From: Pseudomonadota bacterium
Lineage (GTDB): Bacteria > Pseudomonadota > Gammaproteobacteria > Acidiferrobacterales > Acidiferrobacteraceae
DNA length: 42,911 nt
Direction of reading: 5' to 3'
Assembly: GCA_021777535.1 (NCBI GenBank)
Contig: JAJYDN010000013.1
Coordinates: 1-42,911 of the forward strand
In this document: piece after piece, positions 1 to 42,911 of the stretch
Layout of the letters: every line of letters begins with the position of its first letter
How positions within the stretch are numbered: position 1 is the stretch's first letter
Made by a program: the position numbers and the translations under genes
The notes under the pieces: model-generated
The model's input: the letters and a program-made list of their open reading frames with translations, nothing else
The model's database searches: none
Told to the model about the DNA's origin: nothing

Positions 1-730
1 CACTACAAACGGATCGCGCGAACAGGGTCCTCGAAACATCAACGGCTTAGCGTTGGCGAGAGTGCCGGGAAGGTGTAAATCGGCGTGAAAAATGTTAAAG
101 ATGGGCTAGATGGAAGACAGGGGATAGCCGCTTTCTGGCCGCCCAACCGCTTAGTCCGGGCGACGAGCGGCCTCATCCGGCGCCATTAAGTATGTGTGCA
201 CTTGCTCACAGAAAACGCGCGCCGGTTGGTAGCCCTGAGCCACCAGGGTAATCAGAACTGGGGGCGGCCGGATCCGCTGGGGGTGGCGTGGCGCAGCGGC
301 ATCCCGCGCCGGACCGCGCCGCACGCGCAGACGAGGGCGGCGGCCATCCGGGGACTCATTTCACCTTGCATGGACAGGGTGCGGCGTTGGCGCAACCGGG
401 GAGGGACTTGCCCGCAGATCTCCGGCAGGGTTGGCGGTGATGGCGGCACTGATGCGCATCATCGCAGGTGGTGCGCCGGGTTTCAGGATCGGGGTGCCCT
501 GGACGGAGCATCCCCGTCGCTGCCGGTGCCGTGCGTTGTGGGTCCACGACATCAGCCTGCACGGGCCGCCAGCGGCTCCTGCACATCAACCGGCGCACGC
601 CGGCCCGCTACCTTCCAGGACTGCAGGACCCGCGCACCGGACGCCGCATCCGGACCCCCGCCGCGGTTCCCGTCAGGAAATCACCCGATCGAAGCACTCG
701 CACAAAACCATCGAAGGCCGCAGTGTGGCC
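1..730. other. No recognisable gene; possible remnant region
   Basis: I recognise no gene here. Long open frames exist on both strands, as expected in GC-rich DNA, but their translations are rich in Arg, Pro, Ala and Gly and show no domain, signal peptide or family motif. A short frame at the left edge, closed by TAG at about 48, could be the tail of a gene outside the window. Two related motifs, CAACGGCTTAG (40-50) and CAACCGCTTAG (144-154), repeat about 104 bp apart. The first lies in the perfect dyad CAACG-N6-CGTTG (40-55). The second lies in a nested hairpin (GCCGCT 127-132 with AGCGGC 166-171; CGCCC 140-144 with GGGCG 158-162). These could be recombination or transposon-end remnants, but nothing proves it. 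Confidence 0.4.
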
Positions 731-1309
731 TCAGGCTTCGAGGGCTGCCGCCACTTCTTGCGTTGAGCGCACATGCCCAAGCCTGGGCAGGATGGCCGTG
801 ACGCTCATGTGGTGCTCGGCCGCCGACAATGCCGTCATCGCGTCCTCGACGAAGATTTGTGCGTAATTGCGCTCACTGGCATTGCGCGCGGTGGTTTCGA
901 CACCGATATTGGTCGAGATTCCGGTCAGAATGAGCGTATCGATACCGCGACGGCGCAGCTGCAGATCGAGGTCTGTGCCATAGAACGCGCCCCACTGGTG
1001 CTTGGTGATCCGGTAATCGGTGGGCTGTGCATTCAACTCCGGAACGAGCATCCCCCAGTCCCGGCTCGGAGCGCCTGGCGGCATCGGCATATCGCAAGGC
1101 CGGCTCACACGATCGCTGCCGTCTGCCGCATAGTCCACGTTCACAAGGACCACGAACGCACCACGCGAGCGTGCAATCCCCAAAAGGCGCGCCGTGTTGG
1201 CGACAACCTGGGCCGCCGGATAGGGCGCGGTTTGCCGGGCAACGATGCCCTTTTGCAGGTCGATGGCCACAAGGGCCGTACGCCGATGATGAATCTTGAT
1301 GGGCTCCAC
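731..1309 (-). CDS. yecD: YecD-like isochorismatase-family protein
   Basis: A 192-residue protein of the isochorismatase-like hydrolase fold. The GTG at 1309 is chosen as start because AGGGGGG lies 6 nt upstream. The open frame runs about 90 codons further upstream, but that stretch is low-complexity and overlaps the divergent mlaE. Motifs are AIDLQKG with the family Asp (D17), ITKHQWGAFYGTDL with the Lys (K103), and TGISTNIGVETTARNA. The last matches E. coli YecD as I recall it. As in YecD, the position of the usual nucleophilic Cys is Gly (G136), so ordinary cysteine-hydrolase chemistry is not expected. The substrate is unknown. The gene is single and divergent from the Mla-type operon, with 142 bp between them. 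Confidence 0.85.
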   Translation of the reverse strand: MEPIKIHHRRTALVAIDLQKGIVARQTAPYPAAQVVANTARLLGIARSRGAFVVLVNVDYAADGSDRVSRPCDMPMPPGAPSRDWGMLVPELNAQPTDYRITKHQWGAFYGTDLDLQLRRRGIDTLILTGISTNIGVETTARNASERNYAQIFVEDAMTALSAAEHHMSVTAILPRLGHVRSTQEVAAALEA

Positions 1310-1451
1310 GATTCCCCCCTTGCGCCCTGCGCAACCGCTCGCGGCCGCCGTCGGCCCGATGGCGCGGATCCGCATTTTGGGTGATAGTATAGCCGCGTTG
1401 CGGCGGGCGGCCACATCGGACCCAGAACCGCAATGACCCCGAAACCCAGGC

Positions 1452-2597
1452 ATGGGCAGAGCCTTGGAAGGCAAAAATCCTACCGCCGAACATGCAGGTT
1501 TTGTGCGCGAGCAGCAGGCTGGCGATGACACCATCGTGCTCACCGGCTCGTGGACCCTGCAGGGACTCGGGAACCGCATCGACGTACTCTCGCGCGCCCT
1601 TCAACCCTACGCGCAGCAGGCGGAAATTCACTGGGATCTCACGCGGCTCCACGCGATCGACAGCGTCGGCGCCCTCGTCTTGCGCCGCATCCACCACGAA
1701 CAGCGCCCACCCCATTGCGCGCTGCGCAGTGAGCATACCTCGCTCTTTCGCCGCTGGTATGACGTGGAGACGCCCCCGGTCGCAGCCCGCAGGCTGCCCC
1801 CGTTGCCGTCCGAGGTCACCGGACGGCTTGTGCGCAACATCCTCGCCCAGAGCCGCGCGATACTCACCCTCGTTGGCCAGTTTGCGCTCGACCTGCGGGA
1901 GATCCTGCGCAAGCCCGGTCGCGCGCCCTGGACCGATATCAGCGCCACCGTCTACGATGCAGGCGCCCGGGCGCTTGGCATCACCGCCCTCGTCGGCGCG
2001 CTCGTAGGCATTGTGATGAGCTATCTGTCGGCACTCGAACTACGCACCTTTGGTGCACCCTCTTATATCGTCAATATCCTCGGCATCAGCATCCTGCGCG
2101 AACTGGGCCCGCTGCTTGCCGCAATCCTGGTCGCCGGGCGCTCGGGATCGGCCATGACGGCGGAACTGGGCGTGATGAGCGTAACAGAAGAGCTCGACGC
2201 GCTGTCGGCAATGGGCATTTCCCGGAGCATGCGCCTCATCCTGCCAAAGATCGTCGCACTCGCAGTCACCGTGCCACTGCTCGTGACCTGGACGGACGCG
2301 ATCGCCTTGCTTGCCGGCATGTTCACGGCCCATCTCATTCTCGGAATCGGCGTCAAGGATTTCATCCTGTCCCTCCCAAACAGCGTGCCGGTGGTCAATC
2401 CGCTGCTGGGACTGGGCAAGGGCATCGTTTTTGGCGGGGTCATCGGCGTGATTGCCTCCTATTTCGGATTGCGCATCCAACCCAATACGCAGAGCCTCGC
2501 GAAGGAAACCACGAATTCCGTGGTCGCCAGCATTACCATGGTCATCTTCGTCGACGCGCTGTTCGCCATTGCGTTCCGCAACACTGGCCTGCCATGA
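1452..2597 (+). CDS. mlaE: MlaE-family permease with N-terminal STAS domain
   Basis: A 381-residue inner-membrane permease of an MCE-type phospholipid ABC transporter. MlaE alone is about 260 residues; here the first 100-120 form an extra soluble domain resembling the STAS protein MlaB (DTIVLTGSWTLQGL near 26-39, LHAIDSVGALVLRR near 66-79). MlaB and MlaE thus appear fused. From about residue 125 the MlaE core follows, with several hydrophobic segments and the family stretch ELGPLLAAILVAGRSGSAM (about 217-235), then EELDALSAMGI in the cytoplasmic loop that contacts the ATPase. It is the first gene of a four-gene operon and overlaps the ATPase gene by 4 nt (ATGA). The complex should move phospholipid between inner and outer membranes; the direction cannot be read from sequence. 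Confidence 0.9.
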   Translation: MGRALEGKNPTAEHAGFVREQQAGDDTIVLTGSWTLQGLGNRIDVLSRALQPYAQQAEIHWDLTRLHAIDSVGALVLRRIHHEQRPPHCALRSEHTSLFRRWYDVETPPVAARRLPPLPSEVTGRLVRNILAQSRAILTLVGQFALDLREILRKPGRAPWTDISATVYDAGARALGITALVGALVGIVMSYLSALELRTFGAPSYIVNILGISILRELGPLLAAILVAGRSGSAMTAELGVMSVTEELDALSAMGISRSMRLILPKIVALAVTVPLLVTWTDAIALLAGMFTAHLILGIGVKDFILSLPNSVPVVNPLLGLGKGIVFGGVIGVIASYFGLRIQPNTQSLAKETTNSVVASITMVIFVDALFAIAFRNTGLP

Positions 2598-3424
2598 CCG
2601 GCACCGTCGTGACAATGGAGCACGTATTCACGACCTTTGGACGCCACGTGGTCCACGAAGACATCAATCTGACCGTGAATCGGCGGGACATTCTCGGGCT
2701 CGTGGGCGGGTCCGGAAGCGGCAAGACCACGCTGTTGCGGGAGATGATCGGCCTCCTGCCACCCACATCGGGCCGCGTACGCCTCTTTGACCAGGCGCTG
2801 GACGAATTGCCGGAGCAAGAGCTGGCGGAACTGCGCAACCGGTGTGGTCTGCTCTTTCAGGCGGGCGCCCTTTTTTCCGCGCTCACGGTGTTCGACAACA
2901 TCGCCTTCCCGCTGCGCGAGCTGCGCACGCTCGAGCCAGACCTCATCCGTGATCTCGTCTATATGAAGATCGCCCTGGTCGGTCTTGACAGTCATGTGGC
3001 AAATTTGTTGCCGGCGGAACTCTCGGGCGGCATGATCAAGCGCGTCGGCCTTGCGCGCGCGCTGGCCCTGGAACCGGAACTTCTCTTTCTGGACGAGCCC
3101 ACATCGGGGCTCGATGCCGTGACCGCCGAGGGCTTCGTCGACAGCATCGCGGCACTCCAGCACGAACTCGGCTTTACCGTAGTCGTGGTGACGCACGATC
3201 TCGACCTCGTGCACGATCTCTGCACGCAGCTTGCCATACTCGCGGATGGCCGGCTCGTCGCCTACGGCGCGCCGCGCGAAACCATGGAATCGGCGCACCC
3301 TTTCGTGCGGTCACTGCGCACGAGTGTACGGGGCCAGCGGGTCTTTGGCGCAATCGAATACCCCGCGAGCGAGGCCAACCGCACGGCGGGGAAGACTGGC
3401 CAGTTTTCGGAACCTCCGGAGTGA
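2594..3424 (+). CDS. mlaF: MlaF-family ABC transporter ATPase
   Basis: A 276-residue cytoplasmic ATPase that powers the MCE-type lipid transporter. Visible motifs are Walker A GGSGSGKTT (about 38-46), the Q-loop in GLLFQAGALF, signature LSGGMIKRVGLARAL, Walker B LLFLDEPTSGLD and the H-loop His in VVVTHDLD. QAGALF and SGGM are typical of the MlaF/Mkl branch rather than other ABC importers. Its start overlaps the permease stop as ATGA, so the two are probably translationally coupled. About 110 bp without a convincing gene separates it from the MCE-domain gene. Confidence 0.92.
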   Translation: MTGTVVTMEHVFTTFGRHVVHEDINLTVNRRDILGLVGGSGSGKTTLLREMIGLLPPTSGRVRLFDQALDELPEQELAELRNRCGLLFQAGALFSALTVFDNIAFPLRELRTLEPDLIRDLVYMKIALVGLDSHVANLLPAELSGGMIKRVGLARALALEPELLFLDEPTSGLDAVTAEGFVDSIAALQHELGFTVVVVTHDLDLVHDLCTQLAILADGRLVAYGAPRETMESAHPFVRSLRTSVRGQRVFGAIEYPASEANRTAGKTGQFSEPPE

Positions 3425-3537
3425 CTGATGAGCACGCAAGGTCTGGATCGTAGGAGCGGGCGCAGGACGGGCGCTCTTGCAGGGGGGTATGGCGTCCGGG
3501 AATGCGCGCCGCGTCACCCGTACCGGCGGATTGCGCC

Positions 3538-4431
3538 ATGAACAACAAGTCCTACGCGCTGCGGGCCGGACTCTTCATCGTGGTTCTTGGCGCGTGCATG
3601 GTCGCGGCCGTCTGGTGGATAGGGGGACGGCGGCCGCCGACGCGCCCGTACGTCGTCGTGACGCAGGGTTCCGTGTTCGGTCTCAAGGTGGCCTCGACGG
3701 TGTTCTTCCGCGGGATCGAGGCGGGAACGGTGCGGCGCATCGGCATAGACCCCCACGATCCCCGCAGGATCTTCGTCCTGGTCGCCATCGACGACCGGAT
3801 TCCGATCACGCGCGGCACCTACGCGGAGTTGCAGTTGCAGGGTGTCACCGGCCTCCAGGCGCTCGACCTCAACACAAGCGGCGACCTGCGGCCGCTGCCG
3901 ACATCCGCTGCGCACCCCGGGCACATCCCCATGCGGCCCTCTCTGCTGGACGACCTTGGGCACAAGGGTGAACGCGCACTTATGCAACTCAATGCGGCAG
4001 TGAAAAATCTGAACCGGCTGCTGTCCCCGGCCAACCGGGGCCACATCCGGACGTTGCTGTCCAACACCGCCCGGGCAAGCCGCCAGTTCGAAACGATCAG
4101 CGACAATCTCGCCCGTGCCAGCCGCGCGCTGCCAGCGCTTGCCCGTCAAAGCCAGCAGACGATGCGCGAACTCGGCGTGGTCAGCGCGCGGCTTGCCCGT
4201 CTCACCAGCCGGTTGCATGTCCTGGTGGGAACCGCGCAGACGGCGGGCAATACGGTAGTCGCGCGCACGCTGCCACGGTTGAACGCGACCTTGGACCAAT
4301 TGCGCGGCGCGGCAGCGGATGTCGATGCCCTGAGTCGCTCGCTGCGGCATGATCCGCAGCAATTGCTGCTCGGCGCTCCCCCGTTGCCGCCGGGCCCGGG
4401 GGAACCAGGCTATCGGGGGGGAGGACAGTGA
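3538..4431 (+). CDS. mlaD: MlaD-family MCE-domain protein
   Basis: A 297-residue periplasmic substrate-binding component with one N-terminal membrane anchor. I start it at ATG 3538 (MNNKSYALRAGLFI), with GGCGGA 7 nt upstream; an in-frame ATG at 3502 would add 12 residues without a better ribosome site. The anchor spans about residues 10-28. A single MCE domain follows (GSVFGLKVASTVFFRGIEAG near 42-61, then YAELQLQGVTGLQALDL). The C-terminal half, about 140-260, is rich in Leu, Ala, Asn and Gln with heptad spacing, as expected for the helical barrel of MlaD-type hexamers. A Pro/Gly tail ends it. The stop overlaps the next start (TGATG). Confidence 0.9.
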   Translation: MNNKSYALRAGLFIVVLGACMVAAVWWIGGRRPPTRPYVVVTQGSVFGLKVASTVFFRGIEAGTVRRIGIDPHDPRRIFVLVAIDDRIPITRGTYAELQLQGVTGLQALDLNTSGDLRPLPTSAAHPGHIPMRPSLLDDLGHKGERALMQLNAAVKNLNRLLSPANRGHIRTLLSNTARASRQFETISDNLARASRALPALARQSQQTMRELGVVSARLARLTSRLHVLVGTAQTAGNTVVARTLPRLNATLDQLRGAAADVDALSRSLRHDPQQLLLGAPPLPPGPGEPGYRGGGQ

Positions 4432-5010
4432 TGGACGGCAAACGTTTCTGGGGGGCCGCAGCGCTTGCCTGTGCCCTGGGTCTGGCAGGCTGCGGGGGGT
4501 TGCTGCCCGCGCCGGCCCCGGACCGGGTCGTGCTGCATGATTTCGGGCCAGCACCCCGCTTTCAGGGACGGGGGGCGTCTTTCGTGACCGTCTGGGTGAC
4601 GAGCGTGCCCTGGCTTCGCGGCACCGACATCCATTACCGCCTGCTCTACCGGGATCCGACCGCCGTGCACAGTTACGCCGACAACCGCTGGCTGGTACCA
4701 CCGGCAGAACTTTTGAAGGAGCGGTTGCGCGCGAGCCTCGGCGCCGTGGCGCCCCCTGCAGCAGGCCAAAGCGCGCGGCTCGTGGTCACCCTCGTGCGCT
4801 TCGCGCAGGATTTTCGTTCCCCGCACGAAGCGGTTGCCCGCCTGGAGCTCGAGGTACGCCTCGTGCGTCTCGCCGGTGGGGAGGCGGCCGTACGCGACAG
4901 CATCCAGGTGCAGGTGCCCTGCAGCGCCGATGCGCAAGGCGCCGTTACCGGGTTGAGCCGCGCCGCCATCCTGGGCGTCCGTCGCGTAACCGCCTTCGTG
5001 GCCGCACAGG

Positions 5011-5027
<17 letters not shown>
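4431..5027 (+). CDS. ABC-type transport auxiliary lipoprotein
   Basis: A 198-residue lipoprotein, the fourth gene of the Mla-type operon. The signal peptide ends in the lipobox LAGC near residue 19-22, so it should be lipidated and probably sits on the inner face of the outer membrane. The body fits the ABC-type transport auxiliary family (PqiC/YmbA-like): LHDFGPAPRF near the N-terminus, then HYRLLYRDPTAVHSYADNRW, then a central SARLVVTLVRFAQDF stretch. Such proteins partner MCE systems. The ATG at 4431 overlaps the mlaD stop as TGATG and has GGGAGGA upstream; a GTG at 4428 is a possible alternative start. Its 3' end overlaps the convergent ntrC by 17 nt. Confidence 0.82.
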
Positions 5028-6404
<1,377 letters not shown>

Positions 6405-6408
<4 letters not shown>

Positions 6409-7454
6409 GTCTTCACCTCAAAAGGAAGGAACAGCGTAAACACCGTGCGCCCGGGCTGGCTCTGGTATTCGATCAGACCATCGTGGCGGCGCACGATGTC
6501 CTGCGCGATCGACAGGCCCAGGCCCGTTCCATCGGCCCTGCCGGTCACCATCGGATAGAAGAGGGTTTCGCGCAAGGATGGCGGCACTCCGGGACCGTCG
6601 TCTTCGACCTCGGCGCGCAGCACCTGCCGGTGACGCCGTTGGCCGATCGTAAACTGGCGCTCGATACGCGAGCGCAGGCGGATCGTGCCGGCCCCGCGCA
6701 TGGCCTGTACCGAATTGCGCACGAGATTGAGAACCGCCTGCACCAGCTGATCCGGGTCGGCGGCAATCTCCGGCAGGCTCGGATCGTAGTCGCGCTGCAG
6801 GCGGATGCCCGGCCCGACCTCGGCCAAGAGGAGCGAGCGCACGTGTTCGAAGACCTGGTGAATGTTGACGGCGGTCTTGCGGGTCGGACGCGTGGGGCCA
6901 CTTAGCCGGTCGACGAGCGCCTGCAGACGGTCGGCCTCGCGGATGATCACGCGCGTATACTCGCGTTCGCCGGCGCCGAGCTGGCGCTCCAGCAACTGGG
7001 CCGCGCCGCGCAGCCCCCCGAGGGGATTCTTGATCTCGTGCGCAAGGCCCTGCACGACGAGACGCTGCGCCTGGTGGTGATCGACTATTTCCTCATCGTG
7101 CGCAAGGCGGCGAAGCCGGTCGACCACATGAATCTCCAGGGCAAGGCCGTCGACGCCATGGCCCGCGGCACCCATGAGGGCGGTCACCGTGAGGTCGACA
7201 TGGGCATCGCGTCCAAGCAAGGGCAGCCGCGCACCACGGCGCGTAAACGAATGACCGCTGCGCAGCGTCTCCCGCAACAGCGGTTCGATGTCCGCCCAAA
7301 AGCGCGCGACGCTCTGCCCGATCATCTGCTTGGCGCTCGAGTCGAACACCATTTCGGCAGCCGGGTTGACGACGCACACGACGAGTTCGCGATCGACTGC
7401 CACGACCCCGGTGGTGAGATTCTCAATGATCTGGGATGGTGTACTCAGTAGCAC
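6405..7454 (-). CDS. ntrB: NtrB nitrogen sensor histidine kinase
   Basis: A soluble two-component kinase that phosphorylates or dephosphorylates NtrC, controlled by PII protein in known systems. An N-terminal PAS domain (QIIENLTTGVVAVDRELVVCVVNPAAEMVF) is followed by the H-box GLAHEIKNPLGGLRGAAQLL, N-box NLVRNSVQAM and glycine-rich ATP boxes DDGPGVP and GTGLGLSIAQDIV. I chose GTG 7454, giving 349 residues and a start 7 residues before QIIENL as in known NtrB. GCAGGAG lies just upstream but unusually close. A TTG at 7511 would add 19 residues of unconvincing sequence. Its promoter region holds the NtrC-like repeats at 7523-7577, suggesting autoregulation. Confidence 0.92.
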
Positions 7455-7522
7455 AGCTCCTGCAAGGCAAGAATTGGGCCAGGATGAAAACCGCGGAAAA
7501 TGCCTTTTCAAGGGAATCTTTT

Positions 7523-7577
7523 AGCACCAAATCGGTGAGCGCGCACCAAATTTGTGCATATTCACCAAAGTCTTGCG
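7523..7577. promoter_or_regulatory. Three-copy NtrC-like operator array
   Basis: CACCAAA occurs three times (7526, 7545, 7564) at exactly 19-bp spacing. Extended to 17 bp, copy 1 (7523-7539, AGCACCAAATCGGTGAG) and copy 2 (7542-7558, CGCACCAAATTTGTGCA) closely match the established NtrC-binding consensus TGCACC-N5-GGTGCA. Copy 3 (7561-7577) keeps only the left half well. The array lies immediately upstream of ntrB, and between ntrB and the divergent Nramp gene, so it could autoregulate ntrBC, the transporter, or both. NtrC binding is inferred from the match. Confidence 0.6.
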
Positions 7578-7580
7578 CTT

Positions 7581-7602
7581 AATAACAATGAATCTTATTA
7601 TT
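7581..7602. promoter_or_regulatory. AT-rich inverted repeat upstream of Nramp gene
   Basis: AATAACAA (7581-7588) and TTATTATT (7595-7602) form an 8-bp imperfect dyad around TGAATC, in the only AT-rich stretch of an otherwise GC-rich neighbourhood. It lies 28 bp before the transporter ATG, where a promoter -10 region or metal-regulator operator would be. It does not match a full Fur or MntR box that I know. Confidence 0.35.
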
Positions 7603-7629
7603 GTTTGCAAATAGCAACCGGTGCACCGA

Positions 7630-8889
7630 ATGCCTGAAGTCTGTTCCCGCTCCCTGCCGAGCCGCTGGCGGGCCCGTGTCGCGCCGTGGCTTGCGGTAAT
7701 GGGCCCCGGCCTCGTGGTAATGCTCGCCGATACCGACGCCGGCAGCGTCATCACGGCCGCACAAAGCGGGGCACAATGGGGCTACAAGCTGCTCCTTTTG
7801 CAGGCGATCCTCATACCCGTCCTCTACATCGTCCAGGAACTCACGGTGCGGCTGGGCCTCACGACGGGGCAGGGGCATGGCGACCTGATCCGCGATCATT
7901 TCGGCCGCGGCTGGGCCTGGCTGTCCGTGGGCACCCTGGCCTTGTCGTGCCTTGGCGCCCTTCTCACCGAACTGAGCGGCATGGCGGGCGTCGGGCTGCT
8001 GTTTGGCGTACCGCGGTGGATCACCATGGTGATCCTGGTGGCCGGCCTCATTGTCATGGTCTGGACCGCCTCGTATGCAAGCATCGAGCGCGTCGCCCTT
8101 GCCATCGGCGCGTTTGAGTTCGCCTTTCTCGCCGTTGCGTTACAGACCCATCAGCCCCTGGGTACACTCATCACCCAGAGCCTGCAGATACCCTTTCACG
8201 ACACCAACTATCTGTATCTCGCGGCCGCCAACATCGGCGCGGTCATCATGCCCTGGATGGTCTTCTATCAACAGTCTGCCGTGATAGACAAAGGTCTCAC
8301 TGCCCGTCACTTGCGGCTGGCGCGCATGGATACGGCGCTCGGCGCGGTCATCACGCAGCTCGTGATGGCAGCCGTACTGGTCGCCACGGCGGCCACGATC
8401 GGGCGCACCAATCCGCATGCGCCGCTCGATACCGTGCAGCAAATCGCCAACGCGCTCACGCCATCCCTTGGCGAGGATACCGGCCACATCCTGTTTGCGC
8501 TCGGCATGACGGGCGCATCGATCGTCGCCACGATCGTCGTCTCCCTTACCGCCGCGCGGGGTGTGGGCGAAGTACTCGGGTTCAAGCATTCGCTTGAACA
8601 TCACCCGCGCGAAGCGCCGTGGTTTTACGGGATTTATACCGTACTGCTGATATCGGGCGGCGCCCTCGTCGCATCCGACGTCAACCTGGTCGATCTGGGG
8701 GTGGCGATGGAGGTCATGAACGCGCTTTTGTTGCCCATCGTGCTCGGGTTCCTGTACATGCTCGCGCGCCGCGTGCTGCCGGAACCGTACCGGCTGAAAG
8801 GCCCCTACGGCACCTTCGTGCTGATCGTGATTGCGATCTCGGCAGGTTTTGGCGTGTATGCCGCCCTGAACGGCATCGCGGTGGCCTGA
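7630..8889 (+). CDS. Nramp-family transporter, non-canonical metal site
   Basis: A 419-residue integral membrane protein of the Nramp (SLC11) fold with about 11 hydrophobic segments. The opening GPGLVVMLADTDAGSVITAAQSGAQWGYKLL aligns with the first Nramp helix, where canonical members carry DPGN. Here the motif is DTDAGS (about 34-39). In the helix 6 region, canonical MPH is MPW (GAVIMPWMVFYQQSAVIDKG). The ion-site Asp and Met are therefore kept, while the Asn and His are lost, so manganese or iron specificity should not be assumed. The ATG at 7630 is chosen; a GTG at 7621 is possible, and neither has a clear ribosome site. A rho-independent terminator follows at 9041. Confidence 0.85.
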   Translation: MPEVCSRSLPSRWRARVAPWLAVMGPGLVVMLADTDAGSVITAAQSGAQWGYKLLLLQAILIPVLYIVQELTVRLGLTTGQGHGDLIRDHFGRGWAWLSVGTLALSCLGALLTELSGMAGVGLLFGVPRWITMVILVAGLIVMVWTASYASIERVALAIGAFEFAFLAVALQTHQPLGTLITQSLQIPFHDTNYLYLAAANIGAVIMPWMVFYQQSAVIDKGLTARHLRLARMDTALGAVITQLVMAAVLVATAATIGRTNPHAPLDTVQQIANALTPSLGEDTGHILFALGMTGASIVATIVVSLTAARGVGEVLGFKHSLEHHPREAPWFYGIYTVLLISGGALVASDVNLVDLGVAMEVMNALLLPIVLGFLYMLARRVLPEPYRLKGPYGTFVLIVIAISAGFGVYAALNGIAVA

Positions 8890-9040
8890 AACGACAGCCG
8901 CCCCGGAATCCGCCCTCCGCCGGATGGCCGCCTTCGATGCGACTCCTTAACATCAGGGGCGAATAAGGCCCACGACGCTCTTCGACAGAACGAGATCGCG
9001 CAAGACCTCCGCAGGTAGGCCCGGCCGAATACATCTGCTT

Positions 9041-9072
9041 GAGCCGTCGGCGACCACCGGCGGCTCATTTTT
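9041..9072 (+). terminator. Rho-independent terminator after Nramp gene
   Basis: GAGCCGTCGG (9041-9050) pairs with CCGGCGGCTC (9057-9066), giving a 10-bp stem with one T-G pair and a 6-nt loop, followed by ATTTTTT. It lies between the convergent transporter and APC permease genes, about 150 bp past the transporter stop. It has the U-tract only in the plus direction. Confidence 0.85.
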
Positions 9073-9084
9073 TGCGCGCTCTCA

Positions 9085-10461
9085 TCAATCATCTTCGCGC
9101 AGCAACCCAAAGCCGAGCGTGCGGCCACCGCGCGTGACCCAGGCATAGAGAGCGGCGCCCGCCAGTACGTAAACGATGAATCCGGAAGCGGCCAGGCGCG
9201 CCGGACCCGCAGCGGCCCAGAAGCTTTGTCCGAATACATACAGGAGCAGCGGAACCGCGGTGACGAGCGCAAGCAGCGAGGATGCTGGCGGCAATGCGCC
9301 GCGGCGCATGCGGCTTGCGATGACGGCAGCGACGGCCAGCACATAGATAACGATGAAACCCAGTGCCGTAAAGACACCAAAGAGGTCGATGATGGACAAG
9401 ACGTGCCAGTGCATGATCGCCGTAAGCCCTGCAAACCCGATCATGGCGAAACCGAGGACATGAAGCGCTGCGGCAGGCGTGCGATGGCCGCCTACCGCAC
9501 CCAAGACACCGGGAACGACCCGATGGTGCGCCATGGAGTAAAGAAGGCGGCTCAGGCTGTTCAGGGTGGCGATGGCGGCACTGAAGGCCGCGATCGCCAT
9601 GGCCATGTCCGACAAAAGCGCAAGCCACGGCAGATGTCCGGCGACGGCGAGCGCGCTCAAGGGCGCTGCGGTGTGGGCAAGCCGGACGGTGTCGTTGCCG
9701 AATCCGAGCACTTCCGTATAGCTCATCAGCACATAGAACGCGAGACTCACGACGACGCTCGCCCCTATGGCGCGGGGTACGTCACGGCGCGGATCGTGTG
9801 ATTCGCGGCCCAGATTGGCGGCGGTCTCGAAACCGCCGTAGGCGAGCACACTCAACGTCATGGCCCCGAAAAAGGACGAAGGCGCCACCGGCGCCCGCCA
9901 CTGGGCCGGATCGACGGCGCCGTCATGGGCGAGGGTCACTGCGGCCACGAGAAGGATCGCCAGCAGGGAGAGGATTTCGACGGCGAGACTGTAGCGCACG
10001 GCAATGACGGTATCGCGGACGGTAAGGATCCAGGCGCACGCGGCCAATACGACGGCGACCGCCGGCCAGCCGATGGCCCACCCGAAGACACCGAGGGCTT
10101 TGGAAAAAAAGAGCGCGCCGACGACGGGGGCCGCCAGCAGCGCGCCCAGATAGCCGCCGGCCATGGACCATCCGCTCAGGAGACCCCCAAGCGGATGCAG
10201 CGTGGTGCCAACCGATACGAACAGCGATCCGGCCGACGGCACTTCGCGTGCGAGGATGGCCACCTGGGCTGCCACGGCGAGCATCAGGATGCCGACGACG
10301 AGGTAGACGGCCCAGGTGAGCAGGCCCCCGTTCGCGGCGACAAGCGAAATCGTCACGGTGGCCATGGCCGAAGGCGTGATGTTCGCAAGGGTGTGCCCGA
10401 GGACGTCGATGAAAGACAGGCGGTTGCCTTTGAGGGCGCGAGCGGATCCGGGGATCGTCAT
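9085..10461 (-). CDS. APC-family amino acid permease
   Basis: A 458-residue permease with about 12 hydrophobic segments. N-terminal KGNRLSFIDVLGHTLANITPS and the first-helix region are typical of the amino acid-polyamine-organocation superfamily. YGGFETAANLGRESHDPRRDVPRAI (about 215-240) matches the conserved FGGFE.....EE..NP.R..PRAI region of APC permeases, and SRLLYSMAHHRVVP fits the helix 8 to loop region. The substrate cannot be named. The ATG at 10461 is used because the open frame upstream (to 10545) reads as unrelated sequence; GGGG just before it is close to the start. It is transcribed in the same direction as the FMN reductase 206 bp upstream, a gap in which I see no gene. Confidence 0.85.
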   Translation of the reverse strand: MTIPGSARALKGNRLSFIDVLGHTLANITPSAMATVTISLVAANGGLLTWAVYLVVGILMLAVAAQVAILAREVPSAGSLFVSVGTTLHPLGGLLSGWSMAGGYLGALLAAPVVGALFFSKALGVFGWAIGWPAVAVVLAACAWILTVRDTVIAVRYSLAVEILSLLAILLVAAVTLAHDGAVDPAQWRAPVAPSSFFGAMTLSVLAYGGFETAANLGRESHDPRRDVPRAIGASVVVSLAFYVLMSYTEVLGFGNDTVRLAHTAAPLSALAVAGHLPWLALLSDMAMAIAAFSAAIATLNSLSRLLYSMAHHRVVPGVLGAVGGHRTPAAALHVLGFAMIGFAGLTAIMHWHVLSIIDLFGVFTALGFIVIYVLAVAAVIASRMRRGALPPASSLLALVTAVPLLLYVFGQSFWAAAGPARLAASGFIVYVLAGAALYAWVTRGGRTLGFGLLREDD

Positions 10462-10667
10462 GACCCCATTGTAGGGCCAGAGGCGGCAGACGGCGAGCCT
10501 CGCCTCACCGACGGAAAGAGGCAGTGAACCTCGCTTGCGCCACATGCCGGTGTGGGGCCCCCGGTGTCCTGGAGAAGAAATCCGCGGGCAAAAGCGACTG
10601 ATCGCGCCGGGGATCCCGTCTGCGCCCCTGGTTCAGGCAAAAGGTCCGGAGGGCCTGATCGATGGGG

Positions 10668-11246
10668 TCAGGAGGGCGCCGCCTCGTTGACGCGATGCGT
10701 TTTAACAAATTGCGCGTATTGTTGCATGAAGCGTGTCAGCTTCTCACGGACCGGGTCATCGGTCATTTCGCCACTTTCACCAAACACATTGTGCGCCCGT
10801 GACACCAGCAGGCGGCTGCCAGCCCGGTGTACAGTCCCCAGGGTCCGAAGTACCGGCAGCCAGTCGTTCTGGGAGCGTATCGTGCCGAAACTGCCCGGAG
10901 AAGCGCCGATAAGGGCGACAGGACGGCCGCCAAATACATGCGGAATGTCCTCCGGTGGCCTGGATAGCCAATCGATCGCATTCTTGAACACGCCCGGTAT
11001 GCCGTTGTTATATTCCGGCGTTGCCAACAGCAGGGCATCGCTTGCCACAACACGCGCCTTCAGTTGAATCACACTGTACGGCAGCCCCTCACTTTGCTCC
11101 CGGTCACCGTCGTAGAGCGGGATGCCGTGCAGCGTGGCCGTTTCCACCTGCACGCCTGCGGGCGACACACGCTCCGCTGTGCGTAATGGTGCGGTGTTGT
11201 AGGTTGCTGCACGGAGACTTCCCGATATACCGGGAATTTTTCCCAT
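10668..11246 (-). CDS. NADPH-dependent FMN reductase family protein
   Basis: A 192-residue flavodoxin-fold oxidoreductase. The N-terminal ISGSLRAATYN is the family's FMN phosphate-binding loop (GSLR..S.N). TPEYNNGIPGVFKNAIDWLS (around residue 80-100) is the diagnostic segment of NADPH-dependent FMN reductase, azoreductase and ChrR-like quinone reductases. GGRPVALIGASPGSFGT completes the FMN site. It probably reduces FMN, quinones or small oxidants using NAD(P)H. ATG 11246 is chosen because GSLR then lies at the usual distance from the start; GTG 11285 would add 13 residues. It is the middle of a same-strand run with the CDGSH gene and the pirin remnant, a redox-stress context. Confidence 0.88.
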   Translation of the reverse strand: MGKIPGISGSLRAATYNTAPLRTAERVSPAGVQVETATLHGIPLYDGDREQSEGLPYSVIQLKARVVASDALLLATPEYNNGIPGVFKNAIDWLSRPPEDIPHVFGGRPVALIGASPGSFGTIRSQNDWLPVLRTLGTVHRAGSRLLVSRAHNVFGESGEMTDDPVREKLTRFMQQYAQFVKTHRVNEAAPS

Positions 11247-11396
11247 ATGTCGCACATGGGCAAAAAATACACCCCTCCCTGGCACAGCGAATTCAGCAAG
11301 GCCGGCACAGTTCCCGATTAGTGGCCGGTCCCGTTATCCTTTTTCCATGACGAAGGCATGGCTGGCGCGGACCATGCGCGTGATGCGTCATGTCGT

Positions 11397-12095
11397 TCAG
11401 GATTTGTCATCGAATCCGATCGATGCATGGGTACCGTCGCAGAAGGGCTTGTTCCGGGACGCACCGCAGCGGCACAGGGTCATTCGGTTGCGCACTTCGT
11501 ACGCAAAGCCATCCGCCCCGATCAGCTGCACTCCACCACGCAACCATACAGGCCCGGAGCACTCCTTGGCAGGGTCTTCGATCAGACCTATGGAGACCTC
11601 ATATGCCGGCTCAACGGGCTCTTTGGTGCGGTTGTCCCAGGCTACCAGCCGCCCGGAAGGGCAATCACAGGTCTGGCCGACGAACTGCTTTTCCTTCAAT
11701 GGGTCATCTGTTTCGTAGACAAGACTCCATACCTGTCCGTTGGGATCACAAAACCGCGCAAATGCGCACAGGCCCTCGACATCCGTCAGTGACATGCCGG
11801 GTCCCCGTAGAACCTTCGCCTGATCCATGTAGGACTGCCGGGATGCGGTTTCGGTGCCGTCAAAGCCGGATGTTGAATGTGAACCATCACAATACGGCTT
11901 GTTTCTGCTCTGACCGCAACGGCAGAGCGCATACTGTTCCTGGCGGGGGTACTGTTGTCCCGGCTCCCATTTTGTTGATTCGCCGGCTCTGTTTGTGCCA
12001 ATGGTCACCTTGCTGAGCGGAATATTTCCGGAGACAAGATAGGGGCCATTCTCGGAAATTTGCACTGTCCGGCGCGCCGTTTTACTCTGGCTCAT
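11397..12095 (-). CDS. CDGSH iron-sulfur protein with two CDGSH motifs
   Basis: A 232-residue protein with two complete CDGSH [2Fe-2S]-binding motifs: CRCGQSRNKPYCDGSH (C58, C60, C69, H73) and CRCGASRNKPFCDGTH (C208, C210, C219, H223). Each has the 3-Cys 1-His ligand set known from mitoNEET. Between them is a conserved linker (SLTDVEGLCAFARFCDPNGQVW, then CDCPSGRLVAWDNRT and EPAYEVSIGLIEDPA) found in bacterial proteins of about this length. No signal peptide is seen, so it is probably cytoplasmic. The function is unknown; redox or cluster transfer is inferred from family chemistry. It is followed by the FMN reductase and preceded by the pirin remnant. Confidence 0.9.
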   Translation of the reverse strand: MSQSKTARRTVQISENGPYLVSGNIPLSKVTIGTNRAGESTKWEPGQQYPRQEQYALCRCGQSRNKPYCDGSHSTSGFDGTETASRQSYMDQAKVLRGPGMSLTDVEGLCAFARFCDPNGQVWSLVYETDDPLKEKQFVGQTCDCPSGRLVAWDNRTKEPVEPAYEVSIGLIEDPAKECSGPVWLRGGVQLIGADGFAYEVRNRMTLCRCGASRNKPFCDGTHASIGFDDKS

Positions 12096-12159
12096 CTTGA
12101 TGCCTCCGATTTGTCTGTTGGGGTCTAGCTGCTTCAGCGGGTGCAGATACCGATCCCGC

Positions 12160-12856
12160 TTAAGCTATATCGAAAACCAGCACCTCTGCTTCCGGCATGC
12201 CGGCCAGTACGATAAACGGCTCTTCGGTGATTGGCGCGCCGTCACCTGCGTAGAGAAGGTGGCCGTTCATTTCCGCAGTACCCGAAGCCGGCTGTGTGTA
12301 AGCCTTTCGCGCGGGCACCAATAGATGAGTTACTTTGTGGCCATTGTCCAGCATGCTTGCGTCGATGCGGATATCCTGACGTACCGTAACCGAACCATCG
12401 TGTCCGTCTGGAGATGCCCGGAGACACAACCGGTTGCGCCGGTCATTAAGGGAAGGGTTTTTCTGTTCATAGCCTGGATCCAGGCCGATGGTCTCGGGCA
12501 GGACCCCGATCTGGAGAAAATGTACCTGTTCGTTTTGTGACGCATTGAGTTCGCTGTGGGTAACGCCCGTTCCGGCACTCATTCGCCGCCCTCCCCTGGC
12601 CGGATGATCGACCCGTTCCCCATGCTGTCGCTGTGCTGGAGGGCGCCCTCCAGCACGTAGCTGACGATTTCCATGTCGCGATACCCATGCATGCCAAGGC
12701 CTTGGCCGGGTTGCACACGATCTTCGTGGATGACGTACAGGCTGCCGAATTGCACATGACCCGGATCACGATACCCGGCAAACAACACGTGTGATAGCTA
12801 TCGAGCCCGCGATGGGTGGAATGCCCGCGCCCTGCACTCTTGCGGATCTTGAGCAG
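12160..12856 (-). pseudogene. Pirin gene with two frameshifts
   Basis: Three consecutive frames together spell a near full-length pirin (cupin family; E. coli YhhW-like). Piece 1 (about 12856-12788) reads IRKSAGRG...RGLDSYHT. Piece 2 (about 12788-12583) reads FAGYRDP...[34 protein letters not shown] and holds metal ligands. Piece 3 (12582-12160) reads [13 protein letters not shown] to the C-terminal EAEVLVFDIA. Against the family, one base is missing near 12785-12790 (HT-FSFAGY became HTCC/LFAGY) and one near 12588-12600 (PGEVRRMSAG became PGEGGE-stop). Piece 1 also lacks a standard start codon; its 5' end is approximate. Two independent deletions favour a real pseudogene, though sequencing error is not excluded. 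Confidence 0.8.
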
Positions 12857-13751
12857 CGGTCGTTCCCCCCCCCGTGTGACGTGGACACCAGACAGAAAAC
12901 GGGTCCTCGCTTGCACGGCAATTCAGGCGTCTTCCACCACAAGGAGGATGGGAAGCGGCTGCCTGTGCGCGCAGCCCGCAATGAACCGGCAGGCTGAGCC
13001 CGAGACGACTGGCATCCACGGCTGGGCCGCACCGGGCTTGCGATCCCCGCAGGATACCTGGCCCGCTGCATCATGGAAATGCGACCCCTGACCTTGAGTC
13101 CCGCGGTCTCGTCCAGTGTGCGGCCAGGGTCCGTAGAGCGGGGACGCGGACAGGCGGCGGTCAAGCTTCGCCGGGAGCAGGGTAGCGGGATACGTAAAAC
13201 GCGCGAAACCGGCATGAAATGGACCGATGTGTGCCGCAGCCAAGAGGTGCGCAACGCCCGTTTTCCCCAGGGGCCTGGCCACAGGGTCAAGGTCCCCCCC
13301 TGGGGCGGCACGGATGTAGCGGATGCCGGGCGCCTGAACATCCTCGAGGAGGAAGACCGCCAGTTGCACGGGCTCGTCACTGACACGATTGCGGGAAACA
13401 CCGGGCAACGGGGACGCGGCCGGAATCAGAGGGGCGCCCGTAAACAGGTGGGCCGCGTCGGCCTGCCTGCAGAGCCCGGGCCTAAGCGGGCGCCGGGCAC
13501 GCAGGAGCCTCCCCCTCCATGGATCGGGGGGTCCCCGTCCGGGCCGCAGGCCAGGCCATGAGGGGTGGCGGCAGCAGGGAGGCAGGCCACATCCGAACGC
13601 TCTCTCTTCGGCTACCCGCCCCGCCACCGTCCCGCTGTTACGCAGGGGCCGGGTATCAGCGCAGGCCGTGCGCCTCCCGGCAAAGGCGGACAGCGGGCAT
13701 CGTGCCCGCCTTGCGGACATCGACGGCAACGGCTGCGGGCGGACGGCAGAC
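12857..13751. other. No recognisable gene; possibly decayed sequence
   Basis: About 0.9 kb between the pirin remnant and the terminator of the His-rich protein gene. Open frames exist on both strands (for example minus 12923-13834 and plus 13073-13561), but none starts with a ribosome site, shows a signal peptide or domain, or has a composition I recognise as a protein family. The minus frame, with a stretch like VQLAVFLLEDVQAPGIRYIR, looks somewhat protein-like, so an eroded gene is possible. A run of nine C (12865-12873) sits just upstream of the pirin remnant. Confidence 0.4.
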
Positions 13752-13786
13752 AAAAAAAGGGGGCGCCGGTATTGGCGTCGGCGCCC
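13752..13786 (-). terminator. Rho-independent terminator of the His-rich protein gene
   Basis: Read on the minus strand, GGGCGCCG (13786-13779) pairs with CGGCGCCC (13768-13761), forming an 8-bp stem with a 10-nt loop. It is followed by CC and seven T (plus-strand A run 13752-13758). It lies about 55 bp past the stop of the gene at 13840-14181, showing that this small gene is a real transcription unit. Confidence 0.88.
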
Positions 13787-13839
13787 AAAAGAGGAACTAC
13801 GTTGAACTGTCTGCGCCCCCCGCAGACACCTCAAGCGGC

Positions 13840-14181
13840 TTAGCTGTGCTTGACCGGATGGAGGACCGGGTGATGCAGCGCCACGTAGTCGCGATGCAGA
13901 TCGAAACGCGCGCGGTGAATCGCACCGATGTCGCGGTGGATGGCGGCGTTGTCCAGGGCGATGCGGTGACGGGCCACGGCCGCCATCTTGGGCTTGTGCT
14001 GATGCAGCGCCACATAGAGGGCATGGCGATCGTGCGCACGCGCCACGAAATCCTTGTGCAGGTCGGCGCGGGCAGCGGCCAGCGCAGCGCGGTCGGCGCG
14101 GATATTATGCGTCGCAGCAAACGCCGGAGCGGCAGTTGCCACGACAACGCCAACGGCCAGAAGAAGCGTCTTGATGGACAT
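13840..14181 (-). CDS. Small His-rich exported protein
   Basis: A 113-residue protein of no family I can name. A clear signal peptide (MSIKTLLLAVGVVVATAAPAFA) is cleaved after AFA, leaving about 91 residues with 14 His, many Ala, Arg and Asp, and no Cys. The mature part is probably helical and contains an imperfect internal repeat: ADLHKDFVARAHDRHALYVA and, later, FDLHRDYVALHHPVLH. GAAGG lies 9 nt before the ATG, and a strong terminator follows. Periplasmic metal binding or acid/metal stress protection in the style of small His-rich chaperones is an inference from composition only. It is monocistronic, next to two divergent XRE regulators. Confidence 0.75.
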   Translation of the reverse strand: MSIKTLLLAVGVVVATAAPAFAATHNIRADRAALAAARADLHKDFVARAHDRHALYVALHQHKPKMAAVARHRIALDNAAIHRDIGAIHRARFDLHRDYVALHHPVLHPVKHS

Positions 14182-14360
14182 GTACAGTTACCTTCAATGG
14201 CAAGAGGGAAAATTCCCACGCCCCTTTAAGGCAAGACGCGTGCCAAGGCGTAAAGAAGGGCCAAACCGCGCAATCTGGCCCTGCACGGGCAGCCAATGGG
14301 CGGCGGGAAACTGCAAATTTTGTAGCTTTCCCGAAAATCCGGGGACCGGCAGGAGGGAAT

Positions 14361-14723
14361 CTATTGGCGCCGCTTGGCCAGCGCCCGCAGGACTTCCGCG
14401 ATGGCCGTCTGTTGATCCACGGGAAGGGTCATCCAGAGGCGGCCGATGGCGGCGGCCTCGCTGCTCAAACCACCCGAAGGCGTTTCATAGGGGCCCTGGG
14501 GTTCGCGCACGCCCGCTTCGACGGGGCCCCGGCCAAAGAGCAGCCATTCGGCATTCACGGCAAGGACCTGGGCGAGATCGAGCAGATTGCGCGGGCGCTG
14601 GACGCGCCCCGCCTCGATGAACTGAATGGCTTGCGGCCGCAATCCGGCGCGGCGCGCAAGCTCCGATTGCGATAGCCCCATGCGCTCGCGGGCGTAGCGG
14701 AGGCGATGAGCGAGCGTATCCAT
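14361..14723 (-). CDS. XRE-family transcriptional regulator
   Basis: A 120-residue protein starting at ATG 14723 (MDTLAHRLRY). The helix-turn-helix of the Cro/C1 type spans about residues 5-60: RLRYARERMGLSQSELARRAGLRPQAIQFIEAGR, then LAQVLAVNAEWLLFG. The tail LWMTLPVDQQTAIAEVLRALA is a short helical segment seen in phage-repressor-like regulators; no peptidase domain follows. There is no ribosome site. An extended -10 (TGTTACACT) ends 6 nt before the ATG, so the transcript may be leaderless. It is divergent from a second, smaller XRE protein across 102 bp that contains a palindrome. Confidence 0.85.
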   Translation of the reverse strand: MDTLAHRLRYARERMGLSQSELARRAGLRPQAIQFIEAGRVQRPRNLLDLAQVLAVNAEWLLFGRGPVEAGVREPQGPYETPSGGLSSEAAAIGRLWMTLPVDQQTAIAEVLRALAKRRQ

Positions 14724-14729
14724 AGCCGA

Positions 14730-14738
14730 AGTGTAACA
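14730..14738 (-). promoter_or_regulatory. Extended -10 promoter of the minus-strand XRE gene
   Basis: On the minus strand TGTTACACT reads as TG-N-TACACT, an extended -10 element, with only 6 nt (14729-14724) before the ATG. Transcription would start at or within a base or two of the ATG. No good -35 is present, as is common for extended -10 promoters. This is inference from sequence alone. Confidence 0.4.
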
Positions 14739-14788
14739 GAGGCCGCCGGAAGCGACAGGACGATGCCCGGAGGGTGTCCTCATCGGGG

Positions 14789-14818
14789 TTGCCAGTGTCC
14801 TTGTATCTACAATATAAT
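14789..14818 (+). promoter_or_regulatory. Strong sigma70-type promoter of small XRE gene
   Basis: TTGCCA (14789-14794), an 18-bp spacer and a perfect TATAAT (14813-14818). The ATG of the downstream regulator is at 14826, just 7 nt after the -10, so the expected transcription start coincides with the start codon and the mRNA should be leaderless. Confidence 0.7.
14801..14812. promoter_or_regulatory. Palindromic operator between the XRE genes
   Basis: TTGTATCTACAA is a perfect TTGTA-N2-TACAA dyad. It occupies the spacer of the plus-strand promoter, immediately upstream of TATAAT. A dimeric XRE repressor bound here would block RNA polymerase, suggesting autoregulation or cross-regulation by one of the two flanking regulators. 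Binding is inferred. Confidence 0.55.
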
Positions 14819-14825
14819 GAGGTGC

Positions 14826-15047
14826 ATGGATAGCGCTGGACGCGATCTCTTGGCCGCCAATCTACGGGCCGCCCGCAGGATACTCGGTCTCACGCAGGAA
14901 GAACTGGGTGCGCTGAGCGGCATCGATCGCGCCTACCTGAGCCAGATTGAGCACGGCAAACGCAACATTGGACTCGACCACCTGACGGAGCTCGCGCGCG
15001 CCCTGCGTATGCCGGTTGCAGATCTCCTGCGGGAAAGACGCGATTAG
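14826..15047 (+). CDS. Small XRE-family regulator, single HTH
   Basis: A 73-residue protein that is essentially one Cro/C1-type helix-turn-helix: NLRAARRILGLTQEELGALSGIDRAYLSQIEHGKRNIGLDHLTELARAL, then MPVADLLRE. It lacks any sensor or dimerisation tail, like small phage-type or restriction-modification controller proteins. No methylase or nuclease gene is nearby. ATG 14826 fits the promoter geometry; an ATG at 14817 overlaps the -10 and could not be in the mRNA. No separate ribosome site exists. It ends 168 bp before the convergent hdrB. Confidence 0.85.
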   Translation: MDSAGRDLLAANLRAARRILGLTQEELGALSGIDRAYLSQIEHGKRNIGLDHLTELARALRMPVADLLRERRD

Positions 15048-15093
15048 GCGAAGGGGCCACTACCTCGCGCACGAAACGCACGCCCCGACACCG

Positions 15094-15110
15094 GAGGGCG
15101 TGACGCCCTC
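15094..15110. other. Hairpin after the small XRE gene
   Basis: GAGGGCG (15094-15100) and CGCCCTC (15104-15110) form a perfect 7-bp stem with a TGA loop, about 47 bp past the regulator's stop. No T run follows, so it is at best a weak terminator or transcript 3' end. Confidence 0.45.
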
Positions 15111-15174
15111 GTGGAAAGAGATACTGCGGGGTCAGGAAGCAGGAGGCGGCGGGGCGGACGATGGGCCAGGATCC

Positions 15175-15200
15175 CGCACAACCCCGGGCGGGGTTGTGCG
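15175..15200 (-). terminator. Long hairpin downstream of the qmo-hdr operon
   Basis: CGCACAACCCC (15175-15185) pairs perfectly with GGGGTTGTGCG (15190-15200), an 11-bp stem with a 4-nt loop, 14 bp past the hdrB stop. There is no U-tract on either strand, so it may end the mRNA with a factor or protect its 3' end rather than act as a classical terminator. Confidence 0.55.
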
Positions 15201-15214
15201 GCACCCGCAAGGCG

Positions 15215-16126
15215 CTAGCGGTTCTTCGCCGCGATCTCTTCGAGGCGGGAGGCGCGGACGATCTGCCCATTCAATCCGGCCTCCTTGGCCGAACCGCCGT
15301 AGGCGACCGTCATCAGCTGGCTGTAATAGGTGACCGGCATGTTGAATTTCGTGCCGTAGCGCTTGTTGATCTGCCCCTGATAGATCTCCACGTTCATCTG
15401 GCACACGGGACAGGGTGTCACGATCATCTCCGCACCGTAGTCATAGGCCGATTCGACGATCTTCTTGATCTGCGCCTGACTCTTCTCGGGCTCGGAGAAC
15501 GCGAGCGCGCCACCGCAGCATGTCACCTTCTGGTCGTACCCGGTGACGGGCTCGGCGCCGACGATTTCCACCAGGTGATCGAGGTACTTGGGGTTCTCGA
15601 AGGACTCGCCGGCGATACCGAACGGCCGGTTGGTCTGGCACCCTACGTAGCCCGCGATCTTCATGCCCTCGAGCGGCCTGACGACCGGTTTTTTCAGCTC
15701 GTCGTAGCCCAGATCCTCGATCAGCACCTCGACCATGTGCCGGACTTCCTGCTCGCCCTTGTAGGTCAGATTCATGCCCGCTTCGCGCAGGGCCTCGTTG
15801 GCCTCCGCCAGCAGGCCGCTGTCATGGGCGAGACGATCCTTGGTTTCCTTGGCGCCAAGCCAGCACGCCGCACAGGTCGCCACGACGTCCTGCCCCTTGT
15901 TCACCTGCTCGGAAATCGCCAGGTTACGGGCATTCATGACGTGCCGGGGCAACTCGCCGCCCTGTGCATAACCGATGGATGCGCCGCAGCAATTCCAGTC
16001 TGGAATCTCGTTTAGCTTGATGTCCAGCTTCTTGCACATGGACTCCACCGAGACCATGTAATTCGATGCCGAGGCCCGACGCTCCGATGAGCAGCCTGGA
16101 TAAAACGAATACTCCTTTCTAGCCAT
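15215..16126 (-). CDS. hdrB: HdrB-like heterodisulfide reductase subunit B
   Basis: A 303-residue protein with two complete cysteine-rich CCG domains. Domain 1 has FYPGCS, DWNCCGASIG and ATCAACW. Domain 2 has GYVGCQ, VTCCGGALAF and TPCPVCQ. In HdrB these ligate the two noncubane [4Fe-4S] clusters that carry out disulfide chemistry. It has no membrane segment. ATG 16126 is chosen because AAGGGG lies 8 nt upstream. Last gene of qmoA-qmoB-hdrC-hdrB; together with HdrC it stands in for membrane-bound QmoC. In methanogens HdrB reduces CoM-S-S-CoB; here the partner is unknown (a quinone system or thiol carrier of sulfur oxidation is inferred). Confidence 0.92.
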   Translation of the reverse strand: MARKEYSFYPGCSSERRASASNYMVSVESMCKKLDIKLNEIPDWNCCGASIGYAQGGELPRHVMNARNLAISEQVNKGQDVVATCAACWLGAKETKDRLAHDSGLLAEANEALREAGMNLTYKGEQEVRHMVEVLIEDLGYDELKKPVVRPLEGMKIAGYVGCQTNRPFGIAGESFENPKYLDHLVEIVGAEPVTGYDQKVTCCGGALAFSEPEKSQAQIKKIVESAYDYGAEMIVTPCPVCQMNVEIYQGQINKRYGTKFNMPVTYYSQLMTVAYGGSAKEAGLNGQIVRASRLEEIAAKNR

Positions 16127-16136
16127 ATCCAACCCC

Positions 16137-16760
16137 TTAGGCAACGAAGCCTTTTTTGCGGTCCTCGATCTCGTAAGCCTTCTTCAGCATCTTGTGGATA
16201 CCCTTGATATCCTTGCAGCCCTTGTGCGCAAACAGGCCAAACGGGTTCAGGCGGCCGGTCTTCATCATGCCGATGCCGATGTCCTTCATCGCCAGACCCT
16301 TCAGCACGCCGGCCTTGAACCCGTCCATGAAATAAAGACGCACCGACAGCTCAAGTTCGTTCACGCGGCCGCTTTTGGCGATATTGTCCCAGAAGATCTT
16401 CGCGAAACGCCGCGTCGGATTCATTTTCGGGGCAAGCCCGAGACGATGCGCATAGTTGGCCAGACCATGCATGATATGCGTGATCGGCAGTTCCCGCGGG
16501 CAGCGCACGATGCAGTTGTAGCAGGACGTGCACATCCACATGGATTCGCTCTTCAGCACTTCCTCGCGCCGACCGGCGCGAATCATCATGAAGATCTCCT
16601 GGGGCGGATGCTCCCAGGCCGGCCCAAGCGGGCATGATCCGGCGCAGACACCGCACTGCATGCACATCTTGACCCAAGCGCCTTCCTCGACGTTGGCTTC
16701 GACTTCCTTCAGGAAGTCATTCCGGTACTTCTGTACCATCGACGTATTCTGATCACCCAT
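16137..16760 (-). CDS. hdrC: HdrC-like iron-sulfur subunit
   Basis: A 207-residue protein with two ferredoxin-type [4Fe-4S] motifs: CMQCGVCAGSCPLG (from C33) and CTSCYNCIVRCPREL (around residue 77). This is the arrangement of HdrC, which relays electrons between the flavoprotein subunits and HdrB. The C-terminal 100 residues are soluble helical sequence, without the membrane helices that QmoC carries. AGGAGG precedes the ATG by 7 nt. It is 10 nt after qmoB and 10 nt before hdrB, so co-transcription is near certain. Confidence 0.92.
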   Translation of the reverse strand: MGDQNTSMVQKYRNDFLKEVEANVEEGAWVKMCMQCGVCAGSCPLGPAWEHPPQEIFMMIRAGRREEVLKSESMWMCTSCYNCIVRCPRELPITHIMHGLANYAHRLGLAPKMNPTRRFAKIFWDNIAKSGRVNELELSVRLYFMDGFKAGVLKGLAMKDIGIGMMKTGRLNPFGLFAHKGCKDIKGIHKMLKKAYEIEDRKKGFVA

Positions 16761-16770
16761 GTGCCGCCTC

Positions 16771-18993
16771 CTAGAAGCCCTTGAAGGGGCTCATGCCGAT
16801 TTCACGGATCTTCGCCGCATACTCATCAATCAGGGTCGGCACCCGCTCGATGTCCGCAATGGCCACTTCCATGATACGAACACGATCCACCTCGAGATTG
16901 AGATTCTTCAGGGTGTCGTCGATCTTGCTCATGCGGTAGTTGGCGAGTTCCGAGCCCTTCACGAAGTGGCACTGGTAATCGTCACCGTGCTTGCAGCCCA
17001 TCAGCATGACACCGTCGTAACCGCTATTCAAAGCGTCGGTGATCCAGATCATGTTGACCGACCCCAGACAGCGCACCGGTATCGTGCGCACGAACGCGCT
17101 GGATACCCGGCGGTTCATGCCGGCCATGTCGAGAGCGGGATAGGCGTCGTTTTCGCAGGCAAGCAGGAGGATCCGTGGCTTTTCCGAAAATTCGTCCGGG
17201 ATGTCCACGGCCTTGATCTGCGCGCCCACCGTATCGACGGAGTAGTTCTCGAAGGAGATGACACGGACCGGACACGCGCCCATGCAGGTACCGCAGCGGC
17301 GGCAGCGCCCTTCATTGAACAGCGGATAGCGCTGCTCATCTTCATCGATCGCGCCGAACGGACACTCGACCGTGCAGCGTTTGCACTGCGTGCAGCCCTC
17401 GCGGCGGAATGAAGGATAGCTGAGATCGCCCGCGCGCGGATGCACCGCGCGGCCATGGCTTGCGCTCTCGACCGACTGGATGGCCTTCAGTGCCGCGCCC
17501 GTCGCATCCTCGATGGCCTGCACCATATCCATGGGCCGGCGCACGGGGCCTGCGGTATAGATGCCGGTCCGGCGCGTTTCGTACGGGAAGCAGATGAAGT
17601 GGGAGTCCGTGAATCCGTACTTCAGTTGCGGTACGTCCGGTCCCTGTCGGTAGGTAAGATTCAGAACCGACACCGACGGCACATTGGCGTCCGCGCCTTC
17701 GGCGGGCTTGGCCTCGATGTTCACACCGGAATTCGGCACCTGGCCCGTCGCGAGGACGACGAGGTCGACATTGGAGATCGTGGCGGCCTCGTCATTCAGG
17801 ATGAGATCGTGGAAGTGCACGGTGAGGCCATCGCCCGCGCTCTCGACCTTGGCGACTTGTCCCTTGGTGAAGATGACACCCTTGCGCTGGGCGCTGCGGT
17901 AAAAATCTTCCCCATTGCCGGGCGTGCGCAGATCCGTATAAATGATGGCGGTGTCGATGTCCGGATTCTGGTCCTTGAAGTACATCGCCTGCTTGATGCT
18001 CGTGTTGCAGCAATGACCCGAGCAGTACGCGAGGTGCGTGCCGCTCGCGTCGCGCTGGCCTGCGCACTGCACGAAGGCGACGCTCTTGACCGCCTTGCCA
18101 TCGGGTCGGGTGATGGCCTGGCCCTTCTCGCCTGCGGCGCGCGCGAGCGCCTCGAGACCGGCCTGGTCCACCACGAGCGGGCTCGCGCCGAAGCCGAATT
18201 CGGGAAGCCGCCTGGCATCGTAGGGCCGGAACCCGGTGGCCATCACGATGGCACCGACAGCCTCGGTCACGGTCGGGCCGCTTTCGGTGGTGATGTCGAC
18301 ACTGAAATTGCCCGGCGCGCCGCTCGTGCGGGTGGTTGTGGCGCCCAGGAAGACCTTGATCCGGGGTGTGGCCTTGATGGCGGCCGCAAGCGACGCGACG
18401 CCGTTGTCCTGCGGTTCTGCGTAGGGTTCGGCAAAGGGCACGCGCCGGAACAGCTTGGCCGCAAAGCCACCGAGCGCCGCCTCTTTTTCCACGAGCAGGA
18501 CGTCATAGCCCCCGCGCGCGGCCTCGAGGGCCGCCGTCATGCCGGTGACGCCGCCACCGACGACGAGGATCCGCTTGTTGTGGCCGGCCGCCGGATTGGG
18601 CACCGGCACCGCCGTCTTCTTCGCTTCCGCGCAACCCATGCGGATGTAGTCGGCAGCCATTTCCTGCGTCAGTTCGCGCGCCTCATCGGTATCGGGCTGC
18701 GACCAGATCACCTGCTCACGCAAGTTGACGCGCGTGATGGCGGCGGCCGGGAAGTGGAAGGCCTCGACCTTGGCGCGCCGGGAACAGGCGCCAATCACGA
18801 CCCGGTTGACGCCCTCTTCGGCGATGTCCTTCTGGATCATCGCCACACCCTGGCCATTGCAGAGAAATTCGTGTTCGCGCACGACCTGCGCCTTGCCTTC
18901 TTTCTGTGCCACTGCGGCCAGAGCCTTGATATCCAAGCGCTCCGCGAGCCCGCACCCCTGACACAGATAGGCGCCAACCTTCATGTCCGCCAT
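16771..18993 (-). CDS. qmoB: QmoB/HdrA-like flavin iron-sulfur subunit
   Basis: A 740-residue subunit matching QmoB in length and order. The N-terminal domain has Cys motifs CQGCG and CNGQG and the HdrA stretch VIGACSRR. An FAD-binding fold (about 140-470) follows, with GGGVTGMTAALEAARGGYDVLLVEK and the HdrA signature VQCAGQRD...YCSGHCCNTS. Two [4Fe-4S] motifs come next (CTQCKRCTVECPFGAI and CRRCGTCMGACPVRVI, about 555-605). The C-terminal MvhD/FlpD-like domain (about 630-740) has LLLACENDAYPA, VRCLGSVN and MLMGCKHGDDYQC. In Qmo complexes it passes electrons between QmoA, adenylylsulfate reductase and quinone. Its ATG overlaps the qmoA stop (TAATG). Confidence 0.92.
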   Translation of the reverse strand: MADMKVGAYLCQGCGLAERLDIKALAAVAQKEGKAQVVREHEFLCNGQGVAMIQKDIAEEGVNRVVIGACSRRAKVEAFHFPAAAITRVNLREQVIWSQPDTDEARELTQEMAADYIRMGCAEAKKTAVPVPNPAAGHNKRILVVGGGVTGMTAALEAARGGYDVLLVEKEAALGGFAAKLFRRVPFAEPYAEPQDNGVASLAAAIKATPRIKVFLGATTTRTSGAPGNFSVDITTESGPTVTEAVGAIVMATGFRPYDARRLPEFGFGASPLVVDQAGLEALARAAGEKGQAITRPDGKAVKSVAFVQCAGQRDASGTHLAYCSGHCCNTSIKQAMYFKDQNPDIDTAIIYTDLRTPGNGEDFYRSAQRKGVIFTKGQVAKVESAGDGLTVHFHDLILNDEAATISNVDLVVLATGQVPNSGVNIEAKPAEGADANVPSVSVLNLTYRQGPDVPQLKYGFTDSHFICFPYETRRTGIYTAGPVRRPMDMVQAIEDATGAALKAIQSVESASHGRAVHPRAGDLSYPSFRREGCTQCKRCTVECPFGAIDEDEQRYPLFNEGRCRRCGTCMGACPVRVISFENYSVDTVGAQIKAVDIPDEFSEKPRILLLACENDAYPALDMAGMNRRVSSAFVRTIPVRCLGSVNMIWITDALNSGYDGVMLMGCKHGDDYQCHFVKGSELANYRMSKIDDTLKNLNLEVDRVRIMEVAIADIERVPTLIDEYAAKIREIGMSPFKGF

Positions 18994-20279
18994 TACTGAC
19001 CCTCCACCTTCGCCATCCGATTCACTACCTGGATCGCCCGCAGCGTGCTCGCCGTGGCACTTTGCACAGCCCGATTGACGTCAAGCGCATTGGTCGCGCA
19101 GCCGGCGCCGAAGATGCCGTCGGTGGCCGACGCCACCTCGATGAAACCGCTGGCGTCGACCTTCACGTCGGCGACCGCGCGGATATCCGCGCCAGGCTGC
19201 ATGCCGACCGCCAGCACACAGAGATCGTGGCGCGCGTCGTAGCGGTGGTACCCCTCGGTGTCGACTCCGTGCAGGACGACGTCACCGCTCTCCCGGTCTT
19301 CGGTGATGTTGGCCACCTTCGACTTGATGAACCGGACCGTCCCGTCGGCCCTGACCTTCTGATAGAAATCCTCGAAGCGGTCGATGGCGCGGATGTCGAT
19401 GTAGTAGATCGTCGACTTGCCGTCGTCGCCGTATTTCTCGCGGACATAGTTTGTCTGCTTCAGAGAGGCCATGCAGCAGATGCGCGAGCAGTGCTTGAGA
19501 TGATTGCGGTCGCGCGAACCGGCACACTGGATGAAGGCGATATCCTTCGCCTCCTTGCCGTCCGATGGACGCAGGATGCGGCCCTTCGTCGGTCCCCGCG
19601 GATCGGCGAGACGCTCGAACTCGACGCTCGTGATCACGTTGGCAAAACGATCATACCCATAAGGCTGTATCTTGCCGGCATCATAGGGCCGCCAGCCGGT
19701 CGCCCAGACGACGGCGCCCGCCGTCAGCGTCAGCTTCTGCGCCTGCATGCCGAGATCGATGGCGTCGTGCGGACAGGCCGCCTTGGCCTTCTCGGCCTCG
19801 GGCGTGCCGATCAGGCTGGGGTCGATGCAGTAGCGCTGGGGATAGGCCATGGCCGAGGGGAGATACACGGCCTTCATCTTGTTCAGGTTGTAATTGAAGG
19901 GGTTGGGGATTTCCGTCGTCACCGGCCCGGCGCAGGCGCCGCAGGCCGTACAGTTTTCGTTGACGTAGCGCGGATGCACGGTGACCGACACCTTGTAGTC
20001 GCCCGCCTTGCCCTCGATCTTCTGGACCTCGGCCAGGGTCAGGACACGGATCCGCGGATTGCCGCGCAGGCGCCGCAGATTGATCTCCATGCCGCAGGTC
20101 GGGTGGCACAGTTTCGGGAAATACCGGTAAAGCTGGTTCACCCGGCCGCCGAGTGACGGTGAGCGCTCGAGCAGGATGACGTCCTTCCCGGTCTCGGCCG
20201 CCTCGACCGCCGCCGTCATACCACTGATGCCGCCCCCCACTACGACGATGGTCTCGTTCGTTGCGACTACGTCCGCCAT
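18993..20279 (-). CDS. qmoA: QmoA/HdrA-like flavoprotein
   Basis: A 428-residue FAD and [4Fe-4S] protein, first gene of the operon. The N-terminal dinucleotide fold IVVVGGGISGMTAAVEAAETGKDVILLE is followed by CHPTCGMEINLRRL, a ferredoxin-like Cys set (CTACGACAGPVTTEIPNPF), and the HdrA signature IQCAGSRDRNHLKHCSRICCMASL. The order and length (known QmoA about 410) fit QmoA rather than the longer methanogen HdrA. In sulfate reducers and some sulfur oxidisers QmoA works with adenylylsulfate reductase (AprAB); no apr genes are in this window. GAGGAGG lies 8 nt before the ATG. Transcription starts in the 307-bp region shared with cbbQ. Confidence 0.9.
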   Translation of the reverse strand: MADVVATNETIVVVGGGISGMTAAVEAAETGKDVILLERSPSLGGRVNQLYRYFPKLCHPTCGMEINLRRLRGNPRIRVLTLAEVQKIEGKAGDYKVSVTVHPRYVNENCTACGACAGPVTTEIPNPFNYNLNKMKAVYLPSAMAYPQRYCIDPSLIGTPEAEKAKAACPHDAIDLGMQAQKLTLTAGAVVWATGWRPYDAGKIQPYGYDRFANVITSVEFERLADPRGPTKGRILRPSDGKEAKDIAFIQCAGSRDRNHLKHCSRICCMASLKQTNYVREKYGDDGKSTIYYIDIRAIDRFEDFYQKVRADGTVRFIKSKVANITEDRESGDVVLHGVDTEGYHRYDARHDLCVLAVGMQPGADIRAVADVKVDASGFIEVASATDGIFGAGCATNALDVNRAVQSATASTLRAIQVVNRMAKVEGQ

Positions 20280-20586
20280 CTAGGCAACCTCCTCGGAATC
20301 TGCATCGGCAGATGCTAATATGCAGAAAATCTTCAATAACCAACGGGCGACGGCTGTGTCACGACACGCCATCGTTATGCTCCCTGGTGAGCCCGCCGTA
20401 TATTAGCTACTAATTAAATAGTAAATTTGATTAATGTCACTGCCGCCCGCCGTTGGGACCCACACGGACGCGCCCAGTATTGTGAAAGAGGGTCCTTGGG
20501 CCGTCAATAACTTTTTGGGACCCTAAAGGGCGCCACTTTGGCATAATGGCACCAACGCTCCCATCCCGCATCGTAAGGATTCGTCC
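20280..20586. other. Divergent qmoA/cbbQ control region
   Basis: A 307-bp stretch without a gene between two divergent operons. It holds an AT-rich core (about 20400-20436), a TACTA-N6-TAGTA palindrome (20408-20423), and in the qmo 5' leader overlapping dyads GCATC-N4-GATGC (20302-20315) and TCTGCAT-N13-ATGCAGA (20300-20326). On the minus strand TTTACT-N17-TATACG in the AT-rich core is a possible qmo promoter. AAGGA lies before the cbbQ GTG. These suggest joint control of sulfur electron transfer and carbon fixation genes. Confidence 0.5.
20408..20423. promoter_or_regulatory. Palindrome TACTA-N6-TAGTA, putative operator
   Basis: A perfect 5-bp dyad around ATTAAA in the only AT-rich island of the divergent qmoA/cbbQ region. 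It overlaps the candidate minus-strand promoter. The binding protein is unknown. Confidence 0.4.
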
Positions 20587-21399
20587 GTGAAATCACGCCT
20601 CCTCGAACCACAGTCCTTCCTCATCGCCCGCGAGCCGTACTACGAGCCCCAGGGGGAAGAAGTCAGTCTTTTTGAAAAAGCCTACTACAATCTGATCCCC
20701 ATGCTCCTGAAGGGGCCAACGGGCTGTGGAAAGACACGCTTCATGGAGTACATGGCCTGGCGGCTGAAGCGTCCGCTCATCACCGTGTCCTGCCACGATG
20801 ATCTCACCGCATCCGACCTGGTGGGCCGCTACCTTATCACCGCAGACCAGACGGTGTGGATGGACGGACCCCTTGCGCAGGCGGTGCGTTGCGGCGGCAT
20901 CTGCTACCTGGACGAAGTGGTGGAGGCGCGCAAGGACACGACCGTCGTCATCCATCCGCTGGCCGACGACCGCCGTCTGCTGCCCATCGAAAAGACCGGG
21001 GAAGTGCTCGCCGCGCCCCCCGAATTCGGGCTCGCCATCTCCTACAATCCCGGCTACCAGAGCGTCCTGAAAGACTTGAAGCAGAGCACGCGCCAGCGGT
21101 TCGTGGCCATCGAATTCCACTATCCGCCGGCCGAACTGGAGCAAAAGATCATCGAGCGCGAAAGCGGCGTCGGGACGGAACGCGCCGCCAAGCTGGTGCG
21201 CTTTGCGGGCATGACCCGCAACCTGAAGGGCAGCGGCCTCGAGGAGGGCGCAAGCACCCGCCTGCTCGTGCATGCGGCCAAGCTCATGGTCTCCGGCGTG
21301 AGCGAAGGCTATGCCTGCCAGAGCGCGATCGCGCAGGCGCTCACCGATGACCCGGAAATGATCGCGGCCATCAACGAGCTCGGCCGTTCACTCTTTTGA
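20587..21399 (+). CDS. cbbQ: CbbQ-type MoxR AAA+ ATPase (Rubisco activase)
   Basis: A 270-residue AAA+ ATPase of the CbbQ/NirQ/NorQ group. Walker A GPTGCGKT is at 43-50, Walker B ICYLDEVVEARKDTT near 105-120, and SYNPGYQSVLKDLKQSTRQRF near 155-175 is the sensor and arginine-finger region. The N-terminal AREPYYEPQGEEVSLFE is typical of CbbQ. With its VWA partner CbbO it remodels inhibited Rubisco; the NorQ/NorD pair does a similar job for nitric oxide reductase, and sequence alone cannot fully separate them. Start is GTG 20587 with AAGGAT about 7 nt upstream. No Rubisco genes lie in the window. Confidence 0.88.
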   Translation: MKSRLLEPQSFLIAREPYYEPQGEEVSLFEKAYYNLIPMLLKGPTGCGKTRFMEYMAWRLKRPLITVSCHDDLTASDLVGRYLITADQTVWMDGPLAQAVRCGGICYLDEVVEARKDTTVVIHPLADDRRLLPIEKTGEVLAAPPEFGLAISYNPGYQSVLKDLKQSTRQRFVAIEFHYPPAELEQKIIERESGVGTERAAKLVRFAGMTRNLKGSGLEEGASTRLLVHAAKLMVSGVSEGYACQSAIAQALTDDPEMIAAINELGRSLF

Positions 21400-21401
21400 G
21401 C

Positions 21402-23504
21402 ATGATGGACACGGATACGACACCGCCACCGCACGAACCGCTCGGCGTGAGCGCGCTCGAGGACTGGCTCGATGGGGTTCTCGATGCCGTTTTGTCGATC
21501 CGGCGCTCGACTGCGGCGGCCGCCGCCGCGCTCGCGGGCCTTGGGCGCGAAGAGCAGGATTACGCGCGTCACTGGATCGATGTCATCGCCAAGACCAATC
21601 CGGAACTTGCCTTTCATTTCGCCACGCATGTGAGCGAAGCGCTAAAGCGCATGCGCCCTGAAGACAGCGAAGCCTGGATCATCGAGGTCATGGATGCCTA
21701 CGACAAGCTCGGTCTCTATCCGGCGGTGGCGATCCTCACGGACATCGGGTCATTCGCCACCGCGCGCGACGGGCAGGCGCGCGCCGCCACTCTGGAAACG
21801 GTGGCACCCATGCTCGAGCTCTTCGTGCAGGGGCTTGCCGGCCGCAAGCTCAGTCTGGCCCCGGCCGAACAGGTCTATACCGACACCGGCACGCTGTTCC
21901 TGCCGCCGCGCCTCACTGTACTGGCGACGCGGGAGGCCAACCGCATGCTCTATAAGATCATGGCCACCCACCTCTGGGCCCAGGTGCGGTTCGGCACCTT
22001 TCGCGGCGGGCCCGACGCCCTGCGCGCCGAATGGGGACGCTATGAAGATCCCGAACGCGCCGCGCGCCTCTTCTATGCCCTGGAGACCATACGGCTCGAC
22101 GCCTGTCTTGCGCGTGAATTGCCCGGGCTCTACCGGGACCTCTGCACGCTGCGCCGCGATCCGCCGCCCGCTTGGCAGGAGGCATGCGGGCGGCTGTCCC
22201 GGCCGGGGGCATCCGTCGACGATACGCAGCGGGCCATGGCCGCGCTCTACGCAGACGAGATACCCGCGCCGCAGCTTTATCAGGGCACTCTCCATCTCGA
22301 TGCCGTCGCGCAGGCAATGGCCGAACGCATGCAGCGCGAGCGGGTGGCGCTAAAGAATGCCCTCGGCCAGATGGCCCGCGAGCACCCGCTGGAGGGGGGC
22401 CGGGAACGGCGGTTTTCCGTGCACACCGAACCTGGCGGGCAGGGCCCCGTGCAGCTCATGCTGGATGGGCAGCCGCTTGGTGCGCCACCCGAGGTGCAGG
22501 CCCTGATGCAGTCCGTTCTGCTCGATCTGGGCGAGATCCCGGACGAATATCTCGTGGCGGCTGGCGACGGGAGCTACGCACCGCCTCATGCAAAGCGCGC
22601 CGACGACGTCTGGCAGGGGACTTATCACGAGGAAGGCGCATTCTTATATAACGAGTGGGATCACAGCCGCGAGCATTACCGGAAGGACTGGTGCGTACTG
22701 CGCGAGCTCGACGTGCATCCCGTTCATGACGGCTTCGTGGCCGACACCTTGCGCAAATACGCCGGGCTATCGGCGCGCCTGCGCAAGACTTTCGAGGCCC
22801 TGCGCGGGGAAAACGCCATCCAGAGGCGGCAGAAGAATGGTGACGACATCGACTTCGATGCCCTCGTCGATGCCCTTACGGACCTGAAACACGGCCGCGA
22901 ACTGAACGACCGCCTGTTCCTGCGGTCGCGGCGCACCGCCCGCAATATCGCCGTCATGTTCATGGTCGACATGAGCGGCTCGACGAAGGGCTGGATAAAC
23001 GATGCCGAGCGCGAATCTTTGCTGTTGCTGGGCGAGGCACTCGAAATTCTGGGTGACCGCTACGCCATCTACGGATTCTCCGGGACCACGCGCAAGCGCT
23101 GCGAACTGTATCGCATCAAGGAGTTTGGTGAACCCTACGGGGACCTCGTGCGGGCACGGATCAGCGGCATCCGCCCCCAGGATTACACCCGCATGGGGGT
23201 GGCCATCCGCCACCTGTGCGGGTTGCTGCACGCAGTCGACGCGCGGACGAAGCTTCTCATCACGCTGTCAGACGGCAAGCCGGACGACTACGACGGCTAT
23301 CGCGGGCAATACGGGATAGAGGACACCCGCCAGGCGCTGCTCGAGGCCAAGCGTGACGGCATTCACGCGTTCTGCATCACCATCGACCACGATGCGCGCG
23401 ATTATCTGCCGCACATGTACGGACCGGCCAATTACGCATTGATCGACGACGTGCGCCAACTGCCCCTGAAGATCTCCGACATCTACCGCCACCTCACGAG
23501 CTGA
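21402..23504 (+). CDS. cbbO: CbbO-type VWA-domain protein
   Basis: A 700-residue partner of CbbQ. The N-terminal 450 residues are helical and family-specific. The C-terminal von Willebrand A domain starts near 510 with ARNIAVMFMVDMSGSTKG, whose DMSGS is the metal-ion-dependent adhesion site (MIDAS), followed by YAIYGFSGTTRKRCEL, DYTRMGVAIRH and LLITLSDGKPDDYDGY. In CbbO the MIDAS domain docks the activase onto Rubisco. I start it at ATG 21402, 2 nt after the cbbQ stop; the open frame also allows a TTG at 21396 or ATG 21405. It converges on gatB with a 13-bp gap. Confidence 0.87.
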   Translation: MMDTDTTPPPHEPLGVSALEDWLDGVLDAVLSIRRSTAAAAAALAGLGREEQDYARHWIDVIAKTNPELAFHFATHVSEALKRMRPEDSEAWIIEVMDAYDKLGLYPAVAILTDIGSFATARDGQARAATLETVAPMLELFVQGLAGRKLSLAPAEQVYTDTGTLFLPPRLTVLATREANRMLYKIMATHLWAQVRFGTFRGGPDALRAEWGRYEDPERAARLFYALETIRLDACLARELPGLYRDLCTLRRDPPPAWQEACGRLSRPGASVDDTQRAMAALYADEIPAPQLYQGTLHLDAVAQAMAERMQRERVALKNALGQMAREHPLEGGRERRFSVHTEPGGQGPVQLMLDGQPLGAPPEVQALMQSVLLDLGEIPDEYLVAAGDGSYAPPHAKRADDVWQGTYHEEGAFLYNEWDHSREHYRKDWCVLRELDVHPVHDGFVADTLRKYAGLSARLRKTFEALRGENAIQRRQKNGDDIDFDALVDALTDLKHGRELNDRLFLRSRRTARNIAVMFMVDMSGSTKGWINDAERESLLLLGEALEILGDRYAIYGFSGTTRKRCELYRIKEFGEPYGDLVRARISGIRPQDYTRMGVAIRHLCGLLHAVDARTKLLITLSDGKPDDYDGYRGQYGIEDTRQALLEAKRDGIHAFCITIDHDARDYLPHMYGPANYALIDDVRQLPLKISDIYRHLTS

Positions 23505-23517
23505 GCCCGGGCGGCGC

Positions 23518-24951
23518 TCAAGCCGACAGCTTGCGCTTCAGGATGTCGTTGACCTTGGCCGGATTGGCCTTGCCACGGCTCGCCTTCATCACCTGGCCGA
23601 CGAAGAATCCGAACACCTTTTCCTCGCCGGAACGATACTGAGCCACCTGCTTTGGGTGCGCGGCCATGACTTCGTCCACGATGGATTCGATGGCGCTGTC
23701 ATCGGTGATCTGCGTAAGCCCGCGCGCCGCGATCACGGAATCGGCGTCGGCGCCCTCCGTCCACATCGCCTCGAAAACCTCCTTGGCGATCTTGCCTGAA
23801 ATGGTGTTGTCGCGGATCCGCCGCAACAGGCCCGCAAGATGGGAGGCGCTCACGCGGCTTGCCGCGAGCTCGAGCCCTGCGCTGTTCAGGTGGGCAAGGA
23901 GTTCACCGGCCACCCAGTTGGCGACGAGTTTCGGATCGAGCGCTCCATCGGCCACCACGCTTTCGTAATAGGCGGCAAGTTCCCGGGTGGCGGTCAGCAG
24001 CGTGGCATCGTAACGGGACAGTCCATAGTCCGCACAGAAGCGTTCGCGCTTGGCCGACGGCAGTTCGGGCATGTCCGCCTGTACCGCTGCCACGAAGTCC
24101 GGGGTGAGGATGAGCGGCGGCAGATCCGGATCGGGAAAATAGCGGTAGTCATTGGCCTCTTCCTTGCTGCGCATCGAACGCGTCTCGTCCCGATCGGCAT
24201 CGTAGAGCCGCGTCTCCTGGCGAATGCTGCCGCCGCCTTCGAGGACGGCGATCTGGCGGCGCGCCTCGTACTCGATGGCGCGCTCGACGAAACGGAACGA
24301 ATTGATGTTCTTCAGCTCTGTACGGGTGCCAAAACGCGCCTCGCCGCGGGGACGGACCGAAACGTTGGCATCGCAACGGAACGAGCCTTCCTGCATATTG
24401 CCGTCGCAGATCTCCAGGTAGCGGACCAGGGTGTGCAGTGCCTTCAGGTAGGTAACCGCCTGCGCGGCCGAGCGCATGTCCGGCTCGGAGACGATCTCGA
24501 GCAGCGGCGTTCCGGCACGATTCAAATCGACGCCCGTCATGCCATCGACCGCATCGTGGAGAGATTTGCCGGCGTCTTCCTCCAGATGGGCGCGGGTGAT
24601 GCCGATGACGCAGACTTCACCATCCAGATCCAGCTGCAACCGGCCGTTTTGCACGATCGGCAGCTCGTACTGGCTGATCTGGTAACCCTTGGGGAGATCC
24701 GGGTAGAAATAGTTCTTGCGCGCGAATACCGAACGGTGGTTGATCGCCGCTTCGACCGCGAGCCCGAAGCGGACCGCCATGCGCACCGCTTCGCGGTTCA
24801 GGACCGGCAACACACCGGGCAGAGCGATGTCGATTTCGTTGGCCTGCTGATTGGGCGGCGCCCCATAGGCAGTCGGCGCCCCCGAAAAGATCTTGCTGCG
24901 CGTGCTCAACTGCGCGTGCACTTCGAGACCGATGACGGTTTCCCACTCCAT
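23518..24951 (-). CDS. gatB: Asp-tRNA(Asn)/Glu-tRNA(Gln) amidotransferase subunit B
   Basis: A 477-residue subunit that binds misacylated tRNA and activates its side chain for amidation in GatCAB. The start [23 protein letters not shown] is the classic GatB N-terminus. The middle has [32 protein letters not shown] and [13 protein letters not shown], family landmarks. The C-terminal YqeY-like tail ends at [35 protein letters not shown] lies before the ATG. It is last in gatC-gatA-gatB, 14 nt after gatA. Its presence implies that Gln-tRNA or Asn-tRNA is made by the indirect route. Confidence 0.97.
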
Positions 24952-24965
24952 GTTCTCTCCTGCCT

Positions 24966-26411
24966 TCAGGACAACGGGGGCAACCGACGATGCCAGTCGG
25001 TGGCTTGCTGGTAGCGGTGCGCCACCCGCAGAAGGCGGGCCTCGTCCATGTACGATCCGGTCAACTGCAAACCGACGGGCAACCCCTCGACGAAGCCGGC
25101 CGGCATGGACAAGGCCGGCAGACCCGCGAGATTCACGGGGATCGTATAGATATCGTTCATGTACATGCTCACCGGGTCGTCGCTCTTGGCGCCGAGCGCG
25201 AAGGCTGTCGTCGGCGCCGTCGGTCCGGCGATGACGTCGCAGTGCGCAAACGCCCGGGCGAAATCGTCGGCCACCAGGCGGCGCAGCTTCAGCGCCTTCA
25301 GATAATACGCATCGTAGTAACCGGCCGACAGCGCATAGGTGCCGACCATGATGCGCCGCTTGACCTCCGCGCCGAAACCCTGGCCGCGGGTCTTCTTGTA
25401 CATGTCCTCGAGATCACGGTAATCGCGCGCCCGGTAACCGTAGCGCACGCCGTCATAGCGGGCGAGGTTCGAGGAGGCCTCCGCCGGCGCGAGGACGTAA
25501 TAGCACGGCAGCGACATCGCGCTATTGGGCAGGCTGACATCGACCAGCGTGGCCCCCAGACGCTCGAGTTCCGCGAGTGCTGCGTGGGTTGCCGCGCCGA
25601 TGGCGGCATCCAGTCCGGCTCCAAAGTGCTCGCGCACGACGCCCACGCGCAGACCCTTCAGGTCCCCCGCAAGCCCCCCCACATAGTCGTCGACCGGACG
25701 GGCATGGGATGTGGAATCGCGCTCGTCGAACCCGGCCATGGCCGCGAGCAGATAGGCGCAGTCTTCCGCCGAACGCGCCATCGGCCCCGCCTGATCGAGC
25801 GATGAGGCAAAGGCGATCATGCCGTAGCGGGAGACGCGCCCGTAACTCGGCTTCAGGCCCGTGATGCCGCAGAAGGCCGCCGGCTGCCGGATGGATCCGC
25901 CGGTGTCGGTGCCGGTAGCCGCCGGCACGAGTCCCGCCGCCACCGCAGCCGCCGATCCGCCCGAACTCCCGCCGGGCACGCGCGCCGGATCCCAGGGATT
26001 GCGCACCGCGCCGAAATGGGATGTTTCGTTGGACGATCCCATGGCGAACTCATCCATGTTCGTCTTGCCCAGCATGACTGCTCCCTGGGCCCGCAGTTTC
26101 TCGACCACGGTGGCATCGTAGGGCGCCACGAAATCGGCCAGCATGCGCGAACCGCAGGTGGTCCGCACACCGGCCGTGCAGAAGATGTCCTTGTGGGCAA
26201 ACGGCACGCCGAGAAGCGGCGCCTGCCCGCCCCCCGCCCGCAGACGATCCGCGTCCGCGGCGGCCGCCCGCGCCGCCCCGGCGTCCACCGTGATGAAGGC
26301 GTTCAGGTCACGGTGCCGGCCGATCGCCGCCAGACAGGCATCGACGAGTTCGACGCTCGAGAAGCGGCCGGCCGCCAGGCCGCGCACGAGTTCCGCTAAT
26401 GTCTCGCTCAA
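24966..26411 (-). CDS. gatA: Asp-tRNA(Asn)/Glu-tRNA(Gln) amidotransferase subunit A
   Basis: A 481-residue amidase-signature enzyme that releases ammonia from glutamine for GatB. The catalytic set is visible: Lys in VPFAHKDIF (K74), the cis-Ser in [16 protein letters not shown] (about 146-160), and the nucleophile Ser in [16 protein letters not shown] (S173). The start is a TTG at 26411 with AAGGA 7 nt upstream; no in-frame ATG is near. Length is normal. It lies 46 bp after gatC. Confidence 0.97.
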
Positions 26412-26457
26412 GGGGTGTTCCTTCGGGTCATAGGGGGTCCGACCGCCGGCCGATCAC

Positions 26458-26739
26458 TTACTCGATCACCCGCGGCACGAGATAGAGACCATGAGCGCTT
26501 GCCGGCGCCAGCGCCAGCAAGCGCTCCGGATCGCCGTTCTGGGTCACCGCGTCGTCACGGAACCGCAGCGGGGTCGTTTCGGGTTGCGCCATGGGGGCGA
26601 CATGGTCGGTCGCGATGGCGTTCATCTGCTCGATCAGACCGAGTATCCGGGACAAATCCGCGGCGTAGGCGGCACACTCTTGCCCGCTCACTTCCAAACG
26701 GGCAAGATGCGCTATCTTTTCTATGTCTTTCTGATTCAA
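26458..26739 (-). CDS. gatC: Asp-tRNA(Asn)/Glu-tRNA(Gln) amidotransferase subunit C
   Basis: A 93-residue scaffold subunit, the first gene of gatCAB. NQKDIEKIAHLARLEVSGQE is the family N-terminus, and PMAQPETTPLRFRDDAV is the conserved C-terminal strand that wraps GatA. The start codon is taken as TTG 26739, because the family begins two or three residues before this motif. The open frame extends to ATG 26835, but those 32 residues are not GatC-like. No strong ribosome site is seen. It diverges from mreB across 148 bp. Confidence 0.9.
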   Translation of the reverse strand: MNQKDIEKIAHLARLEVSGQECAAYAADLSRILGLIEQMNAIATDHVAPMAQPETTPLRFRDDAVTQNGDPERLLALAPASAHGLYLVPRVIE

Positions 26740-26872
26740 CGCAGCCGGTCTCTGTTCAGCACTAATCGGTCGCACGCTACCATATTTCGGGCTCTGGTTG
26801 AACCCATGAAAGGCGATTGCTACAGTTAAGGCCATTCCAGCTCCCTCCTACCAATACTGGGACACCTACTAG

Positions 26873-27931
<1,059 letters not shown>

Positions 27932-27982
27932 TCACCGGCCGGCCGCGCGGTGCGGCCCGGACGGCATCAGCCGGTAAGGACA

Positions 27983-28840
27983 ATGGGCACTTTTTTGGGT
28001 TGGTCGATAAAACGGCCTTCCAATCTCACAAAGCTTCTGGTGCTGGCCGCCGTTTCGATTGCCCTCATCGTCGCGGATGCCCGTCACCGCCACATCGCCA
28101 CGAACCTCGACGGCGTGGCGGCGCGTCTTGCCTACCCCCTGCAGATGCTCGCCGCGCTGCCATCGACGACCATCGGGGCCCTCTGGCACGACCTGCGCAC
28201 GAATGCGCGCCTGCGCCGGGAAAACGCGCAGCTTGCACAGGAAAACCGCCTGCTCCAGGCAAAGACCGCCCGTCTCGGTGCACTGACGGCGCAGGTCGAG
28301 CGACTGCAGCACATCCTGAAGGCGCCCGCGCCGCCCGGCTACCGGGAAACACTCGCCAGCATCCTCGCGGTAAGCTCCGGCCCCTTCACGCGGCGGCTTA
28401 CCCTGGACGAGGGCGCGAACGCGCACCTCTATGTCGGGCAGGCGGTCATTGACGCCCACGGCATCGTCGGCCAGATCGTCAAGGTCGGCCCCGACACGAG
28501 CCAGGTCATGCTGGTGACGGACCCCAACAGTGGCGTGCCGGTCGTTTCGGAGCGCAACGGCCTGCGGGCGATCGTCTTTGGCACCGGCTCTTTGCGCCGG
28601 GTGAAGGTCCCTTATCTGCCGATCACCGCCGACATCCGGCCCGGCGACATCCTGGTCAGTTCGGGGCTGGGCGGGATCTACCCCGCCGATTATCCCGTCG
28701 CAAAGGTCAAGCGCGTCGTCGGCAATCCCAACGAGGCCTTCCTGACCGTCGTCGCCAGACCGCTGGCCCACCTGAACCACCACACGGACGTGCTGCTGCT
28801 GTGGCCGAAGCCGGGCCGGACCGGGAGGGCGCGTGGATAA
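27983..28840 (+). CDS. mreC: Rod-shape-determining protein MreC
   Basis: A 285-residue bitopic protein linking MreB to PBP2. One membrane helix lies at about 18-32 (KLLVLAAVSIALIVAD), then a coiled coil (about 60-105) with RRENAQLAQENRLLQAK, then the periplasmic double beta-barrel with ANAHLYVGQAVIDAHGIVGQ and VTDPNSGVPVVSERNG. ATG 27983 (MGTFLGWSI) follows AAGGA closely; an in-frame start at 27950 would add 11 residues. The 3' end overlaps mreD by 8 nt. Confidence 0.95.
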   Translation: MGTFLGWSIKRPSNLTKLLVLAAVSIALIVADARHRHIATNLDGVAARLAYPLQMLAALPSTTIGALWHDLRTNARLRRENAQLAQENRLLQAKTARLGALTAQVERLQHILKAPAPPGYRETLASILAVSSGPFTRRLTLDEGANAHLYVGQAVIDAHGIVGQIVKVGPDTSQVMLVTDPNSGVPVVSERNGLRAIVFGTGSLRRVKVPYLPITADIRPGDILVSSGLGGIYPADYPVAKVKRVVGNPNEAFLTVVARPLAHLNHHTDVLLLWPKPGRTGRARG

Positions 28841-29321
28841 CCTCACGCTGCGCCAGATGGCCACGATCGCTGCGACCTTCCTCGCGGCCATCCTCCTTGG
28901 CATCATGCCCACCCCGGGCGCGGCGGCCTTCATGCGGCCGGACTGGGTGGCCATCGTGCTCGTCTACTGGTGCATCGCGATCCCCGAACGCATCGGCATC
29001 GGCATCGCGTGGCTGATCGGACTGCTGCTCGACGGCCTGTACGGGTCACTGCTGGGCGAGCAGGCGCTGGCAAAGGCCGTGCTGGCCTATCTGGCGCTGC
29101 GTTTCTATATGCGCCTGCGCGTCTTCCCCCGCTGGCAGCAGGCGGTCGCCGTCGGCTTTTTGATCGCGGGAAGTGACGTGATCGTGCTCATGATCAAGTC
29201 CCTGATCCACGGCAACGTACCCGTCTGGAGCGACACCGCACCCATGGTGGTCAACGTGGTGCTGTGGCCGTTCTTGTTTGTCATTCTCCGGGAGGTGCGC
29301 CGGCGCGCCAAGATCAGTTAG
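28833..29321 (+). CDS. mreD: Rod-shape-determining protein MreD
   Basis: A 162-residue inner-membrane protein with about five hydrophobic helices. Family features are the P-rich early loop MPTPGAAAFMRPDWVAIVLVYWCIAIPERIG and LLDGLYGSLLGEQALAKAVLAYLALRF, the conserved DGL...GE.AL segment. It starts with GTG at 28833, overlapping the mreC stop, with GGGAGG upstream inside mreC. It belongs to the elongasome membrane core. Confidence 0.94.
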   Translation: MDNLTLRQMATIAATFLAAILLGIMPTPGAAAFMRPDWVAIVLVYWCIAIPERIGIGIAWLIGLLLDGLYGSLLGEQALAKAVLAYLALRFYMRLRVFPRWQQAVAVGFLIAGSDVIVLMIKSLIHGNVPVWSDTAPMVVNVVLWPFLFVILREVRRRAKIS

Positions 29322-29324
29322 CCC

Positions 29325-31211
29325 ATGTACCGTATCCCACTCAAAAATTCCGGCCAGGAAACCCGTCTCTTCCGGTCGCGCGTCACCGTCGCCGTCATCC
29401 TCGCCGGTCTGCTCGTCCTCATATTGGTCGGGCGCCTGGGCTATCTGGAGGTAGTGCGCCACGGCCACTACGCGACGCTTGCGCGCAACAACCGCATCAG
29501 CCCCGTACCGATCCCGCCGGCCCGCGGTCTCATCCTGGATCGCAACGGCATCGTGCTGGCCGAGGATATCCCCGTGTTCACGCTCCAGGTGATGCCAGAC
29601 CGTGTCCGCGACATGAAACACCTGCTCGCCCGCCTGAAGACGCTGATCGCGCTGAACAAGCAGGATCTGCGCGACTTCGACCGGCGCCTGCAGCAGCACC
29701 GGCCGTTCCAGGACGTGACGTTGCGCGCCCACTTGAGCGAGGCGGAAGCGGCGCACGTGGCGGTCAACCTCATGCGCCTGCCGGGCGTCACCTTGCGCGC
29801 GCGGTTGCGGCGGTATTACCCGCTGGGGGGGCTTGCCGTGGATGCCATAGGGTATGTGAGCCACATCAACCAGGCCGAAGAACAAGGCCCGGACGCCACC
29901 CGCTATTTTGGTTTCCACCACATGGGGCAGCTCGGCGTCGAGCGCTCCTATCAGAAAGATCTGATGGGCCGTATCGGCTTCAAGGACGTGGAGATGAATG
30001 CGGCCGGCCGCGCCGTGAAGGTCCTGAAAAGGATCGCGCCGCGGGCGGGCCGCAATCTCTATCTCAACATCGATGCCCAGATGCAGGCCATCGGCGAGCA
30101 GATGCTCGACAACCGGCCCGGCAGCATCGTCGCCATCGATCCGCGCAGCGGCGCCGTCCTTACCTTTGTCAGCAGCCCCATCTATGACCCGAACCCCTTC
30201 GTCGACGGGATCCGCGAGAAGGCCTACCGGAAACTCGCGAGCAATCCCAACGCACCGTTGAACAACCGCGCGCTGAACGGACTCTACCCGCCGGGCTCGA
30301 CGATCAAGCCGTTTTTCGCGTACGCGGCCCTGCAGACCAAGTGGTTCAATCCGGACTCGACGTACACCTGCCCGGGATACTGGCATTTGCCCCACAATGG
30401 CCACCTGTTCCATTGCTGGAAGCCGATGGGCATGGGGCCGGTCGACCTGGAGACCGCGATCGAGGAATCCTGCGACGTCTATTTCTACCACCTGGCCTTC
30501 AAGCAGGGGATCGACCGGATGACGCGCTATCTCACCTACTTCGGCTTTGGTCACCGGACCGGCATCGACCTCCCGGGCGAGTCACGGGGCCTGGTCCCGA
30601 CCCGCGCCTGGCGCCGCGCCCGCCATCGCCCGTGGTATCCGGGACAGACCGTCATCACCGGTATCGGCCAGGGGCCCTTGCTGGTCACGCCCGTCCAGTT
30701 GGCTGATGCCGTGGCCGCGATCGCCAACGACGGCGTGCGCATGCGCCCCGAAGTGGTCCGCGGGGTCGAGAACCCGGTCACCGGCGCGGTCCGTTACGTC
30801 CGGCCCTTCGCCTATCCCGCGGTGCCGCGCCGGCGCAAAAAGAGCCTGTCCGTCCTGATCCGCGACATGACCCAGGTCGTGATGGGGCCTCATGGCACTG
30901 CGCGCGGCATCGACTGGGACCATGTATTGCCCTACACCGCAGCCGGCAAAACCGGTACCGCACAGCTGTGGAACGCGATCCCTGGCTACAACGGCAAACA
31001 CATCCACTCGGATGCGCTGTTCATCGCGTTTGCGCCCGTATCCCATCCCCGCATCGCGCTTGCGGTCATCGTCGAACATGCGGGCTTTGGCGCCCTGGCG
31101 GCCGCGCCGATTGCGCGCGCCCTCATGAACTTCTATCTGCTGGGTCATGTCCATGTGCGGAAGGTAAACCAGACAAACGGCAGGGTTCTGCCCGTGGGGA
31201 CCCATCCATGA
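29325..31211 (+). CDS. mrdA: Penicillin-binding protein 2
   Basis: A 628-residue class B penicillin-binding transpeptidase of the elongasome. One N-terminal membrane helix (about 20-42) is followed by the pedestal domain (ARGLILDRNGIVLAEDIPVF, RLRRYYPLGGLAVDAIGYV). The transpeptidase domain has active-site PPGSTIKP (Ser-X-X-Lys), EESCDVYFY (S-C-D triad typical of PBP2) and AGKTGTAQLW (KTG). It cross-links side-wall peptidoglycan with RodA, encoded next with a 4-nt ATGA overlap. Only 3 nt separate it from mreD. Confidence 0.97.
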   Translation: MYRIPLKNSGQETRLFRSRVTVAVILAGLLVLILVGRLGYLEVVRHGHYATLARNNRISPVPIPPARGLILDRNGIVLAEDIPVFTLQVMPDRVRDMKHLLARLKTLIALNKQDLRDFDRRLQQHRPFQDVTLRAHLSEAEAAHVAVNLMRLPGVTLRARLRRYYPLGGLAVDAIGYVSHINQAEEQGPDATRYFGFHHMGQLGVERSYQKDLMGRIGFKDVEMNAAGRAVKVLKRIAPRAGRNLYLNIDAQMQAIGEQMLDNRPGSIVAIDPRSGAVLTFVSSPIYDPNPFVDGIREKAYRKLASNPNAPLNNRALNGLYPPGSTIKPFFAYAALQTKWFNPDSTYTCPGYWHLPHNGHLFHCWKPMGMGPVDLETAIEESCDVYFYHLAFKQGIDRMTRYLTYFGFGHRTGIDLPGESRGLVPTRAWRRARHRPWYPGQTVITGIGQGPLLVTPVQLADAVAAIANDGVRMRPEVVRGVENPVTGAVRYVRPFAYPAVPRRRKKSLSVLIRDMTQVVMGPHGTARGIDWDHVLPYTAAGKTGTAQLWNAIPGYNGKHIHSDALFIAFAPVSHPRIALAVIVEHAGFGALAAAPIARALMNFYLLGHVHVRKVNQTNGRVLPVGTHP

Positions 31212-32287
31212 CGAACTACGAACGCTGGCACATCGACAGGCCGCTGTTCCATGCGCTGCTTGCGCTCGCCGCAACCAGTCTCTTCGTCCTCTACAGCGCC
31301 GGCGGCAACAATCTCCTGTTCGCCCTGGGCGACGCGCTGCGCCTGGCGGTCGGTTTCGTCGTCATGTTCGCAGCGGCCCAGGTGTCGCCGGAAACCTACC
31401 GGAAATGGTCCGTTCCGCTCTTCGGCGGGGGCGTTTTGGCGCTCGCTCTGGTGCTGGCAATCGGCGTCGTCCGCTTCGGGGCGCGCCGCTGGATCGCCTT
31501 CGGCCCGCTCTCGATTCAGCCGTCTGAATTCATGAAGCTTGCGGTGCCGATGATGCTCGCCTGGTATTTTTCCCGGCGCAGCCTGCCGCCCAGGCTCACG
31601 CAGGTCATCATCGCCGCGCTCATCATGCTGATCCCCGTGCTCTTGATCGCGAAGGAGCCCGATCTGGGCACCGCCGTGATCGTCCTGCTGTCGGGCGTCA
31701 TCGTACTGTTTTTGGCCGGCATGAGCTGGCGGACGATCGCCGTCGTCGTGCTGGCCGCGGTCGCCGCAGCCCCGGTCCTGTGGGCCCACATGCACCACTA
31801 TCAGCGCCAGCGCATCTACATCCTGTTCCACCCGGAGGCCGATCCGCTGGGGGCCGGCTACCACGCCATCCAGGGCATGATAGCGGTCGGGTCCGGGGGG
31901 ATTTTCGGGCAGGGGTGGCTGCACAGCAGCCAGGCCAACCTGCATTTTCTCCCGGACAGCACGACCGACTTCGCCTTTGCCGTGTTCTGCCAGGAATTCG
32001 GCTTCTTCGGCGATCTCGCCCTGCTTGCGCTGTATCTTTTCATCATCTACCGCGGGCTGCGCATCGCCTTTGCCGCCCAGGACAGCTATTCGCGCCTGCT
32101 TGCGGCGAGCCTGAGCGTGCTTTTCTTCTTCGACGTCTTCATCAACATGGGCATGGTGTCCGGGATCCTGCCGGTGGTCGGCGTGCCCTTGCCGATACTG
32201 AGCTACGGTGGCACATCGCTGCTCATCATCATGGCCGATCTGGGTATCTTGATGAGCATCCACGGCCACCGGCGGCTGGTGAACTGA
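31208..32287 (+). CDS. rodA: Peptidoglycan glycosyltransferase RodA
   Basis: A 359-residue SEDS-family glycosyltransferase with about ten membrane helices. Landmarks are GARRWIAFGPLSIQPSEFMKLAVPMMLAWYF, AKEPDLGTAVIVLLSG (with the catalytic-loop Asp region), PDSTTDFAFAVFCQEFGFFG and the late signature PLPILSYGGTSLL. ATG 31208 overlaps the PBP2 stop. It polymerises lipid II in complex with PBP2. A longer open frame upstream is only out-of-gene extension inside mrdA. Confidence 0.96.
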   Translation: MTNYERWHIDRPLFHALLALAATSLFVLYSAGGNNLLFALGDALRLAVGFVVMFAAAQVSPETYRKWSVPLFGGGVLALALVLAIGVVRFGARRWIAFGPLSIQPSEFMKLAVPMMLAWYFSRRSLPPRLTQVIIAALIMLIPVLLIAKEPDLGTAVIVLLSGVIVLFLAGMSWRTIAVVVLAAVAAAPVLWAHMHHYQRQRIYILFHPEADPLGAGYHAIQGMIAVGSGGIFGQGWLHSSQANLHFLPDSTTDFAFAVFCQEFGFFGDLALLALYLFIIYRGLRIAFAAQDSYSRLLAASLSVLFFFDVFINMGMVSGILPVVGVPLPILSYGGTSLLIIMADLGILMSIHGHRRLVN

Positions 32288-32408
32288 GCGCAGCGTGCGG
32301 GCATGGCCCCGGACGGAGACGCCCCGCGGGGGGCCGGACCGGCCATGTTTTGCGCGGCCGCCATGTGCGGTACTCTTGAGCTCTCTGATTCAGGGCGCGC
32401 ATGAGACC

Positions 32409-33368
32409 ATGGCAACAGGTTCGCCTCTTCGTATCCGGCGGCATCTTCCGGTCGCCATCGCCGTACTGGCCGCCGCCCTGGGGGGCTGCGGCTTTTTGCC
32501 CGGCATCGGCTACCGCAACCCGGCGCACCTCCACAACGCGCAGGTCGTTCCGCACAAGCTCCCCTTGAGCCCTTACGGCAATACGCCCTACACGGTAGAC
32601 GGCCGTACGTATTATCCGCTGCCCACGGCGCGGGGATACAAGGCCTTCGGCATCGCCTCCTGGTATGGATATCCGTTCAATGGCCAAAAGACCTCGGATG
32701 GCGCCACCTACAACATGTACGCGATGACGGCCGCCAACAAGGTGCTGCCGCTGCCGTCCTACGCGCTGGTGCGCAATTTGCGCAACGGACGCTCATTGAT
32801 CGTTCTCATCAATGATCGCGGGCCGTTTTACCCGCACCGCATCATCGATCTGTCCTATGCGGCGGCCGCCAGGCTCGGGGTGCTGGCGACCGGCACGGCG
32901 CCGGTGGAGGTCGAGGGCATCGTACCGGGCGAAAGCCCGGTGTTCGGGCACACGCTGAAGGTCCATCACCGCCGCCACAAGGGGGTGTTCACGGCGCCCC
33001 GGTCGATCGCCGTCGCCGCTTCGCGCGAAGATCATGCACCGGCACCGCAGCCGGTGGCCCTGCCGGCACCTGAGCCGCATTCGCGGCCGCCCGTGGCGCG
33101 GCCCGATCCGCCGGCGCCACAACCCGCCGCGCCCGCCGGCCCCTTCGTGCAATTTGGCGCCTACTCGACACGCGCCATGGCGCACGCCGAGGCCCGGCGG
33201 CTGCGTCAAGCAGGCCTTGGGCACATCCACATCATGAGCGGCTGGGTGCGGGGACAACACCTGTACCTGGTGCGCCAGGGACCGGCGCACGATTTCGCGC
33301 AGGCGCAGGAGATGGCCGCCACCGCCGGCCGCGCGGGGCTTGGCAACACCTACATCGTCGGTCACTGA
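32409..33368 (+). CDS. rlpA: RlpA-family septal ring lipoprotein, altered active site
   Basis: A 319-residue outer-membrane lipoprotein. The signal peptide ends at lipobox LGGC (C27). A double-psi beta-barrel (about 78-175) with GIASWYGYPFNGQKTSDG and VLINDRGPFYPHRIIDLS follows, then a Pro-rich linker and a SPOR domain (about 245-319, FVQFGAYSTRAMAHAEARRL) that binds denuded septal glycan. In P. aeruginosa RlpA, Glu120, Asp123 and His131 are tied to lytic transglycosylase activity (family E-P-F-D and TAAHK). Here they read A99, N102 and N110 (ATYNMYAMTAANK), so activity is doubtful while glycan binding may remain. ATG 32409 is preceded by 121 bp after rodA. Confidence 0.93.
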   Translation: MATGSPLRIRRHLPVAIAVLAAALGGCGFLPGIGYRNPAHLHNAQVVPHKLPLSPYGNTPYTVDGRTYYPLPTARGYKAFGIASWYGYPFNGQKTSDGATYNMYAMTAANKVLPLPSYALVRNLRNGRSLIVLINDRGPFYPHRIIDLSYAAAARLGVLATGTAPVEVEGIVPGESPVFGHTLKVHHRRHKGVFTAPRSIAVAASREDHAPAPQPVALPAPEPHSRPPVARPDPPAPQPAAPAGPFVQFGAYSTRAMAHAEARRLRQAGLGHIHIMSGWVRGQHLYLVRQGPAHDFAQAQEMAATAGRAGLGNTYIVGH

Positions 33369-33377
33369 GGGCCGCCC

Positions 33378-34235
33378 ATGCAGGTCTATCTGAACGGTCA
33401 ATGGCTGCCGGAGGAACAGGCGCAGGTCTCGGTCTTCGATCGCGGCTTCCTGTTCGGCGATGGCGTCTATGAAGTGGTGGCGGTTTATGGAGGCCGCCCG
33501 TTGCGCAAGGACGCGCACATCGCCCGCCTGCAGCGGAGTCTCGCCGAAACCCATATGGACCCCGCCTACACGGACAAACGGTGGGCCGATCTGCTCGACC
33601 TGCTCGCGCACAAGGTGCCGGATGGCGAGGGAAGCATCTACCTCCAGGTCACCCGGGGGGCGGCACCCCGCCAGCACCGCTTTCCGGCAGCCGCGACCGC
33701 GACCGTCTTCGCCTACGCACGGGGGGCTGGTGCCAACACCGCCGATGAGATCGCCTGCGGTATCGCCGCCGTGCTGCTGCCGGACATCCGCTGGATGCGC
33801 TGCGACATCAAGACCACCTCGCTCATCGCCAATGTGCTGCTGACCCAGGAGGCCGTCGTGCGTCATGCGAGCGAGGCGCTTCTGGTGCGCGACGGCCACG
33901 TCAACGAAGGCGCGGCAAGCAACGTCCTCGTCGGCCGCCAGGGGCGCCTCTACACGGCCGCACCCAACCGCCTCATCCTGAACGGCATCACCCGCGAACT
34001 CATCCTGGAACTCGCGCGACAGGCCGGGGTCGATGTGATAGAAGAAAGTCCCACCGTCCAGGAACTGCGGGCCGCAGACGAGGTCCTCATTACAAGCTCC
34101 GGGCGCGAGGTGCTGGCGGTCACCGCAGTCGACGCAATCCCGGTCGGCAACGGGCGGCCGGGCGCCCTGTTTCAGACCCTGCACCGGGCGCTGCAGGATT
34201 TCAAGGACGCGGTGCGCCGCGGAGAGGCCTCCTGA
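33378..34235 (+). CDS. dat: D-amino acid aminotransferase
   Basis: A 285-residue class IV (fold type IV) PLP enzyme. The N-terminus VYLNGQWLPEEQAQVSVFDRGFLFGDGVYEVV is typical, and the PLP lysine sits in CDIKTTSLIANVLL (K145, the same number as in Bacillus D-amino acid transaminase). EGAASNV and LITSSGREVLAV are cofactor-phosphate and substrate regions. It would interconvert D-alanine and D-glutamate with their keto acids; branched-chain aminotransferase activity is less likely, given the length. It is 9 bp after rlpA, in the place where dacA often precedes it. Its stop overlaps ybeD (TGATG). Confidence 0.92.
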   Translation: MQVYLNGQWLPEEQAQVSVFDRGFLFGDGVYEVVAVYGGRPLRKDAHIARLQRSLAETHMDPAYTDKRWADLLDLLAHKVPDGEGSIYLQVTRGAAPRQHRFPAAATATVFAYARGAGANTADEIACGIAAVLLPDIRWMRCDIKTTSLIANVLLTQEAVVRHASEALLVRDGHVNEGAASNVLVGRQGRLYTAAPNRLILNGITRELILELARQAGVDVIEESPTVQELRAADEVLITSSGREVLAVTAVDAIPVGNGRPGALFQTLHRALQDFKDAVRRGEAS

Positions 34236-34522
34236 TGACAGACGGCAATGGGCATGCGCGCCCACACGAAAACGTGCTGATCTTTCCCTGCCGCATCGAT
34301 ATCAAGGCGGTCGGCGCCAACAATACCCGCTTCCAGGCGATCATCCTCGGCATCGTATCGAGACACATCGAGCCTGCCCGCATGCTTGCCACGTCGAACC
34401 GCATCAGCCGCGGCGGCAAATACCTCGCCGTCACCGTGTCCGTGCAGGCGCGCGACCGCGACGAAATGGACGCCATTTACCACGAGCTGACCCAGTGCAA
34501 AGACGTCCTGATCGCCCTGTAA
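34235..34522 (+). CDS. ybeD: YbeD-like DUF493 protein
   Basis: A 95-residue cytoplasmic protein of the DUF493 (YbeD) family, alpha-beta fold resembling the ACT-like regulatory domain. Diagnostic sequence is VLIFPCRIDIKAVGANN near 14-30 and ISRGGKYLAVTVSVQARDRDEMDAIYHEL to the end. It is conserved beside lipB in Gammaproteobacteria, with no proven role. It overlaps dat by 1 nt and lipB by 28 nt. Confidence 0.93.
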   Translation: MTDGNGHARPHENVLIFPCRIDIKAVGANNTRFQAIILGIVSRHIEPARMLATSNRISRGGKYLAVTVSVQARDRDEMDAIYHELTQCKDVLIAL

Positions 34523-35130
34523 GGCCGCTCGCCGTCCGCACGCTGGGCGAGGTCCCCTACGGCCCCACCTGGGAGGCGATGCAGACATTCACGGCCGAGC
34601 GCACGCCGGCCCATGCCGATGAGCTCTGGCTGGTCGAGCACCCGAGCGTCTATACGCGCGGACGCAACGCCCGTGAGAAGCCCCCTGCAGGGCCGATCCC
34701 CACCGTCGACACCGACCGCGGCGGCGACCTGACTTACCACGGCCCGGGCCAGCTCATCGCCTATACGCTCTTTGACCTGAACGCACTCGGCATGGGCGTG
34801 CGCCAGCTGGTGGACGGCCTCGAAGAGGCGGTCCTGGTGACGCTCGCGTCTTTCGGTATCCAGGGCGAGCGCCGCCCCGGCGCCCCCGGGGTCTATGTAA
34901 AAGGGGCCAAGATCGCCTCGCTTGGATTGCGCATCCGGGGCGGACGCAGCTATCATGGGCTTTCGCTCAACGTCGCCATGGACCTCGAGCCCTTCGCGCG
35001 CATCGCCCCCTGCGGATATCAGGGCCTGCGCGTGACGCAAATCGCCGATCATGGCGGTCCGCGCCGGATCGACAGCGTGGCTCCTGTCCTCGTAGAGGCC
35101 GTTTCGGCCACATTTCATTTCCATCGTTAG
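34495..35130 (+). CDS. lipB: Octanoyltransferase LipB
   Basis: A 211-residue lipoate biosynthesis enzyme that moves octanoate from acyl carrier protein to lipoyl domains. Motifs are LWLVEHPSVYTRGR, DRGGDLTYHGPGQL (substrate loop), VKGAKIASLGLRI (catalytic Lys) and IAPCGYQGL (catalytic Cys). The only workable start is GTG 34495, lying 28 nt inside ybeD, since the next in-frame codons are not starts and the family sequence begins within 10 residues. Overlap implies coupling. lipA follows 9 nt later. Confidence 0.94.
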   Translation: MQRRPDRPVRPLAVRTLGEVPYGPTWEAMQTFTAERTPAHADELWLVEHPSVYTRGRNAREKPPAGPIPTVDTDRGGDLTYHGPGQLIAYTLFDLNALGMGVRQLVDGLEEAVLVTLASFGIQGERRPGAPGVYVKGAKIASLGLRIRGGRSYHGLSLNVAMDLEPFARIAPCGYQGLRVTQIADHGGPRRIDSVAPVLVEAVSATFHFHR

Positions 35131-35139
35131 GGAGACCCC

Positions 35140-36093
35140 ATGGACCGGCCCGCGGATTCATCCAACCCGTCCTCCCGCGCCCGAAAGGGCATCGAGAAGA
35201 TCCGGGTCGTCACCGGCACGCCGGTAAAGGCAGGCCCCAAGCCCGCGTGGCTGCGCGTGCGCTCGCCGCTGTCTGCCGAAGTCGGCCGCCTGAAGACCGT
35301 GTTGCGCGACCACGCCCTCCACAGCGTCTGTGAAGAGGCATCCTGCCCTAACATCGGCGAATGCTTTCAGCACGGCACCGCGACATTCATGATCATGGGG
35401 CGCCTGTGCACGCGGCGCTGTCCGTTCTGCGACGTCGCCCATGGCCGCCCGGCACCCCTCGATGGCAACGAACCCCGGCACCTCGCGCAGGCGATCGCGG
35501 CCATGGCGCTGCGCTTTGTGGTCGTGACGTCCGTCGACCGCGACGATCTGCGTGACGGCGGCGGCGCCCATTTCGCCGCCTGCATCCGGGCGATCCGGGA
35601 ACACGCGCCGCAGGTGACCATCGAGGTGCTGGTACCGGACTTCCGGGGCCGCGTCGAGGCGGCCCTCGATGCGCTCGCCGCCGCACCACCCGACATCTTC
35701 AACCACAACATGGAAAATGTGCCGCGCCTGTACCGCACCGTGCGGCCGGGCGCCGATTACGCGGGCTCACTCGCCCTGCTTTCGGCATTCAGGAAGCGCC
35801 ACCCGCAGATCCCGACCAAATCGGGCATCATGCTGGGTCTGGGCGAGACGCGCGATGAGGTCATGGCGGTCCTGCGCGACCTGCGCGCGCACGGCTGCGA
35901 ATGGCTGACCATCGGCCAGTACCTGCAGCCAAGCCGCGTGCATCTGCCGGTCGACCGCTATGTAACCCCCGAAGAGTTCGCGGAACTGGCCGCCGCGGCG
36001 CGCGATCTCGGTTTTACGAACGTGGCGAGCGGACCGCTGGTGCGCTCCTCCTACCATGCCGACCGCCAGGCGGCCGGGGAGCAGGTAGGCTAG
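35140..36093 (+). CDS. lipA: Lipoyl synthase
   Basis: A 317-residue radical SAM enzyme that inserts two sulfurs into octanoyl groups. It has both clusters: the auxiliary cluster motif [13 protein letters not shown] (C64, C69, C75) and the radical SAM motif [10 protein letters not shown] (C90, C94, C97). The C-terminal RSSYHAD carries the Ser that caps the auxiliary cluster. [12 protein letters not shown]-like sequence ([20 protein letters not shown]) is also typical. GGGAGA precedes the ATG by about 5 nt. The stop TAG is directly followed by the next ATG. Confidence 0.97.
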
Positions 36094-36882
36094 ATGGTCG
36101 TGTGGCATGGCGTGGTGAACGCCTTCGTCACGCCGCCCGGTGCATTCCTGATCCTCATGGCGGCCGGCTTGCTGCTCGCGGCGCGCCGGCCGGCCGGTGG
36201 CTGGACGCTTGTCGTGACCGGCTGGGCGCTGCTTGCCGCAGCAAGCCTCCCGGTCGTCGCCGACGGTCTCGCGCGCCGCATCGAGAACGTGCCGGCCCTC
36301 CGGCAGATCCCCGAAAGCGCGCAGGCGATCGTGGTGCTCGCCGCCGGCCGTTACCGGCGGGCGCCCGAATATGGGGACCGCGACACGGTCGGCGCCGACA
36401 CCCTCGTGCGGTTGCGCTATGCGGCCTACCTCTACCGCAGGCGGCCGCTGCCGATTCTCGTCAGTGGCGGCGCGCCCTTCGGCGGCCCGCCCGCGGCCCG
36501 GCTCATGCGGCATGTACTCGTTCACGCCTTCCACGTTCCCGTGCGCTTTCTCGAAGAGCGCTCCAAAACCACGGCGCAGAATGCGCGCTTTAGCGCCCGG
36601 ATACTGCGCCGCGCGCACATCCGCCGGATCCTGCTCGTCACGCAGGCCTGGCACATGCGCCGCGCAGCCGCCCTGTTTCGCGCGCACGGACTGATCGTCA
36701 CGCCTGCACCCACCGATTTCACCGTCCCCGGCCGCCGCGACGGCGGTGTCCTCGCCGAATTGCCTTCCGCGCACGCGCTCGCCGTAACGGCACTGGTTAC
36801 GCACGAGGAGATCGGGTGGCTCTGGATGCGCACCCGCGCCGCGCTGCCGGCGTGGCTTTCGCGCATCATCAACAATCCGTAG
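36094..36882 (+). CDS. DUF218/ElyC-SanA family membrane protein
   Basis: A 262-residue protein with two N-terminal hydrophobic helices (about 14-30 and 38-56) and a DUF218 domain (from about 78). The domain reads AQAIVVLAAGRYRRAPEYG, RLRYAAYLYRRRPLPILVSGG, EERSKTTAQNARFSA and RRILLVTQAWHMRRAAALFRAHG, the order found in ElyC/YdcF/SanA proteins. E. coli ElyC affects the undecaprenyl-phosphate and envelope pathway; here an envelope role is inferred. It starts at the base after the lipA stop, so it is translated from the same mRNA. Confidence 0.88.
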   Translation: MVVWHGVVNAFVTPPGAFLILMAAGLLLAARRPAGGWTLVVTGWALLAAASLPVVADGLARRIENVPALRQIPESAQAIVVLAAGRYRRAPEYGDRDTVGADTLVRLRYAAYLYRRRPLPILVSGGAPFGGPPAARLMRHVLVHAFHVPVRFLEERSKTTAQNARFSARILRRAHIRRILLVTQAWHMRRAAALFRAHGLIVTPAPTDFTVPGRRDGGVLAELPSAHALAVTALVTHEEIGWLWMRTRAALPAWLSRIINNP

Positions 36883-36962
36883 GCGCCTTTTCTTACCTAT
36901 AAGTCCGATTCCCCGCCCGCGGCCGGCGACCTAGGCTTTGTGGCCTCGACAGGAGGGCATCC

Positions 36963-37175
36963 ATGCACATTGCCGATGAGCCAGCCACCGCGCCGGCGCG
37001 GCCGCCCGAGGCCTCGCCGGAGGATCTTTCCGAACGCATCAACCGCTACATGCGCGAACACAGCCTCGATGACATCCGCGCCGATGCGCAGGCACAGATG
37101 CGCGCCCACCCGCTCGCCACGGCGGCGATCGGCGTGGCCCTCGGTTTCGTGCTCGGCAAGGTGCTGAGGCGCTGA
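36963..37175 (+). CDS. Small YqjD/ElaB-like membrane-anchored protein
   Basis: A 70-residue protein. The N-terminal 45 residues are charged and helical; HPLATAAIGVALGFVLGKVLRR at the C-terminus is a single membrane anchor of the type in DUF883 (YqjD, ElaB) ribosome- or envelope-associated proteins. AGGAGGG lies 6 nt before the ATG, and a likely own promoter region (36883-36962) holds CTATAAG. It heads a three-gene set with the next two membrane proteins; only 5 nt separate it from the second. Confidence 0.8.
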   Translation: MHIADEPATAPARPPEASPEDLSERINRYMREHSLDDIRADAQAQMRAHPLATAAIGVALGFVLGKVLRR

Positions 37176-37180
37176 CCTTT

Positions 37181-37639
37181 ATGGCCCACGAGGCGCAGGA
37201 CGGCTATCCCGCACAGGAACCGCGCACCGCACAACCCTCGGTGGCCACGCTCTTGCGCCACATGGCCGAAGAGACCGAGCGGCTGGTGCGCAGCGAGGTG
37301 GCCGTCGTCAAGCTGGAGCTGGAGGAAAATACACGTGCCATCATCCTCGACGCCATCAAGACGACCGTCTACAGCGGCATCGCGCTGCTGGGCCTGGTGA
37401 GCCTGCTCGCGTTCCTCGTGATCGGCCTGGCAGCCGTGATCGCCGGCCGCACGGGACCGCTCACGGCATTTTGGACGAGCGCCCTGATCGTGGGCGTGGT
37501 CTTCACCGCAGCCGGCGGATTCATGGCCTTGCGGCATGCCCGCCAGATGGGGAAGACGCCCGCGCACGGGCGTGCGGACGCCACTGCGCGCCCCCGGCTC
37601 CGCTACCACCGCGAGGGCGGCCGGGGTTTTCATGTCTGA
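37181..37639 (+). CDS. YqjE-like phage-holin-family membrane protein
   Basis: A 152-residue protein of the YqjE/DUF1469 (putative actinobacterial holin-X, phage holin) family. The N-terminal amphipathic part VATLLRHMAEETERLVRSEVAVVKLELEEN is the family signature. Two membrane helices follow (about 67-90 and 97-120). These proteins are chromosomal, not lysis holins. They are commonly found after YqjD-like genes, as here, and are linked to stationary phase or envelope stress. The 3' end overlaps the next gene by 8 nt. Confidence 0.85.
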   Translation: MAHEAQDGYPAQEPRTAQPSVATLLRHMAEETERLVRSEVAVVKLELEENTRAIILDAIKTTVYSGIALLGLVSLLAFLVIGLAAVIAGRTGPLTAFWTSALIVGVVFTAAGGFMALRHARQMGKTPAHGRADATARPRLRYHREGGRGFHV

Positions 37640-38108
37640 CCATGGCGACGAGGGCGGGACATGGTCGGCGCGTGAGGCGCGCGCCGAAGCGGAGCGCCAC
37701 CGCCGCGACCTCGCGCAGACGCTTGCGCAACTGAGTGACCGCATCACGAGTGGCGTCGCGGATATCGAGCAGCACGTGACCAGGCCGCTGCGCTGGGCGC
37801 GCGAACACCCGCTTGCCACACTGGGCTTGGGCGTGACCGCGGGGCTACTGCTTGCCGGGGGCCGCCGGCACGACGGCGTGCGCGCACCCCCGCCTGGCTG
37901 CGAACTCGAAGGCGCCTACCTGCTTGGACGGCGGGACGAGTCCGAACAGCGGCCACTGCGTGATCCGGCCTACTGGGCCAGCCACCAGCCCGCCCACCCG
38001 GCGGCGGCCGCGACGGGCGACCTCCTCTGGACGCTCGCGCGGCCGCTCCTGCACGAACTCGCCGCGGCCTTGAGCGCCCGCCTGCAAGACCCCCCGGGCG
38101 GCGAGTAA
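37632..38108 (+). CDS. DUF3618-type membrane protein
   Basis: A 158-residue protein. The N-terminal EARAEAERHRRDLAQTLAQLSDRIT (about 15-39) fits the DUF3618 opening (E.ER.R..L..TL..L..R). REHPLATLGLGVTAGLLLAGG (about 57-77) is a membrane segment like that of YqjD. The remainder is charged and Ala-rich, with no recognisable domain. ATG 37632 overlaps the previous stop. It is third in an envelope operon and converges on the lipoprotein gene 20 bp away. Confidence 0.75.
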   Translation: MSDHGDEGGTWSAREARAEAERHRRDLAQTLAQLSDRITSGVADIEQHVTRPLRWAREHPLATLGLGVTAGLLLAGGRRHDGVRAPPPGCELEGAYLLGRRDESEQRPLRDPAYWASHQPAHPAAAATGDLLWTLARPLLHELAAALSARLQDPPGGE

Positions 38109-38128
38109 AGCAAAGCGGCCGGCCTGCA

Positions 38129-40450
38129 TCAGCCCACATCCCCGGTGAGCGCCGCCTCCACACTGCAGGCGCCCGTCGACACGGCAGACTCGCTCGTGTA
38201 GGCACTTATGCTCTGGCCCGCGGCAAAGCTCGGGATCAGAAAGCTGGCCACGCTGCCGTTGTTACTGGCAGTGCCATAACAGCTGTTGACGACATACAGG
38301 GTCTGTCCGTCGGCGGCGATCGCGAGCGCGTAGGGGTTCGTCAACGAGGCCGGTGTCAGCGTGCCGATGGCGCTGAAACTCGTGCTCGGCGCCTCGGGCG
38401 TCGCCCGCGCAAAGATCGTGAGCGTGCCCGGGGCAGCAGATCCTCCGTTGAGGGTCGTCACATAGAGCCGGCGCCCCTTCGGGCCCATGGCAAGCCCCAG
38501 GGGATCGGCGCCGACAGGGAGTGTCGTCGAGAGCGTGAGCGTGCCGTTGGCGGCGTCGATACGATAGACAGACACCTGGCCCGACGGGCCGTTGTCGGCG
38601 ACAAAGAGGTGGCGGCCCGACGGGCCGACCAGAAGCGTCCACGGACCCTTCCCCTGACCACCGATCGGCGCGGTGTCGATGGCCCCGAGCGCGCCGCTGT
38701 TGGCATCGACCGAAAAGGCCCCGACGACATTGGCTGCATTTTCCGATACGAACAGATACTGGCCGGTGGGATCCATAGTCAGCAGCATGGGGAAGGTGGC
38801 TCCCAATGCGGCCTCGACACCGAGTGACGACAGCGCGCCGCCGCTGCCGACCGCGTAGCCCTGGATGCTGCCCTGGGCGCAGTTGCTGCCGTCGGGCGTC
38901 GCCGCCGTCGCGTTCACATAGCAGCTGTTCGCCACATAGAGGTACCGGTTCGACGGATCGACGGCCACGCCCATGGGGCTTTCGCCGGCTGCAACGGAGC
39001 CCGCATTGGTCAAGATCCCGCCGGTGCCGATCGTGAAGGCCGTCACATCGCCCGGCCCGGCGCTCGCCCAGTCCGACACGTAGACGGTCTGGGCACCGGG
39101 GGCGAGCGCGATGGCGCTTGGCCCCTGCTCGGCGGTCTCCGTTCCGGTACTTGCGGGCACCGGTGTACCAAAGGTCCCGCCGGAAACGAGCGGATACGCG
39201 GCCACCGTGGAGGACGACTGGTTGTCTACATAGAGGAAGGAGGGATTGGCGGTGATCTGCGCGGTGACGCTCGCGAGCGCGACCGGCATCTGGCGTGTGC
39301 GCACGAGCGTGGTCAGCACGGGCGCGGTGGCCATGCCATCGAAGGCCGCGAGATCATCGCGGCTTTGCTCGGCCACATAGACTGCGTGCGCCCCCGGCAC
39401 CGCCGTCACCGCACTCGGGGTTCCGGCCAGGGTGACCATCTGCGTCGGACAGGAAACCTTCCCGCCGGTGGCCGGCACCGCGAGCAGCGCCGTCTCGCCA
39501 CCCTGCTCGCCGGCAACCGTCGCATAGCCGTTGGCGACCGCCAGGGCGACGGGGGTAAAGTCCGGCCCAAACGGCAGGGCGGTGGCCGGCGTCAGCGTAC
39601 CGTTGCTGGCCGTATAGCTCGTGAGCCCAGACGACGTCAGTACATACAGATTGCCCCCCGGACCGCTGGCCGCGGCGACGACCCCCGACAACGAAACCGA
39701 TTGCCCGGCGTTGAGCGCCCCATTGCCCGCCACCGAATAGACCGTGATGCCGTTGCCGTTGATGCCAAAGAGCATGCCGGCGCCGGCGACGAGGCCGGTC
39801 AGCGTCGGCGCCGGGGTCTGCCCCAGCGGCGCCAGGGCCCCGCCGCTGCCGATGGAAAAGGCGGCGATCGCGCCGCTGCCGGCATCCGCCGCATACAGGG
39901 TCGAGCCCTCGATCGCGAGCGCCACCGGCTCGCTGCCGGCACTCACGCTCGAAGCGCCGGCCGGGAGCGGCTCAAGGAGGGCCTGCTGCGCAGACCAGGC
40001 AAACGCCGAAAGGGTGCCGTCACCCTTGTTCGCGACATAGACATACTGGCCGGCGGCGGTGGCCTTCGCGGCCACTGCGACCGGGTCCTGGCCGGTCGGT
40101 ACATAGCCACGATCGAGCAAGGTACCCGTCCAGGGGTCGCGCAGGTAGACGCCCACGCTGTGGGTTCCGGTCGCCGCCAGCACGAGGGTCGCGGAGACCG
40201 TGGCTGTACTGGTACTGGGGGCGGTCGGCGTCGCCGGCACCGCCACGGGTGCGGCTTGCGGGGTCAGGGCGCTGCACTGCACGGGGGTGGCAGTCGGCGC
40301 GGGCGCGGCGGTGACCTTTGTTGCCGGGGGGGAATTGCCGGAGCTGGTCGTGCTGTTGCCCGCTCCGCTGCTGCTTGCCCCCCCACCCTGGCAGGCCGTC
40401 AGCAGCGCACAGGCCAGCAACATCCCGATCATTCGCGTCATCCTTGACAT
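38129..40450 (-). CDS. Large beta-propeller lipoprotein
   Basis: A 773-residue lipoprotein. The signal peptide ends at lipobox LTAC (about 17-20), followed by a Gly/Ser/Thr/Pro-rich linker to about residue 100. The rest is made of YVTN/lactonase-like repeats: YVYVANKGDGTLSAF, LYAADAGSGAIAAFSI, TVYVSDWASAGPGDVTAFTI, YLYVANSCYVN, YLFVSENAANVVGAFSV, HLFVADNGPSGQVSVYRI and RLYVTTLNGG. There are enough blades for two seven-bladed propellers. Such proteins may bind surface ligands or redox partners; catalytic lactonase function is not shown. AGGGGG precedes the ATG by 6 nt, and TATAAA (minus strand, 40508-40503) may be its -10. It lies 128 bp after fnr on the same strand. Confidence 0.85.
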   Translation of the reverse strand: MSRMTRMIGMLLACALLTACQGGGASSSGAGNSTTSSGNSPPATKVTAAPAPTATPVQCSALTPQAAPVAVPATPTAPSTSTATVSATLVLAATGTHSVGVYLRDPWTGTLLDRGYVPTGQDPVAVAAKATAAGQYVYVANKGDGTLSAFAWSAQQALLEPLPAGASSVSAGSEPVALAIEGSTLYAADAGSGAIAAFSIGSGGALAPLGQTPAPTLTGLVAGAGMLFGINGNGITVYSVAGNGALNAGQSVSLSGVVAAASGPGGNLYVLTSSGLTSYTASNGTLTPATALPFGPDFTPVALAVANGYATVAGEQGGETALLAVPATGGKVSCPTQMVTLAGTPSAVTAVPGAHAVYVAEQSRDDLAAFDGMATAPVLTTLVRTRQMPVALASVTAQITANPSFLYVDNQSSSTVAAYPLVSGGTFGTPVPASTGTETAEQGPSAIALAPGAQTVYVSDWASAGPGDVTAFTIGTGGILTNAGSVAAGESPMGVAVDPSNRYLYVANSCYVNATAATPDGSNCAQGSIQGYAVGSGGALSSLGVEAALGATFPMLLTMDPTGQYLFVSENAANVVGAFSVDANSGALGAIDTAPIGGQGKGPWTLLVGPSGRHLFVADNGPSGQVSVYRIDAANGTLTLSTTLPVGADPLGLAMGPKGRRLYVTTLNGGSAAPGTLTIFARATPEAPSTSFSAIGTLTPASLTNPYALAIAADGQTLYVVNSCYGTASNNGSVASFLIPSFAAGQSISAYTSESAVSTGACSVEAALTGDVG

Positions 40451-40578
40451 AAAGCCCCCTTCAGTCCGTTTCCCGATGGCTCAACCGTGAGCGTCCTCGG
40501 CCTTTATAGGACCTTGGCGGCCACAGTTTTATCGGGCCAAGGGCGGTCCGCCTTAGGGCGGTGTGCGCAAAGCGCGTT

Positions 40579-41322
40579 TTAGCGGCGCAAAACACCCGAC
40601 ACGAGTGCGCGCAGCCGGTCGATGTCGAGGATTTCGATCGCGCGGCCGGCGACCGCCACCAGGCCCTCGCGGCGAAACTGCGAGAACACCCGGCTTACGG
40701 TCTCGAGCTTCAGGCCGAGATAGTTGCCGATGTCTTCGCGCGACATCGGCAGCTGGAGGAGGGTGGGTGAACGGCCGCGCGCGCCCAGGCGGGTGGACAG
40801 ATCAAGCAGAAAGGCGGCAAGCCTGTGCTCGGCGCGCATCGTGCCCAGCATCATCATGAGTGTCTGGCTGGTGACGATGCTGGCGCTCAAGATGGCGTGA
40901 AAACGCCGCTGCAATCCGGGCAACCCGGTCAGCAGATCCTCGAAGCGGTCAAACGGGATCACGCACACTTCGGCATCCACCAGGGCGAGCGCGTTGCCGC
41001 GGTGGACACCGCCGCTGATGGCATCGAGCCCCAGGAGTTCGCCTTCGGTCTGAAAACCGGTGACCTGTTCGCGCCCGTCGGCGCCGAGTTCGTACACCTT
41101 GAAAAAACCCGCCCGCACTGCGGCAAGCGACCGGAAGGCGTCGCCGACGCGAAAGAGATGCTGGCCCGCCGACACCTTGCGGCGCTGGGTTATCACTTCG
41201 TCCAGGCGCTTGATGTCGTCTTGATCCAGGCCAAGCGGCAGACAGAGGTGGCGCAGACTGCAGGTCGAGCAGCGCTTCTTCACATCCTCATGCGGCAGCG
41301 CAGCTGCGGCGATGTCATTCAT
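40579..41322 (-). CDS. fnr: FNR-type oxygen-sensing regulator
   Basis: A 247-residue CRP/FNR-family regulator. Four cluster cysteines are present: CSTCSLRHLC (C18, C21, C27) and C120 in AEVCVIPFD, matching the [4Fe-4S] ligands of E. coli FNR. The cyclic-nucleotide-like beta roll (about 45-130), dimer helix, and helix-turn-helix SREDIGNYLGLKLETVSRVFSQF follow; the E..SR recognition residues specify TTGAT half-sites. It should activate or repress genes under low oxygen. It diverges from the cytochrome-porin gene over a region with an FNR box, so autoregulation is also possible. Confidence 0.95.
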   Translation of the reverse strand: MNDIAAAALPHEDVKKRCSTCSLRHLCLPLGLDQDDIKRLDEVITQRRKVSAGQHLFRVGDAFRSLAAVRAGFFKVYELGADGREQVTGFQTEGELLGLDAISGGVHRGNALALVDAEVCVIPFDRFEDLLTGLPGLQRRFHAILSASIVTSQTLMMMLGTMRAEHRLAAFLLDLSTRLGARGRSPTLLQLPMSREDIGNYLGLKLETVSRVFSQFRREGLVAVAGRAIEILDIDRLRALVSGVLRR

Positions 41323-41388
41323 CTTCCCGAAACCCCTTTCTGCGCGATGTGAAATTTCTGGTGCCGATCAGGGAATAAAAATCTGACC

Positions 41389-41402
41389 TTGACGAAGATC
41401 AA
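41389..41402. promoter_or_regulatory. FNR box upstream of the cytochrome-porin gene
   Basis: TTGACGAAGATCAA differs from the FNR consensus TTGAT-N4-ATCAA at one base. Its centre (41395.5) is 41.5 bp before about 41437. TAGCCT at 41425-41430 would be the matching -10, the geometry of a class II FNR-activated promoter reading right toward 41478. It also lies upstream of fnr on the other strand. Binding is inferred from sequence. Confidence 0.72.
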
Positions 41403-41477
41403 AACATACCATGCAAGCGGTCGCTAGCCTAGCTACGCTCAAGCATGAAACCGATTCTTTCGGCAAAGGGGGGAAAA

Positions 41478-42797
41478 ATGAAGTATCGCTTTAAGGGGGC
41501 CCTGGTCGCTGGCGCGGCACTGGCTCTTATGTCCCGGGGCGCCTACGCGGTCCCGAGTTTCGCCAGACAGACGGGTCTGCCCTGCGCGGTCTGCCATGAC
41601 GTGCCGCCGCAGCTGACCCAATTCGGCCGGACCTTCAAGCTGGACGGCTATGTGATGACGACGCTGCCGCAGGTCGCGCAGGGCAACAGCCTGTCGATCA
41701 ACCGCGTGCCGCCGCTGTCGGTGATGGTGCAGATGTCGGCCACCACACTGACCCATGAGAAATATCCGGCAACCAACGTGCAAAACACCAGCGTCGAGTT
41801 CCCGCAGCAGCTGAGCCTCTTCTACGCGGGCGAGATCACGCCGTCCATGGGCGCGTTCATGCAGGTCACCTACACGAACGGCCAGGGCGCATTCAACATG
41901 GACAACACCGATATCCGCTATGCGCACCAGAACACGGTCGCCGGCATCCCGGTCACCTGGGGTATCGACATGAACAACAACCCGACCGTGGAAGACCTGT
42001 GGAACACGGTTCCGGCGTGGGCGTTCCCGTGGGGCCACTCCAACCTCGCAGACCATCCGTTCAGCGCGTACACGCCGATGGTCGACGAAAACACCGCGCT
42101 GGGTGTCGCAGGCCTTGGCGAATACTCGATGTGGAACGGCGCCTGGTATGAAGACTTCTCCGTGTACCGCACCTCGCAGGTCGCCGGGCCACAGATCAAC
42201 CCCGAGACGCTAGGCGGCGCCATCAGCGGGGTTGCGCCCTACTGGCGGTTGTCGTGGAACCACAACTTCACCGACGGCAGCTCGTGGGAAATCGGCACCT
42301 TCGGCATGCACGCGGGCTTCAACGGCGGCGAGTATGGCACGGGTGCGGTCGGCGTCGACGACACCTATACCGACTACGCGGTGGACACGCAGTTCGACCA
42401 CCACTTCGGTAACGACCTGCTGACGGCGTACGCTACGTACATCCGCGAGAATCAGGACCTGGCATCGTCTGCCCTGGCCATCCCGGGCATGAAACAGCAC
42501 CAGAACCTGAACGCGGTGCATGTGACGGGCACCTACCAGTTCGGGCTGCATTACCAGATCGCGGCGAACTACTTCAACACGTCCGGCACCACCAACCCGC
42601 TCTACTACAACGCGGTAAACGGTGTGGTCACCAACGGCGATCCGGCATCGGCGGGCTTCATCGGCCGCGTGACCTATCTGCCTTGGGAAAACACGCAGTT
42701 CACGCTGCAGTACACGGGGTACACCAAGTTCGATGGTACATCCACGAATGCGGGCAAGAGCAACAGCCTCTACCTGCTGGCCTGGTACCTCTGGTAA
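41478..42797 (+). CDS. Monoheme cytochrome c-porin outer-membrane protein
   Basis: A 439-residue exported protein. The signal peptide (1-24, ending GAYA) is followed at once by PSFARQTGLPCAVCHDVPPQLTQFGRTFKLDGY, with one heme c motif CAVCH (36-40). The remainder has alternating polar and hydrophobic strands, rich in Tyr, Trp, Asn, Gly and Thr, and ends in an aromatic strand SLYLLAWYLW, as beta-barrels do. This resembles the layout of the fused cytochrome-porin Cyc2, which oxidises iron outside the cell, and a wider uncharacterised FARQTG cytochrome family. The FQHYP-like segment of Cyc2 is not present, so iron oxidation is unproven. ATG 41478 has GGGGGG 5 nt upstream; ATG 41445 is less likely. 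Confidence 0.78.
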   Translation: MKYRFKGALVAGAALALMSRGAYAVPSFARQTGLPCAVCHDVPPQLTQFGRTFKLDGYVMTTLPQVAQGNSLSINRVPPLSVMVQMSATTLTHEKYPATNVQNTSVEFPQQLSLFYAGEITPSMGAFMQVTYTNGQGAFNMDNTDIRYAHQNTVAGIPVTWGIDMNNNPTVEDLWNTVPAWAFPWGHSNLADHPFSAYTPMVDENTALGVAGLGEYSMWNGAWYEDFSVYRTSQVAGPQINPETLGGAISGVAPYWRLSWNHNFTDGSSWEIGTFGMHAGFNGGEYGTGAVGVDDTYTDYAVDTQFDHHFGNDLLTAYATYIRENQDLASSALAIPGMKQHQNLNAVHVTGTYQFGLHYQIAANYFNTSGTTNPLYYNAVNGVVTNGDPASAGFIGRVTYLPWENTQFTLQYTGYTKFDGTSTNAGKSNSLYLLAWYLW

Positions 42798-42844
42798 GAC
42801 CGGTGCGCCGGTCGGCGGCTTCGCCTAGCATCCCCAGGCGAAGC
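42798..42844. other. Paired hairpins after the cytochrome-porin gene
   Basis: GACCGG (42798-42803) pairs with CCGGTC (42808-42813), directly after the stop codon. GCTTCGCCT (42818-42826) pairs with AGGCGAAGC (42836-42844). Neither has a T run. They may form a transcript end or stabilise a highly expressed mRNA. The remaining 67 bp to the window edge hold nothing I can assign. Confidence 0.5.
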
Positions 42845-42911
42845 TGTTGACCCGCGCTGGGGGCACATTGCGCCAGACCGTGCGGGAACGCACGCAACGC
42901 GCGGTGTGCCC

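Follow-up and report, generated by a model that had tools for sequence, protein, structure and literature searches.

A stand-alone Cyc2-family cytochrome-porin with an FNR-type class II promoter and a possible part in anaerobic ferric iron respiration

Described Cyc2 systems and the locus

Cyc2 proteins have been defined by the consensus AXPXFAR[Q/K][T/Y], followed by a CXXCH heme motif, by PXL four residues further on and by a fused 16-strand porin, in a chain of at least 365 residues (PMC8406198). In Acidithiobacillus ferrooxidans, as well as in the Acidiferrobacter-type arrangement cyc2-cyc1-cup-coxBACD-rus (PMC10654088), the gene belongs to a rus operon. Cyc2B of At. ferrooxidans, described together with Cyc1B, is a second, stand-alone protein tied to anoxic growth, and both Cyc2 and Cyc2B, which rise anaerobically, have been proposed as terminal Fe(III) reductases of the anaerobic organism (PMC8790237, PMC7735108). 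The cyc2 gene serves as a metagenome marker for microbial iron oxidation, and acidophiles have as yet no agreed terminal ferric reductase.

We have analysed a stretch of 42.9 kb, hereafter the window, that carries a cyc2 gene divergent from an fnr gene (Table 1). The window protein shares with the rus-operon Cyc2 the N-terminal motif, CXXCH, PXL, the signature NNxPxxxDxWN and the C-terminal aromatic residue. In contrast to rus-operon copies, its gene stands alone with no cyc1, cox or rusticyanin gene adjoining, the genes on its 3' side being unrelated to cyc1-cup-coxBACD-rus; moreover, it is preceded by an FNR box that rus promoters lack, and no cytochrome c oxidase was found in its genome. 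Compared with the published description of Cyc2B/Cyc1B, bc1 and c4 partners are likewise present in the genome, although no cyc1 lies next to the window gene. The likeness to Cyc2 PV-1 of Mariprofundus ferrooxydans (cluster 1, PMC8406198) is one of published consensus and layout only, PV-1 being a neutrophilic oxidase, unlike the window Cyc2. MtrAB, PioAB and MtoAB are also outer-membrane electron conduits with a porin, but they combine a ten-heme cytochrome with a separate porin, whereas the window protein has one heme in one chain.

Table 1. Features of the divergent fnr-cyc2 region, in window positions
Feature	Positions	Strand	Basis
fnr, four-cysteine oxygen-sensing regulator, 247 aa, divergent from cyc2	40579..41322	-	profile match and Cys pattern
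FNR box TTGACGAAGATCAA	41389..41402	+	9/10 specified positions; perfect TTGATGTAGATCAA in closest relative (L021)
predicted -10 hexamer TAGCCT	41425..41430	+	22 nt past box, class II spacing
cyc2, stand-alone Cyc2-family outer-membrane monoheme cytochrome-porin, 439 aa	41478..42797	+	motif, alignments
predicted signal peptide MKYRFKGALVAGAALALMSRGAYA	41478..41549	+	by inspection; region kept among relatives
Cyc2-defining region VPSFARQTGLPCAVCHDVPPQL (AXPXFARQT, CXXCH, PXL)	41550..41615	+	sequence versus published consensus

Membership of the window protein in the Cyc2 family

A longer reading frame (41445-42797, 450 aa) could be considered for cyc2, but the start at 41478 is the better one, with a G-rich Shine-Dalgarno-like run directly 5' of it. 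Inspection of the N-terminus predicted cleavage at MKYRFKGALVAGAALALMSRGAYA|VPSFARQTGLPCAVCH, that is, AYA|VPSFARQTGLPCAVCHDVPPQL, which makes the first heme cysteine the twelfth residue of the predicted mature chain, in agreement with the first-pass annotation that had located CXXCH within 16 residues of the cleavage site. CAVCH (C36-H40) is the sole heme motif and contains the only two cysteines of the protein. AVPSFARQT at residues 24-32 fits the published consensus, P44-Q-L46 provides the PXL four residues past the heme motif, and the length exceeds the 365-residue minimum.

Neither Pfam nor NCBIfam gave a credible match for any of 17 family members. Reference Cyc2 proteins were fixed by context, as cyc2 genes with coxA and rusticyanin above curated cut-off within ~8 kb in relatives from the window's taxonomic family. 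The group of the window protein aligned with the set of rus-operon Cyc2 with an hhalign probability of 100% (E 5e-57, 425 columns), and BLASTP of the window protein against a rus-type Cyc2 gave 32% identity (2e-61), within a full-length range of 32-35%. The comparison over 17 relatives, which included plasmid copies from Caballeronia, Ideonella, Paraburkholderia, Polymorphobacter and Acidithiobacillus, left 34 invariant columns, among them N167, P169, D173, W175 and N176 of the porin part; the odd low identity of L025 was traced to a run of N within its gene. In the tree, the window protein fell in an eight-member clade (99/97), separate from a nine-member clade (100/100) with the rus-operon copies. 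No second Cyc2 was found in the window's genome.

The first-pass annotation was right in recognising a monoheme cytochrome-porin of outer-membrane type with the Cyc2 layout. On the other hand, it had kept the protein apart from Cyc2 on the ground that the sequence following the heme was different; in fact PXL is present and the entire porin part can be aligned with Cyc2 of cyc2-coxBA-rus operons. The separate, uncharacterised FARQTG family that it proposed is ruled out as well, the motif being part of the published defining consensus (PMC8406198). Consensus and full-length alignment together therefore identify the protein as a new member of the known Cyc2 family, from the stand-alone clade, and on its sequence the gene is an ordinary-looking one. 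Family membership, like the conserved FNR-type promoter and the respiratory inventory given below, is read from sequence, while for the window Cyc2 we infer heme attachment, carriers, substrate and direction of electron flow, along with the binding of FNR to the promoter.

The fold gave a fainter signal. AlphaFold2 models from five and six sequences reached pLDDT values of 27.0 and 27.6 and were beta-rich but too uncertain for use, and a strand-alternation count found 18 segments versus 14.2 ± 2.4 in shuffled sequences, a weak signal 1.6 SD above. PDB searches returned chance matches only (best E 0.04, at the signal-peptide/heme end). The C-terminus YLLAWYLW fits outer-membrane proteins and its last aromatic residue is kept by nearly all relatives. 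A porin barrel and an outer-membrane location are predicted for this protein, the barrel because of its homology to Cyc2.

Some organisms that carry Cyc2-like genes are not known to oxidise iron (PMC8406198), such genes are present on the Caballeronia, Ideonella and Paraburkholderia plasmids, and DsrE/TusA/YeeE-like sulfur genes, named by eye, lie 3-7 kb downstream of the window cyc2. These facts would suit a Cyc2-like conduit whose donor or acceptor is not iron but, for instance, sulfur compounds, other metals or another cell. However, among homologues anchored by context the closest are Cyc2 proteins of rus operons, and true rus operons occur in the window's taxonomic family, making such a conduit improbable in our judgement. 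The likeness of these operons to those described for Acidiferrobacter suggests that the family is Acidiferrobacteraceae.

Several plasmid-borne Cyc2-like genes are annotated as hypothetical, namely L047 (CP084173.1, At. ferrooxidans YQ-N3) and those of Acidiphilium NC_009469.1 and NC_015179.1. In YQ-N3 a c-type cytochrome gene comes after it, suggesting that cyc2-cytochrome pairs are mobile among acidophiles. The second Cyc2 copy of L038 (7484-9061) contains a tandem repeat of ~24 residues (GNIYTSANGSPNTTDEWVEASYLP) within its porin part.

A conserved FNR-type promoter of stand-alone cyc2 genes

The divergent gene encodes an Fnr/Crp protein that scores 219 bits against PRK11161, slightly below the curated cut-off of 228. 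The four cysteines noted at first pass are confirmed as C18-X2-C21-X5-C27 plus the central C120, and the recognition helix has the pattern E-x-x-S-R (ETVSR). Just past fnr, positions 38129-40450 (-) encode a 773-aa repeat-rich, beta-propeller-like lipoprotein.

The FNR box matched nine of ten specified positions in the test for an FNR-type class II promoter (TTGATN4ATCAA at -41.5), which also yielded a putative start. Such a 9/10 box is expected by chance in the 325 nt upstream with a probability of ~0.008, and the window contains a single TTGAYNNNNRTCAA site versus 0.09 expected. TAGCCT, 22 nt after the box, predicts a transcription start near 41437 that would set the box at -41.5, bearing out the near-perfect box at class II distance reported initially. 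Scanning for sigma-70 promoters gave no match, in line with a class II site, which lacks a -35 element. Genome-wide, TTGAYN4ATCAA occurred at 12 distinct sites and the reversed control pattern at none; several of these sites were close to hemN, cyoA, DUF2249-like and hemerythrin-like genes and to a second fnr (cyoA and the second fnr were identified by NCBIfam, the others named by eye). This second four-cysteine fnr (G000:C12, L076:3462-4265) is separated by an FNR-type site from a divergent hemerythrin-like gene.

Across the order, the box is again found ahead of stand-alone cyc2 genes, including some without a neighbouring fnr. In the closest relative (L021) a perfect box stands at the same position with fnr divergent, and perfect or 9/10 boxes also precede cyc2 in L022/L023, L011 and L030. 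Sites of 8/10, such as those of L025, L029, L031 and L035, are individually not significant (P ~0.12). Spacing is kept across 11 non-identical cyc2 promoters, where the likeness to a -10 hexamer was 62 at 22 nt past the box versus 21 ± 8 at other offsets and TA occupied the first two -10 positions in 9/11; a shuffle test of this spacing gave 0/5000, a value overstated since the promoters belong to related genes. By contrast, the rus-operon cyc2 genes of L036, L037, L039 and L045 have no box (best 6-7/10), whereas the same lineage also has second copies, in stand-alone cyc2-cytochrome pairs (L035, L038, L040), that reach 8-9/10. The published rus promoters of At. ferrooxidans (PMC5506826) likewise have no box, with matches of 5-6/10. 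Among stand-alone genes no box was found for L032, L033 and L034, and the rule is therefore not universal.

The position of the box, 67 bp from the fnr start codon, and the box near the second fnr could instead point to fnr autoregulation, with cyc2 merely adjoining and no target of FNR. Against this, L022 and L023 retain a perfect box with no fnr found within ~6 kb either side of cyc2, so that the site belongs with cyc2, and most promoters have a -10 at class II distance towards cyc2, while towards fnr the window box has CGGCAC at that distance and no -10. We consider autoregulation as the sole function of the box very improbable. The promoter comparisons argue instead that FNR would directly activate cyc2 from a class II site as oxygen falls. 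No paper linking FNR to cyc2, nor any earlier description of a conserved FNR class II promoter marking stand-alone rather than rus-operon cyc2, was found in the open-access literature searched.

Eight cyc2 promoters (L022, L023, L025, L118, L031, L035, L038 and L040), from different clades, carry TATATTAG exactly four bases before the FNR box, ~200-370 nt 5' of the heme codons. TATTAG appears at a like place in L011, and TATATTAG is absent from the window and L021 promoters. The element is possibly the site of a second regulator or UP-like.

Respiratory inventory and direction of electron flow

The window's genome (a draft of 2.30 Mb in 76 contigs, 99.6% complete) encodes a sole PF00115 heme-copper oxidase protein, which is CyoB (824 bits to CyoB versus 494 to CtaD), with a subunit II devoid of the CuA ligand cysteines. 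A bd oxidase is present alongside this bo3 quinol oxidase, and no cytochrome c oxidase was detected in the 76 contigs. The bc1 cluster has the order cycA (diheme c4)-SDR-petA-petB-petC, the same as reported for the pet operon linked to iron in Acidithiobacillus and Acidiferrobacter (PMC2754497, PMC10654088). Three molybdopterin enzymes are encoded, NuoG, a thiosulfate-reductase/formate-dehydrogenase-like protein and an FdhF/YdeP-like protein, with no nitrate reductase (NarG, NapA) among them. True rusticyanin was not found in the genome, whose rusticyanin-like protein reaches half of the curated cut-off score and is of a kind also present in genomes with true rusticyanin; likewise, no periplasmic carrier gene of known family was found next to cyc2. 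The nearest relative with cyc2 (G001) shows quinol-type oxidases only, and more distant bearers of the FNR-boxed gene have cbb3 (G009, G011) or aa3 (G004, G021). We found no earlier description of a Cyc2 carrier without cytochrome c oxidase in open-access papers.

The presence of bc1 and c4 without a detectable cytochrome c oxidase calls for another electron partner, outward flow being most likely, and anoxic induction of an outer-membrane cytochrome would indicate extracellular Fe(III) as acceptor. According to this model, a drop in oxygen would lead FNR to switch on cyc2 directly via the class II site, and electrons would travel from quinol through bc1, c4 and one or more periplasmic carriers to Cyc2 and extracellular Fe(III), allowing the organism to carry out anaerobic ferric respiration, probably on reduced sulfur. 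The same path has been put forward for At. ferrooxidans (PMC8790237, PMC7735108). Anaerobic growth on S0/Fe(III) has been listed for Acidiferrobacter thiooxydans (PMC8790237, table). A stand-alone, class II FNR-activated Cyc2 working outward to Fe(III) appears to be the best explanation as a whole, and we lean towards it by a little more than an even chance; as to the outward direction by itself, our confidence lies at about the balance point or just above.

The main rival is microoxic Fe(II) oxidation, in which FNR would raise Cyc2 at low oxygen, when Fe(II) persists, and the inward flow of electrons would supply both bc1, uphill for NADH, and a high-affinity oxidase. Those Cyc2 proteins that have been tested biochemically are Fe(II) oxidisers (PMC8406198), which counts against the outward reading, and the cycA-SDR-petABC cluster fits the petI layout used uphill by At. 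ferrooxidans (PMC2754497). Inward flow is possible above all in those relatives that share the FNR-boxed gene and possess cbb3 or aa3 oxidases, and the link to ferric reduction is therefore not general. In the window's genome, however, the downhill branch would have no detectable cytochrome c oxidase. Furthermore, electrons from Fe(II) at its acidic potential reach a quinol oxidase only at the cost of proton-motive force. For these reasons we regard Fe(II) oxidation by the window Cyc2 as less likely than outward flow, though as the most serious alternative to it.

A broader and more tentative proposal, which we hold with somewhat less than even confidence, is that one order contains two regulatory kinds of Cyc2 paralogue, a rus-operon kind for aerobic Fe(II) oxidation and an FNR class II kind for anaerobic Fe(III) respiration, and that the window's genus retains the second kind alone, without cytochrome c oxidase, Cyc2 acting solely as a ferric reductase. 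If FNR-controlled stand-alone copies do run the opposite way, cyc2 counts would overestimate iron oxidation, and the promoter motif, a -10 placed 22 nt past an FNR box, would separate the two Cyc2 roles. A lineage with Cyc2, bc1 and c4 and no cytochrome c oxidase makes the question of the acidophile ferric reductase testable.

Other genes were observed on the 3' side of cyc2. In L029 (7809-8258), L030 (8119-8547) and L031 (10583-11023) the gene directly 3' of cyc2 encodes a small secreted protein in which HIHxGxCGHINP and VYVACGNI stretches are conserved; Pfam gave no match for it, and it is a candidate copper or redox partner. Downstream of the window gene, at ~0.8 kb and convergent, L027:2597-3304 (-) is an uncertain gene without Pfam match that may encode a small c-type cytochrome (CAGCH). 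Past the window end, L027:3458-7074 (-) contains a DsrE-, TusA- and YeeE/YedE-like cluster with a rhodanese, followed by a Porin_O_P-like protein (PF07396), placing sulfur handling near cyc2.
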